A stretch of DNA of 37,626 nucleotides from a virus, in IMG/VR virus record IMGVR_UViG_3300047551_000892, positions 1-37,626 of that record; one strand, written 5' to 3'. The translations under genes were made by a program, and so were the position numbers. The notes under the pieces were generated by a model that saw only the letters and a list, made by a program, of their open reading frames with translations, was not told the DNA's origin and ran no database searches. This document shows positions 1 to 37,626 of this stretch, piece by piece (position 1 is the first letter of the stretch; each line of letters starts with the position of its first letter).

Positions 1-15
1 AAGGGATAAAACAGG

Positions 16-1272
16 ATGGGTAGGACAAAAAAACAGGGAATTCCCTCAGTCGTCATGACTCGCGTGGGGGATCTCACCCCTTACGCAAGGAACTCCCGAA
101 CGCACTCAGACGAGCAGATCGCGCAGATCGCTGCGTCGATAAAAGAGTTCGGTTGGACTAACCCGGTCCTGATCGACGGCGAGAAAGGAATCATTGCTGG
201 CCACGGCAGGCTAAAGGCCGCGATGCGGTTAGGCCTCGATGAAATCCCGGCAATAGAGCTGTCGCACCTAACCGAGATTCAAAAGAAGGCTCTCATCATT
301 GCTGACAACAAATTAGCCTTGAATGCCGGATGGGACAACGAGCTACTTAGTCTGGAGCTCGAGGAGTTGGAGCTTGAGGGATTAGACTTAAGTCTTACAG
401 GCTTTGGCGAAGAAGAAATAAACGCACTTAAACCCGAGGTTGTAAACGAAGGATTGACCGACGAGGACGCTGTCCCTGAACCTCCACCGGAGCCTATTAC
501 AAAGCCTGGGGACATTTGGATATTAGGCAAGCATAGGCTTATGTGCGGCGATAGTACGAGCGTGGATGCGGTTGATAAGTTGATGCAGGGGCAAAAAGCT
601 GATTTGGTGTTTACCTCGCCGCCTTACAACGCAAATGCAAAAGCCGGTCAAGGAGATATTTTTAATAAAAAAAAATCGGTTAAATTATATGCTGATGGAT
701 ACGAGGACAATATGCCATCAGACGATTATGTAGACTTTGCATCATCTGTTCTTGAAATATGCTTTTCTTTTACCGATGGATTTATATTTTGGAATGTCAG
801 TTATAACGCTAAATCAAGATTTGAATATATACAGCAGATTCAAAAAAGACTGCCGTTTTTAGTTGAGCAAATTTGTTGGAAAAAAACCAGCACGATTCCA
901 TTCAAAGGCTCTCTTATGAGAGATTGGGAGCCTATATACGTTTTTTCAACAAACAAACAATCAATATCTGTAAAGCAAGTGACAAGCAATTTTTGGCAAG
1001 TAAGTAATACTAATTCTCAATTGCAAAATCACAAGGCTTGTTTTCCCGTTGAATTGCCAGAAAGAGGAATTCATTTGGTTAATCCAAACTCAAATTTAGT
1101 GTTTGAGCCTTTTGGTGGGTCTGGGACAACAATGATCGCCTGCGAGAAAACAGGTCGATCTTGTCGAATGATGGAACTAGACCCAAAATACTGCGATGTC
1201 ATCGTCAAGCGATGGGAAGAATTCACCGGACAGAAAGCGAGGCTAGAAAATGCAGCGGAAATATCCACCTGA
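16..1272 (+). CDS. ParB-like domain fused to DNA methyltransferase
   Basis: This is a two-domain protein of 418 residues. Residues 10-100 look like a ParB/Srx-type domain (RNSRTHSDEQ near 26, GHGRLKAA at 62-69). Residues 165-410 are an S-adenosylmethionine-dependent amino-methyltransferase with motif IV TSPPYN at 200-205 and motif I FEPFGGSGTT at 363-372. Motif IV precedes motif I, the beta-type order, which places the target recognition region between them. The product probably methylates adenine-N6 or cytosine-N4 in phage DNA, protecting it from host restriction or marking it for packaging. That role is inferred from the family and from its place directly before the terminase genes. It overlaps the small terminase start by 23 bases. 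The stretch between the two motifs is clearly AT-rich compared with both flanks, suggesting an exchanged specificity region. Confidence 0.9.
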   Translation: MGRTKKQGIPSVVMTRVGDLTPYARNSRTHSDEQIAQIAASIKEFGWTNPVLIDGEKGIIAGHGRLKAAMRLGLDEIPAIELSHLTEIQKKALIIADNKLALNAGWDNELLSLELEELELEGLDLSLTGFGEEEINALKPEVVNEGLTDEDAVPEPPPEPITKPGDIWILGKHRLMCGDSTSVDAVDKLMQGQKADLVFTSPPYNANAKAGQGDIFNKKKSVKLYADGYEDNMPSDDYVDFASSVLEICFSFTDGFIFWNVSYNAKSRFEYIQQIQKRLPFLVEQICWKKTSTIPFKGSLMRDWEPIYVFSTNKQSISVKQVTSNFWQVSNTNSQLQNHKACFPVELPERGIHLVNPNSNLVFEPFGGSGTTMIACEKTGRSCRMMELDPKYCDVIVKRWEEFTGQKARLENAAEIST

Positions 1273-1723
1273 AGTTCACTTAGTACACGGCACAAAGGGA
1301 GAGAACACGGGCATTCCTCTGCCGGAGAAGGTAAAGATCAGGGTCCCGTTTGCCGAATGGGCAGACAACCCGGCTTTATTTAACCGCGAGAGATTTGTAA
1401 AAGAGACCGCCGACTATCTATTTGATGTCTACGGTATTGGCTCGGATCAGGACAGGCACACGCTGATGATGCTTGCCGACCAGCTCCAGCTCTACATTGA
1501 CGCAAGGAAAGAGCAGGCAAAGCATCCTTTAGTGGTTAAGACTAACGGTGGAAAAACTCACGCTCCGAATCCTTACATCAGCCTTGCAAACAAGGCGATG
1601 GAGAACTCCATCAAGCTAATGAACGAAATGGGACTGACTCCGCGCTCTCGATTGGCGGCAAACAAACTTGAGGACGGCTCTAAGATGGGCGAATTCCTAG
1701 CAGGGCCTAAGTTCGGCACATGA
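1250..1723 (+). CDS. terS: terminase small subunit, P27 family
   Basis: The 157-residue product matches the P27-type small terminase pattern. A helical middle region contains PNPYISLANKA (about 102-112), followed by the typical C-terminal MGLTPRSRLAA (about 125-135), the family's GLTP.SR signature. The small subunit recognises phage DNA and regulates the large subunit during packaging. The start overlaps the end of the methyltransferase gene, and the stop overlaps the large terminase start by an ATGA junction, so the two terminase subunits are probably translationally coupled. Assignment rests on the motif and on the immediate neighbour. Confidence 0.88.
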   Translation: MQRKYPPEVHLVHGTKGENTGIPLPEKVKIRVPFAEWADNPALFNRERFVKETADYLFDVYGIGSDQDRHTLMMLADQLQLYIDARKEQAKHPLVVKTNGGKTHAPNPYISLANKAMENSIKLMNEMGLTPRSRLAANKLEDGSKMGEFLAGPKFGT

Positions 1724-3378
1724 GAATAGAAGATGGTATTGCTTACGCTGTCGGCATCGTAAAAGGCGAGATCGACGCTTGTCGGAATGTTCGCCTAGCC
1801 TGCCAGCGGTTTCTTAATCACATAGAAAACAAGGAGTGGGAATGGGTTTTTGATCCTAGCCCGGTCAATCACTTTCTACAGTTTGCAGGTCTATGTAGGC
1901 ATGTAAAGGGACAGTGGGCGGGATACTCTGTAAGCCTCGAGCCTTTCCAGATCCTTATTGCTTGCGCGATCTATGGCTTTAGACACAAGAAAGACCGGCG
2001 TAAAAGGATGGTGCAGGATGTCATTGTCTACATCCCCAGAAAGGCTGGTAAATCGACGCTGACGGCTCTTATCGCTCTTTATGAGCTAGCCTTCGGGGAA
2101 GCAGGCGCAGAGGTCTACACGCTCGCTACAAACCGCGATCAAGCGTCAATCGTGTTCACTACGGCTAAGGGCTTTGTCGAAACGTTGCCGCAGGAGATCT
2201 CTAGGCTCTTCATTCTCGGCAAGTTCACGATTGTGAAGAACGGCGACAGCCAGAGCATGATGAAAGCTCTCTCCAGAGACACTAAAAAGACCGGAGACGG
2301 GCTCAACCCTTCGTGCGCGATCATTGACGAGGCGAGTCAGATCGTAGACAGGAATGCGATTGAGGTATTGCATTCGGGGATGGTATCTCGGCTTAATCCT
2401 CTTCGGTTATACATTACGACCGCTTCTTTTACCCGCGACACAAAGTTTTTCGAGGACTTTCAGGTGATGGAGCATATCCTCCATCAGGATGTTCCTGACA
2501 ATCCGCGATGGTTTGGGCTTCTTTACTCTCTGGATGCTGGAGACGATTGGAGAGACGAAAAGGTATGGGCTAAAGCTAACCCGATGCACAATATCTCGGT
2601 CTCGCACGATGCAATTGTTGCTCGATGCGAAGAGGCGAAGATTAAGCCCGCTGCACTCAACGAGTTTCTCTGCAAAACGCTTAACGTTTATGTCTCGGCC
2701 GAAACCGCGTGGGTTGACCGTACACATTGGGATGAATCTGTAGGGCTAACAGAGAGAGAACCCGAAGCTGTATTTATCGGATTTGACCTAGCAGCAACAC
2801 GAGATCTAAACGCGGTTTGTACGTTAAAGCGATTTGCTGAGGACGATTACGAAGCCGAGTGGAAGTTCTTTCTCCCCGAAGATGGCTTTGAGTTACTGCC
2901 AACTCATTATCAGGACATCTTCAGGCAAGCGATTAATTCGGGAATCTTGCACATCACCGAAGGTAACGTGATGGACGATAGAGAGATTTCGGCGTATATT
3001 ATCGCGCAAAGCCAGAAATACGACATAAAAGAAGTAGGCTACGACGCTTACAATGCTGCCGCTCTAGTAGCAAGGCTGTACGAAGTCGGAATGCCAGTTA
3101 AGAAAGTCGGTCAAGGAATGGCGGTGCTTTCTAACCCGTCGAAGCATGTCGAGCGACTCATTCTAAGCCACAAAATCAGACACGACGGAAACCCATTCTT
3201 AGGACATCAACTGGGCAATTGCGAAGTGTTTACAGACGTTCAAGGCAATATCAAAGTCAAGAAAGCCGGTGTGGATCGCCACGCTAAGGTTGACGGAATT
3301 ATTGCCTTGATTATTGCGATGCACTGTAGTCTGGACAACCCGATGCCGTCTGAATCGTACGGATTCAGAGTTTTCTAG
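1720..3378 (+). CDS. terL: terminase large subunit
   Basis: This 552-residue DNA-packaging motor is an ATPase plus nuclease of the HK97-like Terminase_1 type. The N-terminal ATPase has Walker A PRKAGKST at about 106-113 and Walker B CAIIDEAS at about 199-206 (Asp203, Glu204). The C-terminal RNase H-like nuclease has an acidic residue in FIGFDLAATRDLNAV (Asp356), a second conserved block GYDAYNAAA, and Asp525 in KVDGIIALI. Length and motif spacing are normal for the family. The enzyme cuts concatemeric DNA and pumps it into the prohead through the portal encoded next. Large terminases of this type are mostly associated with cos packaging, but no cos site could be identified by eye. Confidence 0.96.
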   Translation: MRIEDGIAYAVGIVKGEIDACRNVRLACQRFLNHIENKEWEWVFDPSPVNHFLQFAGLCRHVKGQWAGYSVSLEPFQILIACAIYGFRHKKDRRKRMVQDVIVYIPRKAGKSTLTALIALYELAFGEAGAEVYTLATNRDQASIVFTTAKGFVETLPQEISRLFILGKFTIVKNGDSQSMMKALSRDTKKTGDGLNPSCAIIDEASQIVDRNAIEVLHSGMVSRLNPLRLYITTASFTRDTKFFEDFQVMEHILHQDVPDNPRWFGLLYSLDAGDDWRDEKVWAKANPMHNISVSHDAIVARCEEAKIKPAALNEFLCKTLNVYVSAETAWVDRTHWDESVGLTEREPEAVFIGFDLAATRDLNAVCTLKRFAEDDYEAEWKFFLPEDGFELLPTHYQDIFRQAINSGILHITEGNVMDDREISAYIIAQSQKYDIKEVGYDAYNAAALVARLYEVGMPVKKVGQGMAVLSNPSKHVERLILSHKIRHDGNPFLGHQLGNCEVFTDVQGNIKVKKAGVDRHAKVDGIIALIIAMHCSLDNPMPSESYGFRVF

Positions 3379-3386
3379 GGGTAAAA

Positions 3387-4784
3387 ATGGGCTTATTCGA
3401 CGTATTTAAGCGTAAAACAAACAAAAAAGAGTCGAATTCGCTCTTTGGTAACACTGTTTTAGGCAACAACGTCATGCTCCGCGGTAAGGGGCAAGGCTAT
3501 GGATCTAACCAATTACTGTACGTTACGACCTCTGCGGTTAACGAAGCAGGTCGAACTGTCGACATAACGACACTTGCTAGAAACTCGACGGTTATGGCTT
3601 GCGTAGGGGCAAAAGCACGTTCTCTTGCTCAATTACCCGTCAAAATCATGTCTAAGCAAGCGGATGGCACGTTTGTAGACACGCAGACCGATCCGAGCGT
3701 TCCTGAGCGTGAAAAGAGCAGAGCTGCAAGCGTTCTTAATCTTCTTGCAAATCCTAATAACTTCCAGAGTCAATACGAGTTTTGGTATCAGTTCACGATG
3801 TGGCATGAGCTGGCCGGTGAGACTTTCGTATTACTCTGGAGGAAAGACGCACAGGAACCGACGCAGATTCCGCTCGAGATGTACGTTCTTGACTCGACGC
3901 TGATCGTGCCGAGGATCTCAGAGACGCGTTATCCCTTCTACACGCTTACAAGTTCGTCTTACGGCTTCAACAAAGACGAACCGCTTAAGTATTTTCAAGT
4001 CATGCACACGAAGTCTGAGCCGTGGCAAGGCTCCAGTTCGTTCAACCGCTTGCAAGCTGTCGAGTTGGTCTCCTTAGATCAGGACATCGACCTTTACTCC
4101 AACTTCATCATGCTTAACGGTGCAAAGCCATCTGGTTTGTTCCGCACCGAGCAAGTCATCCCCGATTCAAAGTTCAAAGAGATTTCTAGCAGGCTAAAAG
4201 AAGCGTGGACAAACATGCTGAACAGCCAGCCCTCGGATCAGAGTAAGCCGGGGCAGTCTATGCTGTTGGATCAAGGCATGACCTACGAAACAATCAAGCC
4301 TCTTACGCTTCAGGATGTAGATGCAAGAGAGCTTAAGAAACAAACAATGACGCGTATCTGTGGATTGTTTGGTGTGCCTCCCGCGATGATCGGAGTCGGC
4401 GAGTCGAAGTACAACAACACCCAAACGATGCTAGATGAGTTCTACAAGTCAACGATGATGCCGTTCATTACGAACGTTGAGCAGCGGTTAAAATTGTCGC
4501 TGTTAAAGGGCTATCCAAATTTACACGTTCAGTTTCAAACACAAGACTTCCTAAAAGGCGCTCCGCTAGATCAGATGAATTATGTCGTTGCAGGAGTCAA
4601 GAATGGGATTCTTACGCAGAATGAGGCCCGCGAATATCTGGGACTTAATTCTCTTGATGGTGCTGATGATCTGCTGCTTGCCGCTGGTGATGATGGCGCC
4701 ATTCCCGGTAGCTCTCCGCAAGACACGGGAGGTGGTGGAAACCTTAAGGTGGTCGGTAAAACAGGCAGAGCCGGAAATGCTTAA
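3387..4784 (+). CDS. portal protein, HK97 family
   Basis: The 465-residue protein has the HK97 portal pattern. An N-terminal block (MACVGAKARSLAQLPVKIM) is followed by NPNNFQSQYEFWY and the central stem/clip region. Next comes a C-terminal part containing GVPPAMIGVGESKYNNTQT, a strongly conserved portal signature. The portal forms the dodecameric ring at one head vertex, docks the terminase during packaging and holds the connector. It lies 8 bases after the terminase stop, with GGGG about 5 bases before the ATG. The C-terminus (about 440-465) is Gly-rich and probably disordered. Confidence 0.95.
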   Translation: MGLFDVFKRKTNKKESNSLFGNTVLGNNVMLRGKGQGYGSNQLLYVTTSAVNEAGRTVDITTLARNSTVMACVGAKARSLAQLPVKIMSKQADGTFVDTQTDPSVPEREKSRAASVLNLLANPNNFQSQYEFWYQFTMWHELAGETFVLLWRKDAQEPTQIPLEMYVLDSTLIVPRISETRYPFYTLTSSSYGFNKDEPLKYFQVMHTKSEPWQGSSSFNRLQAVELVSLDQDIDLYSNFIMLNGAKPSGLFRTEQVIPDSKFKEISSRLKEAWTNMLNSQPSDQSKPGQSMLLDQGMTYETIKPLTLQDVDARELKKQTMTRICGLFGVPPAMIGVGESKYNNTQTMLDEFYKSTMMPFITNVEQRLKLSLLKGYPNLHVQFQTQDFLKGAPLDQMNYVVAGVKNGILTQNEAREYLGLNSLDGADDLLLAAGDDGAIPGSSPQDTGGGGNLKVVGKTGRAGNA

Positions 4785-4884
4785 AGATCTATTGGAAAAA
4801 CTCAAGGCCGCGGCAGACAAGAGAAAGCCGAAGCCTAAACCCGAAGATGGGAAAATGAAGGAAAAGGAACCGATACATGGCTAA
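4777..4884 (+). CDS. small hypothetical protein between portal and protease
   Basis: A 35-residue ORF begins at an ATG inside the last codons of the portal gene and ends inside the first codons of the protease gene. It overlaps each neighbour by 8 bases. The peptide begins MLKDLLEKLKAAADKRKPKP and is a short amphipathic helix followed by a very basic Lys/Pro-rich tail ending in EPIHG. It fills the only gap between portal and protease, and both overlaps fit coupled translation. I recognise no family. A portal-proximal assembly peptide is conceivable, but this is inference from position. The frame remains open further upstream inside the portal gene, and that part looks like a frame shadow. Confidence 0.5.
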   Translation: MLKDLLEKLKAAADKRKPKPKPEDGKMKEKEPIHG

Positions 4885-5644
4885 GCACATTCAATTCTTC
4901 ACCGAGGCAAAGGTTGAGCTTGGCCGTATGGCTGACGAGGCAACCGGCGAACCAATCGGCGAGATCGAAGCGACTCTGACAACCTGGGGCGCAAGAGAAG
5001 GCGCAGATGGGCGCAGATTTTTCTACACGCCCGCAGCTTTTGAGATGTGGCACGAAGGTTGGATGGAAGCCGGCAGACCGTTGCCGATGTACTTTCAGCA
5101 CAGTTCAGACATGATGCCCGTGGGTGAGTGGTCAAAGTTCGACATTACCGACGAAGGCATGACCGGAACCGGGAAACTTTTTCTAAATACGACGGCAGGA
5201 TCGGATCTTTATACGATCATGAAGGAATCGCCGCGCATGGTCGGTGGTGTCTCTGTCGGTGCTTACGCTGATGAATACCAAATGGTCGATGAGAACGGCG
5301 AGCCAACAGACGATCCTGACAGCTTCTTTCAGATCATGAAAGGCGGATTGGCTGAGGTTTCGATTGTGATGAACCCCAACAATCCCAAAGCTGAGATTTC
5401 AAGACTTGAATACTGGATGGGGGATAAACCAAACCCCAGAACGATTGAAAAAGCTCTGCGTGATGCTGGGCTTTCTCGAAAGGATGCAGCCGCTGCATCC
5501 GGCTTGTTGAAGTCGATCATAGAGCAGCGTGACGCTGCCGTGACAACTTCTCAACCCGCTAATCCGAGTGAGTCGGACGCAGCGGTGAAACTGCTTGAAG
5601 CGCTCCAATACCGCGAGCTGCTGAAGGCAATTGCAACCCGATAA
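4877..5644 (+). CDS. prohead (head maturation) protease, S78/HK97 family
   Basis: The 255-residue protein carries the catalytic pattern of HK97-type U35/S78 prohead proteases. His lies in MYFQHSSDMMPVGEW (about 74-88), Ser in GGVSVGAYADE (about 119-129), and an acidic residue in GGLAEVSIVMNPNNPKAEI (about 155-173). The protease is packaged in the prohead, removes the N-terminal scaffold-like region of the major capsid protein, and degrades itself. The C-terminal 80 residues are helical (KALRDAGLSRKDAAAASGLL). The start is supported by AAGGAA about 9 bases upstream of the ATG. The next gene is the capsid protein with a long N-terminal coiled coil, the expected substrate. Confidence 0.93.
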   Translation: MAKHIQFFTEAKVELGRMADEATGEPIGEIEATLTTWGAREGADGRRFFYTPAAFEMWHEGWMEAGRPLPMYFQHSSDMMPVGEWSKFDITDEGMTGTGKLFLNTTAGSDLYTIMKESPRMVGGVSVGAYADEYQMVDENGEPTDDPDSFFQIMKGGLAEVSIVMNPNNPKAEISRLEYWMGDKPNPRTIEKALRDAGLSRKDAAAASGLLKSIIEQRDAAVTTSQPANPSESDAAVKLLEALQYRELLKAIATR

Positions 5645-5654
5645 AGGAACTATC

Positions 5655-7004
5655 ATGCTTGAAAAAGTCATTGAAAAACTAGATGCAATTGAAGCATCTA
5701 ACGCTGCAAAACTTGCTGAAACTGCCGAGGCTGTAAAGACTCAAGTTACCGAAGCTGTACAGGCAGTTAAAGCAGAAACCGAGCAAAAACTTGCCGCTCT
5801 TGAGGCAAAGATTGCCGCTCCCTCTATCATTCGCCCCATCCACAAGACTGTTCGTGGTGAGGCAAATCGTCGCTTCCGCGATGTACTGAAAGAGTACATG
5901 AAGGGTGGTAATCAGGTTGAGCGCGAAGTAAAGATCTTTGAATCGGTCGATCAATTCGACGGGTACATCAAAGAAGCATCTTCGCTTACCGGTTCTGGTT
6001 ACGATGTTGGTGGCCGTACCGCTTACGATCCCGTGTTTGCTGCTAAGCGTCTTGGCAATCCGATGATGGATCTTTCCCGCATTGTGGCAACCGACGGTTC
6101 TGCTTACCAGTTCCGCGTAAAGACCGGCAACGCTGGCGCTCAGTGGGGCTATACGGTGCAAAATAACGGTGCATCCACGACTGAAGCAACGTCGATTTGG
6201 CAGGTAATCCTCAAAGACTTGAACGCACAGTTCCCAATCCGTACTGCTGCGCTTGATGATATTGACGGTCTTGAGCCCAACGTTGTTGACGACATGCTGA
6301 TGGAATTCCAGCAGGCAATGGCAACCTCGATGATCCAGAACAACGACCAATCGGGAACCGGAACCTCGGTATCGACTGGCGGCGCTGATGGTCTGCGAGG
6401 CTTGGATCAGTATGCGGGCGCAAATGCAACCTACACGGGCGGTACAGTTTCCACGGCTTCTTTCGGAACCTCGGGAACCGCAACCACGAACGGTCTGCAT
6501 AACCTTGCAACGTATGACCAGTTGACTACCAACGCAAACACTGTAGGCGCTAACAACATCGTCTATAAAGACGTTGTTAACTTCATCTACAGCTTGCCGC
6601 AGCAATACTGGACCCCGACAGCTCGCTTCATGATTAACCCAATCTTGTTGCAGGGCATCCGTGGTTTGGTTGACGATCAGAAGCGTCCGATCTACATCGA
6701 CGGTCTGAGCCGTGACGATGGCATCGTTGGTAAGTTGCTTGGCTTCGATGTGGTGGTTAACAAGTATGTTGACAATCCTTCTCAGCCCACAACCGGCGCG
6801 GCAGGTACAACCAGCTATTACCCCATGTATTTTGCTGACTTCCAGCAGTTCCACACCATCGTTATGCGCTTGAGCATGGTTCTGCGTCGTTACGACCAGA
6901 CGCTCCCAGGCTCGATCACGTTCTACGGCGAGACTCGCGCAGCTACATCTGTGCGCGATCCTAACGCTGGCGTACGTTATCGCTCGACTGGCACTGCGGC
7001 TTAA
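5655..7004 (+). CDS. major capsid protein, HK97 fold, with N-terminal scaffold-like region
   Basis: The product is 449 residues from the ATG at 5655, chosen because AAAGGAA lies 6 bases upstream. An ATG at 5631 in the same frame lacks such a site. Residues 1-65 form an Ala/Glu/Lys-rich coiled coil (EKVIEKLDAIEASNAAKLAE), equivalent to the HK97 delta domain that scaffolds assembly and is cleaved off. The rest is an HK97-type capsid fold: ASSLTGSGYDVGGR near 110, VKTGNA, ATSIWQ, then IRTAALDDIDGL and GLRGL. The C-terminal block PGSITFYGETR..TSVRDPNAGVR is typical of the family. The following gene is a paralogue covering only the part after the coiled coil. Confidence 0.93.
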   Translation: MLEKVIEKLDAIEASNAAKLAETAEAVKTQVTEAVQAVKAETEQKLAALEAKIAAPSIIRPIHKTVRGEANRRFRDVLKEYMKGGNQVEREVKIFESVDQFDGYIKEASSLTGSGYDVGGRTAYDPVFAAKRLGNPMMDLSRIVATDGSAYQFRVKTGNAGAQWGYTVQNNGASTTEATSIWQVILKDLNAQFPIRTAALDDIDGLEPNVVDDMLMEFQQAMATSMIQNNDQSGTGTSVSTGGADGLRGLDQYAGANATYTGGTVSTASFGTSGTATTNGLHNLATYDQLTTNANTVGANNIVYKDVVNFIYSLPQQYWTPTARFMINPILLQGIRGLVDDQKRPIYIDGLSRDDGIVGKLLGFDVVVNKYVDNPSQPTTGAAGTTSYYPMYFADFQQFHTIVMRLSMVLRRYDQTLPGSITFYGETRAATSVRDPNAGVRYRSTGTAA

Positions 7005-7008
7005 TTTA

Positions 7009-7040
7009 AGAGGGCGAAAGCCCTCTCCCTCTATGGAGAG
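7009..7040 (+). promoter_or_regulatory. two overlapping, mutually exclusive hairpins before second capsid gene
   Basis: Hairpin 1 is AGAGGGC (7009-7015), loop GAAA, GCCCTCT (7020-7026), a perfect 7-bp stem with a GNRA tetraloop. Hairpin 2 is CTCTCC (7023-7028), loop CTCTAT, GGAGAG (7035-7040), a perfect 6-bp stem. Bases 7023-7026 belong to both, so only one can form. GGAGAG is the ribosome binding site of the ATG at 7044, so hairpin 2 would hide it and hairpin 1 would free it. No T-run follows either stem, so a simple terminator is unlikely. A role in setting the ratio of the two capsid proteins is inferred. Confidence 0.6.
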
Positions 7041-7043
7041 ACT

Positions 7044-8072
7044 ATGAGACAGGTAATTTTAGAAGGGCTTAAGCAGGCTCTCCACGAGGGCAAAGCCACG
7101 GTGAACCTCGCTGAAGCCTCAGCCCTCACGGGCTCAGGCTCCGGCGTTGGTGGCCGCGTCTATAACGAAGATGTATTTGCAAGTCTGCGCTACTGGAACC
7201 CTTTCCGGGTTTACGCTAACCAGACGATGACCTCGGATTCGGATATTCAGTTTGTTGTTAAGACTGGTAACGCTGCCAACAGTACGAACCCCTGGGGCTA
7301 CACGGTCAACGCTAACAGCGGATCGCCCAACATTGCCACAAGCATTTGGCAGCTTCCGATGCGCGTTATTTCGGCTCAGATGCCTATCCGCGCGGCAGCG
7401 ATGGACGACATCAACGGTCTTGATGCAGCTTTAGCTGAAGATCTTGCAATGGAATTCAGCCAGATCGAAGCCGCGTCGATGGCTACCAATGACGATCAGG
7501 CAGGATCAACCACGACAAGCACAGGCGCGACCAATGGTCTGCGCGGTCTTAAGATGTACGCAGGAACAGCGGGTTCTACGGCGGCTTACGGCAGCTCGGG
7601 AACTGCTATTACTAACGGCATCCACACGCTCAATACTGTCGGCTATACGCACAGCGGCGGCATTGAGTGGGAAAGCCTTGTTGACGTTGCTAACGCTCTT
7701 CCAGGTCAGTTTTGGAGAATGCCTGGGACTGCTTGGATGATGCACCCAACGGCGCTGCAAACCCTTCGCAAGTACACGCACGGCGGCAACTCCTATACGT
7801 TGGTTGAAACCGGCGAGGAAGGCGAAGGCCCAGGTGTAAACATCATGGGCTGGCCGGTTATTGTGAATCCGTACTTAGACGCTCCCGCTGTTGGCGCTTC
7901 TCCGATCTATCTTGCAAATTGGCCGCGATTCTTCTGGATTGTTGACCATTCAGAGATGACGTTGCAACGCATGGAGCAAACGCAGCCTGGGACGATTACG
8001 GTGTACGCTGAGAAGCGTTTAGTTTCGACTGTGCGTGATGTAACCGCTGGTGTTCGGTTGATCGGGGCTTAA
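7044..8072 (+). CDS. second HK97-fold capsid paralogue without scaffold region
   Basis: This 342-residue protein is clearly homologous to its upstream neighbour. Shared blocks in the same order include ALTGSG..VGGR, VKTGNA, WGYTV, ATSIWQ, IR.AA.DDI.GL, MEF, GLRGL, YAG, GTA.TNG, QTQPGTIT.Y and STVRD..AGVR. Homology begins about 20 residues from its N-terminus, at the place where the mature part of the first protein should start. The N-terminal coiled coil is missing. It could be a minor capsid or vertex protein (as gp24 is to gp23 in T4), an alternative major capsid protein, or a protein that co-assembles without needing cleavage. The start has GGAGAG 4 bases upstream. Confidence 0.88.
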   Translation: MRQVILEGLKQALHEGKATVNLAEASALTGSGSGVGGRVYNEDVFASLRYWNPFRVYANQTMTSDSDIQFVVKTGNAANSTNPWGYTVNANSGSPNIATSIWQLPMRVISAQMPIRAAAMDDINGLDAALAEDLAMEFSQIEAASMATNDDQAGSTTTSTGATNGLRGLKMYAGTAGSTAAYGSSGTAITNGIHTLNTVGYTHSGGIEWESLVDVANALPGQFWRMPGTAWMMHPTALQTLRKYTHGGNSYTLVETGEEGEGPGVNIMGWPVIVNPYLDAPAVGASPIYLANWPRFFWIVDHSEMTLQRMEQTQPGTITVYAEKRLVSTVRDVTAGVRLIGA

Positions 8073-8073
8073 T

Positions 8074-8718
8074 ATGCCAAGTCAGCTACAGGGTAATTTC
8101 GGAGCGGGTTCGCGTAACCCGTTCAACTACTCGAAGGTCATTCAAAGTACCCGAGATCCGGTTACGCAATGGCTTACGCTCGACGAAATCACCAATCAGC
8201 TCAATTTGTTTGCGGATGAATCTCAAGACGAGTTTTTGTCGCAGCTTGAGCTGGCAGCGCGAATGGCAATCGAAGATTATTTGGGCGTTCCAATCTTCAA
8301 TGTAACGTATCAAGCTTCTTATCTAATCTCGGGTTTGATGGCTGCTCCGGTCTCGCTGGATCTTCCCGAGGTTTCGCAAAACGGCGTAACGATCAACTGG
8401 GTTAAGTATTACAACGACCTAAATCCTCCCGTTCTCACGACGATTGCAAGCAGTCAATATTACTACGACCCGACAGGGAACAAGTTAGTTCTTTTCGAGG
8501 TTCCTAATAACGTCAACACCTACATGACCGCTCCGATGCTTTGCCAGTACACACTACAAGGCAGTGTTATTGGTCAGTATCCCGTGGTTAAGCAAGCTGG
8601 TCTCATGCTTCTCACGCATTTCTACAATAACCGTTCTGCAATTTCTGAGGCTAAGCAATATCAGCTTCCCTGGGCAATTGACCAGTTGTTGCGACCCTAC
8701 CGCACTTTGGTGATGTGA
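8074..8718 (+). CDS. head-tail connector protein (gp6-like)
   Basis: The 214-residue protein has the gp6-like/QLRG connector pattern in its N-terminal half: WLTLDEITNQLNL, then a helical LSQLELAARMAIEDYLGVPI (about 53-72). A beta-rich segment and a C-terminal helix follow (QAGLMLLTHFYNNRSAIS, about 180-197), equivalent to the part that packs against the portal. Proteins of this family form the ring directly under the portal. The gene follows the second capsid gene with one base between them and is joined to the next gene by a TGATG overlap. The extra middle section makes it longer than minimal gp6 proteins. Confidence 0.8.
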   Translation: MPSQLQGNFGAGSRNPFNYSKVIQSTRDPVTQWLTLDEITNQLNLFADESQDEFLSQLELAARMAIEDYLGVPIFNVTYQASYLISGLMAAPVSLDLPEVSQNGVTINWVKYYNDLNPPVLTTIASSQYYYDPTGNKLVLFEVPNNVNTYMTAPMLCQYTLQGSVIGQYPVVKQAGLMLLTHFYNNRSAISEAKQYQLPWAIDQLLRPYRTLVM

Positions 8719-9059
8719 TGGTTTTACGCGTCGATCAAATCACCATCAACAATCTGACGTTTGGGCTTACCAATCTTGGCGAGCAAACAACGACAGAGAC
8801 CGCATGGTTTCAGACGCGAGCAAAAACCAAGTCTGTACATAACCGCATTCGAACGCTTGAGAAGTTTCGGCAATACGACAACATGATTGAGTTTACCGTG
8901 AACTACACGCCCAACATGCGTACGATTTCCGATGCTCAAGAGGCTTACAGCATTTCCTTCCGCGATAAGTCTTGGCGAATCGCTGAGGTTTACGAGCATG
9001 ACGATAGGCAGTGGGTAACTTTTACTTGTTACCGTAACGAACCAACGGTTGCAGTCTGA
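8718..9059 (+). CDS. head-tail joining (head closure) protein
   Basis: A small beta-rich protein of 113 residues resembles the SPP1 gp16/HK97 gp7-type head-closure family: TETAWFQTRAKTKSVHNRIR, then IEFTVNYTPNMRTISDAQ, ISFRDKSWRIAEV and a closing VTFTCYR strand. The alternation of a Trp/Arg strand, a Y-T-P turn and a W-x-I strand is typical. I chose the ATG at 8718, which overlaps the previous stop (TGATG); a GTG at 8715 in the same frame adds one residue. Position after the gp6-like gene supports the call. The product would seal the connector and provide the tail docking face. Confidence 0.65.
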   Translation: MVLRVDQITINNLTFGLTNLGEQTTTETAWFQTRAKTKSVHNRIRTLEKFRQYDNMIEFTVNYTPNMRTISDAQEAYSISFRDKSWRIAEVYEHDDRQWVTFTCYRNEPTVAV

Positions 9060-9463
9060 TGGGCCAGAATTCAGCCGTTACTTATGCTCAAGCGATACAG
9101 GCGCAGCTAACGACCGTTTGTACGCCCACGCCGGTCTATGCTGTGTTTAACCGCAACTTTGCAACCGAGCCGACTTTTGTTACTTGGCAGCTAAGAGATG
9201 TTCACCAGCCGGTGTATACAGGACCGCAGTCGGTCAAGGGTATAGACCGACCTGTCTTTCAAGCGACAGTCTTTGCTCAGCAGATGGCGAACTGTTACTC
9301 GAAGGCTCAGCAGATTGTCGACGCGCTCCACGGCTATCAGGGAACATTTGGCGGCTTATTTTTTGTGGCAAAAGTAGACGTTGATTGGCTTTTCCACACA
9401 TACGACAACGATTCAAAATTACATCAAATTGTTTTAGACTCGACTTTAGACATTCCTTCGTGA
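9059..9463 (+). CDS. tail terminator/completion protein (DUF3168-like)
   Basis: The 134-residue protein resembles the DUF3168/tail-completion fold. An N-terminal helix (AVTYAQAIQAQLTTVC) precedes a strand with PVYAVFNRNFATEPTFVTW. A strand-helix pair follows, RPVFQATVFAQQMANCYSKA then QQIVDALHGY. Such proteins form the ring that ends tail-tube growth and joins the tail to the head. The start ATG overlaps the previous stop (TGATG). Placement between head closure and tail tube is the usual position for this function, which supports the assignment more strongly than the limited motif evidence. Confidence 0.65.
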   Translation: MGQNSAVTYAQAIQAQLTTVCTPTPVYAVFNRNFATEPTFVTWQLRDVHQPVYTGPQSVKGIDRPVFQATVFAQQMANCYSKAQQIVDALHGYQGTFGGLFFVAKVDVDWLFHTYDNDSKLHQIVLDSTLDIPS

Positions 9464-9471
9464 GGTGAAAA

Positions 9472-9966
9472 ATGGCTCTCCCTAATAAAGTTTTACCCGG
9501 CTTCAGCGCCTCGCTATATTGCCAGCCGGGGGCTACGCCCACTCCTTTAACCACCGCAGAACTTTCTACATATGCAAATGTTTCTGCAATTGCAATAGCT
9601 GCAAATCTTGTTCCGGTTGAGGCGATTCCCGCATTTGGACAAGACGATGCGGTTGCTAACTTTTCGGTTGCTGGCTCGCGTCAATCTGACAAGATTCCGG
9701 TCCAGTCTGCGCCAACTTCCATGACGGTTGTGGCCGCATGGAATCCAGCAAGCACAAATCTTCTTTTGCTTCGCGCTGACGCGTATAACGGAACCATAGA
9801 TAGAACTTTTGTTATTGCCGCAACAGACGGTACTAACACTGTTTATTTTTCTTTCAATGGACGCGTAAGTCAATGGACAATTGATCCTGCTCCAGGCGCA
9901 GAAGCTCAGGTTACTTTCACGATTCACCCGCGAGGAAACCAATATGGATGGCAAAACAACACTTGA
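9472..9966 (+). CDS. major tail tube protein
   Basis: This 164-residue, mostly beta protein lies between the tail terminator and the chaperone/tape-measure genes, the usual place of the tail tube gene. The start has GAGGTG about 6 bases upstream of the ATG. The sequence alternates polar and hydrophobic residues (DRTFVIAATDGTNTVYFSFN, VTFTIHPRG). It begins MALPNKVLPGFSASLYCQPG, similar to openings of siphovirus tube subunits. The subunit would stack as hexameric rings around the tape measure protein. Family-level assignment relies on gene order. Confidence 0.7.
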   Translation: MALPNKVLPGFSASLYCQPGATPTPLTTAELSTYANVSAIAIAANLVPVEAIPAFGQDDAVANFSVAGSRQSDKIPVQSAPTSMTVVAAWNPASTNLLLLRADAYNGTIDRTFVIAATDGTNTVYFSFNGRVSQWTIDPAPGAEAQVTFTIHPRGNQYGWQNNT

Positions 9967-10132
9967 TGATCTTGTAGCTTTGATGGCTAGCTTTCATGGC
10001 GATTTACACGCTATGGCAAAAGGGCATCCCTTTACCCTTCAAGAGGTGGATGCCGCCCTACAGGAAGCCAGCCCCGGCGGGGCCGAAGCAGTCTGTCTTT
10101 CAGTGCTAAGAGCTCATGCAAAAAGCGAGTGA
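9944..10132 (+). CDS. small hypothetical protein after tail tube
   Basis: A 62-residue ORF starts at the ATG at 9944, inside the end of the tail tube gene, with GAGGAA about 8 bases upstream. It begins MDGKTTLDDLVALMASFHGD and contains FTLQEVDAALQEASPGG. It is helical, acidic and has no membrane segment. It overlaps the tube gene by 23 bases and the next small gene by 17. I recognise no family. Short genes at this place in siphoviruses sometimes assist tail assembly, but nothing in the sequence proves that here. The frame is also open upstream of 9944, but that part lacks a ribosome site. Confidence 0.55.
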   Translation: MDGKTTLDDLVALMASFHGDLHAMAKGHPFTLQEVDAALQEASPGGAEAVCLSVLRAHAKSE

Positions 10133-10340
10133 CGATCTGCTGGCTTACTTAGTCACGCAAGCCCAGACCGGTTCTAAAAACTGGTTTGGGTATCCTCAAC
10201 AAAGGCTCATCAACATTAGCCTTTGCCACAAGATCGCGGAGAATCATGCGCCAGATATGACACCAGACGAAGTAGTTAATTATGTGATTCGTCTCAACGA
10301 TCTAATTTTCAAAAAGATCGTGACCAATGGGAAAGATTGA
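10116..10340 (+). CDS. small hypothetical protein in tail module
   Basis: The 74-residue product (begins MQKASDDLLAYLVTQAQTG) is predicted to be largely helical, with a central basic/aromatic part (WFGYPQQRLINISLCHKI) and an acidic MTPDEVVNY motif. It overlaps the gene before it by 17 bases and the gp10-like gene by 14, consistent with coupled translation inside the late operon. No family is recognised. The tight packing and normal codon use make it likely to be real. Confidence 0.55.
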   Translation: MQKASDDLLAYLVTQAQTGSKNWFGYPQQRLINISLCHKIAENHAPDMTPDEVVNYVIRLNDLIFKKIVTNGKD

Positions 10341-10803
10341 GGTTAAGGGCTTCCGAGAGTTTGAGGATTCGCTTTTAGAATTAGCTCAAGAGTTTGGCAC
10401 GACCAAAGCCCGTCGGTCTTTACTTCCAGGTCTTAAATCTGCGATGGAGCCCGTAAAAGCGGCAATCCGCGCAAGAGTTCCTGTCGATACTGGCAAGCTG
10501 CAACTCAAGGTTCGCAACGGCGCAAAGGTTGCAACGCGTAAAGACAAATCTAAAAAATATCTCAGCCGCGACACAGTTGCTTTTGGGTTTGTCGATGTTG
10601 GCGTTGGTTACAGGGATGCTAAAGGTGAGTACAGGCCGGCAGCAGAGGCTATAGAATTCGGTACGGCAGAAGTTCCTGCTAGGCCGTTTATACGAAATAG
10701 TTTTCAATCAATGGCAAGCTCCGCTCTTGATCGGTTAGCGTCTCTCATGAGCGCTCACATGGATCTTTGGGCGGCAAAACAACGAGCAAAGGTTAGAAAA
10801 TGA
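10327..10803 (+). CDS. HK97 gp10-like tail component
   Basis: The 158-residue protein shows the HK97 gp10 family hallmarks. VPVDTGKLQLKVRNGAK (about 55-71) matches the P.DTG.L pattern, and EFGTAEVPARPFIRNSF (about 110-126) matches the EfGT..pArPF pattern near the C-terminus. Members of this family act at the head-tail interface or in tail completion. The gene normally lies before the tail terminator. Here it lies after the tail tube gene and two small genes, an unusual order. The stop overlaps the next start (ATGA). Confidence 0.82.
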   Translation: MGKIEVKGFREFEDSLLELAQEFGTTKARRSLLPGLKSAMEPVKAAIRARVPVDTGKLQLKVRNGAKVATRKDKSKKYLSRDTVAFGFVDVGVGYRDAKGEYRPAAEAIEFGTAEVPARPFIRNSFQSMASSALDRLASLMSAHMDLWAAKQRAKVRK

Positions 10804-11267
10804 GATTACAAGACAAGTTTGGTTCTTCGTTCCAAAGACAGAAATACGCAGACATTGATTTTGCTGGTCATGCGTTAAAGGTCTATCTTCCCACCAGGAA
10901 GGAAATGCTTGAGCTTGAGGGCAAGATCAAAAACCCTCCTGATGCTCTGTTAGAACAGGAATACACAAAGCTAGTCGATACGTTTGAGAAGCTCTACAAG
11001 ATCAATAAAACCGTAGAGGTTGAGCGTAAAGACGATGACATTGTGGTTGAGGGCCGAAGCCTAAAAGAAGCGTCGCGCTACAAAGCTCAAGAAATCATGC
11101 GCGAGATTGCGCTTATCAACTTAGTTGGCTTCGAGGAAGGGCAAGAGCTGTTCGCGCTTTCGTACGAGGATATTTCCGAAGCCTTCTCTCCGGCGCAGAT
11201 TAAGCATCTGACTGAGTTGATTGAAAAGGCAGTAAACCCAGACTACAAGGAAGTCGAAAAAAACTAA
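10800..11267 (+). CDS. tail assembly chaperone, upstream (G-like) frame
   Basis: The 155-residue protein lies directly before a second open frame and the tape measure gene, the position of the lambda gpG-type chaperone. It contains a beta-rich N-terminus (GHALKVYLPTRKEMLELEGK) and a helical acidic C-terminal half (FALSYEDISEAFSPAQIKHL). It ends Glu-Lys-Asn-stop over the slippery heptamer at 11258-11264, where a -1 shift gives a longer G-T-type fusion. Chaperones of this pair coat the tape measure protein and recruit tube subunits. The assignment rests on gene order and the frameshift site. Confidence 0.82.
   Translation: MRLQDKFGSSFQRQKYADIDFAGHALKVYLPTRKEMLELEGKIKNPPDALLEQEYTKLVDTFEKLYKINKTVEVERKDDDIVVEGRSLKEASRYKAQEIMREIALINLVGFEEGQELFALSYEDISEAFSPAQIKHLTELIEKAVNPDYKEVEKN
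11258..11264 (+). other. programmed -1 frameshift site A AAA AAC
   Basis: The heptamer A AAA AAC lies in the zero frame of the upstream chaperone gene (GAA AAA AAC TAA), one codon before its stop at 11265-11267. It fits the canonical X XXY YYZ pattern. After a one-base backward slip, reading resumes at 11264 with CTA AAG CGG and runs without a stop into the ATG at 11300 and on to 11617. The fusion would be about 272 residues. Tail-assembly chaperone pairs in many long-tailed phages use this arrangement. No strong stimulatory hairpin was evident by eye. Confidence 0.9.
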
Positions 11268-11299
11268 AGCGGTCACTATATCGACAGATTCGGGCGGCG

Positions 11300-11617
11300 A
11301 TGATCTTTAATGGTCAGTCTCCCGAGGTCATAGAAGCCCTTGATGTAGTGACCACGCGAGAGTTAGAATTGATGTATCGCGATGGCATGATTGGCGCGAG
11401 ACAAAACTTAATGTTGATCTCGCATCTGATGGCGATTGTTTATAACGCGCTTTCTAAAAACCCGATCAAAAGCCGTGAGTTTTTCCCGCATCTGGAGGAG
11501 TATTTCATCCCTCCAAACTACATGACAAGACAAGAGCGAGACTTCCTGGCGTTTACAAGTCTGCCGGGGTTCAAGTCAGAGTTTTTAGATATCTTAGGGG
11601 GAAACAATGGCCGGTAA
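11300..11617 (+). CDS. tail assembly chaperone, downstream (T-like) frame
   Basis: This is the second half of the G-T chaperone pair, reached mainly by -1 frameshifting; in the fusion its coding part starts at 11264. From the first ATG it would be 105 residues. It is helical with conserved-looking LELMYRDGMIGARQNLMLIS and EYFIPPNYMTRQERDFL. The ATG at 11300 lacks a convincing Shine-Dalgarno sequence, which supports expression as an extension rather than a separate protein. It ends within the start of the tape measure gene (11-base overlap). In related systems the T domain binds the tape measure or tube subunits. Confidence 0.78.
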   Translation: MIFNGQSPEVIEALDVVTTRELELMYRDGMIGARQNLMLISHLMAIVYNALSKNPIKSREFFPHLEEYFIPPNYMTRQERDFLAFTSLPGFKSEFLDILGGNNGR

Positions 11618-13352
11618 GCTAATCGCAGCCCTACAAGTCGCGCTAGGTCTTGAGAGCGCGAAGTTCGTTCAAGAGATTGACAGGGCCAAAGCCAAAACCC
11701 GCGAAATGAAGGTTAGCGTTGACCTTCTTGGCTCGGCCATGACAGCGCTTGCAAGCCCAATGACCTTAGCTGCGGCGGCGGCTGGAGCGTTTGCAACATC
11801 TTTCTTCAAAGCTGCGGATGCGGTTAATGATTTTGCCGAGGGCTCTGGGTTAGCGATTGAGGAAGTCTTAGCCCTGCAAAGCGCGATGGTGCAATCGGGG
11901 AAAGAAGCCGATAACGCCGCTCAAATGTGGGATCGCTTTTCGGTAACGCTTGGCGCTGCCGCTGATGGTCAAAAAGAACAAGCCGATCTGTTCAAAGAAT
12001 TGGGCGTAAGTATTGCCGACGCTGGTGGTTTGCTAAGACCCGAGATCGACATCTTCCGAGACCTAACGTCGGTTCTTTCCAGTATGGGCGCAGGCGCGGA
12101 GCGAGCTCGATTACAGGTTCAATTGTTTGGTAAGCAGTTTGGCAATATTGACATTTCTAAGATTGACCAACTATCAAGAAACACAGATAAGTTTTCTGGC
12201 GAAGCAAAGAAGGGTGTATTGGCTATCGGAGAGATTGGCGACGCGATAGACCAGATGACCGAGAAAGCAAAGATCGGTTTTCTAACATTGATGGGCAAAG
12301 CGCGTGATGCTTACATGGGCATCAAGAAGTTTCTTGGGTTTGGCGAGGAACAGGCTCCAGCTCCTGCCTCAGTTCTAGGCGTAACCCAAGGCGGCAGGCA
12401 ATCCGGAACAAAAGTAAAGCCTGTACAGGGATCTGGAAAAGATTCTGTTACGGCTTATCTTGAAAGTCTTGACGCTCAAATAAGAAAATTAAAAGAAGGC
12501 GAAGATGCTGCTTTGCGTTTTGAAGCCGCAAAACAGGGTGGCGCTAAAGGATTAGAAAAGGCAAATGAAATAATACGTTTGCGTAGAGAAGAGGCGGAGC
12601 AACAAGAAGAATTAAGACGATTGGCTCAAGAGGCCGGTGACGAAATTAGGGCTCAGGGCGATTTACGAAGATTTCAACAAGAGCAAATTATTAAAAATTA
12701 CGAAAAAGAAATTGAACTTGCGAAAGAAGCTCAGCGAATCGAATTAGAAGGCCAGTGGCTTTTATTAGACGCAGCCACCCAAGCTGAGATAAGGGCAAAT
12801 AAAGAACTTAAGGATATGGATCAGTCTCTCAAGGAAAAAGATGAAGAATTGCAGCTCTTAGAAGATTTGAGAGACGGTTATAAATCACTTGGCGCGACAA
12901 TCGTAGAAGCATTTGCAACAGGTAAATCAGCGGCGGATGCTTTCAAAACTGCGCTTTCTTCGCTTTTACAGAAATTAGCGTCAAGATCGTTGGACAAATT
13001 TCTTGATGCGATCTTTAAGTCTGATGTAACCGGCGCTCCTTCTTTGTTTGAAAACTTTGCATCAGGTTTGCCGGTTATTGGAGATCTATTTGGCAAGCGA
13101 GCTGGCGGGGGCCCTGTCTCCTCGGGCGCTCCGTATCTTGTTGGCGAAAGAGGGCCTGAACTATTTGTACCGAGCTCTGCTGGTCAAGTTATCCCCAATT
13201 ACGCGATGGGCGGCGCTACCACGGTAAACAACTACAACATCCAAGCGATTGACGTTAAGTCTTTTGAGGATCGCATTTTGGGAAGCTCTAAAGCCGTCTG
13301 GGCGGCTAACGCGTACGCAAACAAATCACTTTCGGTTAGGGGCAGAACATGA
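11607..13352 (+). CDS. tape measure protein
   Basis: The 581-residue protein follows the chaperone pair and begins after AGGGGG. Residues 1-50 are a helical start, and 45-65 (MTALASPMTLAAAAAGAFAT) form a hydrophobic stretch. The middle, about 280-420, is Glu/Lys/Gln-rich coiled coil (RRLAQEAGDEIRAQGDLRRF). The C-terminus has the typical Gly-rich RAGGGPVSSGAPYLVGERGP followed by ELFVPSSAGQVIPN, shared by many tape measure proteins. The protein fills the tail lumen and sets tail length. At roughly 1.5 angstroms per residue it predicts a short tail of the order of 85-90 nm. The last part overlaps the next gene by ATGA. Confidence 0.93.
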   Translation: MAGKLIAALQVALGLESAKFVQEIDRAKAKTREMKVSVDLLGSAMTALASPMTLAAAAAGAFATSFFKAADAVNDFAEGSGLAIEEVLALQSAMVQSGKEADNAAQMWDRFSVTLGAAADGQKEQADLFKELGVSIADAGGLLRPEIDIFRDLTSVLSSMGAGAERARLQVQLFGKQFGNIDISKIDQLSRNTDKFSGEAKKGVLAIGEIGDAIDQMTEKAKIGFLTLMGKARDAYMGIKKFLGFGEEQAPAPASVLGVTQGGRQSGTKVKPVQGSGKDSVTAYLESLDAQIRKLKEGEDAALRFEAAKQGGAKGLEKANEIIRLRREEAEQQEELRRLAQEAGDEIRAQGDLRRFQQEQIIKNYEKEIELAKEAQRIELEGQWLLLDAATQAEIRANKELKDMDQSLKEKDEELQLLEDLRDGYKSLGATIVEAFATGKSAADAFKTALSSLLQKLASRSLDKFLDAIFKSDVTGAPSLFENFASGLPVIGDLFGKRAGGGPVSSGAPYLVGERGPELFVPSSAGQVIPNYAMGGATTVNNYNIQAIDVKSFEDRILGSSKAVWAANAYANKSLSVRGRT

Positions 13353-13996
13353 GCTTCCAAACGATCTTAGACATTAGCCAAACCATAACGGTTGACAACC
13401 GTCGAATGGTAGGCCAACAATACTCAAGATCAGGGCAGGTTAGAACGGCGCTCTACGTTACTTCCGTTCCTTGGGTTTTTACCGTTCGGCCACATTCTTT
13501 TCTTTACTATCCCCAGGTTCGAGATGTCATTCAAACCATTGACAATCTCGACCGACAGACAGCGGCAAACATAACGTTTAGCTCGACAAATCTTCAATGG
13601 TTTACGGCTTATCAAGGGCAGCTAAGCGGCGCTCAGGCAGCAGCGCTAACGCTTGCTTCTGTTCCAGCCGCGAATGCGACGACGATTTCGGTTGGTAACC
13701 TTCCTACTATTGCAAGCTCTACGATTGTCTTTAAGGCCGGTGATTTTATTCAGATTGGTAATTACCCTTACAAAGTAACGGCTGAAGTTTTGCGAGGGTC
13801 AGGAGCGACGGTTAGCGTAACAATTCACAGGCCGATAATTGGAACACCATCAGCAGGAACGCTTACGGCTGTCGGATCTGCTTGCACGTTCAATGTCGTT
13901 GCCGAGGTTTGCCCAACCTATACGCTCAAACCCATGACCAACGGCGCTTTTGTCGATTGGGATAATGACTTTGTTTTTAGGGAGTTTGTACAGTGA
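13349..13996 (+). CDS. distal tail/minor tail protein
   Basis: The 215-residue protein directly follows the tape measure gene, where siphoviruses encode distal tail or minor tail proteins. It begins MSFQTILDISQTITVDNRRM, then has a beta-rich core (FTVRPHSFLYYPQVRD) and a middle domain starting SGAQAAALTLASVPAANA that resembles a small inserted beta domain. It closes with CPTYTLKPMTNGAFVDWDND. I cannot name the family, but order and composition fit a baseplate/tip hub component. Its ATG overlaps the tape measure stop and its stop overlaps a GTG start of the next gene. Confidence 0.65.
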   Translation: MSFQTILDISQTITVDNRRMVGQQYSRSGQVRTALYVTSVPWVFTVRPHSFLYYPQVRDVIQTIDNLDRQTAANITFSSTNLQWFTAYQGQLSGAQAAALTLASVPAANATTISVGNLPTIASSTIVFKAGDFIQIGNYPYKVTAEVLRGSGATVSVTIHRPIIGTPSAGTLTAVGSACTFNVVAEVCPTYTLKPMTNGAFVDWDNDFVFREFVQ

Positions 13997-14646
13997 CAAC
14001 TCCAATGACCGCGTTATCTTCGTCAACGATAACGCACAGTGAATTCGTAAGGCTAGTCACAAGCACAAATACTTATACGTTTTGTTCTGCTGCCGCATCC
14101 ATTACGGTTTCGGGCATTACGTTTACAGGGTTAGGCAGCCTTCTTTCTGTTGGCGACGTTCAGAGAGACTTAAAGGCAACCTCTGATGACATGCTTATAA
14201 CGTTGATCGGTATAGACCCGACAAACGTTGCTCTAGTTCTTGCAAACAACATTAAGGGCTCAACCGTTGAAATCTGGCGCGGCTTCTTTGACTCTAATTA
14301 TCAAATCATCACAAGCCCAACCACTCAATTTTTTAAGCGCTACCAGGGCATTGTTAACAGCGTAAGCCTGAATGAAACCTTTGACGAAAACAACCGATCG
14401 CGAACGGTTGCTTGCTCAATTGCTTGCGCTTCGTTCCGTACGATCTTGGAGAACAAGATCTCAGGCATAAGAACGAATCAAAATACATGGCGAGCGCTTT
14501 ATTCGACAGATGCAAGCATGGATCGAGTCGATGCAATTGCAGGGCAATACTTTGATTTCGGATCGCCTCCAAAAGGCGGCGGCTTGTCTGATCCTAATTC
14601 TGGAGACCAACCTAATGTTTATGAGCAAGATCTAACTGGTATATGA
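13993..14646 (+). CDS. tail hub/DUF2163-like minor tail protein
   Basis: The 217-residue protein starts at a GTG overlapping the previous stop (GTGA); an ATG at 14005 is an alternative four codons in. The sequence TYTFCSAAASITVSGITFTG, then LLSVGDVQRDLKATSDDM and GSTVEIWRGFFDS, resembles the DUF2163/hub-type tail proteins of gene transfer agents and siphoviruses. These lie between the distal tail protein and the tip protein. The C-terminal 60 residues are Cys/Ser-rich then Gly/Pro-rich (FGSPPKGGGLSDPNS). It probably forms part of the tail tip ring that the J-like protein docks on. Family assignment is moderate. Confidence 0.6.
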   Translation: MTTPMTALSSSTITHSEFVRLVTSTNTYTFCSAAASITVSGITFTGLGSLLSVGDVQRDLKATSDDMLITLIGIDPTNVALVLANNIKGSTVEIWRGFFDSNYQIITSPTTQFFKRYQGIVNSVSLNETFDENNRSRTVACSIACASFRTILENKISGIRTNQNTWRALYSTDASMDRVDAIAGQYFDFGSPPKGGGLSDPNSGDQPNVYEQDLTGI

Positions 14647-15080
14647 GATACGCGACAAAATACGACATGCCTCATTTGGTTGAGATGATGAAGGCATACG
14701 CAAACGAAGCAGGGATAGAAACACTAAAAAACAACCAGAACGAGAGTCACGTTCGATCTTTATTTTATGAAATGTTAAAGGGGCGCGGCTTTGTTTTGGT
14801 AGACGATCAGCTTCGTGGATTTATAGCTGCCTACATCACAAGAAACTTTTGGAACAATAGCGTCAGAGAGTTACACGAGGTTGCTTGGTGGGTAGACCCA
14901 GAGTATCGAAGTACATCAATTGGCGGGAGGCTCTGGTTAAGGTTCAACAAGCTAGCTCAGGATTTGTTAGACCAAAAAAGAGTTCAGATTGTTTGTACAA
15001 GCCTTATGCCTACAAGCCCAGAGATTGATTACACACGATACAAATTTAAGCCATTGCAAGCAACATTCTTTAGAGAGTAG
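14643..15080 (+). CDS. GNAT-family N-acetyltransferase inside tail module
   Basis: The 145-residue protein has a GNAT fold. The N-terminal MRYATKYDMPHLVEMMKAYA is the typical first strand-helix. FVLVDDQLRGFIAAYI gives strands 2-3. HEVAWWVDPEYRSTSIGGRL carries strand 4 and the acetyl-CoA pyrophosphate loop; R-S-T-S-I-G-G resembles R-x-x-G-x-G/A but is not exact. The C-terminal FKPLQATFFRE closes the fold. The enzyme would move acetyl from acetyl-CoA to an amine. It lies, with ATGA coupling, between the hub and tip genes. A possible target is a tail protein or a host factor; neither can be read from the sequence. Confidence 0.82.
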   Translation: MRYATKYDMPHLVEMMKAYANEAGIETLKNNQNESHVRSLFYEMLKGRGFVLVDDQLRGFIAAYITRNFWNNSVRELHEVAWWVDPEYRSTSIGGRLWLRFNKLAQDLLDQKRVQIVCTSLMPTSPEIDYTRYKFKPLQATFFRE

Positions 15081-15083
15081 ATC

Positions 15084-18000
15084 ATGCCAGCCTCAATCAT
15101 TGTCGCCGGATTAGTTGAAGCAGGTGCATTTGCAGCAGGTAGCCTTGGCGCAATGGCGGCTACGGCTGCGATCAGGCTTGCAACCTCGGTTGTCGTTAGC
15201 AGGGCATTCGGAAATAAAAACTCAAACGCTATAGACCCTGGCGCTCGGCAGCAATTGCCACCAGCGGCAAATCTTTCTATCCCGATAGTCTACGGCGATG
15301 CTTATCTTGGCGGGAATTTTGTTGATGCGGTTTTGTCTACCGATCAAAAAACAATGTATTACGTTCTGGCAATTTCAAGCATCAGCGCAAACGGCCAGTT
15401 CTCTTTTGATACAACTGATTTTTGGTACGGCGACAGACAAATTACTTTTGACACGACAGATCTGACAAAGGTTGTTTCGCTTACGGATGGCAGCGGAAAC
15501 CCGCAAACGAACATCAACGGTTACATGTACATCAACTTGTACACGTCAACCAACGCGGGAGTTATCACGCCAATCAATGGATCTGCCCCGAGCGTTGTAA
15601 TGGGCGGATCAGACATCAGCGCATCGTTACGCTGGCCTGCTTCTGGCCGGCAGATGAACGGATTGGCTTTTGCTATTGTCAAACTGATTTACAACCGAGA
15701 TGCAGGAACGACGGGTTTGGAGCCCCTGACGTTCAAATGCTCGCAATACCTAAACGGAACGGGCGCGGCAAAGCCTGGGGATGTTTGGTATGACTACATG
15801 ACAGACACGAGGTATGGCGCTGGCATGACGGGATTGGTTGACTCTGCAAGCGCTGCTGCTCTTAATACTTATTCGGATGTTGTTCTTTCGTTCACAAATT
15901 CATCCGGCGGAACAAGTACGCAGCCCAGGTACAGGATCAACGGAGTTTTAGATACGGCTCGGCCAATCCTAGAAAACGTTGAGCAAATTATTGAGGCTTG
16001 TGATTGTTGGATGACCTACACGGCTGCTACCGGCCAATGGTCTGTTGTCGTCAACAAGGCTGAGACATCTTCGTTTTCTTTTAACGATACAAACCTTATC
16101 GGCGACATAAGAGTTAGTACAACAGACATCAATCAGCAGATCAATCAGATAGAAATTGAATTTCCAAGTAAAGACGCAAGAGATCAGCCTGATTTGGTTT
16201 ACATGGCGCTTTCGTCTGGCTTGTATGCAAATGAGCCTCCGAATCGAGAAACCTACAAGATGGAGATGGTTAACGATTCGGTTCAGGTTAAGTATCTTGC
16301 AAACCGTAGGCTTTTACAGTCACGCGAAGATCTGCTTGTTTCTATAACCGCTGCCTATCCAGCTATTCAGGTAGATGCTGGAGACGTTGTAGATATTACA
16401 AACACAGACTATGGATGGACAAACAAGCTCTTTCGTGTTTTCAAGGTTAACGAAGCGACCACGCCAGATGGAGGTCTTGGCGCAACGCTTGATTTAGTTG
16501 AGTATGCTGCAAGCGTTTACGCAGATCCTCCGCCGGGAACTATTGCACAGTATGCAGAAGCTCCGCCATCTAGCATCCCTTCTTCGCAGTACATTTCTGC
16601 CCCAGGAACGCCAGTTCTTTATAACGTGGCTCCTTATGCCCCTGCTCCATGCGCTGACCCTCCGGTTTTTAGCTTTTATTCGGATGCTCCCGCCACAGGC
16701 CGAGTTTCCCTCATGTCGCTTTATTACACAACGGTTGCAACGCCAACTAATAGTGACTGGAGCTTAATAAAAACATCTAGAACATTAGACGGAACACCGT
16801 TTAATCCCAATGTATCTGTGGTGTTTACAAACATCACGCTTCCTTCTGGAACGTACTATTTCCGAGCGATTGCTAGCAATGAAAGCGCTTCATCTGTTAG
16901 CGGAACCTCCTCGGCATACGTTTGGGATACAAGCGTAAGAACGGTAACGCTTGCCTCTACCGCTGTTCAATTTATAACCTCATCTGCTGGCGTTATTTCC
17001 CCGGCTTCTATAACTTTCACGGCTACAAGCTCGCTTAGCTCGCCAACGTGGGCATGGCGAGTAGATGGGGTTCTTCAGGCATCGACGACAAACACGTTTG
17101 TTCTTTCCGCGTTTGCTCCTAGTACAGCAAAAACAATATCGGTTACTGCCACGCAGGGTAGCTGTACTGCTTCGAGCTCAATGATCATTTCGAGCATCAG
17201 TGACGGAGCCGTAGGCCCAACCGGTCCCGCCGGCGGTCCTACCGGCCCCACGGGTCCGATCGGTCCAACCGGTTCCGGAAGCGGTCCCACAGGTCCCACC
17301 GGTGCCACCGGCGCCGCTTCCACAGTCGCCGGGCCCACAGGCCCTACCGGTGCCACCGGCCCATCCGTTACGGGCCCAACAGGGGCAGCGTCTACCGTTC
17401 CCGGCCCCACAGGCCCCACCGGTGCTCAAGGAAATATTGGCGCTACAGGCGCAACCGGTGCTCAAGGCCCAACCGGTGCCACCGGTCCGGTTTCCACCAC
17501 TCCCGGCCCCACAGGACCAACGGGCCAGCAAGGCATGGCTGGGCCTACCGGTGCTCAGGGCCCTCAAGGCAATACCGGCCCTACCGGTCCAGCCTCAACA
17601 GTCGCAGGCCCTACCGGTCCCACGGGTGCTCAAGGCAATGTTGGCGCAACAGGGCCACAGGGCAATATTGGCCCCACCGGTGCCACCGGTGCTGCTTCCA
17701 CCGTCCCTGGCCCTACTGGTCCGACCGGTGCCGGTGGCCCTACCGGTCCGGCTTCTACAGTTCCCGGGCCTACGGGTCCAACCGGTGCCGCCTCCTCCAT
17801 CGCCGGCCCCACGGGTCCCACTGGAGCCGCGTCCACGGTTCCTGGGCCCACTGGTCCCACCGGTGCTTCTGGCCTTTCGATTACCGGCCCCACCGGTCCG
17901 CAGGGTAACGTCGGCCCGACGGGTCCCCAAGGCATACAAGGAAATGTTGGCCCCACGGGTCCAACAGGCGTTCAGGGAAATGTTGGCCCTACCGGGGCGC

Positions 18001-18776
18001 AAGGTTCCCAGGGCCCAACCGGTCCAACCGGTGCCGCCTCCACCGTTCCCGGCCCTACCGGTCCGCAGGGCGCTACAGGCCCAACCGGAAGCAACGCAAC
18101 CCCTGGAGGCGTAAACACAAGCATTCAATACAACAATTCTGGCGCTTTTGGCGGATCTGCCGATTTCACTTGGAACGGCTCGACATTGTTTGCAAAAAGC
18201 GATGTGAAACTTCAGAAGAACATCCCCGAGATCTTGTTGAGGTCATCCGGTGATGTAAAGCAATATTTCATAAGCGCAAACATCAGCGACACAGTTGACG
18301 GAGGCGTTGTCATAGGGGCTGGAGCTAGCGTCAATAGCGGAACCGCATACTTTACGGTTACTTCTGCTGGTAATGCTGTTTGCGCTGGCGTGTACTCGCA
18401 AAACGTAGGCGGAACGAATCGAGACGTTTATGTAGACAACACGGGGTTGATTGGTTACGTCAGCTCATTACGCGAAACGAAAACGCAAATCGCAGAGATG
18501 CCAGATTGTTCTTGGCTTTACGCTCTCAATCCGGTTACATTTTTTTATAGAGCAAAAGATAAGGATGGCAACCTAACCGACGAAAAAGATGGGGAGATTG
18601 CGTACGGTTTGATTGCGGAAGATGTTGAGATCGTCAATCCTGATTTGTGTTATTACGATATTGTTGACGGGAAAAAAGAGCTTCGCGGCATCAACTATTC
18701 AAAACTTATTATTCCTCTTCTTAAAGAGCTAAAACGTCTCAATGCGATTGTTGCTAAACTTATAGATAAGCCATAA
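15084..18776 (+). CDS. tail tip protein with collagen-like stalk and S74 autoprocessing chaperone
   Basis: This 1230-residue protein has several parts. A hydrophobic N-terminus (about 3-40) leads into a J-like tail tip region to about residue 500, starting [20 protein letters not shown]. Fibronectin/Ig-like beta domains follow to about 705. A collagen-like Gly-Pro-Thr repeat spans about 709-1003. A short head domain comes next, and residues 1127-1230 form a C-terminal S74 intramolecular chaperone. In [10 protein letters not shown] the second Ser (1128) and Lys1133 are five residues apart, like the Ser-Lys dyad of endosialidase-type chaperones. [19 protein letters not shown] is the conserved core. 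The chaperone trimerises the fibre and is released by self-cleavage. This protein probably makes first host contact. Confidence 0.88.
17205..18090 (+). repeat. collagen-like Gly-X-Y repeat tract in tail tip gene
   Basis: About 295 codons are dominated by Gly-Pro-Thr/Gly-Ala-Thr triplets with regular interruptions of the type [13 protein letters not shown]. At DNA level the unit is GGCCC-N-ACCGGT, so the hexamer ACCGGT recurs many times. The repeat is imperfect in third positions, so it is an old repeat rather than a recent slippage product. A triple-helical rigid stalk is the expected product. Similar tracts occur in the fibre gene at 19347-21080, giving long stretches of DNA similarity that could allow recombination between the two genes. 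Confidence 0.9.
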
Positions 18777-18867
18777 AATAAAAAAAAGACAAAATATCCG
18801 CCGTCGCGTATCTGTGAGTTCATAGAACGCGTTACTTACCGAGTTTTGGGAAAGGCAGGGTAAAGCC

Positions 18868-19350
18868 ATAGCTATCTTTAATCGTAATACGCTGACACAG
18901 GTTAGCGGATTCGACAATCAAATTATTGCCGGTGAGCTGGTATACAACCAGAAAACTTACTGGAATCTGACGCTAAATAATTCCGACGGTACACCGCGCA
19001 ATCTGACGGGCGCTACTATCACAAGCCAAATCATCCGGCGGCAGCTCTCAAACGTTCGTGACTCTCGATATGGGCTTACGTTTGACATAGCTGACTACAC
19101 GCCTCCTCCGTCTCCTGTAAGCCTAACAATTACCAATCAGAATCTTTCTGGCGGATCTTTTACGCTGGTCATTGACGAATCCGCGTGGTCTGTTCTTTCG
19201 ACCGATACGCAACTTGATATAAACGCTTCTAACCCTGTCGGGTTCTCTGGAAATATTACTGTCGCATTACCCGCAAGCGGTACGACTCCGGCGCAAGATC
19301 TCATCATCTTCTTGCTATTTTTGGTTCGCTCTGACGGAGTTACAAATTGA
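18868..19350 (+). CDS. fibre-associated protein with apparent ATA start
   Basis: A 160-codon frame runs from ATA at 18868 to TGA at 19348-19350. No ATG, GTG or TTG occurs in it before 19312. A TAG at 18823 limits it upstream. With ATA read as Met the protein begins [20 protein letters not shown], a convincing fibre-type N-terminus. It continues [20 protein letters not shown], with strands of an Ig-like or BppU-like tail domain ([20 protein letters not shown]). AGGCAGGG lies 8-10 bases upstream of the ATA. Its stop overlaps the TTG start of the next fibre gene. Either ATA is used, an ATG was mutated to ATA, or the base is a sequencing error. Confidence 0.72.
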
Positions 19351-21080
19351 GTACGACAGTTACAGGCGCAAATCAGATTACGTTAACAATTGACCAAGGC
19401 GTAATCGGCCCCACCGGTCCCCAAGGCCCTGCCGGAGGTCCCACAGGCCCGACGGGTGCTACCGGTGCCCCGGGTTCTCCTGGCGGTCCGACCGGCCCCA
19501 CCGGTCCCACGGGTTCCGCATCGACAGTTCCCGGCCCGACAGGTCCCACCGGTGCCGCCGGAGCCTCGGTTACTGGCCCAACCGGTGCTCAGGGTAGCGC
19601 TGGCGCTACGGGCCCTACTGGTCCGGCGGGCAGCGGAACAAACATTTCTGTTAGCAATGCAGGGGTTCAGATTACATCTGGGCTTACGTCTCTGAATGTG
19701 ACGGGCCCGGGCGCTACGGCTACGGCGGTTGGTGGCGACGTAACGGTTACTGTTTCTGGTGGTGGCGGCGGCGTTGGCCCTACTGGTCCTACCGGTGCCA
19801 CCGGTCCCACGGGCGCTTCCGTTACGGGCCCAACAGGAGCCGCTTCCACGGTTCCGGGGCCTACGGGACCGCAAGGCATTCAAGGCGTTGCTGGCCCTAC
19901 CGGTCCCACGGGAGACCCCTCTACGGTTCCTGGGCCCACGGGAAGTACTGGTCCAACCGGGGCTTCTGTTACCGGCCCCACGGGTCCCACCGGCCCTGCC
20001 GGAGGCGGCGGATCTGCGATTACAGTAAAAGACGAAGGAACGACGCTTACAACGAACGTAACGTCTTTTGACTTTACCGGAGCTGGCGTAACCGCTACGG
20101 CTGTGGGCGATGCGGTAACTGTAAATATTTCTGCTGGAGCTGGGCCGACGGGACCCACCGGGCCGGCTTCTACGGTTCCCGGCCCTACTGGAGCCACCGG
20201 CGCTACCGGCGCTGCTTCGACAGTTCCCGGCCCCACCGGTCCGCAGGGCAGCCAAGGAGTTGCAGGTCCGACAGGCCCTACCGGTGCTGCGTCCACCGTT
20301 CCAGGCCCGACGGGTGCCACCGGCCCCGTCTCAACAACTCCCGGGCCTACGGGTCCAACCGGCCCCGCCTCTGCTATTGGAACTGGCTTTCAAAGCTACA
20401 GCTACACGGGCGACGGAACAACAACAACGTTTGCTGCAACCGGCGGAATTACCGCGTTGTCTGTTCTTGTTTTGGAAAATGGCGTTTCGCAAGTTCCAAC
20501 ATCCGATTACACGGTTTCGGCTGGCAATGTGGTTTTTGGCGTTGCTCCTGCTAGCGGTGTTGGAATCAATATCAGGGTTCTCGACGGGTATCAGGGCCCA
20601 ACCGGTCCAACCGGAGCCGGTGGAACCGGCCCGACGGGTCCTACCGGTGCCCAGGGCGCTGCAAGTACGGTTCCTGGGCCCACCGGTCCCACCGGTGCCC
20701 AAGGGGATGTTGGAGCCACAGGCCCTACCGGTGCTGCCTCTACGGTTGCAGGTCCCACGGGTCCCACCGGCCCTGCAGGCGGAGGAGGTTCATCCATATC
20801 CGTTAGCGACGAAGGTACGTTACTAACCTCTGGGGTTACCTCATTCAACTTTACTGGCTCGGGTGTTACGGCTACCGCTGTTGGTACGGATGTAACGGTA
20901 AACGTCCCTGGCGGCGGTGGGGGAGGGCCTGCAACCATATTGGAAAGCGCGTTAACGATTTCCAGTAACTACACGGTATCAACTGGCTACAACGGTTTAT
21001 CGGTTGGCCCTGTCACTATTTCAAGCGGCATATCGGTTACCGTCCCAACAGGTCAGGCTTGGATGATTCTTTATTCTTAA
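19347..21080 (+). CDS. collagen-like tail fibre protein with three repeated beta modules
   Basis: The 577-residue protein starts with TTG (TTGA overlap with the previous stop). It begins [20 protein letters not shown], then alternates Gly-Pro-Thr collagen tracts with beta modules. Three modules of about 45 residues are related: one starting [20 protein letters not shown], one starting [20 protein letters not shown] and one starting [20 protein letters not shown]. Each ends with a TATAVG..VTVNV-type strand. A different insert, [20 protein letters not shown], lies near residue 346. The C-terminus has a beta domain starting [20 protein letters not shown]. It is most likely a trimeric fibre of stiff stalks joined by small beta nodules. 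Confidence 0.85.
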
Positions 21081-21089
21081 GGATTGCAA

Positions 21090-21500
21090 ATGAGTTCATT
21101 AAAAGCACAAGGCAACGCAAGCGGAACCGGAACCCACACGTTGCAATCAGCAAACACAAATAGCAACCGCACAGCAACGCTGCCGGATGCGGATACAACG
21201 CTTGGCTATATCAATGTTCCGGTTAGCTCTACAACCACCACCATAGCGACTAGCGATGTTGGCAAGGTTGTTTCTTTATCTGCTGGCATAACGATTCCAA
21301 ACTCGACGTTTTCACCGGGTGATGTTGTCTCTCTTTACAACAACACTGCTAGCAGTCTTACGATCACATGCTCAACAACAACGGCTTATGTGGCTGGCAC
21401 TAATACAAGCGTTGGATCTGTATCGCTTGCGACAAGAGGTGTAATGACTGTTTTGTTTATAACGGCTACTTCCTGCGTTATCACCGGAAATGTGAGCTAA
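21090..21500 (+). CDS. small tail fibre/head-domain protein
   Basis: The 136-residue protein starts at ATG 21090, preceded by AAGGATTG. It begins MSSLKAQGNASGTGTHTLQS, then NRTATLPDADTTLGYINVPV. These Thr/Asn/Gly-rich strands resemble domains often found at the ends of phage fibres. A small beta-sandwich-like region follows (DVVSLYNNTASSLTITCSTT). It has no membrane segment and no catalytic motif. It lies between the collagen fibre and the LamG adhesin. It may be a fibre cap or an attachment subunit, but no named family is certain. Confidence 0.65.
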   Translation: MSSLKAQGNASGTGTHTLQSANTNSNRTATLPDADTTLGYINVPVSSTTTTIATSDVGKVVSLSAGITIPNSTFSPGDVVSLYNNTASSLTITCSTTTAYVAGTNTSVGSVSLATRGVMTVLFITATSCVITGNVS

Positions 21501-21502
21501 CT

Positions 21503-23524
21503 ATGCCCGGCATTCTTAATCTTATTCTCGGCGGTGTCGGTGTAGTCAAGGATGCCTACTTCAACCTTGTGTCCTTGCTTCTTCCTGGCAACGGCACTAA
21601 CGGCGCTCAGAACAACACCTTCCTAGACAGCAGCACCAATAACTTCACCATCACCCGCAACGGCAACACAACGCAGGGTACGTTCTCACCGTTCTCACAG
21701 ACTGGGTGGAGCGGTGCTTTCAACACAAGCACAACTTATTTGACGGTTACAGATACCGCAAATCTTCGTTTCGGTTCTGCAAACTTTACGATAGAAGCAT
21801 GGGTCTATAGAAACGCAAGCGGAGCAACTCAAACCATAGCAAGCAAAGGTGCGTCAACACCTACAGGATGGGTATTTCAAATTAGTTCTGCTGACAAACT
21901 TGTTTTTACTGATACAAGTACAAGCATCACAGGGGCAACTTCTATTGCTGCCAATACTTGGACGTATGTTGCTGTTGTTCGCGCTGGAACTGGTGCAAAT
22001 CAAACAACTTTGTATGTCAACGGAACTTCTGACGGAACTGGAACATCAGCAACAAATTTCAATCAAACATCTAATATGTTGATTGGAGCAGACAGAAGCA
22101 CAACAAACTTTGCCAATGGCTATATATCAAACTTGCGTCTTAGTAATACAAACAGGACTATTTCAAGTACACCAACGACCGCATTAACCGCCGACGCTAA
22201 TACGATTTTCTTATCGCTTAACTTGAATCGTTTTCAGTACACAGATAGTACGGCAGCATACACAAACATATCTGCTACAGGCTCACCCTCCGTAGTCGCC
22301 TTCTCTCCCTTCGCCCCTACAGCAGCCTATACAACCGCCGCAGTGGGTGGGTCTGGGTATTTTGATGGGACGGGGGATTATTTGAGTACACCATATAACG
22401 CAAATCTTGCTTTGGGTAGCGGAAATTTTACTATTGAGGCTTGGGTATATACAAATCAAGCCTCTGGTTTTCCAAGTGTATTTGGTCGGTGGAGCAATGC
22501 TTTAGGCTCTTCTTGGGATTTGAGAGCATCATCGGCTGACAATAGCAACAAACCTGTATTTGCATTCAATGATGGAACTACAAACACGATTATTTCGTCA
22601 TCAGGCGGTTCGGTAGCAGATAACGCTTGGCATCATTTAGCAGCGGTAAGAAATGGAAATACCATTACGTTATATGTAGACGGGTCTAGCGTTGGCTCTG
22701 CGTCATTTAGCGGAACTATTGCGGCAAGAACATCAACACCTCAATATGTTGGTTACAACGATTCAAACAGTTTTCAAGGATACATTTCTAATTGCAGGTT
22801 AATCACAGGGCAGGCACTTGCCACTGGTAATTTCACGCCACCTACGGCTCCAGTAACGGCATCAGCAGTAGGATGGACAGGAGCCAATGCAGCAGGTTCT
22901 TTGTCAGGTACGGTTCAATTTTTAACCAACTTCACCAACGCCGGTATCACGGATGCCACTGCTAAGAATGATTTGGAAACGGTGGGGAATGCTCAGATAA
23001 GTACGGCTATTTCTGCTAAGTGGGGAAGCGGGAGTATTAAGCTCACGTCTGCAAGTTCTGATTATTTGAAAAGCCCAAGTTCAAATTTATATGTATTAGG
23101 AACTGGAGATTGGACTATAGAATGTTGGGTTTATTTACCATCTGTAGCAACGCAGCAAATTATTTTTGATACACGCGCTACAGGAACGGATTCTGGGTAT
23201 GTGTTTTATGTTACTGGTGCTGGAAAATTAGCGTTGTTTACAAACAATACATCCGTTCTTGTTACATCCAGCTCGCTTCCTTCAAATTCATGGGCTTTCC
23301 TTGCAATGACAAGGACGGGAGCGACCGTAAGAGCATATATAAACGGTACTTTAGATGCAACTACAGGCACTTATTCGGGTTCAATGAATTGCCCAGGAAC
23401 GGCGTTGGTTGGTGCTGGGGCCGGAGGAACAGATTTGCTAAACGGTTACATCCAAGACGTCCGCATCACCAAAGGCTACGCTAGAACCATCACAACCCCA
23501 ACAGCAGCCTTCCCAACCCTATAG
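21503..23524 (+). CDS. LamG-type lectin adhesin with three domains
   Basis: The 673-residue protein has a hydrophobic N-terminal lead (ILNLILGGVGVVKDAYFNLV) and three concanavalin-A/LamG-like beta-sandwich repeats. Each has the pattern L..GS.NFTIEAWVY...: about residues 75-230, 285-440 and 510-665. Examples are NLRFGSANFTIEAWVYRNAS, ANLALGSGNFTIEAWVYTNQ and LYVLGTGDWTIECWVYLPSV, each followed by a NTWTYVAVVR/LYVNG strand. LamG domains bind glycans, so this is a likely receptor-binding protein for host surface polysaccharide. Linkers between the domains are richer in G+C than the domains, suggesting domain exchange. No signal peptide is needed if it is assembled on the virion. Confidence 0.82.
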   Translation: MPGILNLILGGVGVVKDAYFNLVSLLLPGNGTNGAQNNTFLDSSTNNFTITRNGNTTQGTFSPFSQTGWSGAFNTSTTYLTVTDTANLRFGSANFTIEAWVYRNASGATQTIASKGASTPTGWVFQISSADKLVFTDTSTSITGATSIAANTWTYVAVVRAGTGANQTTLYVNGTSDGTGTSATNFNQTSNMLIGADRSTTNFANGYISNLRLSNTNRTISSTPTTALTADANTIFLSLNLNRFQYTDSTAAYTNISATGSPSVVAFSPFAPTAAYTTAAVGGSGYFDGTGDYLSTPYNANLALGSGNFTIEAWVYTNQASGFPSVFGRWSNALGSSWDLRASSADNSNKPVFAFNDGTTNTIISSSGGSVADNAWHHLAAVRNGNTITLYVDGSSVGSASFSGTIAARTSTPQYVGYNDSNSFQGYISNCRLITGQALATGNFTPPTAPVTASAVGWTGANAAGSLSGTVQFLTNFTNAGITDATAKNDLETVGNAQISTAISAKWGSGSIKLTSASSDYLKSPSSNLYVLGTGDWTIECWVYLPSVATQQIIFDTRATGTDSGYVFYVTGAGKLALFTNNTSVLVTSSSLPSNSWAFLAMTRTGATVRAYINGTLDATTGTYSGSMNCPGTALVGAGAGGTDLLNGYIQDVRITKGYARTITTPTAAFPTL

Positions 23525-23533
23525 AGGTAGACC

Positions 23534-23830
23534 ATGCAATACTGGACAAAGAACGGGTCTATCCCAAGCACTGAAACAGACGGTACTGAAGGCTGGCAAC
23601 AGGCTCCTTCGCCTCCGACAGACGTTCCTGCTGACAAAGAACTTGTATGGCTAAACTGGGAATGGATCATCAGAGACCCTAAGCCAGCAGACAGGGCAGG
23701 ATGGCAGTGGAACTGGAACCATTTAGACAGGGTATGGGTAGAGGGCGCTTATCCGGCAAGCGAAACTGTAATTTCTGAGATTGAGCCAGTTGTTAATCTA
23801 ACAACCTCGCAAATCGGAACGATAGTATGA
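23534..23830 (+). CDS. small Trp-rich tail-associated protein
   Basis: The 98-residue protein is rich in tryptophan (about nine), for example MQYWTKNGSIPSTE, ELVWLNWEWIIRD and RAGWQWNWNHLDRVWVEG. It starts after TAGAGGTAGACC. The pattern resembles small phage tail-fibre accessory proteins that carry Trp-rich carbohydrate-binding or fibre-assembly segments, but I recognise no exact family. Its stop overlaps the next gene start by ATGA, placing it firmly in the fibre cassette. Confidence 0.6.
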   Translation: MQYWTKNGSIPSTETDGTEGWQQAPSPPTDVPADKELVWLNWEWIIRDPKPADRAGWQWNWNHLDRVWVEGAYPASETVISEIEPVVNLTTSQIGTIV

Positions 23831-24291
23831 CTACCAAAATCACGGGCGCAAACGTCAACACGCTATCTCTAGGTGTTGTAAGCGGTGTTGTACAAACAAC
23901 CTTGGCGGCTGCGCTTGAGAAGGTAACGATTAGCGCAACGGCAGCAACCGGAACGATCAATTACGATCTATCAACACAATCAGTTTTGTATTACACCAGT
24001 AATGCAACAGGAAACTGGACGCTAAACATTAGAGGTGATTCTGGAACGTCGCTTAATTCTTTGATGGCAACAGGCCAGAGCATGACGTTAGCATTCTTGG
24101 CTACCCAAGGAAGTACCGCGTACTACAACTCGGCGGTGACTATTGACGGATCTTCTGTTACACCGAAATGGTTTGGCGGATCAGCTCCATCTGCTGGCAA
24201 TGCAAACGGGATTGATGTTTATACCTACACGATCATCAAAACCGGTAGCGCTGCTTATGTAGTTATTGCTAGCCTGTCAAGGTTCGCGTAA
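23827..24291 (+). CDS. tail fibre protein
   Basis: The 154-residue protein begins MTTKITGANVNTLSLGVVSG, similar to the start of the collagen fibre at 19347 ([15 protein letters not shown]). It continues as a beta-rich TATTG-type domain: SATAATGTINYDLSTQSVLY, then YYTSNATGNWTLNIRGDSGT and VTIDGSSVTPKWFGGSAPSA. This domain type recurs in fibre proteins of aquatic phages. It is probably a trimeric fibre end or joint. It is coupled to both neighbours by one- to four-base overlaps. Confidence 0.7.
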   Translation: MTTKITGANVNTLSLGVVSGVVQTTLAAALEKVTISATAATGTINYDLSTQSVLYYTSNATGNWTLNIRGDSGTSLNSLMATGQSMTLAFLATQGSTAYYNSAVTIDGSSVTPKWFGGSAPSAGNANGIDVYTYTIIKTGSAAYVVIASLSRFA

Positions 24292-24992
24292 TGCCAATCA
24301 TTGCGACATTAGCAACTGCTTCTAAGAAAGGTTTTGAAGGGTTAGGTTTGCCCGTTTACTACAGCAATTTATTTATTAGATCTCAAACTGATTATTTATC
24401 AATCCCTGCAAACTCTGATCTTTCGCCGGGAACATCAGCGTTTACCGTCGAGTTTTTTATTTACCCAAATACAACACCAGCTTACCAGTCTGTTTTTAGC
24501 TGCGGGTTGTCTGGTACAAGCTCTCAAGGGTTTGAGATCGCGCTTACCGGTACAACGCTTCAAATGGTTAAGTACACGACGGGCGGAACATTAAACGCGT
24601 ACAACTCAACGTTATCTGTAACGGCTTTAGCTTGGAATTATATTGTTCTTACTAGAAGATCAACTGCAACTAATGATCTTCAATGGTTTGTAAACGGAAC
24701 GGGAGATTCTTTGGGAACGGCTAATAATGATTTTATAGCCCCAACATCGCTAAACACAACGATAGGCGTAAGACGATCAACGCTTACAAATCCTACGGAT
24801 GCCTATATAAGCAATCTTCGTTATCGAATTGGCGTTGGTTTATCTTCTGCTCCTGTACCTACATCACCATTGTCTGACGATGCTAATACGCGATTGCTTA
24901 CATGCCAATCTGCAACCATTATCGACAACGCAACGCCTCCTAATACGATCACAAACAACGGTGTTACCGTATCGACACTAGCTCCTTTTTAG
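24291..24992 (+). CDS. single-domain LamG-like adhesin
   Basis: The 233-residue protein has one LamG/concanavalin-like sandwich: QTDYLSIPANSDLSPGTSAF, then TVEFFIYPNTTPAYQSVFSC, ALAWNYIVLTRRSTATNDLQ and FVNGTGDSLGTANNDFIAP. A closing block DAYISNLRYRIGVGL resembles the C-terminal part of each domain in the 21503 adhesin. It ends with a short beta segment (LLTCQSATIIDNATPPNTIT). It is probably a second, separate glycan-binding fibre protein. Its start overlaps the previous stop by one base (TAATG). Confidence 0.75.
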   Translation: MPIIATLATASKKGFEGLGLPVYYSNLFIRSQTDYLSIPANSDLSPGTSAFTVEFFIYPNTTPAYQSVFSCGLSGTSSQGFEIALTGTTLQMVKYTTGGTLNAYNSTLSVTALAWNYIVLTRRSTATNDLQWFVNGTGDSLGTANNDFIAPTSLNTTIGVRRSTLTNPTDAYISNLRYRIGVGLSSAPVPTSPLSDDANTRLLTCQSATIIDNATPPNTITNNGVTVSTLAPF

Positions 24993-25003
24993 GATAAAAA
25001 ACG

Positions 25004-26557
25004 ATGCCTTATAGCTCCTCTAATGGCAAGCAATACACAATAGACCTCATAAACCGAATCAATCCAAAAACAGTTTTAGATATTGGCGCGGGCAGCGGAA
25101 CATATGCCGCTTATAAGAAACAAGGTCAGCATTGGAGCGCTATAGAGATCTGGCAGCCAAATATTGAGCAGTTCAACCTTAAAAGCCTTTATGACGAAGT
25201 AATCTGCGGCGATGCTAGAGACATAGATTTCGGTGTTTATGATTTAGTGATTCTTGGTGACGTTCTTGAGCATATGTCTAAAGACGAAGCAAAAGCGCTT
25301 CTCGACAAATGCAAAAAATCTAAATACCTCATTGTCAGCATTCCTCTCGGCCATTACCCGCAAGACGAATACGAAGGCAATCCTTACGAAAAGCATGTCA
25401 CTGACAACTGGTCACAGACAGAATTTATAGAGACTTTTGGGAATCCGTGGCAAGAACATCAAGAAGGCGAAATCGGTGTTTTTGTTTACCGCAACCTAAA
25501 GATTTGCATCTACGCAATCTCAAAAAACGAAGAGCAATTTGTTAAGCGATGGTCAGATTCGTGTAAGGATGCAGATCTTGTCTTGTTAGCCGATACCGGG
25601 TCAACAGATAGAACCGCAAGCCTTGCTAGAGAATGTGGCGTTACGGTTTATGACATATCGGTAAAGCCCTGGCGATTTGATATGGCTCGGGATACGGCGC
25701 TTTGCCTTATTCCTGGCGATTACGATGTTTGTATATCGTTAGACATTGACGAGGTTATGGAGCCCGGCTGGCGGGAAGAGATTGAACGGGTATGGGAGCC
25801 TGAAACAACTAGGCTGCGCTACAAGTTTGACTGGGGTCAAAACATTCTTTTTTACTACGAAAAAATCCATCATCGAGTTGGCTATCACTGGCACCACCCG
25901 GTCCATGAATATCCAAGACCAGATCAGCGAACAAACGAAGTCTATGCCCATACCGACAAACTATTAGTTTCTCATCATCCTGATCCAACGAAAAGCCGTG
26001 GGCAATATTTAGACCTGCTCAGGATGGCAGTAAAAGAAGATCCAACATGCCCAAGAAATGCCTTTTACTTTGCCCGTGAGCTTACTTTTTATAATCTTTG
26101 GGATGAGGCTATTCAAGCATTGCATACTTACTTAGAAAATCCCAAAGCGGATTGGCCTAACGAACGTTGCTATGCGATGCGTTTACTAGGCAAATCTCAT
26201 GATGCAAGAGGCGAGCATTGGGAAGCTCTCAAGTGGTACAGAATGGCGGTGGCCGAGGCTCCTGGAACGCGTGAACCTTGGGTTGATGCGGCTATGTCTT
26301 TTTACTCTAAGCATATGTGGAAAGAATGCTTTCACGCGGCTACAATGGCTTTAGAGATCAAAGACAAGCAGTTGGTTTATACCTGCGATCCTGAAGTATG
26401 GGGATCTAAGCCTTATGATCTAGCAGCAATCTCTGCCCACAATCTTGGGCTCAAAGACGAAGCGATACGATACGGGCAAGCGGCGGTAGATTTATCGCCG
26501 GGTGATGAACGACTCGCTAGGAATCTTGAATATTATGGAATCGCAAACGCTGCTTAA
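25004..26557 (+). CDS. fusion of methyltransferase, GT2 glycosyltransferase and TPR region
   Basis: The 517-residue protein has three parts. Residues 1-160 are a class I methyltransferase with motif I VLDIGAGSGTY (24-34) and DLVILGDVLEHMS (about 76-88). Residues 165-340 are a GT-A family 2 glycosyltransferase with ICIYAISKNEEQFVKRW, LLADTGSTDRTASLA and a DxD motif DID at 247-249. Residues 350-510 are helical TPR-like repeats (FYFARELTFYNLWDEAIQAL, YRMAVAEAPGTREPWVDAAM). The enzyme may glycosylate and methylate a phage fibre or host surface sugar. The target is unknown and the role is inferred from the position between fibre and lysis genes. Confidence 0.85.
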   Translation: MPYSSSNGKQYTIDLINRINPKTVLDIGAGSGTYAAYKKQGQHWSAIEIWQPNIEQFNLKSLYDEVICGDARDIDFGVYDLVILGDVLEHMSKDEAKALLDKCKKSKYLIVSIPLGHYPQDEYEGNPYEKHVTDNWSQTEFIETFGNPWQEHQEGEIGVFVYRNLKICIYAISKNEEQFVKRWSDSCKDADLVLLADTGSTDRTASLARECGVTVYDISVKPWRFDMARDTALCLIPGDYDVCISLDIDEVMEPGWREEIERVWEPETTRLRYKFDWGQNILFYYEKIHHRVGYHWHHPVHEYPRPDQRTNEVYAHTDKLLVSHHPDPTKSRGQYLDLLRMAVKEDPTCPRNAFYFARELTFYNLWDEAIQALHTYLENPKADWPNERCYAMRLLGKSHDARGEHWEALKWYRMAVAEAPGTREPWVDAAMSFYSKHMWKECFHAATMALEIKDKQLVYTCDPEVWGSKPYDLAAISAHNLGLKDEAIRYGQAAVDLSPGDERLARNLEYYGIANAA

Positions 26558-26768
26558 TATCGCTTTTGGCGCTGTTTCAGCTCTTTTCGGCTGGATTTTT
26601 CGAATCATCTGGGAAGCCGTGAAAGAAATGCAGCGTGATCTGCGCGATCTTGAGAAAGATTTACCACATTCCTACGCGCTTAAAAAAGACTATGAAGCAG
26701 ACATTCACGAAATCAAAGTAATGCTTGGAAAAATCTTCGACAAACTTGATAGCAAGCAAGACAAATGA
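26535..26768 (+). CDS. membrane-anchored coiled-coil protein, lysis region
   Basis: A 77-residue protein from ATG 26535 has an N-terminal hydrophobic segment (LLNIAFGAVSALFGWIFRII) and a charged coiled coil (VKEMQRDLRDLEKDLPHSYA, then DIHEIKVMLGKIFDKLDSK). The topology is a short N-terminal membrane anchor with a soluble tail. It overlaps the end of the glycosyltransferase gene by 23 bases. It sits two genes before a holin and may modulate lysis (holin-like, antiholin or spanin-like). No lipobox is present, so a standard o-spanin is unlikely. Upstream in-frame ATGs at 26502 and 26505 lack a site. Confidence 0.6.
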   Translation: MESQTLLNIAFGAVSALFGWIFRIIWEAVKEMQRDLRDLEKDLPHSYALKKDYEADIHEIKVMLGKIFDKLDSKQDK

Positions 26769-27034
26769 ATTGGTCAGACGTTCTCAAAGCAGTCATTCCT
26801 GTAATCGTTGCTTCGCTAGCTTGGTTGCTAGGTCAAGTTGCAGATTTCTCGACGCGGCTGACAAAGATTGAGGGCTCCATGCCGGCGCTTATCACGAAGG
26901 AAGGCGTTCCTACTGACAGCCCGATCAGCGCAGAGAAACGGGCGATGCAAAAAGAGCAACTGATGCAGCATATCAACGAGCTGCAAGTAAAAGTCAGGCT
27001 TTTGGAAGAGCGCGAGAGGTTAACTAAGAAATGA
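26765..27034 (+). CDS. second membrane-anchored coiled-coil protein, lysis region
   Basis: The 89-residue product repeats the design of its upstream neighbour: an N-terminal membrane segment (VLKAVIPVIVASLAWLLGQV) followed by a soluble coiled coil. The coiled coil is strongest at KEQLMQHINELQVKVRLLEE. A short loop GVPTDSPISAEKRAM lies between. The start overlaps the previous stop by four bases and the stop overlaps the holin start. A role in the lysis apparatus, for example as an i-spanin-like or holin-regulating partner, is inferred from neighbours only. Confidence 0.6.
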   Translation: MNWSDVLKAVIPVIVASLAWLLGQVADFSTRLTKIEGSMPALITKEGVPTDSPISAEKRAMQKEQLMQHINELQVKVRLLEERERLTKK

Positions 27035-27513
27035 TGACTTTGCTTTCGTCGCTTCTCTCATTCCTGGCCGGCGGCGTTCCCAGGTTGCTTGACATTTGGC
27101 AAGACTCGAAAGACAAAGCGCACGAGCTACAGCTTGCTCAGATGCAGATTGAGCGCGAATTAGAGCTGGCAAAAGAGGGCTTTGCAGCTCAACAGCGGGT
27201 CGAGGAGATACGAACGGAACAGGTTCAGATACAAGCGCAAGCAGACGAGATGAAAGCGCTCTACGCGCACGATATAGCCCTTGGCGACGGTGTTTCGCAG
27301 TGGGTAAAGAATCTTCGCGCTCTTGTTAGGCCGGTAATTACTTATGGCATGTTTGGGCTGCTGGTCTTTGTTGATGTTGCTGGCTTTTGGTACGCGTGGA
27401 CAATGAACGTACCGTTTGATCAAATGCTCAATCAGCTTTGGGATGATGAGACGCAGCAGATCTGGGCTGCAATCATTGCATTCCACTTTGGAAGCCGAGC
27501 ATTTGCAAAGTAA
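27031..27513 (+). CDS. holin, GTA 3-TM type
   Basis: The 160-residue protein resembles the GTA-type three-transmembrane holin family. It has an N-terminal hydrophobic start (LLSSLLSFLAGGVPRLLDIW) and a long helical Glu/Gln-rich linker. Two hydrophobic segments follow, LVRPVITYGMFGLLVFVDVA with FWYAW, and then TQQIWAAIIAFHFGSRAF. The block WVKNLRALVRP...W..D..Q..WAAIIAFHFGSR is characteristic. Holins make timed holes in the inner membrane that release the endolysin. The gene overlaps the lysozyme gene, so the two are coupled. Confidence 0.85.
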   Translation: MMTLLSSLLSFLAGGVPRLLDIWQDSKDKAHELQLAQMQIERELELAKEGFAAQQRVEEIRTEQVQIQAQADEMKALYAHDIALGDGVSQWVKNLRALVRPVITYGMFGLLVFVDVAGFWYAWTMNVPFDQMLNQLWDDETQQIWAAIIAFHFGSRAFAK

Positions 27514-27976
27514 GTCTTTGGAGATGCTCAAGCATCACGAGGGCGTAAGGCTTAGACCTTACCGCTGCCCAGCGAGACTGTGGACAATCGGCGTAGGTCA
27601 CGTTATCGACCCATCACACATAAGGGTGAAGTTTGAAGAGAGGCTCTCTTTACCGATCCCAAACGGATGGGATAGAACGCTCACGATGGCAGAAGTCGAT
27701 GAGATTCTGGCGGCGGATTTACAGGCATTTGAGGCTGGCGTTCGCCGATTATTTCCTGCTGGCCTTACTCCTAATCGCTCTGATGCACTCACCAGCTTTG
27801 GGTTCAATGTTGGATTAGGTAACCTTCAAAGATCGACGATCCGAATGCGGCATAACCGTGGTGATTACGCTGGAGCCGCGCAAGCATTCATGATGTGGAC
27901 AAAAGCTGCTGGCAAAGAGTTACCAGGATTGGTAAAGCGTAGGCGCGATGAATCTATGCTTTATTTAGCCGGATAA
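27503..27976 (+). CDS. lysozyme/endolysin, GH24 (T4 type)
   Basis: The protein is 157 residues from TTG 27503, chosen because GGAAG lies 8 bases upstream. The first ATG (27524) has GGAG directly touching it, and earlier in-frame ATGs (27443) lie inside holin coding. Catalytic residues fit E-8aa-D/C-5aa-T: Glu13 in HHEG, Cys22 in YRCPA, Thr28 in WTIGVGH. Cys in place of Asp is a known variant of this family. SFGFNVGLGNLQRSTI and the final KRRRDESMLYL are also typical. No signal peptide is seen, so export depends on the holin. The last 23 bases overlap the convergent minus-strand gene. Confidence 0.9.
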   Translation: MQSKSLEMLKHHEGVRLRPYRCPARLWTIGVGHVIDPSHIRVKFEERLSLPIPNGWDRTLTMAEVDEILAADLQAFEAGVRRLFPAGLTPNRSDALTSFGFNVGLGNLQRSTIRMRHNRGDYAGAAQAFMMWTKAAGKELPGLVKRRRDESMLYLAG

Positions 27977-28310
27977 GAGCGTCTTTCACCATTTGGCCGA
28001 CGCTCTCGCCGTGATGTTTTGCTATCTGCTCGATGAGCGGAAGCCGCCGAGTCTTAGGCTTCGATAAAAGCCAGTGAGCCCAATCCTCGACGACCAGCGG
28101 CATAACTTTTTCATAAGCTGCCGCAATTTCCTGTCGATCACTGCTGGTTACCTGCTTGATGGTCGAGATCCAGTTCTCCGAGTGACCACGCTCGAAATGC
28201 TTTATGTTTTTCGATGGTGTCTTCGCATTCGGTTGAGGGCGGCTTCCAGCCGTACTGTCGCCAGATTTCCTCGACGGGCTTGAAGGTTCTGGGGGTTCTT
28301 TGCTCTGCAA
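27954..28310 (-). CDS. small phage protein, C-terminal frame of probable frameshifted gene
   Basis: A 118-codon minus-strand frame. Its C-terminal part, from about residue 36 (HFERGHSENWISTIKQVTSS), then KVMPLVVEDWAHWLLSKPKT and RRLPLIEQIAKHHGESVGQM, looks like an authentic helical protein. Its N-terminal 34 residues (MQSKEPPEPSSPSRKSGDST) are Pro/Ser-rich and look like a shadow of the other frame. The overlapping 63-codon frame at 28138-28329 has the better start. Removal of one A in the A5 run (28207-28211) would join the two into about 124 residues. The gene ends the leftward recombination operon and overlaps the lysozyme end. Confidence 0.55.
   Translation of the reverse strand: MQSKEPPEPSSPSRKSGDSTAGSRPQPNAKTPSKNIKHFERGHSENWISTIKQVTSSDRQEIAAAYEKVMPLVVEDWAHWLLSKPKTRRLPLIEQIAKHHGESVGQMVKDALIRLNKA
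27976..28006. terminator. possible bidirectional terminator at convergence point
   Basis: AGAGCGTC (27976-27983) and GACGCTCT (27999-28006) form a perfect 8-bp inverted repeat with a 15-base loop. It begins on the last base of the lysozyme stop codon, exactly where rightward and leftward operons converge. Neither side has a long T-run, so a strong intrinsic terminator is not shown. The repeat also lies within the coding end of the minus-strand gene and could be chance or an mRNA stabiliser. Confidence 0.35.
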
Positions 28311-28329
28311 TTAACTCTCTCCAGCTCAT
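28138..28329 (-). CDS. small phage protein, N-terminal frame of probable frameshifted gene
   Basis: This 63-codon frame begins MSWRELIAEQRTPRTFKPVE, then EIWRQYGWKPPS, with an ATGA overlap to the YqaJ stop, a strong coupling signal. After about residue 40 the sequence (AFRAWSLGELDLDHQAGNQQ) loses plausibility, while the other frame becomes protein-like. The switch point coincides with an A5 run (28207-28211). I think both frames are parts of one gene, split by a one-base insertion, a sequencing error or, less likely, a +1 recoding event. Function is unknown. Confidence 0.5.
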   Translation of the reverse strand: MSWRELIAEQRTPRTFKPVEEIWRQYGWKPPSTECEDTIEKHKAFRAWSLGELDLDHQAGNQQ

Positions 28330-28916
28330 CCTAATTTCCTTTGCATTGTGTCAACTTCCGTTAAAAAAGTCATTACATCTGCTTCTAAATCGGCAATGTC
28401 TTTGGGATCTGGCTCGAACCTAACCACAAACATCTGTAAATGCTCAGGCAACCGTGGGTCAAACGATACAAAATCAACCCACTTTCTACCCGTACAGGCG
28501 AGCTGAGCAAGCATCTGATTCTTGTGTTCGGAAGGTACGGTTCCCTTCATCATCCAATTTAGATGCGTCGACGTTTTCGGGCATTTAATTTCGAGTAACC
28601 CGTCCGTCCAAACCAAACCATCAGGCGACGCTGAAAACGATGCAATCGTAGGATGGTCAACAATAGCAACCTGCTCAACCCAGATGCTTGTTCTGATCTC
28701 ATACGCAGCCCTTGCTAGCGGTTCGCTTGCGGTTCCCCATTCCATATAAGCGTTGGTAAAAGACTCGATTGGAGAGCCTGTAAGACGCTCTGTAATGATG
28801 TCTGCAATGTAATTGGCTCGCGTTGCGGTTCCGGCTTTAGCGCGAGCATCCGATACCCTGGATGCTGTGACTTTACCAAGACGGGCGAGTTTCCATTCCT
28901 CGGTTCCCTGCTCCAT
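28326..28916 (-). CDS. YqaJ-like recombination exonuclease
   Basis: The 196-residue protein matches the YqaJ/lambda-exonuclease family (PD-(D/E)XK fold). Motifs are EEWKLARLGKVTASRVSDA at the N-terminus, YMEWGTASEPLARAAYE (about 56-72), SPDGLVWTDGLLEIKCPK (about 96-113, carrying Asp and Glu-x-Lys) and KNQMLAQLACTGRKW (about 131-145). It digests duplex DNA ends 5' to 3' to produce 3' overhangs. The nearby ERF protein would anneal these, forming an exonuclease-annealase pair with SSB. The start codon overlaps the SSB stop. Confidence 0.92.
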   Translation of the reverse strand: MEQGTEEWKLARLGKVTASRVSDARAKAGTATRANYIADIITERLTGSPIESFTNAYMEWGTASEPLARAAYEIRTSIWVEQVAIVDHPTIASFSASPDGLVWTDGLLEIKCPKTSTHLNWMMKGTVPSEHKNQMLAQLACTGRKWVDFVSFDPRLPEHLQMFVVRFEPDPKDIADLEADVMTFLTEVDTMQRKLG

Positions 28917-29287
28917 CAGAACGGAACCTCATCATCATTGTCGACCTCGGCTTTAGGCCTACCGCTCAACATCTGCATCTGGTCAGCAACAATCTCGGTT
29001 GTGTACTTATCGTTACCGTTTTTGTCTGTCCATTTTCGAGTTTCTATCCTTCCCTCAACGTAAACCTGAGAGCCTTTCTTTACATACTTATCGACGATCT
29101 CGGCCAGCTTTCCCCAAAAGACAATACGATGCCATTCTGTCTTTTCCTGTCGTGTACCGTCTTGCTGCTTCCAAGAGTGTTTAGTTGCCAACACCAGGGT
29201 GCAAACCGCAACTCCGGCATCTGTGTATTTCGTCTCCGGATCTTTGCCGGCATTACCGATGATGATCGCTTTATTTACTGAACCCAT
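28916..29287 (-). CDS. ssb: single-stranded DNA-binding protein
   Basis: The 123-residue OB-fold protein begins MGSVNKAIIIGNAGKDPETK. It has the classical WHRIVFWGKLAEIVDKYVKK and QVYVEGRIETRKWTDKNG blocks and an acidic C-terminal tip DNDDEVPF. The tip recruits replication and recombination partners in bacterial SSBs. It is shorter than host SSBs because the linker is short. Located between a YbcO-like nuclease and YqaJ, it belongs to the recombination set. Confidence 0.96.
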   Translation of the reverse strand: MGSVNKAIIIGNAGKDPETKYTDAGVAVCTLVLATKHSWKQQDGTRQEKTEWHRIVFWGKLAEIVDKYVKKGSQVYVEGRIETRKWTDKNGNDKYTTEIVADQMQMLSGRPKAEVDNDDEVPF

Positions 29288-29562
29288 AACTTTCCTCTTT
29301 CAAATAAAAACCCGATTGTTTTGCGGTGGGCTTCTTCCCACATCGCTTCTTTCTCTTGTTTGTTCATCCGATGCCCTTGGTCTATAGCCATGTGACAGCG
29401 ATAACACAGGGCGGCAATCCTGTAGTCATGAGCCTTAATCCCTTTTCCTTTCCCGTCGCGTAGCTGGTTGCTGTGCGCGGCTACGACGGTTCCATCTTCC
29501 GCGCCGCACAACGCGCATTCAAACTCACGAACGGTTTCTAATAGTTTCTGATTTCTATACAA
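29275..29562 (-). CDS. YbcO-like (DUF1364) nuclease
   Basis: The 95-residue protein carries a zinc-binding pattern of YbcO/DUF1364 endonucleases: FECALCG (CxxC, about 15-21), then VVAAHSNQLRDGKGKGIKAH (about 26-45) and AALCYRCHMAIDQGHR (CxxCH, about 50-65). These small metal-dependent nucleases are common in phage recombination regions. They may cut branched DNA or process recombination intermediates. Its stop lies 12 bases inside the SSB start, so translation is coupled. Confidence 0.8.
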   Translation of the reverse strand: MYRNQKLLETVREFECALCGAEDGTVVAAHSNQLRDGKGKGIKAHDYRIAALCYRCHMAIDQGHRMNKQEKEAMWEEAHRKTIGFLFERGKLWVQ

Positions 29563-29869
29563 GCTTCATCTCCGCTCTGTTGGACGCTTCCTGAGACCTC
29601 CAGACCTCGATGTGAGCCTGGGCTGAAATCATTTTCCATCTTAGAGCTTCTTCTTGCTCTACGGCCTTTTTAAGCTCTTCTAAAAGCTCTTTGTAATCCT
29701 TATGCGCGTAAGCGTCACGCTCTTGAGCTGCAACTGATCCTTCCATGTCTTGCATCAGCAGAGCTTTTTTTACCTTGCGAAATTCCTCGAGGTAAACGCG
29801 CTCTGCTTTTGCTTTTGCAATCAGCTCGGAATGCTTGTAGATGAATTCAACTGCTTTATTCGGAGTCAT
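29555..29869 (-). CDS. hypothetical helical phage protein
   Basis: The 104-residue protein is entirely helical and charged (KAVEFIYKHSELIAKAKAER, LEELKKAVEQEEALRWKMIS, WRSQEASNRAEMKL). It has no catalytic motif. It lies between ERF and the YbcO-like nuclease in the leftward operon and overlaps both neighbours by 8-14 bases. Similar short coiled-coil proteins are common beside phage single-strand annealing genes, but I cannot name a function. Confidence 0.65.
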   Translation of the reverse strand: MTPNKAVEFIYKHSELIAKAKAERVYLEEFRKVKKALLMQDMEGSVAAQERDAYAHKDYKELLEELKKAVEQEEALRWKMISAQAHIEVWRSQEASNRAEMKLV

Positions 29870-30056
29870 ATTTGGCTTTTTGCTTCATCATTTCTTGCGC
29901 TACAAGATAAGCAGTTTCCGCTGCATCCTCATAAATTTTTTCCAACTGTGGATCTTCGCCAAGGCCTTCTTCGTTATACAAATCAACTGAGTTTTTGTAC
30001 GTTGCAATAAGAGCTTGACTGGCAAAATAATCAAGCAATTTCATGTTTTTTATCAT
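29856..30056 (-). CDS. hypothetical acidic small protein
   Basis: The 66-residue protein begins MIKNMKLLDYFASQALIATY and is acidic and helical (GEDPQLEKIYEDAAETAYLV). Its ATG overlaps the ERF stop (ATGA). An internal Met at position 5 is an alternative start. This type of short protein, with an LDYFA-x-QAL opening, is frequent in phage early operons, but its role is not known to me. Confidence 0.65.
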   Translation of the reverse strand: MIKNMKLLDYFASQALIATYKNSVDLYNEEGLGEDPQLEKIYEDAAETAYLVAQEMMKQKAKYDSE

Positions 30057-30652
30057 TTGATCCCCAATGCAGTTTTACGTTGATCTTTAGCGGCAACAAT
30101 TGCTTTCTGTAATTCAGGCTGGCCTTTGTATTCAGTGTGTAACGCTTCGTAGACTTCTCTCAGCGTTTCTTTTGTGGCTCCGGCGATCAGCATCAGTTTG
30201 TCGGTGAATTCAGGCGTATGCGCTTTTACTTCATGCGTGGTTGCGTCAGCGTCGTTATCGCCTTCTGTAGGAATGCAAAAAGTCTGAAACGCTGCGTACT
30301 TGTAAGCTGCGCTCATCGCTTTATTCGTCGCTTTGTCGCCGCTATCCATTGCTTCGCCAAACGTTTTAACTGTGTGTTTTGTTCCATCGTGTGACGAGAC
30401 AAAATCAAACTCAACCTCGACCACGACATAAAACAGCGAAGATCCGCTTTTGCCCATACGCTCGCTAACCTCACGAGCAATCACACGAGGCAGGATTACT
30501 AACCCATGCTTGCTGATGATCGGAGCAAGCGCGTTGTAAACATCATCTATCCCGCGAAACCCGTAGCCCTGCTGAGTGTTTCTGCGGTCTTTAGCAATAC
30601 CTTGCTGGCAAAGGTCATGAGAGACTTTGGCGATTAAGTTGTAGACGTTCAT
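30053..30652 (-). CDS. erf: ERF-family single-strand annealing protein
   Basis: The protein is 199 residues from the ATG at 30652, chosen because AAAGGAAC lies 6-8 bases upstream. Upstream in-frame Mets fall in other genes. Residues 1-150 form the ERF core: LIAKVSHDLCQQGIAKDRRN, GYGFRGIDDVYNALAPII, LPRVIAREVSERMGKSGSS. The signature GDKATNKAMSAAYKYAAFQT is followed by FCIPTEGD. ERF proteins pair complementary single strands during phage recombination and genome circularisation. It acts with the YqaJ exonuclease and SSB of the same operon. The C-terminal 50 residues are a helical tail. Confidence 0.93.
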   Translation of the reverse strand: MNVYNLIAKVSHDLCQQGIAKDRRNTQQGYGFRGIDDVYNALAPIISKHGLVILPRVIAREVSERMGKSGSSLFYVVVEVEFDFVSSHDGTKHTVKTFGEAMDSGDKATNKAMSAAYKYAAFQTFCIPTEGDNDADATTHEVKAHTPEFTDKLMLIAGATKETLREVYEALHTEYKGQPELQKAIVAAKDQRKTALGIK

Positions 30653-30663
30653 GTTTGGTTCCT

Positions 30664-30741
30664 TTACTTGACGAACAGGAACATTAGAACTCCGTAAAAC
30701 ATCCCCAATGCTATGTAAGCCAGCCATTCGATTTTCCTCAT
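30664..30741 (-). CDS. 25-residue single-transmembrane peptide
   Basis: A very short frame, ATG at 30741 to TAA at 30664-30666, lies between ERF and the next gene. The peptide begins MRKIEWLAYIALGMFYGVLM and ends FLFVK. It is one hydrophobic membrane helix flanked by positive charges, typical of phage membrane microproteins. AGGAAA lies about 6 bases upstream of its ATG. Its stop is next to the AAAGGAA ribosome site of ERF, so its translation could be coupled to ERF. Function is unknown; a membrane-acting early peptide is possible. Confidence 0.55.
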   Translation of the reverse strand: MRKIEWLAYIALGMFYGVLMFLFVK

Positions 30742-30757
30742 GATTATTTCCTGTAAA

Positions 30758-30771
30758 GGGGCCGAAGCCCC
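30758..30771 (-). terminator. hairpin with UUCG tetraloop
   Basis: On the minus strand GGGGC-TTCG-GCCCC forms a perfect 5-bp stem with the extra-stable C(UUCG)G loop, just after the stop of the 118-residue gene and before the ribosome site of the 25-residue peptide. Only three T follow, so it may act as a weak attenuator or protect the mRNA 3' end rather than as a full terminator. The stem sequence is exact. Confidence 0.55.
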
Positions 30772-30776
30772 GGTTG

Positions 30777-31133
30777 TTAGCTAAGTTCTGCTGCCGAGGG
30801 AATGTATTCGTAACCCTCATCATCATCGTCAGTTCCCTTAATCCAAGTGCCTTTTTGTGATTTACTTTCAGCGTAATAAAGTTCAAACATAACGCTGGCG
30901 ATTTGGTAAAAATTTACATCTTCCAAAAAATTAAGCGCATAGTCACGCGCAAAACCTTCTGATGAAGTGTCAAAGATGTGATTGACAGCAACCAAACGCA
31001 AAGCCCTTGACAGTTCGTCAATTGAAGGTTTGCAATTGCTGCCCATGATTTGCTGCGGTATTACATTTGAGCAGATGTCACGAAACACAATCCAGGTTGC
31101 GACATTGCTAAAACCGTTATGCGCTGTTGTCAT
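30777..31133 (-). CDS. phage protein of unknown function, first gene of leftward operon
   Basis: The protein is 118 residues from ATG 31133, chosen because GGAGAAACAA lies just upstream. An ATG at 31145 in the same frame overlaps this site. The start TTAHNGFSNVATWIVFRDIC resembles a widespread small phage family with NGF.N..TW...LW. The middle (RALRLVAVNHIFDTSSEGFA, DYALNFLEDVNFYQIASVMF) is helical. The C-terminus is acidic (GTDDDDEGYEY). It is the first gene of the minus-strand operon, so it is probably expressed earliest. Function is not known. Confidence 0.7.
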   Translation of the reverse strand: MTTAHNGFSNVATWIVFRDICSNVIPQQIMGSNCKPSIDELSRALRLVAVNHIFDTSSEGFARDYALNFLEDVNFYQIASVMFELYYAESKSQKGTWIKGTDDDDEGYEYIPSAAELS

Positions 31134-31223
31134 TTGTTTCTCCATTATTTGTTGCGTAAAAGTAATGTTATACATGTCCCTAAATAAGTCACTAGCCAGC
31201 AGACGAAAGGCAGCAACCAGCAG
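31134..31223. promoter_or_regulatory. divergent intergenic region between leftward and rightward early operons
   Basis: This 90-base AT-rich gap is the only divergent junction in the window, so it should hold both early promoters. Minus strand: TATAAC (about 31170-31175) is a plausible -10, but no good -35 was found. Plus strand: TATACA (about 31170) is a plausible -10 with TTGTTG upstream at too short a spacing. CCAGCAG occurs twice (31196-31202 and 31217-31223), 21 bases apart, which could be a protein-binding pair. No operator can be named. Confidence 0.35.
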
Positions 31224-31538
31224 ATGAGCGGTAAATCACCAACACAACGATCACTACAAAAGCTCAGATCTGAAGGCTATCTCTGCCAAATCGTCGAGCG
31301 CTGGAACCCACATGCAAGGATCAGGCAGGACCTATTCGGCATAGGTGACATACTGGCTATAAAGGCCGGTGAGACGCTACTGGTACAGACTACGAGTCGA
31401 GGTAATGTTGCTGCGCGAGTGACTAAGATCCAAGAGTCGGAGCATCTGCCTACGATCCTGGCCGCAGGCTGGAAGATCACCGTTCACGGATGGGGAAAGC
31501 TAAAGGCAGGATGGACTTGCAAGATTGTGGATTTCTAA
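31224..31538 (+). CDS. PD-(D/E)XK-like nuclease/resolvase-type protein
   Basis: The 104-residue protein begins MSGKSPTQRSLQKLRSEGYL, a helix-turn lead common to small Holliday-junction-resolvase-like or VRR-NUC-like phage nucleases. It has RIRQDLFGIGDILAIKAG (Asp-x-GD block, about 35-52), then TLLVQTTSRGNVAARVTKIQ (Gln-x-T-S strand, about 54-73). These match the spacing of a PD-(D/E)XK core in which an acidic residue of GD and the downstream Q/K strand bind metal. A DNA-processing role fits the location beside replication genes. It is the first gene of the rightward early region. Confidence 0.7.
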   Translation: MSGKSPTQRSLQKLRSEGYLCQIVERWNPHARIRQDLFGIGDILAIKAGETLLVQTTSRGNVAARVTKIQESEHLPTILAAGWKITVHGWGKLKAGWTCKIVDF

Positions 31539-31549
31539 TACAATAAAAG

Positions 31550-31709
31550 GGTCGGTGTGGCAACCGGCAGTGAACGAAGAAACCCCAGATTATTTAGGTG
31601 GGGCTTGTGTGGTCACAATGTCTTTCTTCGTTCAGACTGCGTGATTGCCCAACGCCAAAGGGCCTTGCCCCTCCTAAGTGTTCTGGGGTTTTTCTTTTGG
31701 TAGCCGACC
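31550..31709 (+). ncRNA. structured, possibly bistable RNA region
   Basis: Two alternative folds share bases. Fold A: an 11-bp perfect stem GAACGAAGAAA/TTTCTTCGTTC (31572-31582, 31623-31633) encloses two hairpins, CCCCA/TGGGG (31583-31587, 31599-31603) and TTGTG/CACAA (31605-31609, 31614-31618), making a three-way junction. Fold B: nested pairs GGTCGG/CCGACC (31550, 31704), AAACCCCAGA/TCTGGGGTTT (31580, 31682), TTAGG/CCTAA (31594, 31673) and GGGGC/GCCCC (31600, 31667). A T-rich run at 31689-31698 follows. Fold B looks terminator-like and fold A would prevent it. It may be an attenuator, riboregulator or antitermination site before the replication genes. Family unknown. Confidence 0.6.
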
Positions 31710-31881
31710 GTACTCCGAGCGTTATCAAGATCCTGCATGGGATGCGCGGAAGAAAACACCGGCTGGCGAAACACCCCGTTTCATGCCGATCCAGACTGTC
31801 AGTGAGGTACTGGACAAAGCCTCTTGTACATGGGTGGGACAAGCAAGAGGTGGAGAGAATCGCTGGCTTAGGCTGTACTAG
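31678..31881 (+). CDS. uncertain small ORF downstream of structured RNA
   Basis: A 67-codon frame opens at GTG 31678. The later part, SRPYSERYQDPAWDARKKTP, then FMPIQTVSEVLDKASCTWVG and GGENRWLRLY, reads like a genuine small protein. The GTG has no Shine-Dalgarno sequence and lies inside the 3' half of the structured RNA region. Other frames on both strands are also open here, so openness alone is weak evidence. An internal ATG at 31782 would give only 33 residues. The stretch from 31882 to 31963 holds only a leader to the next gene. Confidence 0.35.
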   Translation: MFWGFSFGSRPYSERYQDPAWDARKKTPAGETPRFMPIQTVSEVLDKASCTWVGQARGGENRWLRLY

Positions 31882-31963
31882 GCAGGGAACATCCAGAAGC
31901 GACCCCTGCTGGGTAAGGTGAGTGTTACCACCCTTGGGGAAGTTATGTCTAAAGGAAACAGAA

Positions 31964-32782
31964 ATGAACCCATTCTTAATCACTGAGCCAACCTGTATTA
32001 GCTTTAGCGGAGGTAGAACTTCTGCTTATATGCTTTGGAGAGTCTTAGAAGCTAACAACGGATTGCCAGATAAGGCGATCGTTTGTTTTGCAAATACAGG
32101 CAAAGAAGAAGAAGCAACGCTTAGGTTTATTCAAGATTGCTCAGAACATTGGAACGTAGATATTCACTGGCTAGAGTACATCTCAGAAAGTCCAATGTTC
32201 AAGAGGGTTGATTTCAAATCGGCAGCAAAACAAGGTGAACCTTACGAAGCCTTGATCAGAAAGCGTCAATACCTTCCTAATGCAGTCACTAGGTTTTGCA
32301 CTACAGAACTCAAGATCAGAACAATTCACAAATACTTAAAGTCGCTCGGATGGGATCACAACGAGACCTCAGACTGGGTTGGAATTAGGGCAGACGAGAT
32401 GAGAAGGGCGGCAAAGATTGACCGCTCCAGAACACCGCTTGTGAGTGCTAACGTAAGCATTCACGACATTGACAGGTTCTGGAAAGCCCAACCTTTCAAC
32501 CTTGAACTTCCAACCTACAACGGCAAAACGCTTGCTGGCAACTGCGACCTTTGCTTTCTTAAGCCAGCCAATCAGGTATTCACGCTTATAAAAGAAAAGC
32601 CAGAACGTGCAGTATGGTGGGTCAAGATGGAGGCATTGGCATTGGCATTGGCATCCAAGCCAAGCGGCGCAGTGTTTCGATCAGATAGACCGTCTTACGC
32701 CCAGATGCTTAAGTTCAGCCAGCAGCAGACAGATATGTTCGATCCTACGGAAGAAGCAATCGCTTGCTTTTGTGGCGACTAG
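31964..32782 (+). CDS. PAPS-reductase-like adenine nucleotide alpha-hydrolase protein
   Basis: The protein is 272 residues from ATG 31964, preceded by AAAGGAAACAG. The P-loop-type PP motif SFSGGRTSAYML is at about 12-23. Other family blocks are FANTGKEEEATLRFI, RFCTTELKIRTIHKYLKSLG and WVGIRADEMRRAAKIDRSRT. Cysteines at FCTTELK, NCDLCFLKP and the final CFCGD could bind an Fe-S cluster. Phage members of the PAPS reductase family are common; roles proposed include sulfur assimilation and DNA or RNA modification, none proven here. Near residue 223 a hexamer repeat has expanded the Ala-Leu run (EALALALASKPS). Confidence 0.85.
   Translation: MNPFLITEPTCISFSGGRTSAYMLWRVLEANNGLPDKAIVCFANTGKEEEATLRFIQDCSEHWNVDIHWLEYISESPMFKRVDFKSAAKQGEPYEALIRKRQYLPNAVTRFCTTELKIRTIHKYLKSLGWDHNETSDWVGIRADEMRRAAKIDRSRTPLVSANVSIHDIDRFWKAQPFNLELPTYNGKTLAGNCDLCFLKPANQVFTLIKEKPERAVWWVKMEALALALASKPSGAVFRSDRPSYAQMLKFSQQQTDMFDPTEEAIACFCGD
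32632..32655 (+). repeat. tandem GGCATT hexamer repeat in coding sequence
   Basis: Three exact GGCATT copies (32632-32649) and a fourth GGCATC (32650-32655) lie inside the PAPS-reductase-like gene and encode Ala-Leu-Ala-Leu-Ala-Leu-Ala. The repeat is in frame, so gain or loss of a unit changes length by two residues without frameshift. It looks like slippage expansion in a surface helix. Confidence 0.85.
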
Positions 32783-32889
32783 CGTTTGTCGGCAAAAAAT
32801 AGCCATTTGTCAGCCCAAGAAATAAAAACAAACACTGCTCTCAGATTCCGATCTAGACTTTCCCTGTCGCAACTACCGGGAGAAATAAA
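32783..32889 (+). promoter_or_regulatory. intergenic gap with paired direct repeats
   Basis: TTTGTCGGC (32785-32793) and TTTGTCAGC (32806-32814) are near-identical and 21 bases apart, two helical turns, as for an operator or small iteron pair. An A-rich run follows (32818-32831). TTGTCA (32807-32812) could serve as a -35, but no convincing -10 follows. The region ends with CGGGAGAAATAAA, the ribosome site of the next gene. Only two copies exist, so an origin cannot be claimed. Confidence 0.3.
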
Positions 32890-33255
32890 TTGGAAGGTTT
32901 CGAGGAGTTCTGGCAACAGTACCCACGAAAGGTAGCCAAGAGAGCAGCGCAAAAGGCTTGGCTGAAGATGAGTCATCAAGAGCGGCAAGATGCAATACAA
33001 GCAGTCAAAAATCATAAGCGGTACTGGACGATCAAATCGACTGCAAGTGAATTTATGCCACATCCCGCTACATGGCTTAATCAAGCACGATGGGAAGATG
33101 AGCTAGACATGACCCACCACGAAAAAGCAGTTAACTGGTGGGCAACAGAAAAAGGGACCGCCGAAATGGCGGAAAAGATTGGATGCCCCGCAAGGCCGGG
33201 AGAGGATTGGAACCAATGGAAAACACGAATCTCAGAAAAGCTGAAAAGCGCATAG
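32890..33255 (+). CDS. replication-protein-like (O/helicase-loader C-terminal type) protein
   Basis: The 121-residue protein starts at TTG 32890 with GGGAG about 7 bases upstream. It begins MEGFEEFWQQYPRKVAKRAA, then AWLKMSHQERQDAI and FMPHPATWLNQARWEDELD. This FEEFW..YPRK...PHPATWLNQ.RW pattern is typical of the C-terminal domain of phage replication initiators and helicase-loader-like proteins. Here it stands alone without the N-terminal DNA-binding domain. The following WWATEKGTAEMAEKIGCPAR is less conserved. A role in loading the host DnaB helicase is inferred. Confidence 0.72.
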   Translation: MEGFEEFWQQYPRKVAKRAAQKAWLKMSHQERQDAIQAVKNHKRYWTIKSTASEFMPHPATWLNQARWEDELDMTHHEKAVNWWATEKGTAEMAEKIGCPARPGEDWNQWKTRISEKLKSA

Positions 33256-33380
33256 ATCAAACCATAAAGAAAGCGGTAAAGGCAGGCAAATGGCCCTTCG
33301 CTGCGTTTGTGGGTAACAAATGGGTAAAACCAAAAAAGATTAAGCCTGAGCCCATTCCTTTTGAACCAGCGCCATTTTGA
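33216..33380 (+). CDS. small basic hypothetical protein
   Basis: A 54-residue ORF from ATG 33216, with GGATTGGAACC just upstream, overlaps the previous gene by 40 bases. It begins MENTNLRKAEKRIDQTIKKA and is very basic, then has GKWPFAAFVGNKWVKPKKIK and a Pro-rich tail. It could be a small nucleic-acid-binding protein. The same frame is open to 33138, but the extra N-terminus looks like a shadow. No family is recognised. Confidence 0.5.
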   Translation: MENTNLRKAEKRIDQTIKKAVKAGKWPFAAFVGNKWVKPKKIKPEPIPFEPAPF

Positions 33381-33387
33381 GGTGAAT

Positions 33388-33789
33388 ATGAAAGAACATC
33401 ACGAACTTGTAAGACAGCTTGCAAAACCTGGGGAAGAGATCATCGACGATCTGACTCCGACGCAAGCGTTTGCCCTTCACATGGCAATAGGCGTATCTGG
33501 TGAGGCTGGTGAACTGTTAGACGCAATTAAAAAGTTTGCGATCTACCAAAAGCCTTTAGACCTGGAGAACGTTGTTGAGGAACTGGGCGACATTGAATTC
33601 TATTTGCAAGGCATTCGGCAAGCATTCTGCATAGACCGCGAATACGTTCTGCAACAGAACATAGAAAAGCTGAGAAAACGTTACGGCGAGAAGTATACGA
33701 ATGCGGCAGCGCAACGCAGAGCAGATAAATGCCCTCCGTGTAATAACGTCTGCGACCAAGGCAGACTATGCCCAGCGAGGAAGTCATGA
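33388..33789 (+). CDS. MazG-like nucleotide pyrophosphohydrolase
   Basis: The protein is 133 residues from ATG 33388, preceded by GAGGTG. The core matches the all-alpha NTP pyrophosphohydrolase (MazG) superfamily: HMAIGVSGEAGELLDAIKKF (E-x-GE, about 31-50), then VVEELGDIEFYLQGIRQAF (EELGD, about 60-78). These acidic residues bind metal. Such enzymes hydrolyse nucleoside triphosphates, adjusting (p)ppGpp or nucleotide pools during infection. The C-terminus is Cys-rich (CPPCNNVCDQGRLCPARKS), an unusual possible zinc site. The stop overlaps the next start (ATGA). Confidence 0.85.
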   Translation: MKEHHELVRQLAKPGEEIIDDLTPTQAFALHMAIGVSGEAGELLDAIKKFAIYQKPLDLENVVEELGDIEFYLQGIRQAFCIDREYVLQQNIEKLRKRYGEKYTNAAAQRRADKCPPCNNVCDQGRLCPARKS

Positions 33790-34220
33790 GCAGAGAAGCT
33801 ATGAAGCAGGCGCTGGAAGCGTTGGAATTGTTGGCTAAATACGAAAACCCTTCGACAAAGATACAAGTCCGCAAACCTAAAGACGGTGGCCCGATAGTGA
33901 CTATGTACCCGCACAAAGTGGCAACAGAAGCAGCGGCATTGTTGCGCGATAGGTTGGCGCAGCCGGAGCAGGAGCCGGTGGCGTGGGCAAATAGCCTAGA
34001 TTTTGATGATGACGATCAAGAAATTATCTCAGCTAAAGACAAGGGCAAATTAGGAACTAGCAATTGCGACATAGCGCTTTACATCGCGCCGCCAAAGAAA
34101 TGGGTTGGGCTGACGGATGGGGAACACGACAGCATAAAACGCAATTATCACGATATGACGTGGACCCTTGAAATGTTTGCCAGAGCCATTGAACAAGCCT
34201 TGAAGGAGAAAAACACATGA
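33786..34220 (+). CDS. hypothetical phage protein with Trp-x-Gly-Leu-Thr motif
   Basis: The protein is 144 residues from ATG 33786, with GAGGAAG upstream. The N-terminal helix REAMKQALEALELLAKYENP is of the type seen in many phage early proteins. The C-terminal block KKWVGLTDGEHDSIKRNYHD, then EMFARAIEQALKEKN resembles a short conserved phage tail motif (GLTDEE...A..IE.KLKEKN). The middle is acidic (LDFDDDDQEI). Function is unknown. Confidence 0.6.
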   Translation: MSREAMKQALEALELLAKYENPSTKIQVRKPKDGGPIVTMYPHKVATEAAALLRDRLAQPEQEPVAWANSLDFDDDDQEIISAKDKGKLGTSNCDIALYIAPPKKWVGLTDGEHDSIKRNYHDMTWTLEMFARAIEQALKEKNT

Positions 34221-34537
34221 ACCAGCAAGAAGTATTGATGCTTGCAAAGACGATGGGCGTAATGATCTCTGGAAGGCCTGAGTTTGAGCAATCAGTTGCA
34301 AGGTTTGGCAAGCGAATCATAAAGCGCTTTAGACCGCTGACAAAAACCCAGAAGATTTACTTGGACGCGCTGGCCGAGCCTAAGTCACTGCAAAACTTAG
34401 CTGATCAGTTTGGGTGTACGACGCAGAACGCGCTCAAGATGATTCGTGCGCTAGAGGCTCGCAAGCTGATCTCGAAAGAGAAGTTGTTTAAGCAACACGT
34501 TGGCGCATGGTCTTACTACTACCAAAGAAAATCATGA
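34217..34537 (+). CDS. winged-helix DNA-binding protein
   Basis: The 106-residue protein carries a helix-turn-helix: KTQKIYLDALAEPKSLQNLA, then DQFGCTTQNALKMIRALEAR and KLISKEKL. The second helix with TTQNALKMIRAL is typical of a winged-helix/MarR-like recognition element. The preceding region is basic (FGKRIIKRFRPL). It probably regulates early genes or binds replication DNA. It is coupled to the preceding gene by ATGA and to the next (also winged-helix) by four bases. Confidence 0.65.
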   Translation: MNQQEVLMLAKTMGVMISGRPEFEQSVARFGKRIIKRFRPLTKTQKIYLDALAEPKSLQNLADQFGCTTQNALKMIRALEARKLISKEKLFKQHVGAWSYYYQRKS

Positions 34538-34890
34538 GCGGCGATCACAACATGAGTGATTCCATCAAATGGAAATCCACGCAAACCGACAAGCAAACCA
34601 AGATCTTGAACTACCTCAAAAAGCGCAAGACACCGGCAACGCTGAAACAGGTTTGCTTGCAGGTCAGAATGGAAAAGAGGCCATGCGATCAAGCGCTCAG
34701 GCAACTTGTGAACAAAGGATTCCTAAAAACATGGCTGACGATGGATACGTTTGTGAAAGAGCGCGTGTACGAGTTTGCAACCGATAAGGTCGCAGAAAAA
34801 CCGGTGATAAAACAGCCGCCAAAGTTTCACAAAAGCAGAGTCACCGTAGAACCGAAGTTTTATAACAACCCTTTTGGTATAGGACAATGA
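34534..34890 (+). CDS. second winged-helix-like protein
   Basis: This protein of 118 residues starts at ATG 34534 in an ATGA overlap; ATG 34552 is an alternative. It has KQTKILNYLKKRKTPATLKQ, then VCLQVRMEKRPCDQALRQLV and NKGFLKTWLTMDTF, a helix-helix-wing pattern like the previous protein. A basic/Pro-rich tail follows (KPVIKQPPKFHKSRVTVEPK). The two genes may be related duplicates. DNA binding is likely but the target is unknown. Confidence 0.6.
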   Translation: MSGDHNMSDSIKWKSTQTDKQTKILNYLKKRKTPATLKQVCLQVRMEKRPCDQALRQLVNKGFLKTWLTMDTFVKERVYEFATDKVAEKPVIKQPPKFHKSRVTVEPKFYNNPFGIGQ

Positions 34891-34891
34891 C

Positions 34892-35083
34892 ATGAAAATA
34901 GAAGCAAAGATGCAGGAACATGATTGGGTAAACGTTTACTACGCGCACGAAATTATGATCGTTCCGCACTACAGCAAGAAAAAAACGTTTGTGCTTCCAG
35001 GCGGGCGTGAGATAAAAGAGCAGACGCTTATCGACAAGGGCTACAAGCCAGCAGTGTCTTACCTGTGGCCGAGGCCGGCGTGA
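34892..35083 (+). CDS. small hypothetical protein
   Basis: The 63-residue protein begins MKIEAKMQEHDWVNVYYAHE, followed by KKKTFVLPGGREIKEQTLID and PAVSYLWPRPA. It is mixed alpha/beta and basic at the C-terminus. It sits between the winged-helix genes and other tightly packed early genes, with a GTGA overlap to the next. No family is recognised; coding is supported by packing. Confidence 0.5.
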   Translation: MKIEAKMQEHDWVNVYYAHEIMIVPHYSKKKTFVLPGGREIKEQTLIDKGYKPAVSYLWPRPA

Positions 35084-35289
35084 AAACCTACATAGCCGGT
35101 GAATCCAACTGGCGAACACCGGACGATGAAACGCCACCGCGAGGGGTAAAGATGCTTCTACTTAACGCTGGTGGTGTATGCGTGATCGGAACGTGGACAG
35201 ATTGGGCTGTGGCATGGGCTCCGCTTCCCAAAGTTCCAGAGCATATAAAAACGATTCTTATGTCAAAGCATTTGAAAGGAATGCCATGA
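35080..35289 (+). CDS. small hypothetical phage protein
   Basis: The protein is 69 residues from GTG 35080 (GTGA overlap with the previous stop; CCGG just upstream). GTG 35065 is an alternative giving 74 residues. The sequence MKTYIAGESNWRTPDDETPP, then GVKMLLLNAGGVCVIGTWTD and WAVAWAPLPKVPEHIK, resembles small phage proteins with a WxP..D..PP.G..vL.....G....G.W pattern common in early operons. Function is unknown. Confidence 0.55.
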   Translation: MKTYIAGESNWRTPDDETPPRGVKMLLLNAGGVCVIGTWTDWAVAWAPLPKVPEHIKTILMSKHLKGMP

Positions 35290-35507
35290 TTTCAGAGATA
35301 AGACAAGACGAGGTAATTAGGATGGCAAAGATCGCCAAACTACCAACCTACTTCAAGACAGGCGAGCTGGTGAATCTTAAAGAGCTGGAGGATTTCGCTG
35401 AGCTTGTAAGGTTCAACGTAGGAGAAGCGAGACTCAATCACTGTATTGAGCTTTTAGAAAAACGTGGTCATAAAGACGCAGCAGACCTACTTAGGGGCGA
35501 AGGATGA
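35286..35507 (+). CDS. small helical phage protein
   Basis: The protein is 73 residues from ATG 35286, with GAAAGGAATG just upstream and an ATGA overlap. It begins MISEIRQDEVIRMAKIAKLP, then GELVNLKELEDFAELVRFNV and HCIELLEKRGHKDAADLLRG. It is entirely helical and acidic/basic balanced. A frame open upstream to 35178 is not supported. The EVIRMA..A..P opening is common in phage early proteins of unknown role. Confidence 0.55.
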   Translation: MISEIRQDEVIRMAKIAKLPTYFKTGELVNLKELEDFAELVRFNVGEARLNHCIELLEKRGHKDAADLLRGEG

Positions 35508-35851
35508 TTCCATTTTCTTTTCCAACGGCAAGACGAACAGATCCGCTAACCTCACACATGGCGGCGATTGACGCAAGGTTTAAGGCTAACAACCACAGGC
35601 GTACCGCTTTGCTTGCTTTACTAGAACACGGCAACCTTACCGATTACGAGCTAGCGGATAAAACCGGCCTACAACAAAACAGCATAGGAAAGCGCCGGAA
35701 AGACTGCCAGGATGCAGGATTAGTAACGCATTACCGAGACGACGACGGAAACAAAGTAAAACGACCCGCTCCGTCTGGAAGCAAGGCTTATGTGTGGATG
35801 CTTACCGATCGCGGTGAAGAACTGGCAAAGCAAATCAAGAGAGAACTATGA
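35504..35851 (+). CDS. winged-helix DNA-binding protein, early region
   Basis: The 115-residue protein begins MIPFSFPTARRTDPLTSHMA, a leader seen in many phage early regulators. It then has ARFKANNHRRTALLALLEHG, LTDYELADKTGLQQNSIGKR and RKDCQDAGLVTHYRD, a classical winged helix whose recognition helix is GLQQNSIGKRRKDC. A wing with KAYVWMLTDRGEELAKQI follows. It is a likely transcription regulator or replication-site binding protein. It is coupled to the next gene by ATGA. Confidence 0.75.
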   Translation: MIPFSFPTARRTDPLTSHMAAIDARFKANNHRRTALLALLEHGNLTDYELADKTGLQQNSIGKRRKDCQDAGLVTHYRDDDGNKVKRPAPSGSKAYVWMLTDRGEELAKQIKREL

Positions 35852-36030
35852 ACATCAACGACATGGCAAGGCAAGCATTCCTAAACTCGCTGACAGAAAA
35901 CCTCAGTGACTTCGACAGGCTCATGCTCCAGATCGACGAGATATGCGATATGGCCGAGGATTTATCCCTGAGAGCGAAGCAATTAGCCGACGAAGCAGAA
36001 GAACAGCTTAGGAGGGCGCGAGGTGAGTGA
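35848..36030 (+). CDS. small acidic helical protein
   Basis: The 60-residue protein begins MNINDMARQAFLNSLTENLS, then DFDRLMLQIDEICDMAEDLS and LRAKQLADEAEEQLRRARGE. It is a single long amphipathic helix region, probably a coiled coil that oligomerises or binds a partner. No family is recognised. It overlaps both neighbours by 4-8 bases. Confidence 0.5.
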   Translation: MNINDMARQAFLNSLTENLSDFDRLMLQIDEICDMAEDLSLRAKQLADEAEEQLRRARGE

Positions 36031-36214
36031 ATGGGAATCCGTAAAAGGTATCGTGGAGCCGTGGAGAAGGCTTACAGTCGAAGAAATGAAGGATGTAGGT
36101 AGAAATCTACTTACCAAGCAAAATGAGGCTGAGATGCTGATCTACGCGACCCGAATCGAGGCGTACATCATGGCATTGAATTCGTCAAGAAGTGGGAGTA
36201 AACTCAAAAAGTGA
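36023..36214 (+). CDS. small hypothetical protein before terminator
   Basis: This 63-residue protein starts at GTG 36023, within the end of the previous gene, with GGAGGGCG about 6-8 bases upstream. It begins MSEWESVKGIVEPWRRLTVE, then EMKDVGRNLLTKQNEAEMLI and YATRIEAYIMALNSSRSG. It is helical. It is the last gene before a clear intrinsic terminator, so it closes the rightward early transcript. Function is unknown. Confidence 0.55.
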   Translation: MSEWESVKGIVEPWRRLTVEEMKDVGRNLLTKQNEAEMLIYATRIEAYIMALNSSRSGSKLKK

Positions 36215-36229
36215 CTCCTTCCCCTGGTT

Positions 36230-36253
36230 GCCCTCTCCACGAGGGCTTTTTTT
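36230..36253 (+). terminator. intrinsic (Rho-independent) terminator
   Basis: GCCCTC (36230-36235), loop TCCAC, GAGGGC (36241-36246) and seven T (36247-36253) form a textbook terminator, 15 bases after the stop of the preceding gene. It is the clearest terminator in the window. The next ribosome site (GGAG at 36254) and ATG (36264) follow at once, so the next gene must be read from read-through, antitermination, or a promoter inside the preceding gene. Confidence 0.92.
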
Positions 36254-36263
36254 GGAGCGCGTA

Positions 36264-36941
36264 ATGCCAGTTCCTAACGATGCGATGGTTGCCGAGGCTA
36301 AGAAAGGCTTAGCTTGGCGTGAAGAATTTGGGCGCGGTGGAACGGCCATAGGCGTAGCGCGAGCTCGAGACATCATCAACAAGGCTGACTTTCCACAAGA
36401 AACGATCAGCCGAATGATTAGCTACTTTGCAAGGCACGAAGTTGACAAGCAGGGCGAGGGATGGTCTCCAGGCGAAGATGGTTACCCATCAGCCGGGCGG
36501 ATAGCCTGGGCATTGTGGGGCGGTGACGCGGGAAAGAGTTGGGCGAACGCAAACAAGAAAGAACAAGCGCAGCCGCAAGAAGTCTATACCCCAGGCAGAT
36601 TCATTATGTGTCTGCTACACGCCGTAACTAATGCACACATACTTCATCTGCAAAGCCAAAGTTATGCTCAACACAAAGCGCTCGGCAGTTTATACGAGGA
36701 TCTGGGCGACTTAGTGGATTCTGTGGTTGAGCAGTGGCAGGGTCTCAACGGCAAGCTGATGAACTATCCCATCGAGTACAGACCGCCAGAGAGTACGGCT
36801 AAGTCTGAGCTTGAGTACATGCTGGCTTATGTGGCTGATTACAGAAGTTCGATGGGCGATGATTCAGCCATACAGAACGGCATCGACGAGATCGCAGCGC
36901 TTATGCAGTCAACGCTCTACAAGCTCACGTTTCTTAAGTAA
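36264..36941 (+). CDS. conserved phage protein with ARHEVDK...AGRIAWALWGGD motif
   Basis: The protein is 225 residues from ATG 36264, with GGAG 6 bases upstream. Residues 1-110 hold a strongly patterned domain: KKGLAWREEFGRGGTAIGVA, RARDIINKADFPQETISRMI and SYFARHEVDKQGEGWSPGED, followed by AGRIAWALWGGDAGKSWAN. I have seen this block in several phage proteins, sometimes fused to head or protease domains, but I know no proven function. The C-terminal half is helical (LHLQSQSYAQHKALGSLYED), unlike the first. It may be a DNA- or virion-associated protein. Confidence 0.65.
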   Translation: MPVPNDAMVAEAKKGLAWREEFGRGGTAIGVARARDIINKADFPQETISRMISYFARHEVDKQGEGWSPGEDGYPSAGRIAWALWGGDAGKSWANANKKEQAQPQEVYTPGRFIMCLLHAVTNAHILHLQSQSYAQHKALGSLYEDLGDLVDSVVEQWQGLNGKLMNYPIEYRPPESTAKSELEYMLAYVADYRSSMGDDSAIQNGIDEIAALMQSTLYKLTFLK

Positions 36942-37126
36942 TGCCGTACCGCAAGACAACAAAGGGATGGTTCTGGGGAAGTAAGGGACCATTCCCAACA
37001 CTACAAAAGGCTCAAGCAGTAGCAAGAGCTGCATATGCTGGAGGTTATCGTGAGGATCGTGAAAGCATTAGAACATCTAGCCAACGAGAAGGATTTCATC
37101 TTCCAGGCCGTGTTCAATCAAGATGA
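36941..37126 (+). CDS. small basic phage protein
   Basis: The 61-residue protein begins MPYRKTTKGWFWGSKGPFPT, then LQKAQAVARAAYAGGYRE. The basic, aromatic opening GWFWGSKGPF..T..KA...ARAAYA is a frequent small phage protein pattern. The C-terminal 17 residues overlap the next gene and look less regular. The ATG overlaps the previous stop (TAATG). Function is unknown. Confidence 0.55.
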   Translation: MPYRKTTKGWFWGSKGPFPTLQKAQAVARAAYAGGYREDRESIRTSSQREGFHLPGRVQSR

Positions 37127-37286
37127 TCTGCCCTATTCACTCTATTGTTTATTCAACGCGCTTATGGAGCGTGAACAACTAGAGTCAATCACAAGGCATA
37201 TGACTCGCAAAGAGTCAGATCTATTCCTAGACCTAGCCACATACTCATGCCAAGAACGCCCAAGCAGACAACCTGTCGGGAGCTAG
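37050..37286 (+). CDS. small helical hypothetical protein
   Basis: The protein is 78 residues from GTG 37050, chosen because GGAGG lies 5 bases upstream; ATG 37035 in the same frame is an alternative with no site. It has VKALEHLANEKDFIFQAVFN, LPYSLYCLFNALMEREQLES and HMTRKESDLFLDLATYSC, all helical. It overlaps the gene before it by 77 bases and the HNH gene by 40. No family is recognised. Confidence 0.5.
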   Translation: MRIVKALEHLANEKDFIFQAVFNQDDLPYSLYCLFNALMEREQLESITRHMTRKESDLFLDLATYSCQERPSRQPVGS

Positions 37287-37626
37287 GCTGTACAAATCCC
37301 AAGGTCAACGGCTCGACGTTCTGCAACCAGCATGGCGGCGCAATATCTACAGACCGTAAGGCTTTCAATAAACTGTACGGTACTAAGCAATGGCAACAAT
37401 TCAGGCAGATCCAACTGTCAAAGCATCCGATCTGCGCTCGATGCCAAAGCCTCGGAAGAATTACGCCAGCTCACCACGTTGACCACATCTTCCCGCACAG
37501 AATGAACAGAGATAAATGGATGGGCAACCGCTTTCAGTCGCTCTGCGCTGAGTGTCACTCCATAAAGACCGGGCTTGAAAAAAAAGGCGAGGTGCACGAT
37601 TATGTTGCGGGCGAGATACACTTGAT
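37247..37626 (+). CDS. HNH endonuclease, open at window end
   Basis: At least 126 codons run from ATG 37247 to the window edge without a stop. The N-terminal Cys motif CRELGCTNPKVNGSTFCNQH looks like a zinc-binding lead. The nuclease part has FRQIQLSKHPICARCQSLGR (CxxC), then TPAHHVDHIFPHRMNRDKW (HHVDHI, the first catalytic motif) and GNRFQSLCAECHSIKTGLEK (N...LC..CH). HNH proteins next to terminase genes assist packaging cuts in cos phages. If the window is circular, the frame continues through position 1 to a TGA at 56-58, adding about 19 residues; otherwise the gene is truncated. Confidence 0.85.
   Translation, partial: MPRTPKQTTCRELGCTNPKVNGSTFCNQHGGAISTDRKAFNKLYGTKQWQQFRQIQLSKHPICARCQSLGRITPAHHVDHIFPHRMNRDKWMGNRFQSLCAECHSIKTGLEKKGEVHDYVAGEIHL

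Follow-up and report, generated by a model that had tools for sequence, protein, structure and literature searches.

Two capsid genes in one head operon

Why would a phage with a genome of about 38 kb carry two capsid genes side by side, and what could the second one do? The window analysed here, a virus record of 37,626 bases taken at its full length, contains a siphophage head operon of the ordinary type, with the order terminase, portal, S78 protease, MCP1, MCP2, head-tail adaptor and head completion. The question is posed by MCP1 and MCP2. An initial annotation of this DNA had described them as tandem HK97-fold capsid paralogues, of which the second lacks the scaffold-like coiled coil, begins where the mature protein would start, and may sit at the vertices as gp24 does in T4. 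In the present analysis the HK97-fold paralogy and the loss of the coiled coil were borne out, and the pair proved to be conserved, but the exact coincidence of the MCP2 start with the mature N-terminus was not confirmed. The relevant features are as follows.

4877..5644, + strand: S78 prohead protease (PF04586, E 1.9e-9; PHROG head maturation protease)
5655..7004, + strand: MCP1, full-length HK97-type major capsid protein of 449 aa, ATG start (PF05065, E 2.4e-22)
5655..5849, + strand: MCP1 N-terminal coiled coil and linker, residues 1-65 (AlphaFold2 (AF2) helix 2-54; alignment gap in MCP2)
5850..5972, + strand: MCP1 residues 66-106, end of the delta-like region (AF2; aligned with HK97 prohead I)
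7009..7026, + strand: GC-rich hairpin AGAGGGC-GAAA-GCCCTCT between the MCP1 stop and the MCP2 start (-16.5 kcal/mol, z -3.0 against dinucleotide shuffles)
7034..7039, + strand: Shine-Dalgarno-like GGAGAG of MCP2 (from the sequence)
7044..8072, + strand: MCP2, short HK97-fold paralogue of 342 aa, ATG start (PF05065, E 2.7e-21; TIGR01554, E 7e-21)
7044..7109, + strand: MCP2 N-terminal segment, residues 1-22 (AF2 helix 2-15, strand 17-21)
8074..8718, + strand: head-tail adaptor, 1 base past MCP2 (PHROG_40 and PHROG_442 connector)

The sequence blocks that the two proteins had been said to share are present in the same order, and the proteins align with 41% identity over 344 columns (BLASTP, E 8e-64). 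Comparison of the MCP1 and MCP2 family profiles gave 100% probability (E 1e-87). Both genes are intact and both products belong to the HK97-type family, with PF05065 and TIGR01554 scores of 80.1 and 92.5 bits for MCP1 and 76.6 and 74.8 bits for MCP2, above the curated cut-offs of 24.2 and 27.5 bits respectively. PF05065 was the sole capsid family found in a Pfam scan at E 0.1, in which the pair had no match to the T4 capsid family.

A single gene broken by a frame error is excluded. Each gene has its own start and stop, MCP2 has its own ribosome-binding site, the two frames are intact in 51 divergent loci with dN/dS near 0.2, and an AGGA/GGA-type site lies upstream of MCP2 in 51/51 of these loci.

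Distribution, age and selection

IMG/VR was searched with the window MCP2 and with both proteins of the isolate Methylophilaceae phage P19250A (KX815270), giving loci from 99% to about 50% identity. The order protease-MCP1-MCP2-adaptor was found in every IMG/VR locus with enough sequence, the S78 protease gene lying immediately 5' of MCP1 in every relative long enough to show it, and loci with a single gene are those where the contig end cuts off the other. Twenty-one longer records, most of them 34-40 kb, were searched whole; each has one pair, barring one 76-kb record, and a gene is cut by the record end in 2 of the 21. P19250A (host IMCC19250) has the same head operon with both genes (58% identical to the window for MCP1 and 55% for MCP2), its MCP2, APC43891, being annotated as a hypothetical protein. 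The pair is therefore present in all IMG/VR relatives with room for it and in P19250A, and its carriers are small freshwater phages, with genomes of about 38 kb, that form a widespread group. The 76-kb exception (L183; record G313, 75,987 bases) has two MCP1-MCP2 pairs about 40 kb apart, and so probably represents a concatemer or two related phage genomes that the assembly has joined.

Among bacterial and archaeal genome contigs, two contigs of metagenome-assembled genomes (MAGs) matched, both with the pair. These are 33- and 39-kb phage contigs (L228 and L229) in MAGs assigned to Alphaproteobacteria and to the archaeon Nitrosotalea, and at least one of the placements is probably a binning error. 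No adjacent complete capsid genes were found in 299 proteobacterial genomes (80 with PF05065), except in a MAG with the same phage pair; the few adjacent PF05065 rows in these genomes are fragments of split genes. Phage Venkman (MT375522), reported to be related to P19250A and to resemble it in synteny (PMC8163748), has a single MCP (981 nt) in its annotated head module, together with a scaffolding protein encoded separately. It gave no match to MCP1 or MCP2, and so has no bearing on the pair.

In a tree of 51 non-redundant loci, MCP1 and MCP2 are separated by one branch with support of 100. Two fully supported clades indicate a single duplication before the spread of the group. The retention of the shared blocks across the family, in divergent relatives, likewise points to an old duplication and not a recent local one, which the tree rules out. 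No single-copy outgroup close enough for rooting was found among viral contigs, bacterial and archaeal genome contigs or phage records. Median dN/dS was 0.21 for MCP1 and 0.23 for MCP2, with 0.21 for the protease and 0.20 for the adaptor. The separate clades and low dN/dS argue that both proteins are under selection in long-term distinct roles, and the conservation of the pair across a large phage group argues that MCP2 is functional.

Predicted structures

AF2 models were made from 34-row alignments, leaving out the P19250A row. Mean pLDDT was moderate, at 65.5 and 62.7, with the E-loop and N-arm poorly placed; both models match HK97-fold capsids over the entire core. At this moderate confidence, both paralogues have the HK97 fold, with N-arm, E-loop, spine helix and P and A domains. 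In MCP2, where the E-loop and P domain were of particular interest, the E-loop region spans about 61-106 and the spine helix 117-148, followed by the P strands and A domain. The best match of the MCP2 model is the RcGTA capsid (Z 21.2, 253 residues, rmsd 3.6), which the MCP1 model matches with Z 18.2. This protein, Rcc01687 of the Rhodobacter GTA (6tb9, 6tsu), is the closest solved capsid by sequence (MCP1 E 6e-11, MCP2 E 2e-4) as well as by fold (Z 18-21). RcGTA has one capsid protein. The structural matches of the MCP2 model also include 9bje and 9bix, both Family 2B encapsulin; no T4 chain was among them, which was given no weight as evidence.

In HK97 the delta domain is removed on maturation, with cleavage after about residue 103. 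MCP1 opens with a predicted helix of 53 residues, and the coiled coil and linker to which it belongs (residues 1-65) have no counterpart in MCP2, either in the models or in the alignment. To this extent MCP2 does lack the region that the initial annotation had regarded as scaffold-like. The claim that MCP2 begins at the mature start is, however, inexact, since MCP2 keeps a conserved helix that corresponds to the last part of the HK97 delta domain: helix 66-83 and strand 90-93 of MCP1 correspond to helix 2-15 and strand 17-21 of MCP2. About 22 residues of MCP2 lie upstream of E24 (MCP1 E107), the point matching the usual HK97 cleavage region, and in both models the N-terminal part can be superposed on prohead I of HK97 or D3, starting at about residue 76-81. 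MCP2 has therefore lost the coiled coil but retains the end of a delta-domain-like pro-region. The motif ILxGIKxALxxGxxxVxL in this segment is conserved in 34 aligned homologues, which argues that the first 22 residues have a function, perhaps in docking within the prohead and in providing a protease site.

Likeness between the paralogues is lowest in the A-domain core (0.29), which makes contacts within its own capsomer and belongs to the region where the T4 changes that bypass gp24 are found, and reaches 0.43-0.59 in the E-loop, N-arm and P parts. This pattern is expected if contacts between capsomers are common to the two proteins and contacts within capsomers differ. The argument is weak, because A domains vary more generally and the A core of MCP1 varies in close pairs as well.

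Certain close pairs of loci (L226/L225; also L213, L145/L151 and the window against L046) are 95-98% identical in portal, MCP1 and adaptor, with nucleotide identity of 59-72% over one A-domain block of MCP2. In L226 (1-11070) compared with L225 (1-7977), for example, portal, MCP1 and adaptor are near-identical and the divergent block covers about residues 195-300 of MCP2. This looks like domain exchange by recombination. Similar divergent blocks occur in MCP1 in other close pairs, weakening the idea of an exchange limited to the MCP2 A domain.

Expression signals

MCP1 and MCP2 are 38-82 nt apart, compared with medians of 3 nt between protease and MCP1 and 2 nt between MCP2 and adaptor (41 loci). 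A GC-rich hairpin was found in this spacer in 51/51 divergent loci, with stem sequences quite unlike between subclades. Measured against dinucleotide shuffles, the spacer hairpins had a mean z of -2.7, with 43 of the 51 at -2 or below, compared with a mean z of -0.8 and 5/33 at -2 or below for control portal-protease spacers. When a hairpin followed by a T-run was required, 34/51 MCP1-MCP2 spacers were terminator-like, against 0/37, 0/45 and 2/41 at other boundaries; a stricter T count, confined to the 8 bases past the outermost pair, gave 19/51 against 0/33. The window hairpin has no T-run, unlike many of its relatives, so that there it may be an RNA-stability element and not a terminator.

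The fraction of Phe, Tyr, Ile and Asn codons that end in C was used as an indicator of high expression. This fraction was 0.46 for MCP1 and 0.27 for MCP2, and was higher for MCP1 in 31/31 loci, with MCP2 at or under the level of portal and adaptor. In overall codon bias, by contrast, MCP2 (Nc 39) stands between MCP1 (36) and the others (44). Together, the hairpin and the codon usage suggest a high level of MCP1 and a lower one of MCP2, which is probably a minor product. The spacer hairpin, the abutment of MCP2 on the connector gene and the codon optimisation of MCP1 are new in this analysis.

Role of MCP2

The role of a vertex subunit suits a minor protein that has a complete shell fold and is encoded next to an abundant paralogue, the only one of the two with the assembly coiled coil. 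From the sequence evidence, the best explanation of the whole, dosage included, would be that MCP2 is a minor shell component whose likeliest place is the vertices; we give this a probability of about 0.48. MCP1 would be the major shell protein: prohead assembly would be driven by its coiled-coil delta region, which the S78 protease is expected to remove by a cut near residues 103-108. MCP2, as an ancient duplicate that kept the shell fold and lost the coiled coil, would co-assemble on the MCP1 lattice as a minor component of the virion, most likely as homopentamers at the eleven non-portal vertices. A T=7 head would then hold about 360 copies of MCP1 and 55 of MCP2, and the hairpin 3' of MCP1 together with codon usage would set MCP1 well above MCP2. 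Proteolysis may also remove the short N-terminal segment of MCP2, with a cut expected at about residue 22, as it does 10 residues of T4 gp24. The gp24-like placement proposed in the initial annotation fits the evidence, including the hairpin, the codon usage and the short pro-segment. Against it, a major capsid gene would be expected to be followed by a hairpin in any case, simply to separate it from all the genes downstream, and the MCP1 of a 38 kb phage could itself form pentamers, like most.

The main rival, which we consider unlikely, is that MCP1 and MCP2 mix within capsomers, as hetero-hexamers or hetero-pentamers, or tile the shell irregularly. The high identity of 41% and the better match of the E-loop, N-arm and spine would suit such mixing, and there is a solved precedent in the Family 2B encapsulin of Streptomyces lydicus, in which the paralogues Sl-Enc1/2 co-assemble in the shell (PMC12407261). 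Mixing is harder to reconcile with the strongly asymmetric expression signals, and the A-domain cores, which would need to pack together in a mixed capsomer, are the least alike parts; the A-domain block of MCP2 can also differ while MCP1 is 97% identical (L226 and L225). The precedent is itself of another kind: like the phage pair, the S. lydicus proteins (9bje, 9bix) are two HK97-fold shell paralogues, but Family 2B encapsulins are cellular compartments with no portal, terminase or protease, and form random mixed pentamers, whereas terminase, portal, protease and connector genes flank MCP1-MCP2.

Somewhat less probable again is another special place for MCP2, as portal-vertex subunits, a size-determining ring, an outer decoration or an assembly factor. 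Its codon usage and gene position, adjoining the connector genes, mark it as minor and would agree with this; a complete shell fold with E-loop and N-arm, however, suits the lattice and not decoration, and we know of no HK97-fold decoration protein. It is improbable that MCP2 is an alternative major capsid protein, used under other conditions or to build a separate or smaller capsid. In favour are its full capsid fold and a ribosome-binding site of its own; against, it has no separate scaffold or coiled coil on which to assemble, and both genes are kept in one operon in all relatives. Least probable is a decaying or non-structural duplicate, for which the missing N-terminus and nothing else speaks, and against which MCP2 is intact in all loci, has a dN/dS of 0.23 and forms its own clade.

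Comparison with T4

T4 gp23 and gp24 are HK97-fold paralogues thought to derive from one duplication, and both are cut by the prohead protease; maturation removes 10 residues from gp24, which forms the vertices, and 65 from gp23, which forms the hexons, and the need for gp24 can be bypassed by point changes in the A domain of gp23 (PMC9958956). The present pair resembles them in being two HK97-fold paralogues in one phage head operon, with a protease gene and a 22-residue MCP2 pro-segment much shorter than that of its partner. It differs in that the T4 pair is about 17-20% identical and MCP1/MCP2 41%, and that T4 is a large prolate-headed phage with separate scaffold proteins, whereas MCP1 and MCP2 belong to PF05065/TIGR01554, have the delta-like region fused in MCP1, and occur in genomes of 35-40 kb. 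T4 gp24 is a known vertex protein; the vertex position of MCP2 is predicted here. Since the pair is of the HK97/GTA type and not of the T4 family, any T4-like division of labour arose separately. Tentatively, and with a chance somewhat short of even, a large group of small siphophages has independently evolved a vertex capsid protein by duplication of an HK97/GTA-type gene, with its dosage set by a hairpin behind the first gene.

A 2025 paper describes T4 as the only virus with two HK97-fold proteins in separate roles. The open papers searched, among which the original description of P19250A does not lie, contain no report of the MCP1-MCP2 pair or of the P19250A MCP2. If the vertex role of MCP2 is true, viruses would have a second established case of HK97-fold division of labour, and the first for a genome near 38 kb; conservation of such a pair in 35-40 kb phages would contradict the economy argument. 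With one member in culture, the group would also offer a tractable system for how pentamer and hexamer work is split after capsid duplication; at 41% identity the paralogues are close enough for the residues deciding between pentamer and hexamer to be mapped.

Other genes in the window

Two further genes of the window were noted by eye. Positions 15084-18776 encode a 1230-aa host-specificity (J-like) protein that contains a long GPTGPTG stretch resembling collagen and has a C-terminal end of S74-like appearance, and 14643-15080, within the tail module, encodes a small protein that looks like a GNAT acetyltransferase.

Follow-up and report, generated by a model that had tools for sequence, protein, structure and literature searches.

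How does a phage structural gene come to begin at ATA, and is it translated from that codon? The question is raised by positions 18868 to 19350 of the window, the 37,626-nucleotide stretch of viral DNA analysed here (IMG/VR record IMGVR_UViG_3300047551_000892), where an earlier note made from the sequence alone described a 160-codon fibre gene without a usual start codon. The frame is as that note described it: it is open after the TAG at 18823–18825 up to the TGA at 19348–19350, its first in-frame ATG, GTG, or TTG is a TTG at 19312, a purine-rich AGGG lies upstream at 18857–18860, and its stop overlaps the start of the next ORF. Our reading, to which we assign a probability of roughly 0.8, is that this gene, a putative tail collar gene, is translated from AUA and that this codon is a side effect of a homing endonuclease gene (HEG), which in relatives is inserted exactly at the gene start. 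The features of the region are listed in Table 1.

Table 1. Features of the collar locus in the window (positions in the 37,626-nucleotide stretch; a point marks a feature given without strand).
Feature	Position	Strand	Basis or remark
Upstream tail/fibre gene with collagen-like repeats	15084..18776	+	Weak S74 peptidase match
Leader hairpin (predicted)	18805..18831	+	Shared, with compensatory changes, by relatives of the ATG, GTG, and ATA types
Approximate junction of the putative deletion between TTACCGAGT and TTTTGGGAAAGG, HEG body absent	18844..18845	.	Window/L005 alignment
Extended Shine-Dalgarno GGGAAAGGCAGGG	18848..18860	+	-13.1 kcal/mol predicted for pairing to a betaproteobacterial 16S tail
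Putative HEG 3' end remnant AAAGGCAGGGTAAAGCCATAG, would read KGRVKP*; predicted to act as ribosome-binding site	18851..18871	+	Same tail in HEG-bearing relatives; L005 alignment
Probable ATA initiation codon within ATAG	18868..18870	+	Homologue start position
Probable tail collar/adaptor gene, 160 codons plus TGA, start ATA	18868..19350	+	Open frame, homologue alignment, predicted Ig-like fold
Downstream collagen-repeat tail fibre gene	19347..21080	+	TTG start overlaps collar TGA

IMG/VR contains more than 400 relatives of the collar gene. Because homologues at 60–99% identity span all 160 residues of the window protein and pairwise dN/dS is 0.04–0.07, the open frame is not a product of chance. 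These dN/dS values, obtained for the ATA alleles, resemble those of ATG alleles, and the reading frame is unbroken in every ATA allele; the gene is under purifying selection. The comparison of homologous N-termini that the earlier note had proposed placed full-length relatives in alignment with the window protein from its first residue. Among the first 81 homologues, the codon aligned with the window ATA was ATG (32), GTG (29), ATA (15), or TTG (5). Phage P19250A (Methylophilaceae host) encodes a 72.5% identical protein with ATG at the same residue; a megablast search of phage records with the 10-kb region gave no match. A second search, launched from a more distant ATA member, brought the distinct set to about 130, and the de-duplicated tree set comprised 101 ATG/GTG/TTG, 29 ATA, and 1 ATC loci out of 131, in which the 30 of 131 is not a frequency, some loci having been collected by leader pattern. 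The leader pattern search, in which start-codon bases 1 and 3 could be any nucleotide, recovered 27 homologues, 26 with ATA and one with ATC but none with ATG, GTG, or TTG; its lone ATG match was an unrelated gene. With homologue starts aligned here, no usual alternative in the frame, and purifying selection on the protein, AUA is well supported as the true start of the gene, as the earlier note had suspected. It would presumably be decoded by fMet-tRNA; a phage-encoded tRNA that would read AUA as a start was rejected, as neither the window nor any of 24 ATA loci has a tRNA gene.

Start codons also vary among the ordinary alleles. Switching between ATG, GTG, and TTG is found in one half of the gene tree (for example, TTG in L036, L045, L047, and L048, and GTG in L044 and L049), and the other half is nearly all ATG; this switching is possibly an escape from the endonuclease considered below.

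The product itself is probably not a fibre, as had been supposed. Its predicted fold is Ig-like, and its best PDB matches in Foldseek were tail-tip chains of DT57C/T5, with E values of 1.9e-6 to 2.8e-5 and a TM of about 0.5; the T5 chain matched appears to be p132, judging from chain length and PMC10038345. On this predicted fold, an Ig-like tail collar/adaptor of the T5 p132 type is the more likely identity. The T5 collar p132 anchors the side fibres (PMC10038345), and a collar role fits the place of the gene before fibre genes. Close relatives carry entirely different genes behind the collar gene, which suggests modular fibre exchange, while in the window's half of the tree these genes still overlap the collar stop by TTGA. 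Further upstream, immediately 5' of the long tail gene, the ORF at 14643–15080 of the window looks like a GNAT acetyltransferase gene.

In 16 distinct loci, a HEG of 157–168 codons (~160) lies directly 5' of the collar gene. The collar start behind it is ATA in 14 of the 16 and ATC in the other 2, and the HEG is present in 0 of 101 ATG/GTG/TTG loci; a search with the HEG protein contributed three further loci, two with ATA and one with ATC. The encoded protein carries a YW...GY[IV]GV motif and an NPNFGKFG element, has R, E, and N residues at conserved positions, and has a C-terminal part resembling a helix-turn-helix. Its first half is 35–44% identical to annotated phage homing/intron endonucleases (E to 6e-14). 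The match to Pfam GIY-YIG (E 0.011) fell below the Pfam cut-off, that to a homing-endonuclease profile was likewise subthreshold, and the HEG profile matched no PDB sequence. Comparison of the predicted fold placed the I-TevI catalytic domain at rank 2 (probability 0.80; E 0.71, not significant), the most plausible match. As part of the whole explanation, the gene is probably a free-standing GIY-YIG-like homing endonuclease gene, whose product would be active as an endonuclease. Related endonuclease genes were observed in other settings, namely between tail genes of Methylophilales phage MEP301 (L316, 1471–2052), where the junction is TAATG and the downstream ATG is kept, and between the terminase large subunit pieces annotated 40A and 40B of phage K1E (L315, 1486–2019).

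The HEG stop overlaps the collar start (ATAG) in some loci and precedes it by 7 or 12 nt in others; with these positions (+1, -7, and -12), each of the three frames is used by the HEG with respect to the collar gene, a variability that favours reinitiation over frameshifting. In all 16 HEG-bearing relatives, the stop thus overlaps the start or falls within about 15 nt of it, a spacing suited to termination-reinitiation. The window lacks such spacing; its upstream tail gene stops 91 nt before the ATA, too far away for direct coupling.

Near-identical empty and occupied alleles occur at this one site, and the empty sites are intact. The leader and ATG of the HEG equal those of empty-site relatives, with ...accgagtgagggaac followed by ATG in the occupied locus L005 and ...accgagtgagggaac followed by ATG in the empty locus L004, and behind the HEG the collar gene re-opens at ATA/ATC after a GAAAG..GGGTA segment within the HEG end. 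Alignment of the window with L005 revealed that both flanks match, that 464 nt are missing, and that TTTGGGAAAGGCAGGGTAAAGCCATAG from the HEG end is kept, so that the last ~21 nt of the HEG remain in the window; a comparable gap of 461 nt separates L274 from L286. Bases 18869–18871 of the window (TAG) correspond to the stop of the putative former HEG frame, overlapping the ATA. The HEG-less loci of the L222 type retain the first bases of the HEG (AACAGGATGTC) as well as its tail, and both HEG ends are visible only at these loci; L274 and the window retain the tail. At least three different junctions occur among HEG-less ATA loci. The tail motif coincides with ATA/ATC in 30 of 30 loci versus 0 of 101 others (12 independent pairs on supported branches), a motif defined after the data were seen, unlike HEG presence; among the matches listed, the bare motif also matches many unrelated places. 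One HEG-less scar leader, at a contig end (L107, 27–54, minus strand), carries ATC, the sole ATC among the scars.

Since remnants are found at HEG-less loci and no HEG lies anywhere else in the window record, loss of the HEG with its last bases retained is the simplest history. By parsimony, the window class would thus have arisen by HEG loss rather than from a leader that pre-dated the HEG. The interval given in the earlier note holds for the gene but leaves out the upstream feature that would account for its start. A translated mini-ORF ending at the conserved TAA (-7) was also considered and rejected for the window class; leaders of the L008 type have no start codon for it, and its TAA is part of the HEG tail.

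A tree of 131 rows, built on the collar gene without its first three codons, showed the ATA/ATC alleles scattered among ATG/GTG/TTG alleles, with 18 switches, at least 12 of them forced by supported branches; a single clade for ATA/ATC was rejected (p 6e-6). The body of the window gene is nearest to the ATG allele L004 (96% nucleotide identity), and the bases just after its start match those of HEG-bearing L005 instead. In sister pairs that differ in start type, the mismatch is 0.24 in the first 15 nt versus about 0.05 in the body, an excess in agreement with the expectation for a cassette with short co-conversion; pairs in which both members start with NTG also show a start-proximal excess, although a weaker one (0.13). 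This pattern suggests that a HEG/ATA cassette spread horizontally with co-conversion of its flanks. The G-to-A change from ATG that had been offered as an alternative is correct in a sense, but it was not an isolated mutation, as the ATA would have arrived within the homing endonuclease cassette.

To compare ribosome sites, we used a betaproteobacterial 16S tail, which we take to be ACCUCCUUUCU. Pairing of the Shine-Dalgarno sequence was predicted at about -13 kcal/mol in HEG-less ATA loci, -9.2 in HEG-bearing ATA loci, and a median of -6.6 in ATG loci, values that hold for this assumed tail; with the E. coli 16S tail, the advantage shrinks to -8.3 versus -6.4. A host search in genomes returned two metagenome-assembled bins only, which are probably misbinned phage contigs. 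In the leader hairpin, the stem sequences differ among relatives, with compensatory changes at 6 of 8 predicted pairs, and an Rfam search found no family for it.

Other origins of the ATA were weighed against these data. One base separates ATA from ATG, and an error of sequencing or assembly at 18870 would be enough to create it; however, dozens of independent contigs with a distinctive shared leader also have ATA here, and over 30 IMG data sets contributed ATA/ATC contigs, which excludes error for all practical purposes. The rarity of AUA initiation, together with a CTG or ATC just upstream in some members (e.g., L005 and L254), could instead point to a true start elsewhere, with ATA an ordinary Ile codon. 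We regard this as very unlikely: most members, like the window, offer no upstream in-frame ATG, GTG, or TTG, many have in-frame stops at -12 to -24, the codons upstream of ATA are not conserved, every NTG homologue starts exactly at the ATA position, and the codons after the start vary synonymously while codon 1 stays fixed as ATA or ATC. Still less credible is a collar protein made by frameshift or readthrough from the upstream gene. The HEG and collar genes do abut or overlap in HEG-bearing relatives, but the fusion was rejected on the varying frame of the HEG; moreover, a conserved slippery site is absent, and in the window a TAG in the collar frame lies within the 91 nt that follow the upstream gene. 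It is also highly improbable that the ATA alleles are silent and another gene supplies the collar function. In reporters, AUA initiates weakly (PMC13009471), but the ATA frames are intact, selection on them is as strong as on ATG alleles, and the window record has no second collar copy.

The remaining alternative is selection for ATA itself, apart from any HEG history: a start made weak on purpose and sensitive to IF3 would keep the amount of collar protein low. Its appeal comes from S. aureus, where AUA/AUU starts with an extended Shine-Dalgarno sequence give about 10–30% of AUG expression (PMC13009471), and from the HEG-less alleles, which still have ATA and among which the leader pattern search found no reversion to ATG with a window-type leader. 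Low collar dosage is not required, however, because close relatives start near-identical proteins at ATG, GTG, or TTG, and ATA/ATC is always accompanied by the HEG or its tail. We consider such selection unlikely as a separate cause; it may act together with the HEG.

We thus favour an AUA start derived from HEG insertion, a reading built on start-position homology, the linkage of ATA with the HEG, the remnants, repeated exchange, and purifying selection. The HEG would insert at the collar start and take over the collar leader and ATG, and the collar gene would re-open behind it at ATA/ATC, with a new purine-rich ribosome site in the HEG end. Ribosomes ending at the HEG stop would likely reinitiate at the nearby weak start; a Shine-Dalgarno sequence is known to aid reinitiation near a stop codon (PMC2268962). 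In the window lineage, the HEG body would have been deleted, leaving the last ~21 nt and the ATA, and initiation would now occur de novo, aided by the long Shine-Dalgarno sequence. Several reasons may be proposed for ATA/ATC in place of ATG: in the overlapping class ATAG supplies the HEG stop, the altered start may resist the endonuclease, or it may lower expression. A tentative and rather doubtful extension is that the HEG recognises the ATGGC start region and installs ATA/ATC as a cleavage-resistant version, that resistant HEG-less ATA alleles spread by gene conversion under endonuclease pressure, and that GTG/TTG may be independent escape variants.

The arrangement has parallels in known systems. 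Like the free-standing GIY-YIG HEGs of phages (T4 seg genes, K1E gp40.5, and MEP301 gp20; PMC2988022), the HEG described here is probably GIY-YIG-like, and it is intergenic and placed beside conserved genes, with neighbour overlap, possible translational coupling, and apparent co-conversion of flanks. In T4, however, it is the upstream gene that several HEG starts overlap, whereas the HEG of the present locus occupies the start of its downstream neighbour; that neighbour re-opens at ATA/ATC, whereas its counterpart in MEP301 has retained ATG. The AUA/AUU starts of S. aureus ccpN, infC, and cvfC1 (PMC13009471) share a conserved non-canonical codon and an unusually strong Shine-Dalgarno sequence, but those genes are bacterial, and here AUA belongs to a phage structural gene and is linked to a mobile element. 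As in ATGA/TGATG termination-reinitiation (PMC6728339, PMC2268962), an upstream stop overlaps or closely precedes the downstream start; the difference lies in ATAG with its non-canonical start and in the absence of the upstream partner from the window. T5 p132 and the N-terminal domain of TP901-1 BppU resemble the collar protein in predicted Ig-like fold, similar length, and adjoining fibre genes, but no sequence similarity to them was established. In the literature covered, which leaves out most subscription journals, we found no report of a HEG turning the start of a neighbour into AUA.

For annotation, gene finders restricted to ATG, GTG, and TTG will overlook the collar gene of any phage bearing the cassette or its scar. 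More broadly, the locus provides a natural series of AUG, GUG, UUG, AUA, and AUC starts before nearly one protein, tied to whether a mobile element is present, absent, or reduced to a remnant. This series makes it possible to test how a weak start is rescued, by reinitiation or by a longer Shine-Dalgarno sequence, and how a HEG enters a gene-dense phage genome without destroying its neighbour. If ATA/ATC should indeed be a cleavage-resistant version of the start, a selfish gene would here rewrite the start codon of a virion gene.

Follow-up and report, generated by a model that had tools for sequence, protein, structure and literature searches.

In the window, i.e. the whole 37.6-kb stretch of viral DNA that was analysed (37,626 nt), positions 31551–31698 read as an apparent transcription unit with a promoter, a small hairpin (P1), a terminator hairpin (P2), and a U-run. 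We propose that it encodes a phage structured RNA acting as a conditional intrinsic terminator, which would yield either a short RNA or a read-through RNA, and give this reading about an even chance. The promoter-like site at a fixed distance, the helices, a pseudoknot, the U-run, and a second structured module downstream are supported by sequence comparisons with relatives. The RNA looks new, in that it appears to belong to an undescribed class, although its kind, a phage structured RNA with a terminator, is already known. At least about a hundred distinct copies of the class were found, and the class, as represented by the window and ten related loci scanned, matches nothing in Rfam; it sits where early phage expression may be decided.

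Genomic context of the element

The large terminase of the window is closest, among the GenBank phages searched, to that of Methylophilaceae phage P19250A (67% identity). To the left of the element lie minus-strand recombination genes, i.e. those of an exonuclease, an SSB, and an ERF protein, and on the right it is followed by genes for a PAPS-reductase-like protein, a replication-initiation-like protein, and MazG. The PAPS-reductase-like gene (31964–32782, plus strand; Pfam PF01507, E 2.8e-5; PHROG 424, E 4.3e-47) likely starts, as judged by eye, with the ATG at 31964, while the mechanical ORF begins with the GTG at 31922. No integrase was found among the 43 window ORFs scanned (40 against PHROGs and 9 against Pfam, some against both). 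Two further observations concern the surroundings. The small protein encoded at 31224–31538 has viral relatives in 200 of 205 candidate stretches and no Pfam or PHROG match; from a motif recognised by eye, we presume a resemblance to Holliday-junction-type nucleases. At the other end of the window, ParB-like nuclease and DNA methyltransferase domains are encoded at 16–1272, just before the terminase genes.

Repeats and predicted fold

The preliminary description of this DNA had listed two inverted repeats, an outer stem, and a T-rich run, and all of them were found where it had placed them. The repeats are 31571–31582/31623–31634 (12 nt, 100% match) and 31580–31604/31667–31691 (25 nt, 84% match), and the outer stem, as read from the sequence, is GGTCGG/CCGACC (31550–31555/31704–31709). 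The segment 31540–31715 folds with −75.1 kcal/mol (z −5.4, no equal among 200 shuffles), and the predicted transcript 31551–31697 is similarly exceptional (z −5.2, again 0 of 200). The reverse strand of 31540–31715 also folds well (z −4.3), as is expected from the inverted repeats.

The absence of a matching RNA family, also part of that description, was borne out: Rfam 15 gave no covariance-model match at the gathering score over the whole window and nothing up to E 10 over 31480–32000, and an Rfam scan of ten related loci (types A and B, see below) matched no family. GenBank phages contained no DNA relative of 31440–32000 (blastn) or of 1–25000 (megablast). A full-text literature search, mainly of open-access articles, gave no description of this RNA among the matches listed. 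Coding for a protein in a conserved frame had been named as a counter-explanation and was rejected; elements of the window's kind are 154–159 nt long and have frame-breaking indels, and in the window the two ORFs overlapping the element had no Pfam match.

Related elements

The proteins flanking the element were used to fetch 160 loci, namely the best 80 of 244 and the best 80 of 200. Two pattern scans for the window's kind, type A, yielded 22 stretches each, partly from the same contigs; four stretches of the first scan were judged to be chance matches (L167, L168, L171, and L172) and two were incomplete (L181 and L184). Type B is a sister group that appears to share the plan of type A and is larger in number (at least 120 stretches in its pattern scan). 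The type C scan gave 18 stretches, 10 of them distinct. Each locus has one strong match, with weaker mirror-image matches on the opposite strand.

P1, P2, the U-run, and the promoter spacing agree between types A and B. The covariance model R1, which was built from type B, matches type C (E 2e-8 to 3e-7) and also the divergent copies L056, L060, L068, L073, L074/L076, and L078 (E 3e-20 to 0.002). R1 had no match at the element in the window or in any type A locus that was searched. It is by architecture, position, and promoter spacing, and not by R1, that type A appears to be tied to type B.

A 7–13 bp helix connecting the 5′ region with the interior of the terminator hairpin is present in 96 of the 101 distinct type B elements; at least two of these helices look mis-picked (L241 and L295). 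The five elements without a 7-bp helix were omitted (L213, L224, L249, L272, and L286); L249 and L286 look like chance pattern matches. The self score of the helix was 20.1 (all 101 elements), compared with 13.7 (sd 2.9) for non-self combinations. Ten of the 96 elements lack the GTTG anchor and were left out of the promoter count and of the alignment. The alignment contains 52 of 53 representatives at <93% similarity, L295 being omitted for a shifted start. Pairing is found in 93% of its cells, and both partners have changed in 22 of 35 pairs (270 cells); with 0.464, the covariation score exceeds those of slid partners (0.067–0.163) and of shuffles (0.184). Because only elements with GTTG were selected, this motif is invariant by construction, and so are the columns TTACTCATGC and GCAG(C/T)AGTAA, which the type B pattern fixes.

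One type B copy is present in a GenBank phage from Manatee Spring, MW202484.1 (L318). There, the element and the second module (L318:3980–4280) are annotated as hypothetical coding sequences (33533–33892 and 33894–34157), and the annotated products, mostly hypothetical, include no integrase. Methylophilaceae phage P19250A had no such element in the two gaps inspected, and R1, a model that does not match type A, had no match in 14.75 of its 38.7 kb. Vibrio phage 2.096.O was discarded as having a terminator-like match only. The Rfam families Betaproteobacteria_toxic_sRNA and anti-hemB were likewise discarded, since all matches (L204, L260, and L242) were below gathering; those in L204 and L260 lie upstream of the element. 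Separately, the phage contig L204, which also carries a type B element, contains an Rfam Hammerhead_II match above gathering (L204:1104–1163, 38.2 bits).

A hypervariable pseudoknot helix

The 12-nt repeat (31571–31582 with 31623–31634, plus strand) would form the helix PK2, an H-type pseudoknot in which a 5′ strand pairs with the loop at the apex of the terminator hairpin. Fifteen distinct type A elements, the window included, have eight different helix sequences, and 7–12 bp are paired in all 15. The self score is 22.3, in contrast to 11.3 for non-self combinations; just 3 of these 176 score as high as the weakest self combination. When seven pairs of type A elements were compared, the PK2 segments differed at 5–13 of 30–34 positions and the remainder at 3–11 of 126–130. 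The window and L096, for example, have 12 differences at 31 positions of the PK2 segments and 3 at 129 positions elsewhere, and L175 and L176 have 11 at 32 and 11 at 128, respectively. In the nested, pseudoknot-free fold of the short RNA the PK2 arms are almost wholly unpaired, which fits what the pseudoknot needs. The arms are replaced in pairs and much of the remainder is near-fixed, which points either to a demand that the arms pair, whatever their sequence, i.e. free drift under a pairing rule, the more modest reading, or to selection for new specificity. We identified no type B counterpart of PK2.

A second pseudoknot, PK1, may connect 31559–31563 (GGCAA, the P1 loop and its edge) with 31645–31649 (TTGCC), as read from the sequence. 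In the 15 type A elements it is invariant except for one position and hence does not covary, and the nested fold gives 31645–31649 other partners. Its assignment in type A is by analogy with type B, in which the corresponding helix has two-sided changes in seven of eight pairs (helix table of the alignment).

Promoter, terminator, and predicted transcript ends

A sigma70-like promoter, TTGCAA – 16 nt – TACAAT, with 9 of 12 consensus bases is present at 31517–31544 (plus strand). Seven such sites were found in the promoter scan, versus 9.5 expected in shuffles, so that the site alone proves nothing and it is its position that counts. In type A, the −10 box ends 6–7 nt before the RNA in 12 of 13 rows (10 distinct upstream stretches), and in type B the best −10-like box ends 6–7 nt before GTTG in 76 of 81 distinct upstream stretches. 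Scores of at least 9/12 were reached by 40 of these 81, compared with 0.95% of 2000 control stretches. From the fixed spacing together with the T-run, the RNA should start at the first P1 base, i.e. at about 31551 in the window, and end in the U-run. The predicted short RNA would have a length of about 148 nt in the window and 88–107 nt in type B (median 100, 86 elements).

P1 (31551–31568, plus strand) is a predicted hairpin with the stem GTCGGT/ACCGGC and a 6-nt loop, which begins at the predicted transcript start. In the 52 type B sequences, which were selected to carry GTTG as the 5′ strand of P1, 99.5% of its cells are paired, with one-sided changes only.

P2 (31580–31604 with 31667–31691, plus strand), identified by fold and repeat, is the predicted terminator hairpin with a 3 × 3 internal loop and a long apical domain; the "inverted copies of one 27-base element" of the preliminary description correspond to this stem. 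In the 15 type A elements, 100% of the cells of P2 and the outer stem are paired, with hardly any variation. Two-sided changes in P2 occur at two pairs, both contributed by L185, and one slid control also had two; the covariation score of these near-invariant stems is 0.088, versus 0.010–0.043 for slid partners. The covariation check suggested at the outset thus had two outcomes: the short stem (PK2) covaries strongly, whereas the long stem is nearly invariant in type A.

The stem is followed by the U-run of the predicted intrinsic terminator, TTTTTCTTTT (31689–31698, plus strand), in which the short RNA is predicted to end. In type B, at least five T within 8 nt after the stem were found in 96 of 96 elements, and at least six in 86 of 96, compared with 3.2% of 3000 controls. 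The fold, the stem, and the U-run support the earlier view of a structured RNA that ends in a terminator.

The outer stem, P0, has its 3′ strand beyond the U-run (31703–31709, plus strand, pairing with 31550–31556). All 15 type A elements can form it, and one-sided changes preserve the pairing (U-G/U-A/C-G and G-C/G-U). P0 is expected to form only in the read-through RNA and to compete with P1. In type B it is weak: helices of at least 6 bp were found in 47% of 74 elements, while the control proportions were 35% for non-self and 19% for shuffled flanks; none of the seven elements with one kind of second module had such a helix.

A second structured module downstream of the terminator

Covariation analysis defines a second structured RNA module, designated alpha type, at 31710–31949 (plus strand), immediately behind P0. 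Eleven diverse copies have two-sided changes in 23 of the 32 predicted pairs, and the covariation score is 0.740, versus 0.047–0.162 for slid partners and 0.249 for shuffles, the structure having been predicted from the same alignment. Of the 78 profile matches to the alpha module, which represent 60 distinct sequences, 77 are preceded by a module-1 element; it was recognised by profile in 69 and by eye in 8 (seven of type C and L049), and L066 is ambiguous. This association is biased because many of these loci were fetched via module 1. The spacers that were inspected leave too little room for a clear promoter belonging to module 2, which hence needs read-through or transcription from a promoter further upstream; transcription from upstream could indeed supply it. 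The attenuator logic of the preliminary description gains support here, as the terminator is followed by conserved structured RNA and by genes. In L204, a promoter-like TTGACA was seen by eye between the second module and the next gene; therefore, the unit need not be the leader of that gene.

Several minor features of this region were noted. In L008, L152, L187, L191, and L213, module 1 is followed by other, unrelated-looking stretches that by eye are apparently non-coding. By eye, the alpha type has candidate nested pseudoknots, with CCAG/CUGG flanking CAGNGA/UCNCUG. In L202 and L291, the terminator is separated from the alpha module by an additional segment whose ends are inverted (GGGCATC…GATGCCC in L202), and in L318 a second terminator-like T-run follows module 2, near L318:4270.

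A proposed conditional terminator and its alternatives

The proposed mechanism is as follows. Transcription would begin at about 31551 at the unit's own promoter, and P1 would fold. The terminator hairpin would then fold, one or two of its apical strands would pair with 5′ strands to form the pseudoknots, and the U-run would free the short RNA of about 148 nt. Whenever termination fails, the 3′ strand of P0 would be made and would rival P1 for the shared 5′ strand, and the read-through RNA would run on into module 2 and the genes on the replication side. The decision might be tipped by a phage or host protein or, as in IsrK, by the short RNA acting in trans. The transcript start and end, conditional termination, the P0/P1 switch, and a specificity that derives from the hypervariable helix are what we infer. 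The pseudoknot covariation, the constant promoter distance, the T-run, the covarying second module, the pairing of P0 in 15 of 15 type A elements, the single strong match per locus, and the structured RNA in 77 of 78 slots (see below) favour a conditional terminator. The weakness of P0 in type B, the near-absence of type A covariation in P2, the promoter-like sequence after the second module in L204, the possible transcription of module 2 from upstream, and the bias in its association with module 1 count against it.

The closest parallel is IsrK of the prophage Gifsy-1, for which a share of the transcripts passes the terminator into a longer RNA (PMC4825925). As described there, IsrK is a phage sRNA with its own promoter, a Rho-independent terminator, and read-through; the passages of that article available to us mention no hypervariable covarying pseudoknot for IsrK, and the next element is orf45-anrP (PMC4825925), in the window a structured RNA. 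For an IsrK-like pair of short and long RNAs, the window offers a promoter-like site and a terminator recognisable by sequence, and read-through is suggested by the conserved second module only. The Rfam library presumably includes the IsrK family, and the window differs in having no Rfam match. The C4 and P4 CI antisense RNAs are further phage RNAs, whose pairing arms cause termination or a translational block. The window differs from them in that its variable arm has no clear second target and that no integrase is found among the 43 ORFs scanned.

The main rival is that the element produces an independent trans-acting small RNA or a protein-binding decoy, its terminator being unconditional and read-through incidental; we regard this as possible, but doubtful. 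The own promoter-like site, the discrete length, the T-run, and the single strong match per locus would suit such an RNA, as would the promoter-like sequence that parts the locus from the next gene in L204. Against it stands the conserved structured module directly downstream. Moreover, no conserved unpaired seed was seen, and matches of at least 8 nt to the variable 5′ strand, direct or complementary, are scattered. As raw counts, the window has 15 further places, of which one (36074) is downstream of the element; the sequenced pieces examined of L005, L096, and L104 have one each. A second target site for the variable arm was therefore rejected, as only these scattered matches and no clear site emerged.

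It is unlikely that the element is a put-like RNA, which would bind RNA polymerase so that downstream terminators are ignored. Put of phage HK022 has a length of about 70 nt and two stem-loops, and binds the zinc-binding domain of β′ (PMC9378689). Like the window's element it is a highly structured phage RNA, and putL directly follows an early promoter (PMC9378689), just as the element opens a predicted phage transcript; in L318, a further terminator-like hairpin was seen downstream by eye. In contrast to the put form of about 70 nt with two stem-loops, for which the portion of the article at hand describes no terminator of its own (PMC9378689), the element has a different fold with a U-run directly after the structure, and its hypervariable arms are not what would be expected of a polymerase contact.

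The preliminary description had favoured a bistable riboswitch or attenuator, in which the 12-bp stem and the 25-nt stem are mutually exclusive. That choice between the two main stems now appears highly improbable. The stems do share 31580–31582, and the long stem is excluded by the minor hairpins that had been drawn inside the 12-bp stem as parts of a three-way junction; the 12-bp stem itself does not exclude it. The two stems share only these 3 nt and cross, and can therefore form together as a pseudoknot. In several relatives even this overlap is missing, PK2 being complete before the long stem starts, and both stems are kept in 15 of 15 type A elements; the minimum-energy fold has one stem and leaves the arms of the other nearly free. 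Nothing hinted at a ligand, and the neighbouring genes vary among relatives. Mutually exclusive pairing is more plausible between P1 (31551–31556/31563–31568) and the outer stem (31551–31556/31703–31708), since both use the same 5′ strand.

Least probable of all is a DNA-level element (an operator, a mobile or recombination site, or an origin) with merely RNA-like inverted repeats: different elements are exchanged at the locus, inverted repeats lie at its borders, and both strands fold well, but G-U pairs kept on one strand, the constant promoter spacing, and the U-run fit an RNA, and the type B pattern retrieved from 84,980 bacterial and archaeal genomes only 11 stretches, all of which were judged by eye to be chance matches lacking the architecture.

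Exchange with int-alpA-like RNAs

The occupancy of the slot was surveyed in the best 80 relatives fetched by the upstream gene, of which two were too short and 78 were scored by motif. A structured RNA was found in 77 of the 78. It was int-alpA-like in 52 (30 distinct) and of types A, B, or C in 25, i.e. type B in 13 (8 distinct), type C in 7 (4), and type A in 5 (3); the remaining slot was classified as other. Rfam int-alpA (RF02996) matched above gathering in 5 of 14 relative loci scanned, each time in the slot (L088:4339–4407, L095:4162–4231, L098:4336–4404, L114:2254–2322, and L115:4339–4407). Rfam thereby confirmed every one of the 52 motif-assigned loci that it was given, namely these five. 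The window does not match this 71-position model, and its element is unlike int-alpA in sequence and fold; what they have in common is the slot. The int-alpA loop also tends to match downstream sequence.

A more speculative extension of the conditional terminator is that PK2 serves as an identity tag. The short RNA would pair only with nascent RNA of its own type and drive termination or read-through. The result would be an incompatibility mediated by RNA, either through copy-sensing or by excluding like phages, and the int-alpA-like RNA would be an exchangeable cassette of like function. We hold this to be improbable; the phages concerned have no visible lysogeny genes. The class may open a view of phage–phage competition or supply new RNA control parts.

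In the int-alpA-like RNAs, a GTGAnnn further downstream is a potential partner of the loop, and a second one lies close to the start codon that follows. The mean helix of the loop was 6.6 for self and 5.1 for non-self combinations, and at the second place 6.5 and 5.4, respectively (10 pairs, 2 of them mis-cut), which is a modest signal that the loop may match downstream sequence. We take this layout to be C4-like, and it might help to explain the int-alpA family.
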